In this document: positions 1 to 24,183 of the stretch, piece after piece
Position numbering within the stretch: the first letter of the stretch is position 1
How the letters are laid out: every line of letters starts with the position of its first letter
DNA from: a virus
Reading direction: 5' to 3' (one strand)
Virus record (IMG/VR): IMGVR_UViG_3300048117_000362
Span: 1-24,183 of that record
DNA: 24,183 nucleotides
Notes under the pieces: model-generated
Told to the model about the DNA's origin: nothing
Databases searched by the model: none
What the model saw: the letters and a program-made list of their open reading frames with translations, nothing else
Translations under genes and position numbers: made by a program

Positions 1-283
1 ACCCCCAAGAAAGGTTAAAGCTGCCATTTTTGGTGTGGTCGTTGTAACCGCGATTTATACCGCCATAAGCAGCCGAGTTATCAAACGTCCCAATAGTCAT
101 TGTCGTCGATAAAATACTGGAACTCGCCCCATAGAAACTGGAGAACGTCATCTGACTGTTCGCAGCCGCACTAACCAAGCCACGAATGTCAGTGTCGTTC
201 ATAGAGGCTTGAGTGCCGGATGTGCCGCCAGCTTCAACGTGCAGGTCGTTTAGGCTAATCTGTCCGCTACTTTGAAGAGCCAT
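1..283 (-). CDS. Tail/baseplate-like protein, N-terminal part (cut by window edge)
   Basis: An open frame starts at an ATG at 283 and runs without a stop to base 1, giving 94 residues of a longer protein. It begins MALQSSGQISLNDLH and has Gly/Ser/Thr-rich sequence typical of small tail or baseplate-associated proteins of marine tailed phages; I recognise the N-terminus by resemblance only. The Shine-Dalgarno GAGGAG lies 7 bases upstream, inside the end of the tail fibre gene. The start overlaps the tail fibre stop by 17 bases, which suggests translational coupling. The role as a virion protein is inferred from position and family resemblance; the C-terminus is not visible. Confidence 0.75.
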   Translation of the reverse strand, partial: MALQSSGQISLNDLHVEAGGTSGTQASMNDTDIRGLVSAAANSQMTFSSFYGASSSILSTTMTIGTFDNSAAYGGINRGYNDHTKNGSFNLSWG

Positions 284-2396
284 TCTTCATCTCCTCAATT
301 TCTGCTTTCAGTTCCTTCACGGCCTCGACCAGCAAGCCAATCACTTGGTCGTATTGAACGGTTTTATAGGTCTGGCCCTCTTCGCCGTGGAATACAGCCC
401 CATCCTCAATGACCGCCGAGGGGAGAACCTTCTCTAAATGCTGGGCAATAAGACCGGCCGACTTGCGGTCATCTTTGAGGTAGGTAAACGTGCAACCGTT
501 CAGCTGCTGCACCTTGGCCATTGCGTCTTTGATCGGCGCAATGTCCTTCTTGAGGCGAATGTCTGAAACCGTGGTGGAGTATGCGACTACGTTGCCATCG
601 ACATGCAAATCGCCATCGGCCTCAAGCCTCATCTCCTCCCCGCCAGCAATCTTAAACTTTATGTTAGTTGTTGCATCAAGCGTTATTGGGTAGCCGACAT
701 CCAACAGAAACCCATCGGTTGCGCGATCATCAAACGTGATCCCCGCTGTCGCGTAAACTGTGTTGTCGGTGTCAAATGTCCACTTGATAAGACCTTCAGT
801 TCCAGTAACACCAGACTTTAATTGTATGCCAGCATTATCTTCATCTAACTTAACACTGCCCGTGAGATTAATGCCTGTGGCGGTGGTGGCTAGTTTGGCC
901 GAACCGTCATGATAAACATAGGCAGAACCATCTGCTAAACCTAAAAAGATGTTTTCATTTGTTGCGCTTCTAAGTGCAATCTCAGAAGAACCCCTTAAAT
1001 ACAAGCCTCCTGTTCCAGCATCGTGAACATAACTATTCGACCCATCGTGATAAATCTCAAGGTCACCAGCACCGAAGATGGCTTTGTTGTTGTCGCCAAA
1101 TGACAGGTTGCCCGTCATTGTGTCGCCAGCCTTGGCAACCAAAGTCGCGCCATCAGCATAAGCGTCCACCCAAGAAGTGCCATTAAAGACTTTCATATCC
1201 GCAGTCGTCTCGTTGAAATATAGACTGCCGGCGACCAAGGAATTTCCATCATTATCGACGCTTGGGTCACTAGCTTTTGCACCGAGGTAACGATCATCAA
1301 AGCTGTCGAAAGATGCCAACGCGGAATCCCGTGCGCTTTCAGCAGAGGTTTTCGCGCTCTCAGCATCATCCTTGTGCTGTTCTGCGGTAACGGCAGATGC
1401 CGCCGCGTTAGATGCTTGCGTTGTGGCTGTCTGCTCGCTTGATAACGAAGCCTGCTCACTAGCGTCAGCCGCCTGCTCACTAACGAGTGCCGCCGCCGCG
1501 CTTACGCTGGCGGCGTTCTGGCTGACCAATGCCGCTTGCTCACTAGCATCAGCCGCCTGCTCACTAGCGCTTGAGGCGTTCTCGCTGCCAAGTGCAGCCT
1601 GCTGACTGACCAATGCCGCTGCCGCGCTTACGCCCGCCGCGTTCTCATGGCCTGAAGCTGTAACAGCGCTGGCCGCTGCTGCCTGCTGACTTGCAAGCGC
1701 AGCCACTTCCGAACCAGCCGCATTCGTCTCCGCTTGCCGGGCGTTGGTTACCGCATTAGCGGTTGTTACGGTTGGCCCCCAAATAATTACGTTCTCGCGT
1801 CCTGCAACTGCGGGTGTTGAAGGCGGGTTCACGAAGGTAATGGTGTTTTGTGAGATCGAGTAATCGTCAACCGGAGTGTTAAGCTGGCCATCCACAAACA
1901 CCAAAACATCGGTGTTGCTGGAATAAATATAAGAAAGCGTGAATACAGCTTGAGAGCCAGTGCCTAAGAACTGATCAACGGCAGAAGCGCTTGTGTCGAT
2001 AGCAGCGTTGGCTAACAGCAGCCAGTGAGCCGCCAAACTGTCAAATGTCGAAGCGGATGTGTGGGCGTTGATACAGATGTATGTAGCATCATTGAAATCA
2101 ACAACATCGTTAATCTCGTAGTAAATTCCGGTTGCCCAATCGCCCCTAATGTTGAAACCGTCAGCTTGAGCGATTGCAAGTGCATCCTGAGATAAACTCT
2201 CCGCTGTTACAGACTGGTTAGCCAGCTGAGTGTCGTCACGCTGCAAAATGGCCATATTGTTTAAAACGGCATCAAGGGTAGACTTGATGCGGTCAAGCTC
2301 CGCCTCTACCTGTGATGCTGGGAGCGGGTCTTGCGGGTTGGACGTTTGATACGCTGAGAAGTCGTAAGCACGACTATAAATAGGAGGCTGGGCCAT
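267..2396 (-). CDS. Tail fibre protein with C-terminal S74 intramolecular chaperone
   Basis: 709 residues. The N-terminus (about 1-75) is probably the virion attachment part. Residues 82-128 (RGDWATGIYYEINDVVDF) resemble a chitin/carbohydrate-binding module. A beta-rich segment follows (about 140-210), then a long Ala/Ser/Glu/Gln repeat region (about 215-350) likely to form a trimeric coiled coil. After it come beta-structural motifs such as EIYHDGSNSYVHD. The last 99 residues match the peptidase S74 chaperone (SDIRLKKDI, then AGLIAQHLEKVLP). In this family the fibre trimerises and cuts itself just before that Ser, here Ser611, so the mature fibre would lack the tail. The Shine-Dalgarno AAGGA precedes the ATG. 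Host receptor binding is inferred from the family. Confidence 0.93.
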   Translation of the reverse strand: MAQPPIYSRAYDFSAYQTSNPQDPLPASQVEAELDRIKSTLDAVLNNMAILQRDDTQLANQSVTAESLSQDALAIAQADGFNIRGDWATGIYYEINDVVDFNDATYICINAHTSASTFDSLAAHWLLLANAAIDTSASAVDQFLGTGSQAVFTLSYIYSSNTDVLVFVDGQLNTPVDDYSISQNTITFVNPPSTPAVAGRENVIIWGPTVTTANAVTNARQAETNAAGSEVAALASQQAAAASAVTASGHENAAGVSAAAALVSQQAALGSENASSASEQAADASEQAALVSQNAASVSAAAALVSEQAADASEQASLSSEQTATTQASNAAASAVTAEQHKDDAESAKTSAESARDSALASFDSFDDRYLGAKASDPSVDNDGNSLVAGSLYFNETTADMKVFNGTSWVDAYADGATLVAKAGDTMTGNLSFGDNNKAIFGAGDLEIYHDGSNSYVHDAGTGGLYLRGSSEIALRSATNENIFLGLADGSAYVYHDGSAKLATTATGINLTGSVKLDEDNAGIQLKSGVTGTEGLIKWTFDTDNTVYATAGITFDDRATDGFLLDVGYPITLDATTNIKFKIAGGEEMRLEADGDLHVDGNVVAYSTTVSDIRLKKDIAPIKDAMAKVQQLNGCTFTYLKDDRKSAGLIAQHLEKVLPSAVIEDGAVFHGEEGQTYKTVQYDQVIGLLVEAVKELKAEIEEMKNGSSK
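1440..1700 (-). repeat. Degenerate coding repeat of the tail fibre shaft
   Basis: Imperfect repeats built on GCCTGCTCACTAGC- and GCCGCCGCGCTTACG-like units encode alternating SEQAADASEQAA and SAAAALVSQ peptides. The periodic Ala/Ser/Glu pattern suggests a helical shaft whose length can change by slippage or recombination. It is wholly inside the tail fibre gene. Confidence 0.75.
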
Positions 2397-2399
2397 TGT

Positions 2400-2483
2400 T
2401 TAATCCTTTTGATCTTGGTGACATTTGCACTTGCAAGAGTCCGGGTTGCATGGGCGCTCGGAACAAGCAAAACAGCGGCTCAT
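2400..2483 (-). CDS. Possible 27-residue Cys-rich microprotein
   Basis: A short frame starts at ATG 2483 and ends at TAA 2400, filling the gap between the small basic protein gene (stop at 2487) and the tail fibre start (2396) with 3 bases to spare on each side. The peptide starts MSRCFACSER and has seven cysteines, including CxxC, CxxxxC and a CxCxC cluster followed by His, so it could bind zinc. Short MSRCFAC-type proteins occur in many tailed phages, which is why I include it. I see no strong Shine-Dalgarno, so expression is uncertain. Confidence 0.5.
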   Translation of the reverse strand: MSRCFACSERPCNPDSCKCKCHQDQKD

Positions 2484-2486
2484 GGC

Positions 2487-2666
2487 TTAGTAGCCCATCG
2501 ACTTGGACAGCCTGCCGCTACCGCTCTTCTTTTTGGTTTTATTTTTTTTACTGTTTGGAAAGCCAGCTTGCATATTTTTGTAGGCTTTGGGAGTTACCGT
2601 CGAAGAAGATTTGGAACGAGACGTTCCAGCCTTTTTGCGTCGATTGATGTTTTCATACAGACTCAT
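2487..2666 (-). CDS. Small basic phage protein (MSLYENINRRKKAG type)
   Basis: 59 residues, very rich in Lys, Arg and Ser (MSLYENINRRKKAGTSRSK, then KKNKTKKKSGSGR). It resembles a small conserved protein of marine phages with no known function; its charge suggests nucleic-acid contact. I chose ATG 2666 because GAGGAAA lies 8 bases upstream and the ATG shares one base with the TGA stop of the preceding gene (TGATG). A longer in-frame extension to 2693 would sit inside the upstream gene and lacks support. Confidence 0.8.
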   Translation of the reverse strand: MSLYENINRRKKAGTSRSKSSSTVTPKAYKNMQAGFPNSKKNKTKKKSGSGRLSKSMGY

Positions 2667-2944
2667 CAGGATTTCCTCAAATTGCACCGCCACCTTTTTA
2701 ACGCAGCGCCTTTTCTGGTTAGCTTGCCCTTCTCATCTCTGATCGGGCCTTTCACTCCAGACATCCGCGCGCAAAAACTTTTCTTGCGTCCGGCGCGTTT
2801 GCCCTTCGGGTTTTTCTCCGTGACAGGAGCTTTAAGATTCGACCCGGTAGCGCGATTATATTTCGCCCTACCCTTTGCCGTTAATCCAGCGCCGCGCGAC
2901 TTAGATAGCTTTTCACCGCGACCAACAGAAAGACTTACCGACAT
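2666..2944 (-). CDS. DUF6321 family protein
   Basis: 92 residues. The core (GLTAKGRAKYNRATGSNL, then KKSFCARMSGVKGPI, ending LKRWRCN) matches DUF6321, a small basic family common in marine phages with unknown function. Two conserved Cys positions and many Lys/Arg suggest a nucleic-acid or metal-binding fold, but this is inference. The ATG at 2944 has GGAG 7 bases upstream; a TTG at 2965 would add seven residues and remove that ribosome site. It is followed by a coupled small basic gene. Confidence 0.85.
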   Translation of the reverse strand: MSVSLSVGRGEKLSKSRGAGLTAKGRAKYNRATGSNLKAPVTEKNPKGKRAGRKKSFCARMSGVKGPIRDEKGKLTRKGAALKRWRCNLRKS

Positions 2945-2967
2945 ACCCGTCTCCAATAACCACAATC

Positions 2968-2973
2968 ATTATA
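2968..2973 (-). promoter_or_regulatory. Possible -10 box for the DUF6321-tail fibre genes
   Basis: A perfect TATAAT on the minus strand lies in an AT-rich stretch 24 bases upstream of the DUF6321 ATG. I find no good -35 at the usual spacing (TTGTAG is 20 bases away), so the promoter is tentative. Readthrough from the terminase gene is the alternative. Confidence 0.35.
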
Positions 2974-3066
2974 AAAATAAATCGACAGTTAATCTACAAA
3001 TACGCAAAAGTTCATTTTCGCAAAAAATTTATATTCACGCCCATAATATGTAACGAGCGGGCATGC

Positions 3067-3092
3067 GGGGGTGGCCGGGGGGGTGGGTCGGG
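3067..3092 (+). other. G-quadruplex motif in the gap beside the terminase gene
   Basis: The 179-base gap 2945-3123 contains no gene I can support. Its left part is AT-rich and its right part abruptly G-rich. Four G runs (3067-3071, 3077-3083, 3085-3087, 3090-3092) separated by 5, 1 and 2 bases fit the G3+N1-7 quadruplex pattern on the plus strand; the terminase transcript would carry the C-rich strand. The site lies next to the small terminase gene, where phage cos or pac sites are often found. The packaging link is inference. Confidence 0.55.
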
Positions 3093-3123
3093 CGGTGAAT
3101 GGTCTGCCCGTGACTATTCTTTT

Positions 3124-3606
3124 CTAGTCTTTCTGCGGCTCAACGACTGACGCGGTGACATCTATGGTGTTTTTCTCGTCTTCCCATCGGTCAATAAGCT
3201 GCCCCAGCTGCTCCGGTGACATCTCTGCCAGCTGCCCCGTCTGCCCCGCCTCGCCGGACAACTTGCCCAAGTCTCCGGCAAGCTCGAACACTGTGCGCGC
3301 TGCGCTCACCTTGGATGACGCCGGAGCGTCTGGGTCAATCATCACAGTTTTGAGCGTTCCAATAGCCATATTGGTCAGCTCGCCTGCGTATATAGTTTGT
3401 CTCGCCTGCCGGATAGCGGCCTGAATGTGCGGCGCTCTGGTAAGCCTGTAGGCCGCCTGCTTTGGTTGGGCATATCCGGCTTGGCGCGCGGCCTCTGTCG
3501 GGTTCATATTGCCGGTGACTAGGTGATCAATAAAAGCCAGCTGCATATCAGTATTACCACCGGCTACCGGCGCTTTATGGGTGGGTTCTTTTTGTGTAGA
3601 TTTCAT
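3124..3606 (-). CDS. terS: Terminase small subunit
   Basis: 160 residues, a usual length for the family. Residues 21-70 (MQLAFIDHLVTG, then PTEAARQAGYAQPKQAAYRL) are the N-terminal helix-turn-helix of Terminase_2-type small subunits, which recognises the phage packaging site and loads the large ATPase/nuclease subunit. The middle is helical, as expected for oligomerisation, and the C-terminus is acidic, where the large subunit is usually contacted. No large subunit gene is in the window. The ATG at 3606 has a poorly spaced AGGG; ATG 3546 is an alternative that keeps the whole domain. It is divergent from the ribozyme operon. Confidence 0.85.
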   Translation of the reverse strand: MKSTQKEPTHKAPVAGGNTDMQLAFIDHLVTGNMNPTEAARQAGYAQPKQAAYRLTRAPHIQAAIRQARQTIYAGELTNMAIGTLKTVMIDPDAPASSKVSAARTVFELAGDLGKLSGEAGQTGQLAEMSPEQLGQLIDRWEDEKNTIDVTASVVEPQKD

Positions 3607-3633
3607 GCCCTATGATAGCTTGTTGATTTGTTG

Positions 3634-3661
3634 TTGACTATATGCCCATTCTGGATATACT
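3634..3661 (+). promoter_or_regulatory. Sigma70-type promoter of the ribozyme operon
   Basis: TTGACT (3634-3639), a 16-base spacer, and TATACT (3656-3661). The predicted transcript start, about 3668, coincides with the first base of the leader hairpin at 3669. The -35 box lies inside a TGTTGACTAT word that also occurs in the lysogeny control region, so the promoter may be under phage repressor control (inference). Confidence 0.75.
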
Positions 3662-3668
3662 CACCCCA

Positions 3669-3709
3669 CCAAAGCAATCTCGCTTTGGCAAAAACTGATG
3701 AGGTAAACA
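3669..3709 (+). promoter_or_regulatory. 5' leader 1: terminal hairpin plus CTGATGAGG ribosome site
   Basis: Hairpin CCAAAGC (3669-3675), loop AATCTC, GCTTTGG (3682-3688), then an A-rich stretch, CTGATGAGGTAAAC and the ATG at 3710. GAGG is the Shine-Dalgarno. The same plan (hairpin with AATCYC loop plus the same ribosome site) recurs after each hammerhead ribozyme, where the hairpin would be made 5'-terminal by cleavage instead of by initiation. Confidence 0.8.
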
Positions 3710-4321
3710 ATGGGAACGAGAGCAACATATGAAATTGATGGCGAGGTTTTTTATTGCCATTTTGACGGATACCCACAAGGCGCGGCGGCGCGCTTTGCGG
3801 CGATGGTTGGTAAGCTGCACGAGGTTACCGATTACGGCACAATCAGAAACAACGGCGGCGGCATGGGCTTTGCCTTTATTCGCGGCGCTGATGACGCCCA
3901 GCCAACCGAAAGCCATGAGGCGCACGGCGATGCCGAGTATCGATATATCTGCTATCGAACTTCTGAGGGCGTAGTCTTAACCGCTCATGCCCGCATGGGT
4001 TTCAACGGTGGATGGCATATCATTTACAGCGGCGCGCTGTGGGGCTTTATAAACGCATTCACGCCAGACCTTGAGCGGCGTGCGTGTGTCGTGCCGCTTG
4101 GTCACAGCTGCGGCACTGGCTCGCTGGTCAGTGTCCGGCAGCTGCGTAGCCTGAAGGACTCCGCCGGAGTGTCTGAGGCTTTCCAAAAGGCGGCACGCCT
4201 TATTGGTTGCAATGCAGCGCTTGACCAAATCCGCTATGCAATCAAACAATCAGGCTACGAGCGCGGCGACGAACTGTCGGGCAATGTAATGCGCGGCGGC
4301 TTGCTCGCCGCTGCGGAGTAA
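3710..4321 (+). CDS. Conserved hypothetical protein, first gene of segment 1
   Basis: 203 residues starting MGTRATYEI, followed by FYCHFDGYPQGAAARF. This start resembles a family of uncharacterised phage and bacterial proteins that begin MGTRATY and carry an H-x-DGYP motif; I know no function. The sequence is soluble-looking, with aromatic and Gly-rich stretches (GFNGGWHIIYSG) and three Cys in the middle. The start is fixed by GATGAGGTAAAC in the shared leader. It opens the first of three ribozyme-bounded gene triplets. Confidence 0.82.
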   Translation: MGTRATYEIDGEVFYCHFDGYPQGAAARFAAMVGKLHEVTDYGTIRNNGGGMGFAFIRGADDAQPTESHEAHGDAEYRYICYRTSEGVVLTAHARMGFNGGWHIIYSGALWGFINAFTPDLERRACVVPLGHSCGTGSLVSVRQLRSLKDSAGVSEAFQKAARLIGCNAALDQIRYAIKQSGYERGDELSGNVMRGGLLAAAE

Positions 4322-4326
4322 TTGTC

Positions 4327-4608
4327 ATGCTTGATTATATCATTTTCGGCATTGTCGATAACGGCGTGATGATTTTAGGCGCGTTTACGGGTTTGGAGGT
4401 CGAGCGGTATTTGCCGCAGCGCTTCCGGCTCGGCGCAATCATGCCGATTGTCGGCGCTGGCATTGGTAACACTGTCAGCGATTTCATGGGCGGCGTTGCA
4501 GCTGGTAGCCCCGCCCTTGCCATCGGCACGGGTATAGGCTGCCTCATTGGGCTGCTGTTTATTCCGGCCTTCATGCAATTCATCAAGCCAGCGGAGGGCG
4601 GACAATGA
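4327..4608 (+). CDS. Small Gly-rich membrane protein
   Basis: 93 residues with two to three hydrophobic segments (about 4-22, 38-60 and 64-84) rich in Gly, Ala and Ile (GAGIGNTVSDFMGGVAAG). This resembles a phage membrane protein family that I cannot tie to a function. Holin is possible from size and topology, but no lysin lies nearby. GGAG is 8 bases upstream of the ATG. The stop overlaps the next start by four bases (ATGA). Confidence 0.8.
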   Translation: MLDYIIFGIVDNGVMILGAFTGLEVERYLPQRFRLGAIMPIVGAGIGNTVSDFMGGVAAGSPALAIGTGIGCLIGLLFIPAFMQFIKPAEGGQ

Positions 4609-4796
4609 CCGGAGATAAACTCATAAAGCTTGTCCCGAATTGGGTGGCTGTTCTGCCAATTCTGCTTAATGGCTTGCAGAACGGCGACAGCAACGCGCAA
4701 CAAATAGCGCGGCAGGAGTTGGAGCGAATGGCCGCAGCGGCTGACGCCTTCAATGCGGACGAAACAAGGCCAACTGATGAGCCGCTAGACGGGTAG
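4605..4796 (+). CDS. Small hypothetical protein whose 3' end is part of hammerhead ribozyme 1
   Basis: 63 residues with a hydrophobic N-terminal half (LVPNWVAVLPILLNGL, possibly one membrane-associated helix) and a polar helical half. Function unknown. The final residues PTDEPLDG and the UAG stop are encoded by the ribozyme: CTGATGA is read as part of Thr-Asp-Glu, and the stop is the last base of loop II plus two bases of stem II. Another gene, ending at 5680, finishes almost identically (PTDEPLNG) for the same reason. The start overlaps the upstream gene by four bases. Confidence 0.8.
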   Translation: MTGDKLIKLVPNWVAVLPILLNGLQNGDSNAQQIARQELERMAAAADAFNADETRPTDEPLDG

Positions 4797-4842
4797 CGGC
4801 GAAACGCTGGGGCGTGTCCTGTATTCGCCCCGGCGTCTTGGC
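4769..4842 (+). ncRNA. Type I hammerhead ribozyme 1
   Basis: All core elements are present. Stem I is GCCAA (4769-4773) with TTGGC (4838-4842). Core CTGATGA is 4774-4780. Stem II is GCCGCT/AGCGGC (4781-4786 with 4795-4800), loop AGACGGGT. GAAA is 4801-4804. Stem III is ten pairs (4805-4814 with 4826-4835, one G-U) plus the A-U pair 4804/4836. The cleavage triplet GTC is 4835-4837, so the predicted cut is between 4837 and 4838, 41 bases after the stop of the upstream gene. Both ends leave through stem I, which makes it type I. Self-cleavage is predicted from the family consensus. Confidence 0.93.
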
Positions 4843-4875
4843 AATCCCGCCAAACAAAACTGATGAGGTAAAAAA
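4838..4875 (+). promoter_or_regulatory. 5' leader 2: hairpin that becomes 5'-terminal after ribozyme 1 cleavage
   Basis: TTGGC (4838-4842), loop AATCCC, GCCAA (4849-4853), then ACAAAA, CTGATGAGGTAAAA and ATG 4876. The first hairpin base is the first base after the predicted cut. TTGGC pairs either with the ribozyme strand at 4769-4773 (stem I) or with 4849-4853 (leader hairpin), so the two structures exclude each other. Confidence 0.82.
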
Positions 4876-5298
4876 ATGGACGTTGGAAAAATTATTATTC
4901 AACAAATTAGGGGTTTCGACCCACTGGCTTTGATGGCATGGCGGGCAAGGGATTTCGTTCTTGTCGATGCCGGAAGCCATGCCAAAAGCATTTCAGCGAA
5001 ATGCGATTGGCAAAAATTCGGCGCACGAAAAACAAACTTTGCGCCGACAGCCAGTCACGCGGGGGGCGTAATATTCAGCATCGCAAACATGCCAGCTTGT
5101 AAAAGGGGCGCGGTGCATGTCTTTCTCAACCATTCGGACGAATATGACGTCTTAGTCACAAAGCCCCCGCGTGAATTAGGCGAAAAGTCTGCGGCAGTAG
5201 TCGCGCAAGCTACGGGCGTTTATTGCGACATGCTCCCCACAATAATTGATGACATGCTGAACGGTGTCATTTGTCACTCCGATGTGGTGATGGACTAA
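4876..5298 (+). CDS. Conserved hypothetical phage protein, first gene of segment 2
   Basis: 140 residues beginning MDVGKIIIQQIRGFDPLAL, then MAWRARDFVLVD. The start, with an IxQQI-G-DPxAL pattern, resembles a small protein family often seen in marine phages and plasmids, for which I know no established function. The C-terminal part (GVYCDMLPTIIDDML) is helical. The start is set by GATGAGG in the shared leader. It ends in TAATG, overlapping the next start by one base. Confidence 0.82.
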   Translation: MDVGKIIIQQIRGFDPLALMAWRARDFVLVDAGSHAKSISAKCDWQKFGARKTNFAPTASHAGGVIFSIANMPACKRGAVHVFLNHSDEYDVLVTKPPRELGEKSAAVVAQATGVYCDMLPTIIDDMLNGVICHSDVVMD

Positions 5299-5495
5299 TG
5301 AAGTTTATCGCAACAGGGTTTTGGTTTTTGTGCGCTGGTCTGGCTATGAGTGGCGCGCTTCAACTTCTTGCGCGGCGGCGGCGGCGAGGTGGGACAATCG
5401 TAAACATCCGCACGGGTGAAATCCAACGAGCCGGAGGGTTTTCCATAGATGACCAGCGGAGCGAAATAATGCAGAGCGAAAGGGGCAAGGCATGA
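5298..5495 (+). CDS. Small single-pass membrane protein
   Basis: 65 residues: an N-terminal hydrophobic helix (about 3-24, FIATGFWFLCAGLAMSG), an Arg-rich stretch (ARRRRR) and a polar tail, predicting a membrane anchor with the tail in the cytoplasm by the positive-inside rule. Function unknown. I chose ATG 5298, coupled to the upstream stop (TAATG), rather than an in-frame ATG at 5271 that lies inside the upstream gene. The end overlaps the next gene by four bases. Confidence 0.72.
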   Translation: MKFIATGFWFLCAGLAMSGALQLLARRRRRGGTIVNIRTGEIQRAGGFSIDDQRSEIMQSERGKA

Positions 5496-5680
5496 GCGAA
5501 AAATGTCCAAGATGCGACAGCGGCGAACTCGGCTTCGGAGAGGTCGGGGATGGCGTTGAGTATGAATATTGGGACTGCAATGAGTGCGAAGCGCAATTCT
5601 ATGTGCCTATTGAGATAGTGCGCGACTTTGCAAACATGGAAGACCAAGAGCAGCCAACTGATGAGCCGCTGAACGGGTAG
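5492..5680 (+). CDS. Small zinc-ribbon protein whose 3' end is part of hammerhead ribozyme 2
   Basis: 62 residues. KCPRCDSGELG and WDCNECEAQFYV form a CxxC...CxxC pair spaced as in zinc ribbons, suggesting a one-zinc fold used for nucleic-acid or protein binding. The acidic C-terminus ends PTDEPLNG; those codons and the UAG stop (5678-5680) belong to the second ribozyme. This places it in the same position in its triplet as the gene ending at 4796, although the rest of the two proteins is unrelated. The start overlaps the upstream gene by four bases (ATGA). Confidence 0.83.
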   Translation: MSEKCPRCDSGELGFGEVGDGVEYEYWDCNECEAQFYVPIEIVRDFANMEDQEQPTDEPLNG

Positions 5681-5719
5681 CGGCGAAACGCGAGCGGCGC
5701 CAGCTGGTCGCGTCTTGGC
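5653..5719 (+). ncRNA. Type I hammerhead ribozyme 2
   Basis: Stem I is GCCAA (5653-5657) with TTGGC (5715-5719). CTGATGA is 5658-5664. Stem II is GCCGCT/AGCGGC (5665-5670 with 5679-5684), loop GAACGGGT. GAAA is 5685-5688. Stem III is CGCGA (5689-5693) with TCGCG (5708-5712) plus the A-U pair 5688/5713. GTC is 5712-5714, so the predicted cut is between 5714 and 5715, 34 bases after the upstream stop. Compared with ribozyme 1, stems I and II are identical in sequence, while stem III differs but still pairs, which supports a selected RNA structure. Confidence 0.92.
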
Positions 5720-5749
5720 AATCCCGCCAAAAAACTGATGAGGTAAACA
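5715..5749 (+). promoter_or_regulatory. 5' leader 3: hairpin that becomes 5'-terminal after ribozyme 2 cleavage
   Basis: TTGGC (5715-5719), loop AATCCC, GCCAA (5726-5730), then AAAA, CTGATGAGGTAAAC and ATG 5750. It is nearly the same as leader 2 (two bases shorter before CTGATGAGG) and again starts exactly at the predicted cut. Confidence 0.82.
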
Positions 5750-6205
5750 ATGAAAGATGAAATAGAAACTAGGCATATGACGCTGGATGCCGATGACGTA
5801 GGCAATGCGCTTGGGTTATTGGAAGAAGTGGCAAAAGGCTTGCGGAAGCACCGAGATGAAACGCTCGGCGGCGGCTGCCCTGACACGCTCACGCAAGTAT
5901 TTATGGCGCATGAAGATGTGCAGTATGAACTTGAGCGCATCCAAAATTTGCTTGAAGCATTCCCGTATAATTTTACGGAAAACGAAAGCAAGTATTTCTA
6001 TCTATCCGGCTCTTTCCAGTGCCATTTCGAAAATGAAAACCACTGGGTATATTTAATCGAGTTGGTTGCGCCCGACACCAGCGAAAAGGTTTTTGTTCAA
6101 TGGACAGAAAGCTATGAACTGGAAGAAGGCGACGTCATTGCAAGTGTCTGCAAGGGCGAGATGGATGAATATATCGACCAATACGGAGAAAGGGAGGCAG
6201 CGTGA
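5750..6205 (+). CDS. Hypothetical acidic protein, first gene of segment 3
   Basis: 151 residues, acidic, with a helical N-terminal half (NALGLLEEVAKGLRKH, then EDVQYELERIQNLLEAF) and a C-terminal part rich in aromatic and acidic residues (FQCHFENENHWVYLIELV). No recognised domain. The start is fixed by GATGAGG in leader 3. The stop overlaps the next start (TGATG). It begins the last ribozyme-bounded triplet. Confidence 0.8.
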   Translation: MKDEIETRHMTLDADDVGNALGLLEEVAKGLRKHRDETLGGGCPDTLTQVFMAHEDVQYELERIQNLLEAFPYNFTENESKYFYLSGSFQCHFENENHWVYLIELVAPDTSEKVFVQWTESYELEEGDVIASVCKGEMDEYIDQYGEREAA

Positions 6206-6528
6206 TGCTGATTACTGTATTAAATTTTGAAACGGGCGCGGTAGATACGCACGACTTTTACCAGTATGACGGGCAGTCTGCAGAAGATGTTTTGCTGCGG
6301 AAATATGACAGCTTGGACAATCTGCAATGGATGGCTCACGATGAAGACCCTGATGAGTTTATCGAGCGCTGGCATACGGATGATGCGAAAGTCACTTGCG
6401 AGTGGCTCACCGATGACCAAGCGCGGGAAGTTATGGAGGGTTATTTAGACCGCTGTAAATCCGATGACTTTGAGGTCATTGCTATCATAGCCGATATGAT
6501 GTTCCCCGAACCGGAGGAGGCTGCGTAA
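6205..6528 (+). CDS. Hypothetical acidic protein
   Basis: 107 residues, strongly acidic, beginning MLITVLNFETGAVDTHDFY and ending FPEPEEAA. No recognised domain; the mix of Asp/Glu with aromatic residues suggests a soluble protein. GGAGG at 6193-6197 is 7 bases before ATG 6205; a GTG at 6202 is possible but too close to that site. The stop and next start share one base (TAATG). Confidence 0.8.
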   Translation: MLITVLNFETGAVDTHDFYQYDGQSAEDVLLRKYDSLDNLQWMAHDEDPDEFIERWHTDDAKVTCEWLTDDQAREVMEGYLDRCKSDDFEVIAIIADMMFPEPEEAA

Positions 6529-6716
6529 TGGCTGACGGACACGACCCCAAAACCGCCTTGCAGTTTGAGCGTATTCTAAGCTGCGCCAATCGCATCATCT
6601 GGGAAGTCGAGAACACCGACACAAGCGAAGCTTGTGCGGCTGACGCGGCAGCCATTAACAGCGTGGCATGGGAACTAATAAACCTGACCCGCGATGGTAT
6701 AGATGAAACCACCTAA
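6528..6716 (+). CDS. Small helical hypothetical protein
   Basis: 62 residues, mostly amphipathic helix (ALQFERILSCANRIIWEVE, then AAAINSVAWELINLT) with two or three Cys. Unknown function. GGAGG lies upstream inside the end of the previous gene, and the start is coupled by TAATG. It is the ninth and last gene of the operon; a strong terminator follows five bases after the stop. Unlike the last genes of the first two triplets it has no PTDEPL tail and no ribozyme behind it. Confidence 0.77.
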   Translation: MADGHDPKTALQFERILSCANRIIWEVENTDTSEACAADAAAINSVAWELINLTRDGIDETT

Positions 6717-6720
6717 AACG

Positions 6721-6751
6721 AACTCCGGCGGCTGCGGCTGCCGGAGTTTTT
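6721..6751 (+). terminator. Intrinsic terminator, probably bidirectional
   Basis: Nine-pair stem AACTCCGGC (6721-6729) with GCCGGAGTT (6740-6748), ten-base loop, and a run of five T (6747-6751). On the minus strand the same stem is followed by CGTTTT, so it may also stop the replication operon arriving from the right. Confidence 0.85.
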
Positions 6752-6793
6752 ACTACCCCTAATTTTCTCAACAGTGTTAGAGCAGAGCCACAA

Positions 6794-6961
6794 ATGCACA
6801 AAATCCTACAAATTGCTTATGATTTACGTCACCAGCTGGACAAGCTACCTAACGGCGGCGGCTGCGATGTGGATGGTGACGAAACCGACATGACCGCACG
6901 GCAGCGGATGGTGCTTATCATTCAGCACTTGGAGAAAGCAGAGCCACAATCTATCGAGTGA
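6794..6961 (+). CDS. Possible small helical protein
   Basis: A 55-residue frame, MHKILQIAYDLRHQLDKLP at its start and MVLIIQHLEKAEPQSIE at its end, with a charged Gly/Asp-rich middle. It looks protein-like (two amphipathic helices) but has only a weak AGAG ribosome site and lies just after the terminator, so it would need readthrough or its own promoter. Its 3' end overlaps the convergent gene ending at 6951 by 11 bases. Confidence 0.45.
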   Translation: MHKILQIAYDLRHQLDKLPNGGGCDVDGDETDMTARQRMVLIIQHLEKAEPQSIE

Positions 6962-7118
6962 CCGGCATGCAAACACCAAACTTTTGATGTGGAAGCTGGT
7001 TGGTTCTTGTCGCGTAGTCAAAGCACTCCCACCAATCAATGTTTGGAACTGCGCCGATCAATGCAAAGCTTCCATCAGCAGAGCGAGAAAAAAGCATAAA
7101 GACGAAATCAATCTCCAT
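6951..7118 (-). CDS. Small hypothetical protein at the end of the replication operon
   Basis: 55 residues (MEIDFVFMLFSRSADGSFAL, then IDWWECFDYATRT). ATG 7118 overlaps the stop of the DUF6378 gene by 11 bases, the same dense overlap used throughout this operon. The aromatic, globular-looking composition supports a real gene. Function unknown. The ribosome site is weak, so coupling is likely. Confidence 0.6.
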   Translation of the reverse strand: MEIDFVFMLFSRSADGSFALIGAVPNIDWWECFDYATRTNQLPHQKFGVCMPVTR

Positions 7119-7515
7119 CTTTAATCGCCTTGCGTATCTGACAGTCTCGACACTTACATTCGTATGTGGATTGTGATATTTCCGAGTTACCGATTACCTC
7201 ATCAGTATCGGTTGGCGGTCTGGCTTCGGTCAGGCCGCCTTTTTCTTGGGACACTTCAAATCCAACAGCAGCGTATCCGGCAATATCAACCCAACTATCT
7301 CTGTGATTGGGCGATTGCTGTAGTCTCGCAATCTTTTGCAAAATGTTAAGCACAGCCACATCGCTATCGCGTAATTCACTGACACCAGACAGGTATGCCC
7401 GCCATAGATCAGCGATGGCTTTTTGATTGGCGCTAGGAGAGCCATAGGCATCGTTTCTAGCGCCGTTCACCAACTCGCTGGCCTCATGTAGCAGATTAGA
7501 ACGGAAGTTCATCAT
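7108..7515 (-). CDS. DUF6378 family protein
   Basis: 135 residues. The central part (ASELVNGARNDAYGSPSANQ, DLWRAYLSG, DVAVLNILQKIARL, HRDSWVDIAGYAAVG) matches DUF6378, a helical family widespread in phages. The pattern of conserved Glu, Asp and Arg in helices recalls the all-alpha NTP pyrophosphatase fold, but that role is inference. The C-terminus adds a Cys cluster (YECKCRDCQIRK) that may bind metal. I chose the ATG pair at 7515/7512, preceded by GGGGAG and overlapping the upstream gene by about 20 bases; a longer upstream extension would lie wholly within that gene. Confidence 0.85.
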   Translation of the reverse strand: MMNFRSNLLHEASELVNGARNDAYGSPSANQKAIADLWRAYLSGVSELRDSDVAVLNILQKIARLQQSPNHRDSWVDIAGYAAVGFEVSQEKGGLTEARPPTDTDEVIGNSEISQSTYECKCRDCQIRKAIKDGD

Positions 7516-8062
7516 TGAACTCCCCTTCGGGTATTTTGACACTCGATACAGTAGAGCCGGGGAAGACTGTCTTGACATGGTTAACCCATTTCTTTGTGTC
7601 CTCATGGCTTTCGTAAAAACGCAGTAACTCCCGCAGCGTCATAATATTGACGCCATCAACCGGCTGAACCAAATCAACGGCATCAGCGTCATGGCAGATG
7701 GCGTAGTGCTGGCCGGTATCACCTGAGACATGCCAAACCTCTGGACTAGCCGGTTCACGGCCAAGCTTTAGGGCTTCAGCATCGAGATAGCGGTATCCTT
7801 TGATAAGATTGTCACCCTTGAGGCGTATCTCGTCTATCACACCAGACTGAAGCGCTGTGTCGAAAGCCATGCGCGCCATCTCAAATCCTTCAGCTGTTTG
7901 CGGTGATACACATCTCTCCAGTTTCCCGCTTCCCCACTTCCTTTCCATTTGCACGGCAACCTCATCGACAGTCTGAATGATGGCATCGATGCGTCTTGCG
8001 TTTGCTTCGAGGTAGGCTTCCTTATTTAATAGCGGGTCTGGTCTTTCATAAACTCTACTCAT
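7496..8062 (-). CDS. Hypothetical phage protein
   Basis: 188 residues, no domain recognised. The N-terminal third is helical (NKEAYLEANARRIDAIIQTV). The C-terminal part ends in acidic EGEFNDELPF, a Pro-Phe ending after acidic residues that recalls the tails single-stranded DNA-binding proteins use to recruit partners; this is only a resemblance and I see no clear OB-fold. The start overlaps the upstream frame by four bases (ATGA). Confidence 0.75.
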   Translation of the reverse strand: MSRVYERPDPLLNKEAYLEANARRIDAIIQTVDEVAVQMERKWGSGKLERCVSPQTAEGFEMARMAFDTALQSGVIDEIRLKGDNLIKGYRYLDAEALKLGREPASPEVWHVSGDTGQHYAICHDADAVDLVQPVDGVNIMTLRELLRFYESHEDTKKWVNHVKTVFPGSTVSSVKIPEGEFNDELPF

Positions 8063-8442
8063 CGCGCTGCCCTACTCTTTGTGGTTACGCCACCGCTACG
8101 CGCCATAAGCGCGGTTGCGGAAGTAACCGCTAGGGGGTGTGGGGGGGTTACTTCCGCTACACTTCCGTCCATTTCCGCACGATTTAGGTCATTTTGGATA
8201 CAAATAGCCCATGATGGATGTGGTAAATTTTCACCGAAAAAGCTCCACTTCCGTAAACCTCGACACGTTTCTGCGGGTTTGCGAAGATGGCTTCCGGTAA
8301 AACTGTCTACATGAGAATAATTCTCAAGACACTTCCGCGAATGTTTACATGCACTTAACTGTGTTTTGGCTAAAATAGGCAAAAACTTACTTCCGGTTGC
8401 GGAAGTAACCGGAATTGAACTTTCTGGATACACTTTAAGCAT
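8059..8442 (-). CDS. Unusual 127-residue frame carrying a repeat cluster
   Basis: ATG 8442 has AAGGGG 8 bases upstream, overlaps the previous gene by eight bases, and the frame ends four bases into the next gene (ATGA). These junctions are what the rest of the operon uses and argue for translation. The protein sequence looks unlike a folded domain: many Ser, Cys, Arg and Pro residues and two VTSAT motifs produced by DNA repeats. The DNA carries eight CTTCCG words and two long palindromes. It may be a fast-evolving protein, or a translated spacer holding an origin or regulatory site. Confidence 0.5.
   Translation of the reverse strand: MLKVYPESSIPVTSATGSKFLPILAKTQLSACKHSRKCLENYSHVDSFTGSHLRKPAETCRGLRKWSFFGENLPHPSWAICIQNDLNRAEMDGSVAEVTPPHPLAVTSATALMARSGGVTTKSRAAR
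8113..8414. repeat. CTTCCG repeat cluster with two palindromes (possible origin)
   Basis: CTTCCG occurs at 8151, 8162, 8248, 8291, 8332 and 8390, and its complement at 8118 and 8400: eight exact copies in under 300 bases. The word GGTTGCGGAAGTAACCG is present at 8113-8129 and again at 8395-8411. Both lie in inverted repeats: GCGGTT/AACCGC at the left and TTCCGGTT/AACCGGAA at the right, each around GCGGAAGT. The arrangement resembles iterons of a replication origin, and it sits in the PrimPol-helicase operon. The origin function is inference. Confidence 0.6.
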
Positions 8443-8992
8443 TATTCTGCCCCTTGCTTGAGACTGACGTTCCCGACTTATCGGACGCATCCAGCGTTTC
8501 CGACTTACCTACCGGCTCTGTCGTGCGGAACGTCTCTAACTCAACTAACTTGTCGTGGAGGCGAAGCACATCTTCACACCACTCCGCATCGGACTTGTCA
8601 CCGTTTCCGACGACTGCTTCGTTGTGAGCGTTTGGCGGCAAGGCGAGGAGAACATGAAAGACGCGATTATCTTTTGCCCCGGTGGCAGACGTCACCCGGT
8701 AAGACAGCCCTGACTCGAAAATGATGTGCAATGCGGGGACATCATCAAAGCGGATTTGTGCTTCACAAACATTGTCTGCGCCCTGCATTAAAAATCGTTC
8801 ATCGGCCGATGAGGGTCTGGGTGAGCGTATAACCATGGCGCTGCGGTGGCGCTCGGATACGTCAACAAGCTCCCATTCGATGCCTGCCTCGCAATAAAAG
8901 CCTATTGCCCGCAGCCGGTGGCACAGCAGCATTGTTTTGCTGGCTAGGCTGGAAGCGTCAGGCCGTATTTCTCGCACTGTTCTATGAACCAT
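8435..8992 (-). CDS. Hypothetical protein of the replication operon
   Basis: 185 residues, no recognised domain. The core (MLLCHRLRAIGFYCEAGIEW, FDDVPALHIIFESGLSYRV, VFHVLLALP) suggests an alpha/beta fold. The tail is polar and low in complexity (Ser/Lys/Asp/Glu). ATG 8992 has GAGGAG 8 bases upstream but overlaps the preceding gene by 49 bases; ATG 8932 is an alternative with no visible ribosome site. It lies directly downstream of the PrimPol and Zn-ribbon genes. Confidence 0.72.
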   Translation of the reverse strand: MVHRTVREIRPDASSLASKTMLLCHRLRAIGFYCEAGIEWELVDVSERHRSAMVIRSPRPSSADERFLMQGADNVCEAQIRFDDVPALHIIFESGLSYRVTSATGAKDNRVFHVLLALPPNAHNEAVVGNGDKSDAEWCEDVLRLHDKLVELETFRTTEPVGKSETLDASDKSGTSVSSKGQNNA

Positions 8993-9159
8993 TTTTCAGT
9001 CTCCTCGTCTTCGATCGTAATTTCGCCAGCCGTGCATTCATCACACTCTGTCCAGTAATTGATGTTAAATCCTCCGGGCGTATAGACGGGTAGGCTTCCC
9101 CTCCCCTCGCATTCCGGGCAAAAAACCGTTTTCGGCTCAAACTCTTCTTCTTCACTCAT
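8944..9159 (-). CDS. Small DnaJ-like zinc-finger protein
   Basis: 71 residues. FCPECEGRGSL is the CxxCxGxG motif of DnaJ central zinc fingers, and ECDECTAGEI supplies the matching second CxxC half, so one zinc-binding unit is expected. No J domain is present, so it is not a chaperone. Similar single units in phages are thought to bind nucleic acid or protein. ATG 9159 overlaps the PrimPol stop by eight bases, with GGGGG 5 bases upstream; the longer in-frame extension to 9231 lies inside the PrimPol gene. Confidence 0.82.
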   Translation of the reverse strand: MSEEEEFEPKTVFCPECEGRGSLPVYTPGGFNINYWTECDECTAGEITIEDEETEKWFIEQCEKYGLTLPA

Positions 9160-11317
9160 CTGTCCCCCAAGTCGGCTTCGGGTCGAAGTCTTTAAGGACT
9201 TTGAGGCCACGGGTTTTCTTGCTTGGGTCAACTATTGAGTTTTCCAGATAGCCTTGGCTTATCCATGCCTCCAGATAACCGCGCGCTGCGCCGTGAGGCA
9301 TTCCGTATTCGCCCTTCAGCCATGCTAAAAAGCTTCGCGGCGTGTTTGTTCCGACAGCGAATGGGTCGAGTGCGAACCATCGGTTGCTGATTTCCTTGAA
9401 AATTTCTTGCGTCTGGCGCGTATCCAAGGTCGCGCTGCGCTCGATAATTGAGTTTACCTCGCTTGTGCGCTCTTCAAGAAACCCGCTTTCGCCCCGGATA
9501 AAGGCTTTCGTCTCTCTGTCCGCGACATCGTTTACCTTAACGACACCGCCACAGATTGCGTGACCCACTCCGCTTTCGAAGCCCATGCGTTGGGCGACAA
9601 CACTCTCTTCGCTCTCCGGCATCTGCCAAAGGGCGTAAACCCAGCGCGCGCCATCGACCAGCGCCGTTGTCCCACGGATTGCTTCCCGCGCTTGCGCGCC
9701 CTTACGGATACTAAAGCTGCCTTCCTTACGCATATGGTGGGCAACCAAGACTGTCGCGCCCGTTTCAACGGCTAGGTTGGATAGCATTGACCAGAAAAAC
9801 TGCGCGGCCGCCGGGTCGGAGTTTACGTCCGCATGGACAAACGCTTGCAGCGGGTCAAAAACGATAAGCTTCAAGTCGCCTAGCGCAACCAGCTGCTCAT
9901 GCAACATCGCGTATTCGTCTGTCGCTACATAGCCCTCGCGGGTATCCAGCACGAAACCGAGCGGCCCACCGGCATCCGGCAGCGGCACAACGAACAGCTT
10001 ATCTTCTGCCCGCGCACGGATTGTTTGGTCGGGAAGACCATCGATACGCCGGTGGATGCTGGCCATGCTGTCTTCAGCACCAATAAACACCGCTTTGCCA
10101 TACTGGGTTATTTCGTGACCAAACATTCGCTCGGTGTGCATAGAACTGTCGCCGCCCGCGACCTTACAGACAAACTCCAACATCATGCCGGACTTGCCTA
10201 CACCACCTTGAGCAGCAATAAGCCCCGGAACACGCATGGGTAGAACGCCATTTACTAACCATTCTTGTTCCGGGGCTTTACCGGCAAAGCGCCGGATATT
10301 CCAATCCGTAATGTTAAGGTCACTTTGCCTCGACGTTACAGCTGGAGATATTCTTTCGGTAATTGTGCTGGCGGCCGCGCTGGTGGCGCTGCCACGCTCG
10401 TTTTCCTTAACTGCCCGCAACTCGCCTTGCATAGCGCGCTTCAGCTGATACTCAGCAGTCTCTGAAAACAGACGGATACCACGGCCATCATGGTCAAGGC
10501 TTTCGCCCCTAGCAACGACATTGCGCGCATATGCTGGATAGACCTCATCGATCATCCACTGCATGGACGGTATTTCGCCCTTCTCTTTCCAATGACTTGC
10601 AATACCGCCAATAACACACTCGACCATGTATTGCTTTCGCCCGTCTGTGCGTCTCTCTTTACCAAACATGCCGGTGTCTATGACGTTCCCGACTTCACTG
10701 ACTTTGGCTGCGGGGCTGGCTTGCAACAACGGCTCGGACGGTTCTGACAAGAGGGACATAAGCCACGCGGGCGCGTCCACGACTGGACTGTCGTTAATAC
10801 TGTAAGGCCGACCTGACATATGAACGCTTGGAGCGGCCACAACGAACCCTCCCTCGCCCCGGATGTCTATCCCGTTGCCGAGAATGTTCGTTCCTGTCTT
10901 TACAAACGTCCCTTCGGGCGCTCGGAAAAAGAAGTGCCGACCACCAGACCCGGTTACAGCTGTCAGCGTTTCTGGAAAGTCCTCGTTTTGCATCTGCAAA
11001 TCGTGCAGCGTGTCTTCTCCGTCTTTGCCTTCGCCAATATCTACGTCCACGACGAAGATGTTTCCGCTGACAGCGCCGGTTACGATGCCAAGATTGTTCT
11101 CGCGCATCCGCCCATCGAACCACAGTTCCAGCGTTCCCCGGTCAGGCAGCTTCTTTTGAAATGTTTTCCAGCTGTTGGCCGCAGGGTGCTTACCCGGCGA
11201 ATGACATGACGCCCCGGCGCTGCACGAGCAGCTGCCATCGGGCTTAACATAATGAACAGGCACTACACTGAAGCCCTGTTCCAAATATTGTATGGCGTGT
11301 TTTAATTTCTGATTCAT
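9152..11317 (-). CDS. Bifunctional primase-polymerase / RepA-like helicase
   Basis: 721 residues. Residues 1-190 form a Prim-Pol domain: a CSCSAGASCHSPGKH metal-binding insert (30-44), the catalytic VVDVD (Asp91, Asp93), GGRHFFF (His128) and DIRGEGGFVVAAPS (Asp151-Arg153). After a linker, residues 360-560 form a RecA-like ATPase of the AAA_25/RepA type: Walker A AQGGVGKS (369-376), Walker B LKLIVFDPLQ (Asp488), then VLVAHHMRK and IRGTTALVDGARWV. It should unwind DNA and prime or extend strands at the phage fork. ATG 11317 has GGAGG 5 bases upstream; the GTG at 11329 is less likely. A hairpin terminator lies directly before it. Confidence 0.94.
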   Translation of the reverse strand: MNQKLKHAIQYLEQGFSVVPVHYVKPDGSCSCSAGASCHSPGKHPAANSWKTFQKKLPDRGTLELWFDGRMRENNLGIVTGAVSGNIFVVDVDIGEGKDGEDTLHDLQMQNEDFPETLTAVTGSGGRHFFFRAPEGTFVKTGTNILGNGIDIRGEGGFVVAAPSVHMSGRPYSINDSPVVDAPAWLMSLLSEPSEPLLQASPAAKVSEVGNVIDTGMFGKERRTDGRKQYMVECVIGGIASHWKEKGEIPSMQWMIDEVYPAYARNVVARGESLDHDGRGIRLFSETAEYQLKRAMQGELRAVKENERGSATSAAASTITERISPAVTSRQSDLNITDWNIRRFAGKAPEQEWLVNGVLPMRVPGLIAAQGGVGKSGMMLEFVCKVAGGDSSMHTERMFGHEITQYGKAVFIGAEDSMASIHRRIDGLPDQTIRARAEDKLFVVPLPDAGGPLGFVLDTREGYVATDEYAMLHEQLVALGDLKLIVFDPLQAFVHADVNSDPAAAQFFWSMLSNLAVETGATVLVAHHMRKEGSFSIRKGAQAREAIRGTTALVDGARWVYALWQMPESEESVVAQRMGFESGVGHAICGGVVKVNDVADRETKAFIRGESGFLEERTSEVNSIIERSATLDTRQTQEIFKEISNRWFALDPFAVGTNTPRSFLAWLKGEYGMPHGAARGYLEAWISQGYLENSIVDPSKKTRGLKVLKDFDPKPTWGTDE

Positions 11318-11328
11318 TGTTCCCTCCA

Positions 11329-11374
11329 CCTCCTATAAAAAAATGCGGGGCGGCTAGGAGGAAACCGCCCCGCA
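11329..11374 (-). terminator. Terminator-like hairpin whose loop can pair with the PrimPol ribosome site
   Basis: Reading leftward: stem TGCGGGGCGG (11374-11365), an 11-base loop TTTCCTCCTAG, stem CCGCCCCGCA (11353-11344), then seven T (11343-11337). This is a textbook intrinsic terminator in the gap between the 238-residue gene and PrimPol. The Shine-Dalgarno TAGGAGG of PrimPol (11335-11329) is complementary over seven bases to CCTCCTA in the loop (11361-11355). Attenuation, antitermination or a pseudoknot that hides the ribosome site are all possible. Confidence 0.82.
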
Positions 11375-11382
11375 AAACGCAG

Positions 11383-12099
11383 CTAGATGACTTGACTGGA
11401 CATACCTCCAGAGAAGTCACCACTTGCTACGTTGTCAGCCGCTGGCGAGGGATCGTTTGCCTGCGGCTGTGCCTGCGTCACTGGCTGGGTTGCGGACGCG
11501 GCATTTCCTGAGTTTGGAAACTCTGCTTGGGCAAGGCTGTCCGGGGCTTCCATCCAATCAAGGATTTCGAAGTCGTGGACTTTTGTTGGCCCGCCGTATT
11601 CTTTCGTGAACACCGCTTTCTTCACGCTAACAACCGGCACTTTCGAACCAAAGTTCGGGGAGGCTTCGGCAGCGGCGTAGAGTTTCTCCATGAAAATCTT
11701 GTGGCCTGCGCTCATGCTTGACCAAATTCGAAGCGGCGCAAGCTGACGACCATCATCGCTTACAAAGTTTTTCTCGCTGTAAACCATGACTTGAAAAGCG
11801 CGGCCATAGGCTGGCTTCTCTTCACCAAAAGACATTTGCATCTCTGTCGGCCGCGAAATTGCTTTGGGGTCGTTGCCCGGCCACGGAATGAAATCCCGTC
11901 CACCAGCAATCTTCAGCCAACCCAGCTGAATTTTAGCGATGTCGATAAGAATTGGGTTAGTAAGTTCGCCCGCATCGCTTTTCAAGCGAACATCATCAAG
12001 ACCTTCTGGGTCATTTACGATCCAGACGTTCTCTTCAATCATGTGACGAACCCACGGCAGCGAGCTTCCGCCGCCATCATTACCAAAATCAATAGCCAT
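11383..12099 (-). CDS. Hypothetical protein, possible single-stranded DNA-binding protein
   Basis: 238 residues. The first 180 have alternating beta-type segments with many aromatic residues (IQLGWLKIAGGRDFIPWPG, AFQVMVYSEKNF, PLRIWSSMS). The last 50 are a flexible Ala/Pro/Gln/Ser tail, the general plan of phage single-stranded DNA-binding proteins. Its place between a nuclease gene and the primase-helicase fits, but I cannot confirm an OB-fold and the tail lacks the usual acidic end, so the function is a guess. GGAG precedes the ATG; the start shares one base with the upstream stop (TAATG). Confidence 0.75.
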   Translation of the reverse strand: MAIDFGNDGGGSSLPWVRHMIEENVWIVNDPEGLDDVRLKSDAGELTNPILIDIAKIQLGWLKIAGGRDFIPWPGNDPKAISRPTEMQMSFGEEKPAYGRAFQVMVYSEKNFVSDDGRQLAPLRIWSSMSAGHKIFMEKLYAAAEASPNFGSKVPVVSVKKAVFTKEYGGPTKVHDFEILDWMEAPDSLAQAEFPNSGNAASATQPVTQAQPQANDPSPAADNVASGDFSGGMSSQVI

Positions 12100-12443
12100 T
12101 AGTCTTCTCCTTCAGAAGTTCTAGGGATAAAGGCGATAGTGTCTTGCTTATCGCCCGGGCGGATTTCCGCCCGATACAGGCTTTCGAGGACATTCTTCGC
12201 GTGATTGCGAACAATGCTTGCCTCGATGCCTGCCAACTCGCAGACTGCGAAGAAATCTTCTTCGTCAAAAAGCAGCCAGCAAATTGTTTCTTCGGTGCGG
12301 CGGCGGTATGTGACCGGATGCCATTCATGGGCGTCGAGTAACGCCCGATAGATGACATGCGCCCAAAGCATTTGCTCCGGGCTGTGAGGTCGCTCGTGCC
12401 ACTCGCTCTCAAACTGTGAATATCCATCACGCGCCTGTCCCAA
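12099..12443 (-). CDS. Hypothetical protein, TTG start
   Basis: 114 residues, no recognised domain. A helical, globular core (QMLWAHVIYRALLDAHEW, TEETICWLLFDEEDFFAVCE, SIVRNHAKNVLESLYRA) is followed by a polar tail. I chose TTG 12443 because AGGGAG lies about 7 bases upstream and the overlap with the nuclease gene is only 17 bases. A TTG at 12530 would give 104 bases of overlap, and ATG 12371 is a shorter option with GGAG too close. The gene is coupled to the next one (TAATG). Confidence 0.7.
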   Translation of the reverse strand: MGQARDGYSQFESEWHERPHSPEQMLWAHVIYRALLDAHEWHPVTYRRRTEETICWLLFDEEDFFAVCELAGIEASIVRNHAKNVLESLYRAEIRPGDKQDTIAFIPRTSEGED

Positions 12444-13275
12444 AGTATTTCTCCCTGAGAGTGTTTGCTCCGTTCCAATAGAAAGAAGACGGATCGTGTG
12501 AGACGTATTTAACGAGTTCAGAGGTTTCAACGGGGAGGTCGAGGATGCGGTTCATGGCCGCTAGGTTTGTCTTGATTAACGTGATGAACGGATTTGTGTC
12601 GTGTAGTTCCCGATACACAATCGGGTCGGATTTACGTTTAAGTGAGTAAAGGAAGCGCACCCGATAGTTGGTTACGCGCTGGTAAAGAGCCGCTTGAATG
12701 CAGTGATCCAGCTGCCGAGACTTTAATGACCATTCCTCCGGCGCGCTGCCGGGGCATTTAAGGTCAATAATCAAGCCGTCCTGTTCCCACATAAAGTCGA
12801 GAAAGCCGATGACGGGAATGAAGTCATTATCACCGTCACCAAACTTAATGCTAACTTCCCCGTTTGCATCTAGCGGGTGTTGCGCCTTGCCAAAGCTTTT
12901 GTGTTTGGGGTCGGGCTTCGTCGGGACGCCCAATGGGCGCATTTCATTGACTGCGTTTTCCGTGCGGTAGTTTAGTTCGTTAGTATATTTCTCTACCAAC
13001 TCCTCTACTGCCGGGTCGCCCTTTCTCAATGATGCAAACTTATCAATGGTTACTTTGTTGTATTCATCCGTCGATGCGTCTGGATTGAACAAACCAAACT
13101 CGACGCCATCTTCAACACTTGAACCAATGTCCGCAGCGATGCTGTCGAATGGAAACTTCTCTTTCATTATATATTGAGTGATGTAGGCGCATGGCGCGGT
13201 CATCATCTTCTTGATCTGAGTAGCGCTGACCCTCTTTACGCCGCGCTTTGTAAACCCATTTACTGGTAGTGCCAT
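12427..13275 (-). CDS. PD-(D/E)XK nuclease (Cas4/RecB-like exonuclease)
   Basis: 282 residues. The PD-(D/E)XK core is visible: Glu55/Glu59 in IGSSVEDGVEFG, Asp160 in VIGFLDFMWEQ, the DLK of LIIDLKCPG (Asp171-Lys173), and a QAALYQR helix (from Gln194) typical of the RecB/Cas4 branch. Phage members act as 5'-3' exonucleases or recombination nucleases and often work with a single-strand binding protein or annealing factor. Four Cys are scattered but no clear iron-sulphur cluster pattern is present. GGAG is 8 bases before the ATG; three bases separate it from the resolvase gene. Confidence 0.87.
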   Translation of the reverse strand: MALPVNGFTKRGVKRVSATQIKKMMTAPCAYITQYIMKEKFPFDSIAADIGSSVEDGVEFGLFNPDASTDEYNKVTIDKFASLRKGDPAVEELVEKYTNELNYRTENAVNEMRPLGVPTKPDPKHKSFGKAQHPLDANGEVSIKFGDGDNDFIPVIGFLDFMWEQDGLIIDLKCPGSAPEEWSLKSRQLDHCIQAALYQRVTNYRVRFLYSLKRKSDPIVYRELHDTNPFITLIKTNLAAMNRILDLPVETSELVKYVSHDPSSFYWNGANTLREKYFGTGA

Positions 13276-13278
13276 TTT

Positions 13279-13773
13279 CTAATCTCCGTTATGTCTATCG
13301 ACAAAATCAACATCGAGGGCATCAAAAAAGACAGCCCCGTAGAAAGCAATCAATGCCGCGTCAGCGCGGCCATCATCTTTGCGGCGGCTGAACAAGTCGG
13401 CATACATTGGAAAGAGTTGAGCAGCGCGCGCCCGGCTACCATCCTTCCCAGACGGGACATGGCAAGCGTTACGCCATTTTTGCGGAGTAACGACAGTGAT
13501 CGGAATTTGTTGAGCGGCAACAATTCCCTTCACGATTCCGTAATTCACACCAAGCTTGAACATGCTGCTAACGCCCTGCCCCGGTCTTGCGCCCTGCTTT
13601 TCAATGAAAAAGTGATCGCAGTCCCCAATATATTCGTTGGCAAGCTGCTCATTCACCTCGCGCCGCTTGGTGACCTCAACAGTTGGCATGTCAACAACAT
13701 CCAAAGTCCCGGCTGAAATATCAAACCGGGCGAAAGCGCCATTTAATCCGGGGTCACAGGCTTGAATAATCAC
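13279..13773 (-). CDS. RuvC-like Holliday junction resolvase
   Basis: 164 residues with an RNase H fold. Acidic positions match RuvC: Asp7 in ACDPGLNGAFA, Glu58 in HFFIEKQG, and Asp134/Asp138 in DDGRADAALIA. KLGVNYGIVKGIV and VTPQKWRNA are further family hallmarks. It probably cuts four-way junctions made during phage recombination or packaging of branched DNA. I chose GTG 13773, which overlaps the previous stop by four bases (GTGA) and puts the first strand at the N-terminus, as is usual; a TTG at 13818 would overlap the upstream gene by 49 bases. Confidence 0.88.
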   Translation of the reverse strand: MIIQACDPGLNGAFARFDISAGTLDVVDMPTVEVTKRREVNEQLANEYIGDCDHFFIEKQGARPGQGVSSMFKLGVNYGIVKGIVAAQQIPITVVTPQKWRNACHVPSGKDGSRARAAQLFPMYADLFSRRKDDGRADAALIAFYGAVFFDALDVDFVDRHNGD

Positions 13774-14390
13774 TTGGCCACCGGCAAAAACGTGATGTTG
13801 TCCGACTGTTTTGTCCAAACGTGTTCAGCTGTATAGCCTTTAGAAACTTCCCCTGCGTCTGTTAATCTCTGCACAAACTTCGGCAAGTCACCAAAGACAA
13901 CCTCTACCGCGGATTTTACCACCTCTGCAAACACCTCAAACTTTTTTTCAGTGTGCAAATTAAGACTAACAATTTTTAACGCCATCGAAAGCTTGTTTGC
14001 GCTTTGTGGAACTATAACCTGCCCAGAAATTTCATTCATTATTACATCAACCGAATGCAACTCAGGCTCGATGTCGTTGAACTTTGCTTGATCAAAATTG
14101 TGGATGCGGGTGAATGTGTTGTTGCCTGCTTTTAGAACAGCCATTCTTACCTTTTCATCCTGCAAGTTTGTAAAAACCTCGCCCACCTTTAGCGCATGGC
14201 GCGCACGATAGCGTAGGTGGGGGTGAAGGCCTTTGCTGGCCTGCATCATCTTAATCATCTTGTAGCATTCTTTGCGCGTCCAGCCGTTAACCGGGACCAT
14301 CATTTCACCAGCAAAAAAGCGAAGGTCTTGCGCGTCCTTCGCGCAGACGTTTGTTACATTATCTGTAAAAATTGGCATGCTTGATTGCAT
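13770..14390 (-). CDS. Hypothetical early protein
   Basis: 206 residues, no domain recognised. It has a helical N-terminal half (WTRKECYKMIKMMQASKGL, RYRARHALKVGEVF) and a beta-containing C-terminal half ending NITFLPVAK. GGGAG lies 8 bases before ATG 14390, which shares a base with the regulator's stop (TAATG). As second gene of the early operon and first of the recombination set it could be a recombination accessory protein, but nothing in the sequence shows that. Confidence 0.77.
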   Translation of the reverse strand: MQSSMPIFTDNVTNVCAKDAQDLRFFAGEMMVPVNGWTRKECYKMIKMMQASKGLHPHLRYRARHALKVGEVFTNLQDEKVRMAVLKAGNNTFTRIHNFDQAKFNDIEPELHSVDVIMNEISGQVIVPQSANKLSMALKIVSLNLHTEKKFEVFAEVVKSAVEVVFGDLPKFVQRLTDAGEVSKGYTAEHVWTKQSDNITFLPVAK

Positions 14391-14650
14391 TAGACGTCTC
14401 CCACTTTTGTCGAACCCTCATCAGCTTCGCCAACAACGGTTATAAAACCCTCAACAGGAAACCTAAAATTTTCTTCTTTTGCAAGGAAAATAAGAATAGC
14501 TATCTGTTTTCCGTGAATAGCCTTCCGCTTTACCCAGTTGTTGATTGCACTGCGGCTTATTTGTAGGCCATGTTTTTCGTAAAGGCGGATCAGCGCAGCG
14601 ACTCCACCAAAATGCTGAACTATTGCGCGAGTATTAAAACTAATTTCCAT
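14390..14650 (-). CDS. Cro/CII-like helix-turn-helix regulator
   Basis: 86 residues. A helix-turn-helix is visible at about residues 15-48 (VAALIRLYEKHGLQISRSAI, then NNWVKRKAI), followed by a hydrophobic helix and a short polar tail. It is the first gene of the leftward early operon and is divergent from the XRE repressor, the usual position of Cro or CII in lambdoid-type switches. It probably binds the operators between them. The ATG at 14650 has only a weak AGG upstream. Confidence 0.8.
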   Translation of the reverse strand: MEISFNTRAIVQHFGGVAALIRLYEKHGLQISRSAINNWVKRKAIHGKQIAILIFLAKEENFRFPVEGFITVVGEADEGSTKVGDV

Positions 14651-14842
14651 TTTTAATTAACCTGTCGAACTGTCGGTTTTGTTGAGTTTGTATGTTGACT
14701 ATTAAAGTGTTCTCAACATGGGTCAATCTTTTTTTTGACTTACACCCAAAATGGGAGTATTTATTTTTGAGTCGATACGTTGATTAGTGTAAATTACAAA
14801 TCGACGATACTTTTGAAGTGGTCTTATAGGAGGATTGCGAAA
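14651..14842. promoter_or_regulatory. Divergent lysogeny control region with operator-like repeats
   Basis: An AT-rich 192-base gap between the Cro-like and repressor genes. Half sites of the form GTTGA/TCAAC recur: 14681, 14694, 14712 and 14722 (inverted), and 14735. TGTTGA (14693-14698) is inverted to TCAACA (14713-14718). TGTAA-A-TTACA is a perfect palindrome at 14788-14798, and GTCGAT (14771) is inverted to ATCGAC (14800). A possible leftward promoter is TTGAGA (14716-14711), 18 bases, TACAAA (14692-14687). Confidence 0.65.
14767..14795 (+). promoter_or_regulatory. Candidate promoter of the repressor-excisionase-integrase genes
   Basis: TTGAGT (14767-14772), 17 bases, TAAATT (14790-14795), each matching four of six consensus positions. 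The -10 overlaps the TGTAA-A-TTACA palindrome, so it could be self-regulated. The expected transcript start, about 14802, leaves about 40 bases before ATG 14843. Confidence 0.5.
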
Positions 14843-15256
14843 ATGAATGCAAACACAACACGAACCGAACCCTCGAATGGTGAGCAGTTAGGAACTAAGC
14901 GTGTAACCAAGCAAGAGTTTGCAAAACGGTTGTATGAAACTATGGTTGGCAAGGGCTGGACACAATCGGAATTGTCACGCGCAACTGACGTAGGCCGTGA
15001 TAGCATTAGTAATTACATTCGCGGCGTAAGCCTGCCAAACCCTCGCAACTTAAAGAAGCTTGCTGATGGTCTTGCGGTAGAGATGTCCGATTTGTATCCC
15101 AACTTTTCAATGAGCGCCGCCGGTATGGACGTTCCATCGATCCAGACCCGCGCGCTGCCGGGCGACACAAACTTTATGTATCTGGAAATTAACTGCAAGC
15201 TGCCTACGGATGTAGCGCTCGAAGTGCAGCAGTTAATAATCAAAAACCTTAAATAG
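14843..15256 (+). CDS. XRE-family transcriptional regulator (probable phage repressor)
   Basis: 137 residues. Residues 28-84 form an XRE helix-turn-helix (GWTQSELSRATDVGRDSISN, then YIRGVSLPNPRNLKKLADGL). The C-terminal third is short and has no S24 peptidase domain, so induction by RecA-driven self-cleavage is not expected; another trigger would be needed. It is divergent from the Cro-like gene and upstream of the excisionase and integrase, which fits a lysogeny repressor. AGGAGG lies 9 bases before ATG 14843; the in-frame codons upstream have no ribosome site. Confidence 0.85.
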   Translation: MNANTTRTEPSNGEQLGTKRVTKQEFAKRLYETMVGKGWTQSELSRATDVGRDSISNYIRGVSLPNPRNLKKLADGLAVEMSDLYPNFSMSAAGMDVPSIQTRALPGDTNFMYLEINCKLPTDVALEVQQLIIKNLK

Positions 15257-15258
15257 CG

Positions 15259-15543
15259 ATGCAGCTTCTTTCTCGTAAAGAAGCCGCTCGCTTGCTTGGT
15301 GTGTCGATAAAGACGATAGACAGGCTACGCAAGAGCAAGCAGCTAACAACAGTCACCATTGGCCGCCGGGTGATGGTGACACAGGAGTCGATAGAATTAT
15401 GGGACGCGAATACAAAGGGCCATTTCTCGGAAGGCGTGGGGATGTCTTCTACATCCGTTACCATGACGGAAAGCGCAATAGACAGATTTCAACGCAAACG
15501 ACAGTTTTGCTTGAGGCGCAACAGGTCTTTACGCACTGGCTAG
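15259..15543 (+). CDS. Excisionase-like HTH_17 (AlpA/MerR-like) protein
   Basis: 94 residues. Residues 3-50 (LLSRKEAARLLGVSIKTIDR, then KLTTVTIGRRVMVTQESIELW-type ending) form the winged helix-turn-helix of excisionases and AlpA-like factors, which bend attachment-site DNA and direct the integrase to excision. The remaining 44 residues are encoded in the -1 frame relative to the integrase start and look unstructured, so the functional part probably ends near residue 52. The ATG is three bases after the repressor stop with no clear ribosome site. Confidence 0.75.
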   Translation: MQLLSRKEAARLLGVSIKTIDRLRKSKQLTTVTIGRRVMVTQESIELWDANTKGHFSEGVGMSSTSVTMTESAIDRFQRKRQFCLRRNRSLRTG

Positions 15544-16418
15544 AAGGCGGTGGCGAGGAGCGCCCGGCAGCGGTAAAAGACCCCGTGCTAATGGACGTTG
15601 TGCGCGATTGGTATGAAGAAAACGTCTATATGATACAGCCTAGCTGGCAGCGGACACATTCTATCATGAAAAATCTTGATGGTTTTTTTGGCGATATGCG
15701 TATCAGCCAAGTGAACGGCAAGGTGCAAAAAGAATATATAGCCTCTCGACAGCCAGCTGCATCCGGCACTGTTCGCCTTGAGTTAGGAAAACTCCGCACT
15801 TCTTTGAAGTGGGCATCGGAGCGCCGTGAGCCGCGTGAAGAACGGCTGCGCCGAGAAGACCTGCCCTACATAATTATGCCAGCGCACAGCCAGCCACGAA
15901 ACATAGTCGTGCAGCGCCAGCTGCTAACACAAATGCGTGATGCTGCCATAGACATGGCTGCCGGTCTTGATAAAGAGTTTGGCCTTTACCTAATCTTGCT
16001 AATCGAAACAGCGCAGCGTAAGTCGGCTGTGCTTGATTTGCGCTGGCAGCAAGTAAACTTTGAGCGCCGCCAAATTCAATTTAACCCGGAAGGCCGGGAG
16101 CAAACGCGCAAACGCCGCCCTGTGCTTCCTATGTCAAACACGCTTGAGCGCGTTTTGCTTCCGCACCGGGGCGAACCTGACCAGCTGGTGTGCGGTTTTA
16201 AGCGCGATCCCTACGAAAAGTTTAAGCAGTGGGCTTTTGACATGGGGATGCCGGAGTTATCTGCTCACGTTTTTAGGCATACTTGGGCGTCACATAGCGC
16301 CGAAGACGGACTAGACATGAAGATCATTGCTGCATTTCTTGGCGACACTATGAAAACAGTCGAAGAAAATTACATGCACTTGTCGCCAGATTACCTACGT
16401 CAAGCAGTCGATAGATAG
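15399..16418 (+). CDS. int: Tyrosine recombinase integrase
   Basis: 339 residues. The N-terminus (RRGDVFYIRYHDGKRNRQIS) is the arm-binding beta-sheet domain, residues 60-150 the core-binding helical domain, and 170-339 the catalytic domain. Catalytic residues: Arg207 in TAQRKSAVLDL, a Lys/Arg at 238-240 in TRKRRPVLP, His290 and Arg293 in HVFRHTWASH, and Tyr325 in VEENYMHLS. Asp316 (FLGDT) stands where a His or Trp is usual. It should insert and excise the phage at the attachment site downstream. ATG 15399 has AGGAG 11 bases upstream and overlaps the excisionase frame by 145 bases; the domain needs this start. Confidence 0.93.
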   Translation: MGREYKGPFLGRRGDVFYIRYHDGKRNRQISTQTTVLLEAQQVFTHWLEGGGEERPAAVKDPVLMDVVRDWYEENVYMIQPSWQRTHSIMKNLDGFFGDMRISQVNGKVQKEYIASRQPAASGTVRLELGKLRTSLKWASERREPREERLRREDLPYIIMPAHSQPRNIVVQRQLLTQMRDAAIDMAAGLDKEFGLYLILLIETAQRKSAVLDLRWQQVNFERRQIQFNPEGREQTRKRRPVLPMSNTLERVLLPHRGEPDQLVCGFKRDPYEKFKQWAFDMGMPELSAHVFRHTWASHSAEDGLDMKIIAAFLGDTMKTVEENYMHLSPDYLRQAVDR

Positions 16419-16424
16419 TGTTTA

Positions 16425-16673
16425 CTGGTGTTTTATTTGGTGTTTTATGGGCTAATAAAACACCAGTGGTGTTGATTTTGTCGATTTTTGTCCACCCCAG
16501 TCCACTCGAATGAAGTTTCATTTATCGCTGATTTCTCAGAAAATGGCTGTTTACTGCGGTCAACAAACAAAATACGCAGAAGTAAATTATGGTGAGCCCG
16601 GAACTACTCGACCGCGTTTTTATCATTTAATAACAATAGCTTGCATTGTTTGGTGTTTTATGTGGTGTTTTAT
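16425..16673. other. attP: Probable phage attachment site (attP) with integrase arm repeats
   Basis: TGGTGTTTTAT occurs at 16426-16436, 16438-16448, 16651-16661 and 16663-16673, and inverted at 16455-16465. The two pairs are each spaced 12 bases apart and flank about 185 bases directly after the integrase gene, the arrangement of P and P' arm sites. The crossover core must lie between about 16470 and 16645; I cannot identify it or a tRNA fragment. The inverted copy also makes a 12-pair hairpin (16425-16436 with 16455-16466) that could end the integrase transcript. No gene lies in 16419-16669. Confidence 0.78.
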
Positions 16674-16885
16674 TTTTTACCGCGCCGCGCTTCATCTAGC
16701 AGCCGGTCAATGTGCTTGTTCCATAGCACGAACAGCTGCTCGACTTTCTTGTCTATCTGGCGCAGCCGCTCATCCTGAGTTTCGTTCCGGCCTTTTAACT
16801 CGCTGATCGTGCGGCTAATCCAAAAGACCAGAATGAATAGCGCCGTTATCTGCGGCCACCACTTTGTTATTACATCAGCACTCAT
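16670..16885 (-). CDS. Small one-TM coiled-coil protein
   Basis: 71 residues: a hydrophobic helix at about 9-27 (WPQITALFILVFWISRT) followed by a charged amphipathic helix (ETQDERLRQIDKKVEQLFVL). This plan fits a membrane-anchored coiled coil such as a phage spanin-like or holin-associated protein, but no family is recognised. It starts five bases after the giant gene's stop with a weak ribosome site. Its stop codon lies inside the last attP arm repeat. Confidence 0.72.
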   Translation of the reverse strand: MSADVITKWWPQITALFILVFWISRTISELKGRNETQDERLRQIDKKVEQLFVLWNKHIDRLLDEARRGKK

Positions 16886-16890
16886 CGCTT

Positions 16891-19800
16891 TTACCGGCGC
16901 TTTTGTTTCTCATTGCGCGGGACATAACGTCTACCATTAAACAGTTCAACCATCTGGTTCGCGAACTCTTTTTTGGCGTCTGCGCTTCTCAAGTTTAGCA
17001 ACCCCGGATAAAGCATTGTTTGTTTTGCTATACGGGGAACAACATTTTCTGGCACAGCGGCAAAGCCAAACGACATGGCCGGGACAGCAATTGCTTCGTA
17101 AAACCCTTGCCACCCCTGATACTCGTCGTATAGAGAGTTTTCATTATCGTTAAAGGTAGTGTTTGCCATCTTAGCAAGAGCAGTAGTGTAATAGGATATT
17201 GACCCGACTACTGAGTTTGACAAATCTCGCTGGTATTTGATCCCGTATATGCCGTTTACCACCGGATCAAAAGCGCCGTAAAAGCCTGCTCGACTAAGAC
17301 CTAGCATCAGCAAGTATTGAGCAAGCTCATCCTCTCTCTCTTTTTCTTCCCACCGATCCTTGTTAAAGGCAGCTTCGCGCAATGTGGCAACAGCAAGATG
17401 ACCGGCGTAGAGCATGGCGGCAGGCAATGCCACTCGCAAGGCAGCGTATTGGGTAGCACGGAGCTTGCCGTTGTCCTTCGCATCTCGAATAATGCCTTTT
17501 GCAACTTTGATTATAACATTACGTTGGAACGCAAATATAAAAGATGTGATTGCAAAAATAATCCGGGGTAACGGATGCTCCGCATACAAAGGCTTCACTC
17601 CGGGCTGCGGGTCTTGGACTGCCATGCGAGAAGCGCGAGACAAAGCATTTACATAGACAGATGCTATCCCCTCAATAGCGCCGCGCTCGTTAGTCAGGTC
17701 GCTAACTGTGGGCTGCCGGTATTTTAGTTCGCCATTCTCTTGGTTCATGTTGATGACATATTCAACAAATTGGGGTAGCGCATCTTCGCTGACACCAAAA
17801 TCCTGTAACATGCGCTTATGACGATTGAGTTTTGTCCGTGCAGATTCGCTCTTGTCGCCTTCATATTTATTGAAATCCTTGGCGATCTCGTAAAACATTT
17901 TGCTAAAAATTTGAACCTGCGCCCGGCGCTGCGCGTTTGTAACTGGCCCAAGCATGTTGGCAATAAAAAACCTTGTTACAAACCCGTTGACCTTAGAGTC
18001 AGATAGGTATCCTCCACCTAAACGGTTTTTAATTACATCTCCGAATTGCATGTCCTGAGATGCCCCAATAATGCGGGCTACTTGATCAAGAGTTTCGAAC
18101 TTGTCCGTATCACCCATCCAGCTGCTGGATTGCCAAGCTTGACGCAGCGTGAAGTAAAAAGACTTTACTCCGTCTCTGACATCGCCAGTTTGCAAGGCGG
18201 TTGTAAACGGCTCGGCAATAGATGAAATGGTTGCAGCCCCAAGCAACGGAACAGTTACCCCAGCGGCAACACGATCACTCATTCTGTTTTGCCAAGAAGT
18301 CCGGCTATGGGTTGCCATGTTTACACCGGCAGCGCGTTTGATAGTTTCAATAAACTCGTGGATATCATGCCGGTGAACGCCCTGCTCAACCAGCTGTTCA
18401 CGCGCCCAATCTAAGTAGTCGTTATATTGGAGCTTGCCCTGCCCTTTAGGAATGTTCTGCAATCCAAACGCCCGGTTGTATTCAGCCTTGCGTGTGGCTC
18501 CCATGATGTAATTTTGGATCGCGATGATTGGGTTGTCGATATAGTATCGCTGAAGAATGCGGTCTGCTTCGGTTGGCAGGCTGCGTTTTTTGGTGAAGTT
18601 TGCAGCGGTTGAGCCGGTCTGTATGTCTCCCGATTGAGCCATGCCAATCGCGAGATTCCAATTTCGGGCCTTAACCTCGGCTTCAGCTTTCTTAACAGCT
18701 TCGTATATTTCCTGTAGCTCACTCTCTTCCAGAGTTACTTCTGCACTTTCATTTTGAACCATTGAGCGAGCATCGGCCAACTTGGTAGCCATTTCGCTTG
18801 TCAAATTAGCGGTAATCGAGCGATCCAATCGCTCAATGATCGCCTCAAGCTGCTCTGCGCTTGCATTGAACTCACCTACCTCATTTGTGAAGATAATCTC
18901 GTAAACCCTTGAAGCGTCTTGAATAAACTCTTTTTGATTTTCAAAGATTGCAGTGTCATCGATCATGCGAGGCAGATAGCCACCTTCGCGCAAGTAATTA
19001 ACATTTACTCCAGCTTTGTTGAGATAAGTGTAAATCTGATCCATCAGCTGACGCAATTCACGCGCCGGAACTGACAAGTCGTAGTCAGCGCCTTCGTGTT
19101 TGATCGCAAGGTCGATGGTGTCTTCCTGTCCCGTCAGGAAGTCCCTCAATATGTCAGTGACCGGAACTGGCAAGTTGTCCAAATCGTATTGAGTAACGAT
19201 TTGCCCCAACTTCGCTGTATATTCGTTCATGCGCTGCTGCGTTTTATCGTAAACCGTTCCGCCAGCAACCGTCCCATCCATCCCGCCGGGGTTGTAGGTA
19301 ACTTTTTTACGGATGTCTTGCATAAGCTTGTTGTCTGCGTATCGCCCGGAAATACTTAGGATGTGACCGTCTTTTGTGGCGATGCCGATGCCGCCTGCAA
19401 ATCTGTCGTAGCTTTCCCAAACCTTCATACCCAAAGGCTTGTTGTGTTTGATTTTAGGCTGCTTGCGCTCCTGTATGATCTGGGCGTTTTTAACAGCGGT
19501 AGTCTCTCGATCCATCTCATCGAAGATTTTTTTCATCGGGCTACCTTGGTAGCGAGGGGGAGTGGTCTTCCAAGCACCCATCGGATCGAGCTTGGTGCGT
19601 CCTACGCCGGTATCCAAAGCATTTCTCTGCCCAAACTCACCAGTCTCATAGAGAGCTTGCATTAAGTCAGCATAAGCTCCAAAGACCTTTAGTCGATCTT
19701 CGGCCTGCGGATACATTCTGGTTAATTCAAAGGGATTTTCACCAATAAAGTCTTCGGCCATTACGTCATAGAAATTATCGCCCGGTGACACTAGGTCAGA

Positions 19801-22800
19801 GTCCGCCTTCAAGGCATCCAGCTGGCGGGCGACAAAAGCCTCGCCGCCGCGCGCAAACATTTCAGTCGGCCGGTTTAAGTAGTTATCACCTTTTGTCTGT
19901 TCATTCATTGACGAGGCTGCGACACGAGCGCTACTGCGGCCAGCAAGAATGTTATTGAGCCTGCCCTGCGCTACCTCTAGGGACTTATACTGTTTACCAG
20001 TTTGGCGCTGGCGCGCCTCAAGCCGGGCAATCTCTTTTTCCAGCTGCATAATCTTGCCTGCTTCCGCAGCGGCATCAGTGTAAAGTGTTCGGATTAAACG
20101 CTCAAAAGCTTCAGTGACCTCAGATGGGGCGGCTTCCGCAAATGCTTTTTGTTCTTTTCGCGCCTTACGCACTCTTGCGGACTGCCCTCGGTTGCTCTCG
20201 GCACTCTCTTCGCTGTCGATAGCTATGTCTCTCGTGCCGTAACTGTCCTGTATCCAATAATCAAGAGCGTGGAACCATTCATGCGCGAACACGTTTGACT
20301 CAACAACTTGGTGTATTTCTTTGTCGGCATTGCTGTAATAGGCCAGCGCGCCCTGCCCCGGCAGTCCGCCATCAAGGTAGAAACGCAGTGTTCCATTTAA
20401 GCCAAGAACGCTCGGCGGCATTTGCAGCGAATGGGCCATGTTTTCAAACGCTACATACCCAGCCATTAGCTTGTTAATCGCGCTTTTGACGTTTGCGTTG
20501 TCTTTCACGATTACCTTGATGCCGAAGCGCTGCTCAAACGTATCTGATATAATTTTTATTTGGCGTTTGGGCGGCAGGCTCATAGCTGTGTCTGCGTTGT
20601 AGCCAGCGGCAACAAATACATCAGCTATAATCGATTGCTCTACAGTCTCTACTTGCCCGGTCTTTCGGGTGCGCTGGTCTATGACTTTATCCAGCTGCGA
20701 TGCCGGGGCTGCTTTGCGGTCTAGCTTTTGCTGACTGCGCCCTTCAGTTTCGCTTCGGCGTCCGCGAGTATCCGCGCTGCGCTTTTCATCTGTTGGTCTT
20801 TGAGCTTGTTCCCGACTTTGGATAGGCTGCGCTGCATCGCGCTGCGAGCCTTGCTCGATGAACGATATTTGGCCACTATCTTCACTCCCTTCGCCGCGAT
20901 CAACTTTCTCACGGGCTACTTGAACAATATCTTGAGACGTAGTGTCGTCTTCAAAGAAGCCACCGGCCTCTTTCTGCGAGGCTTCGTCAACATAGAAGCC
21001 CAACACCTGAGTCAGCTTCTTAGCACTTAACGCTCGGTTGCCATCATAGAACGCCACTATTAAAGCTTCAACCAGCGGGTCGAGGTCTGTAAATGCGTCT
21101 TGCTGTGCCAAGAAATCTTTTACCTTAACACCCTCGTTTCGCAGCTGACTAATGGTCTTGGCCACCTCAACAATAGCGGGGGTTATGTCGTATTCGGCAT
21201 CAATCCGACCAGCTGCAATTTCAGCCTGTAGTCGTGCAAACGCCGGTGACGCGCCCAGCATAGCGCTGGTGATGTTGCGAATGTTATCATCACGGCTCTC
21301 AAGCATGTTTGCTAGAACGCCAGTGTCTTTATATGTCTTGGCTAGAATGGCTGCCTCAATACGCTGCGCGCCCTCTTTCGTTAGGCGTCCGTCACGGCTA
21401 AATGATCCGCGCTCGTTCTCAGCAACGATGTCGCGTGAAAACGCATCAAGAAACATTTTGTTGTCGCGGCTCTCAATGTTGCCACCCATATACACGCGCA
21501 ACATAGAATCGGTCAGGCGGTCAGCGTCCAGCTGCGCTTGCTCTGTAGCGCCCATCCGTGCTGTCCGGTCAAGGTTATTGCCTTGAGCAAATCGCACGGC
21601 AGCATCAGTAGTGATGTCACCTTCAATCTGCATAACCAAAACGGGCTGGCGCATAGAAGCCACATCAGCGTTCAGCTTGCCTGCTTGGCGGTCAGTGATC
21701 GGCGCTGCTTGCCCTTTGTTACTATCTAGGTAATCACGAAGAAATGACTTGTAGCTTATGCGCTGTTGCACCAAGTCCTGATCGTTATAGACTTCGCGCA
21801 GCGTAAGCGCACGGCCGTTACCAGAAACAATTGTGCCATCAGACAAGATAATAGGAGCGCCGCTATCGCCAATCGGACTGTCGCCTAGCTGACGCGGATC
21901 AAGTTCTACAGCGCGCTTTCTTACGCCGCTATCGCTTTCAGCTAATGACCGGTCACGCGGTTGCAGCGCCCCGGTAGCTTGCTTCAAGTCATCTAGCTCT
22001 ACGATTACAGGACGAGCCGTTACAGCCTCAGACTGGTCAACGCTTGTTATTTCGCGCCTATTAGATACAGCTGCGGTGTTGGTGATGCGTGGGTTTGGAG
22101 TTTCAACCAACGTCCGACCAGCTGGAGGTGTCTCATTCTGAGGCGTCTCCACAGGGTCGGGCAGCACAGGCGTTTCAGTGGCCGGCACTTCTGGCTCGGC
22201 TATCGCTTGCTGACCCTCCAAGCTAACTGTTTGCACTGGTGTTTGTGTCGAAGTAACCGCCTCACTTGGAATATCAATACCAAGTGCTTCATACCCGGAA
22301 ACCGGTCTTCCCGTGTCTAAATTTAAGTTATAACCCTGCCCCGGTGTGGGGTCGAAGGCGCGCGCCACATCTTCAGTTGCGAGAGCGTTTTCCAAATTAC
22401 GCTGCTCTGTTGCAGCTTTTTGCCGAGATAGGTTTGCGGGAGTTTGAATCGCAGTCTCAATAGCCCCTATCGGCCCCTCCGCTATGCCTTCAAGGAAAAT
22501 ATCACCCCTAGACAGTTCGTCACGAGCGCCAACGCCCATCTGAGCCAGCTCGCCAGCTGCCTCCCCGGCTGCCCCAACCACGCCTTGCAAAGCAACCTCA
22601 CCAACAGCGGCAGCGGGGACTGCTAATTTGCTTCGGGCGGCTATAGCTGGCGCTATAAGTTTACCAGCGAGTCCAAAGCTTAAAGCGTCGAAAGCGGCAA
22701 TCGGGAGCGAGTATGCTCCGGCGCTCACGCGCGCATCAGACCAAAAGTTCTCGTCTTGCAGCAGGGAGGCAATCTTATCTCGGTTTGCCGGGTCGTCTGG

Positions 22801-23562
22801 GTCTGCCCCGTTTTTACGCATCTCCTCCATCAAGATCGTATTAAAAGTAACGCCAAATGTTACCGGGAACATAGCCGCTGCGCCAGCATTCGGGTTTTTG
22901 GTTATCGCGGTGGCAGCAGCGCCCGTGGCAAGTGCTGGGGCATATTGAACAAGACTTTCGCCCGTGACCGCAAGGACGGCTTTAAGGCCGCCCTTTGTTG
23001 TCAATGCCGTTCTAAACATATCACCCCAGCTGGCGTTAGGGTCGGTAATGGCGTTCAGCGCTTCTGCCGTGTCCGCATCCATTGGGTATTCTGCAAGTTG
23101 AGCGCTTGAGTCAATCAAGCTGTCCGCAACCTTGTATGGGTCGCTAGTGTCCATATTGCCAATTGTAGAACCCTGCTGGGCGCGATAAAAACCGCGCTGC
23201 ATGGAGTCAGGGACTACAGCATCTGTAAATGTGCCAATAGCTTCGGGGAACGCATCTGTCGATGTTGGCCCGGATATAAGAGTTCCCATCGTTTCAAGGA
23301 AGCCCGGCGTTTCGAGGGGTGGTTCGTAAGGCTGGTATTCGGGCAAGTCCTCAAGATCAATCCCAAGGGCCGAGTAGCCGGACAGGCGCTCTTGGCCACC
23401 TAGCGTCTCAGTGGGAACATCTGGCGCACTGGGGCCAAGAGCATTAGGCTGAACACCGAGCGCTTCGTAACCAGCGCCTAAAGAGCTTGGTTCGGTAACA
23501 TCGAGTTCAATTCCTAGCGCTTCGTAACCAGCGCCCAGATTAGCCTTGGGTAACTTTGCCAA
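16891..23562 (-). CDS. Large polyvalent protein: ddrB-ParB domain plus metallopeptidase motif
   Basis: 2223 residues, TTG start with GAGGAG 6 bases upstream. The N-terminal 70 residues carry GYEALG repeats. A hydrophobic Ala/Gly region (about 190-380) could contact membrane. Residues about 500-850 match the ddrB-like ParB domain of phage polyvalent proteins (VELDPRQLGDSPIGDSGAPI, DGTIVSGNGRALTL). HEWFHALD at 1094-1101 is an HExxH zinc metallopeptidase motif in an LPD1-like context. Coiled coils follow, and the end (about 1700-2223) resembles LPD38-type helical regions with hydrophobic segments near 2000-2070. Such proteins are thought to be injected with phage DNA and to counter host defences; this is family-level knowledge. 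Confidence 0.88.
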   Translation of the reverse strand: MAKLPKANLGAGYEALGIELDVTEPSSLGAGYEALGVQPNALGPSAPDVPTETLGGQERLSGYSALGIDLEDLPEYQPYEPPLETPGFLETMGTLISGPTSTDAFPEAIGTFTDAVVPDSMQRGFYRAQQGSTIGNMDTSDPYKVADSLIDSSAQLAEYPMDADTAEALNAITDPNASWGDMFRTALTTKGGLKAVLAVTGESLVQYAPALATGAAATAITKNPNAGAAAMFPVTFGVTFNTILMEEMRKNGADPDDPANRDKIASLLQDENFWSDARVSAGAYSLPIAAFDALSFGLAGKLIAPAIAARSKLAVPAAAVGEVALQGVVGAAGEAAGELAQMGVGARDELSRGDIFLEGIAEGPIGAIETAIQTPANLSRQKAATEQRNLENALATEDVARAFDPTPGQGYNLNLDTGRPVSGYEALGIDIPSEAVTSTQTPVQTVSLEGQQAIAEPEVPATETPVLPDPVETPQNETPPAGRTLVETPNPRITNTAAVSNRREITSVDQSEAVTARPVIVELDDLKQATGALQPRDRSLAESDSGVRKRAVELDPRQLGDSPIGDSGAPIILSDGTIVSGNGRALTLREVYNDQDLVQQRISYKSFLRDYLDSNKGQAAPITDRQAGKLNADVASMRQPVLVMQIEGDITTDAAVRFAQGNNLDRTARMGATEQAQLDADRLTDSMLRVYMGGNIESRDNKMFLDAFSRDIVAENERGSFSRDGRLTKEGAQRIEAAILAKTYKDTGVLANMLESRDDNIRNITSAMLGASPAFARLQAEIAAGRIDAEYDITPAIVEVAKTISQLRNEGVKVKDFLAQQDAFTDLDPLVEALIVAFYDGNRALSAKKLTQVLGFYVDEASQKEAGGFFEDDTTSQDIVQVAREKVDRGEGSEDSGQISFIEQGSQRDAAQPIQSREQAQRPTDEKRSADTRGRRSETEGRSQQKLDRKAAPASQLDKVIDQRTRKTGQVETVEQSIIADVFVAAGYNADTAMSLPPKRQIKIISDTFEQRFGIKVIVKDNANVKSAINKLMAGYVAFENMAHSLQMPPSVLGLNGTLRFYLDGGLPGQGALAYYSNADKEIHQVVESNVFAHEWFHALDYWIQDSYGTRDIAIDSEESAESNRGQSARVRKARKEQKAFAEAAPSEVTEAFERLIRTLYTDAAAEAGKIMQLEKEIARLEARQRQTGKQYKSLEVAQGRLNNILAGRSSARVAASSMNEQTKGDNYLNRPTEMFARGGEAFVARQLDALKADSDLVSPGDNFYDVMAEDFIGENPFELTRMYPQAEDRLKVFGAYADLMQALYETGEFGQRNALDTGVGRTKLDPMGAWKTTPPRYQGSPMKKIFDEMDRETTAVKNAQIIQERKQPKIKHNKPLGMKVWESYDRFAGGIGIATKDGHILSISGRYADNKLMQDIRKKVTYNPGGMDGTVAGGTVYDKTQQRMNEYTAKLGQIVTQYDLDNLPVPVTDILRDFLTGQEDTIDLAIKHEGADYDLSVPARELRQLMDQIYTYLNKAGVNVNYLREGGYLPRMIDDTAIFENQKEFIQDASRVYEIIFTNEVGEFNASAEQLEAIIERLDRSITANLTSEMATKLADARSMVQNESAEVTLEESELQEIYEAVKKAEAEVKARNWNLAIGMAQSGDIQTGSTAANFTKKRSLPTEADRILQRYYIDNPIIAIQNYIMGATRKAEYNRAFGLQNIPKGQGKLQYNDYLDWAREQLVEQGVHRHDIHEFIETIKRAAGVNMATHSRTSWQNRMSDRVAAGVTVPLLGAATISSIAEPFTTALQTGDVRDGVKSFYFTLRQAWQSSSWMGDTDKFETLDQVARIIGASQDMQFGDVIKNRLGGGYLSDSKVNGFVTRFFIANMLGPVTNAQRRAQVQIFSKMFYEIAKDFNKYEGDKSESARTKLNRHKRMLQDFGVSEDALPQFVEYVINMNQENGELKYRQPTVSDLTNERGAIEGIASVYVNALSRASRMAVQDPQPGVKPLYAEHPLPRIIFAITSFIFAFQRNVIIKVAKGIIRDAKDNGKLRATQYAALRVALPAAMLYAGHLAVATLREAAFNKDRWEEKEREDELAQYLLMLGLSRAGFYGAFDPVVNGIYGIKYQRDLSNSVVGSISYYTTALAKMANTTFNDNENSLYDEYQGWQGFYEAIAVPAMSFGFAAVPENVVPRIAKQTMLYPGLLNLRSADAKKEFANQMVELFNGRRYVPRNEKQKRR
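22272..23553 (-). repeat. GYEALG peptide repeats of the large polyvalent protein
   Basis: Four short motifs: GAGYEALGIELD (about residue 11), GAGYEALGVQPN (about 29), SGYSALGIDLE (about 61) and SGYEALGIDIP (about 421). The first two also share the DNA word AGCGCTTCGTAACCAGCGCC on the plus strand, showing recent duplication. They may be short docking motifs for a virion partner (inference). Confidence 0.75.
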
Positions 23563-23573
23563 ACTTATCTCCT

Positions 23574-24183
23574 CTATTTGGAGGTGGCGATTAAATCGTC
23601 AATGATCTGTTGTCTTAACTCGCCCTGTATTCCAAATCTTCCAAGAAGCATTTGTGCGGCTTTTTCCCCAGTCAATTGGTCTTTCCTAAATTGCTGGCGA
23701 AGGTCTTGAAGGATATACAAAGGAACTTGGGTCTTATCTCGAAAACCAAAAACGCCTGTGCTGTATTCTTTTGTCTTACCAACGCTGGCACGGGCCAATC
23801 CATTTAACGCCACCCTGTCCGCTTGACTTGGGGTCAGACCCTTAGAACGGGCATCAGCATACTGGCTCGCATATTGATTTTGTATAAATGAGTGCATCGC
23901 CGTGTCCACATCCGGTTTGCCGGTAAACTCAACAGGGACACCTACGTCTGATGCGTCAAGCGGGGCTAAGACGTCCAGTAAGTCATTTTCATTTTTCTGG
24001 TCTTGAGGGGTAAATTTACTTCTATCGAAAGCGTTTTTATCTTTAGCTCGATTGTCAGTAGCGTTTCTGTCTAATTCAGCTTGGTCACCACGGAAACCTC
24101 TGTCTAAAGCAGCTTGCTCACCACGGAAACCTCTGTCTAAAGCAGCTTGCTCACCACGGAAACCTCTGTTTCTTGCACCTTCT
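23574..24183 (-). CDS. Virion-type protein, C-terminal part (cut by window edge)
   Basis: The frame is open from the right edge to the stop at 23574, giving 202 visible residues. The visible N-terminal part holds tandem RGFRGEQAALD repeats, then a charged linker (NATDNRAKDKNAF), then a helical C-terminal domain (SFIQNQYASQYADARSKGL, TGEKAAQMLLGRFGI). A GTG at 23909 could start a shorter protein, but the frame continues upstream with sensible composition, so I treat it as truncated. It precedes the large polyvalent protein by 11 bases and is probably an internal or ejected virion protein (inference). Confidence 0.72.
   Translation of the reverse strand, partial: EGARNRGFRGEQAALDRGFRGEQAALDRGFRGDQAELDRNATDNRAKDKNAFDRSKFTPQDQKNENDLLDVLAPLDASDVGVPVEFTGKPDVDTAMHSFIQNQYASQYADARSKGLTPSQADRVALNGLARASVGKTKEYSTGVFGFRDKTQVPLYILQDLRQQFRKDQLTGEKAAQMLLGRFGIQGELRQQIIDDLIATSK
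24061..24175 (-). repeat. 33-base tandem repeat in coding sequence
   Basis: Two perfect 33-base units (24091-24123 and 24124-24156), a degenerate unit on the left (24061-24090) and the start of another on the right (from 24157) encode RGFRGEQAALD eleven-residue repeats. The unit is a multiple of three, so copy-number change keeps the frame; the array may extend beyond the window. Confidence 0.85.

Follow-up and report, generated by a model that had tools for sequence, protein, structure and literature searches.

What hammerhead ribozymes do in bacteria and phages has been a standing question since 2010-2011, and a 2017 review (PMC6155905) still called the role of the prokaryotic ones open. 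The locus considered here offers a concrete and falsifiable role, namely that two hammerheads would cut the RNA of a nine-gene operon into pieces with uniform, hairpin-capped, translation-ready 5′ ends. It lies in a 24.2-kb virus contig, which was analysed over its whole length and is called the window below. The contig belongs to a temperate tailed marine phage and carries genes for an integrase, a terminase small subunit, a primase/helicase, a Holliday junction resolvase and a tail fibre. The initial annotation had regarded hammerheads as an undescribed form of operon punctuation. This did not hold, because the available part of Perreault et al. 2011 (PMC3088659) describes prophages in which several hammerheads border individual genes or short gene blocks, and proposes that long phage RNAs are processed into operon- or gene-length mRNAs. 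According to the same text, three arrays showed cleavage in vitro and one (A. tumefaciens) showed it in E. coli, and in halovirus HF2 a transcript 5′ end lies no more than 3 nt from the hammerhead cut.

On the plus strand, positions 3710-6716 hold nine small ORFs arranged as three blocks of three genes (Table 1). Stop and start codons overlap between genes 2 and 3, 4 and 5, 5 and 6, 7 and 8, and 8 and 9, and a gap of 5 nt lies between genes 1 and 2. The product of gene 2 is a TMEM65-like membrane protein according to a match just under the cut-off, and homology search assigned no known function to the other operon genes. Searches of phage records with DNA and protein returned no relative of genes 1 and 4 or of the window protein at 12427-13275, and the near relatives that were found are copies of the same phage only, with 99.5-99.9% identity. 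The operon had been described as having one terminator and one good promoter. The terminator was confirmed as a strong hairpin (6720-6749, -25.5 kcal/mol, z -8). The promoter stood in part: a promoter-like site is present, but it is a consensus prediction only, as is the transcription start near A3668, and such sites are not enriched over shuffled sequence (15 in 20 kb versus 18.4).

Table 1. Positions of the operon features in the window
Feature	Coordinates	Strand	Basis and remarks
Sigma-70-like promoter	3634..3661	+	-35 TTGACT, spacer 16, -10 TATACT; 10/12 consensus matches
Leader 1	3669..3709	+	Hairpin CCAAAGC-AATCTC-GCTTTGG (3669-3688), CAAAAA, CTGATGAGGTAAACA with GAGG Shine-Dalgarno
Segment 1, genes 1-3	3710-4321, 4327-4608, 4605-4796 (block 3710..4796)	+	ORF list
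Hammerhead ribozyme 1, type I	4769..4842	+	Folds, motif scan, covariance model; predicted cut 4837^4838
Leader 2, predicted cleavage product	4838..4875	+	Hairpin TTGGC-AATCCC-GCCAA (4838-4853), ACAAAA, CTGATGAGGTAAAAAA
Segment 2, genes 4-6	4876-5298, 5298-5495, 5492-5680 (block 4876..5680)	+	ORF list
Hammerhead ribozyme 2, type I	5653..5719	+	Folds, motif scan, covariance model; predicted cut 5714^5715
Leader 3, predicted cleavage product	5715..5749	+	Hairpin TTGGC-AATCCC-GCCAA (5715-5730), AAAA, CTGATGAGGTAAACA
Segment 3, genes 7-9	5750-6205, 6205-6528, 6528-6716 (block 5750..6716)	+	ORF list
Intrinsic terminator	6720..6752	+	13-pair hairpin, then T run; also detected as inverted repeat

Inspection of the two joints between the blocks agreed with the earlier claim of two complete type I hammerheads. 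The conserved core (CUGAUGAG/GAAAC/GUC) is intact in both, with CUGANGA, GAAA and UH of the three-way junction all present, and the predicted cuts are C4837^T4838 and C5714^T5715. Ribozyme 1 is composed of stem I (GCCAA/TTGGC), the core CTGATGA, stem II (4781-4800), GAAA, stem III (4804-4836) and GTC. The contiguous pairs of stems I/II/III number 5/7/11 and 5/7/6 in the motif scan and are the same in the minimum free energy (MFE) folds; stems II and III are closed and stem I is open-ended, which is the type I topology. Folds containing all core bases gave z-scores of -3.4 and -2.6. The motif scanner, which demands the core plus the stems, detected both and gave one match in 860 kb of shuffled sequence. 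In addition, a covariance model built from 32 type I hammerheads, all from other phages, matched exactly these two sites (26.7 and 26.4 bits, E 3.2e-6 and 3.8e-6) and nothing else in the window.

The ribozymes had been placed exactly after genes 3 and 6. They do lie between the three-gene blocks, but they overlap the last 28 nt of these genes, with the stop codons (4794-4796 and 5678-5680) inside stem-loop II. Ribosomes finishing genes 3 and 6 would thus cover the ribozyme, which was counted against self-processing. The distance from the predicted cut to the ATG is 38 nt for ribozyme 1 and 35 nt for ribozyme 2. Loop II (CGGG) could pair with CCCG after stem I, a tertiary contact of the kind expected of hammerheads; such pairing is not enriched in the phage type I set (27 versus 22 expected), and a loop II pseudoknot as a general feature is unsupported. 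The two copies have stem I, the core and nearly all of stem II in common, and stem III differs but is paired in each. When ribozyme 1, ribozyme 2 and L128 were compared, 95.8% of the stem III cells were paired and both sides had changed in 4 of the 8 outer pairs, a result equalled by 15 of 500 shuffles, with three sequences only. That pairing was kept while the sequence diverged points to selection acting on the RNA fold and not just to a duplication.

At the gathering threshold no Rfam model matched the window, and RF00163 (Hammerhead_1) gave no match in it; this model also lacks an above-cut-off match in ten other records carrying clear type I copies. Weak or absent Rfam scores were likewise counted against self-processing, although the Rfam models also miss clear hammerheads elsewhere. 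In a permissive run RF02276 scored 24.5 and 20.2 bits (cut-off 37) by joining the core to the downstream CTGATGAG as a type II hammerhead. The window leaders do resemble RNAs cut by type II hammerheads, which open with the stem I hairpin, CTGATGAGG and a ribosome site. In the window, however, an A-rich linker of 4-6 nt before CTGATGAG parts stem I from that core, and the stem II partner is missing, at most one or two pairs being possible. The type II identity was rejected on both counts: judged by their sequence, the leaders are not type II ribozymes, and the active fold would use the upstream core.

We then compared the 5′ ends that the three RNAs would have. All follow a common plan, in which a hairpin with the loop AATCYC precedes an A-rich linker, CTGATGAGGTAAA and ATG; repeat comparison and folds bear this out as previously described. 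The 5′ end of segment 1 would come from the predicted promoter, and those of segments 2 and 3 from self-cleavage. The leader 1 hairpin (-9.9 kcal/mol, z -2.4) begins some 7 nt downstream of the -10 box, and its stem differs in sequence from that of leaders 2 and 3. Positions 3690-3712 are identical to 5730-5752 over 23 nt, and 4855-4877 are 83% identical. The ribozyme-leader cassette thus occurs in two near-copies between the blocks, with near-identical repeats of 39 nt and 25 nt at both joints. The relatives found, all near-identical copies of the same phage, offer the leader no support by covariation. The leader is not a shared motif, because matches to its core AAACTGATGAGGTAAA in the collection outside this phage were unrelated and stood in unrelated contexts in viral contigs. 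A scan of genome contigs with a pattern combining the type I ribozyme and the leader gave essentially chance matches, with one weak structural match (L083).

The leader GCCAA is a second copy of the 5′ strand of stem I, so that formation of the leader hairpin excludes stem I and vice versa. When growing transcripts were folded, the catalytic fold was the MFE structure with 5-15 nt made past the cut, and from 17 nt the leader hairpin was favoured by about 1.7 kcal/mol, the crossover being at about 16 nt. Since the fold preference shifts with transcript growth, competition by the leader copy predicts fast, co-transcriptional cleavage that is one-way and thereafter irreversible; nearest-neighbour energies leave out tertiary contacts, and the fold competition is thus a prediction. 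Once the precursor is complete, the leader hairpin has a slight advantage over stem I, and part of the RNA could for this reason stay uncut. That non-catalytic preference, together with the weak Rfam scores, would also be expected if the ribozymes were inactive relics. We consider this very improbable, as the core is fully conserved in two copies whose paired stems III diverged independently, and the position of the ribozyme is conserved across phages.

The fate of the new 5′ end was compared among 170 distinct phage type I hammerheads, counting a case when the first nucleotides after the cut can re-pair downstream with at least 5 bp and a loop of 3-10 nt. In 26 of them the 3′ strand of stem I can form such a short-loop 5′-terminal hairpin; 1000 shuffles yielded 3.2 on average and never more than 10, and exchanging the downstream sequences yielded 4.4. 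Since the set is not free of close relatives and this phage contributes two of the 26 cases, the effective number is smaller; the excess is large even so. The hairpin is absent from the majority of type I ribozymes whose leader is very short, and in types II and III the stem I hairpin stands at the new 5′ end by construction. The matching leader is a genuine feature, specific to this phage; its broader significance lies in the recurrent post-cleavage 5′ hairpin. As far as our searches reach, the literature holds no description of the re-pairing of the stem I 3′ strand or of the specific leader design. It is possible, and suggested here as a tentative idea, that hammerheads are a general phage device for standard mRNA 5′ ends with a hairpin before the ribosome site, whatever the ribozyme type; some type I lineages would regain the hairpin through a second copy of the stem I strand, making the cut one-way, and the promoter-made 5′ end would follow the same plan.

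Recurrence in other phages was observed by pattern scans, which select hammerhead-bearing contigs, and the counts of arrays therefore refer to the matches listed and not to prevalence. Among the matches listed there are dozens of arrays of 3-9 ribozymes with segments of 1-6 genes, and more than 50 loci have at least three hammerheads; one 98-kb virus has 10 matches, of which two are weak, within the initial 7.3 kb. Matching leaders, as initially annotated, are present in this phage, but the layout of three genes by three is no rule. Loci picked only for a relative of gene 2 contained hammerheads in 15 of 70 cases (36 in 486 kb; zero in five shuffles), versus 0 of 57 control loci of equal total length picked for an unrelated motif, a difference whose p of 1e-4 is optimistic because the set includes relatives. 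The median distance from cut to start codon in other phages is 28 nt for type I and 51 nt for type II, and 92-97% of the cuts lie at most 100 nt before a start codon, compared with 48% of random positions. The window conforms to this pattern, its two hammerheads being on the same strand between genes of the phage and each a short way before a start codon. Among cultured phages, HTVC109P (MH598805) has three hammerheads with predicted cuts at 593/594, 1158/1159 and 2350/2351, including a type I directly after the homologue of gene 2, and HTVC031P (MH598800) has three, of types III, II and I, with the three-gene blocks gp02-04 and gp05-07 between them; the scanner found one each in HTVC021P and HTVC304P. 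No paper linking hammerheads with pelagiphages was found in the literature searched.

These data bear on three other explanations. A conditional switch would restrict cleavage to times of few ribosomes or slow transcription, so that the operon would give one mRNA in some cases and three in others. The crossover between the two mutually exclusive folds is in its favour, as is the fact that ribosomes translating genes 3 and 6 enter the ribozyme; because their stop codons are within stem-loop II, a ribosome-blocked version keeps some probability. In 57 of 177 type I cases the stop codon lies 10 nt or more within the ribozyme, which may be no more than a consequence of genome compactness and of the UGA that the core contains. 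Moreover, the switch is no general feature, as a competing leader copy is missing from most type I ribozymes of phages, and we regard it as a minor possibility. Alternatively, the cassette could serve mainly DNA recombination, near-identical joints allowing gene blocks to be swapped between phages, with cleavage incidental. The repeats at both joints would suit this, and array genes are small and poorly conserved (also PMC6155905). It is nevertheless improbable, given that stem III diverged with pairing kept, that only 16 of 92 pairs of neighbouring type I ribozymes have a common stem I, and that all three circular permutations are found at the same position upstream of the start codon. Ligation after cleavage, finally, could yield a circular segment 2 RNA or join segment 1 to segment 3, as GCCAA/TTGGC occurs in both ribozymes and any cut end fits either. 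It is hardly credible: the leader hairpin captures the 5′ end, stems I usually differ within arrays, and spliced or circular products were sought and not found according to the available text of PMC3088659. Most arrays do not follow a rule of identical stems I, which would favour such RNAs.

The best reading of the sequence is self-processing into three tricistronic RNAs, which is supported in part and has a precedent in clustered prophage hammerheads. We think it probable that one transcript receives two co-transcriptional cuts, giving three three-gene mRNAs with hairpin-capped, uniform 5′ ends. The nine small genes would be transcribed as one RNA from the promoter near 3634-3661 to the terminator at 6720-6752, and the type I hammerheads would cut at 4837/4838 and 5714/5715 while stem I is still able to form. 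Once the leader GCCAA is made, the new 5′ end UUGGC would fold onto it, and the resulting 5′-terminal hairpin would release the product and block re-ligation. In each mRNA a 5′ hairpin would be followed by an unstructured A-rich stretch and then by a GAGG Shine-Dalgarno before the AUG; a second hairpin, either ribozyme stem III or the terminator, would close the 3′ end. The three mRNAs would measure about 1170, 877 and 1040 nt, and two of them would carry 5′-OH ends. The sequence itself shows the structures, where they lie, the repeats and their recurrence in other phages; from this arrangement we infer ribozyme activity, the 5′ ends and effects on mRNA stability and translation. The likely benefit would be that one promoter yields stable, defined mRNAs, each translated independently, with no need for host RNases.

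Comparison with known systems places this locus among several forms of phage RNA processing. The prophage arrays of Clostridium scindens, Azorhizobium caulinodans and Agrobacterium tumefaciens (PMC3088659) are alike in that hammerheads flank phage genes or blocks, but the available part of that paper describes no shared 5′ leader, promoter-side copy or post-cleavage 5′ hairpin. Theta (HDV-like) ribozymes of gut phages (PMC10879173) also self-cleave and are thought to serve phage RNA maturation, but they belong to another ribozyme class and are associated with tRNA genes (3′ trailer processing). The tandem hammerheads of HTVC109P and HTVC031P lie between early genes just upstream of a Shine-Dalgarno, as in the window, but mix types I, II and III, and their leaders are A/C-rich and not CTGATGAGG. 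The survey thus adds many arrays and, in these two cultured pelagiphages, whose hosts are HTCC1062 and HTCC7211, systems where the idea becomes testable. The window operon itself may serve as a natural model for dividing polycistronic mRNAs into pieces with defined ends. In phage T7, RNase III cuts one early transcript between gene blocks and leaves structured ends; there the cutting is done by a host protein enzyme, whereas in the window phage it would be done by a cis-acting RNA.

Most clear phage type I hammerheads were missed or underscored by the Rfam model RF00163 when it was tested on other records, and annotation pipelines therefore probably undercount them. In a 98.6-kb virus contig (G001), 10 matches to type II hammerheads, eight of them strong, lie within the first 7.3 kb.

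In five loci forming a subfamily with the stem I sequence GCTATA (L326, L385, L391, L415 and L419), the Shine-Dalgarno sequence AGGAGG is inside the predicted post-cleavage 5′ hairpin, TATAGC-AATAGGAG-GCTAT, which suggests that translation could be lowered, not raised, by cleavage. In another phage group (L265 and L420), the leader after a promoter-like site, AAACAAACAAATGGAG, is the same as those after the ribozyme cuts, although similar leaders were also found at internal genes.

In the window, the product of gene 2 is a TMEM65-like membrane protein, and about 70 viral contigs carry members of its family. An open reading frame of 2223 residues may encode a large polyvalent protein.

Positions of the hammerheads, leader sites and genes
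Feature	Record	Position	Strand
Hammerheads, HTVC109P	L127 (MH598805 1-4908)	563-620, 1105-1164, 2325-2377	
Hammerheads, HTVC031P	L495 (MH598800)	290-341, 1301-1360, 2070-2154	
Leader sites, other phage group	L265	130-152, 546-570	
Leader site, other phage group	L420	4203	
Type II hammerhead matches	G001 (record of L018)	318-7344	
Gene 2	window	4327-4608	
Open reading frame, 2223 residues	window	16891-23562	minus

Tandem hammerheads of mixed types, unannotated, are also present between early genes of the cultured pelagiphages HTVC109P and HTVC031P.
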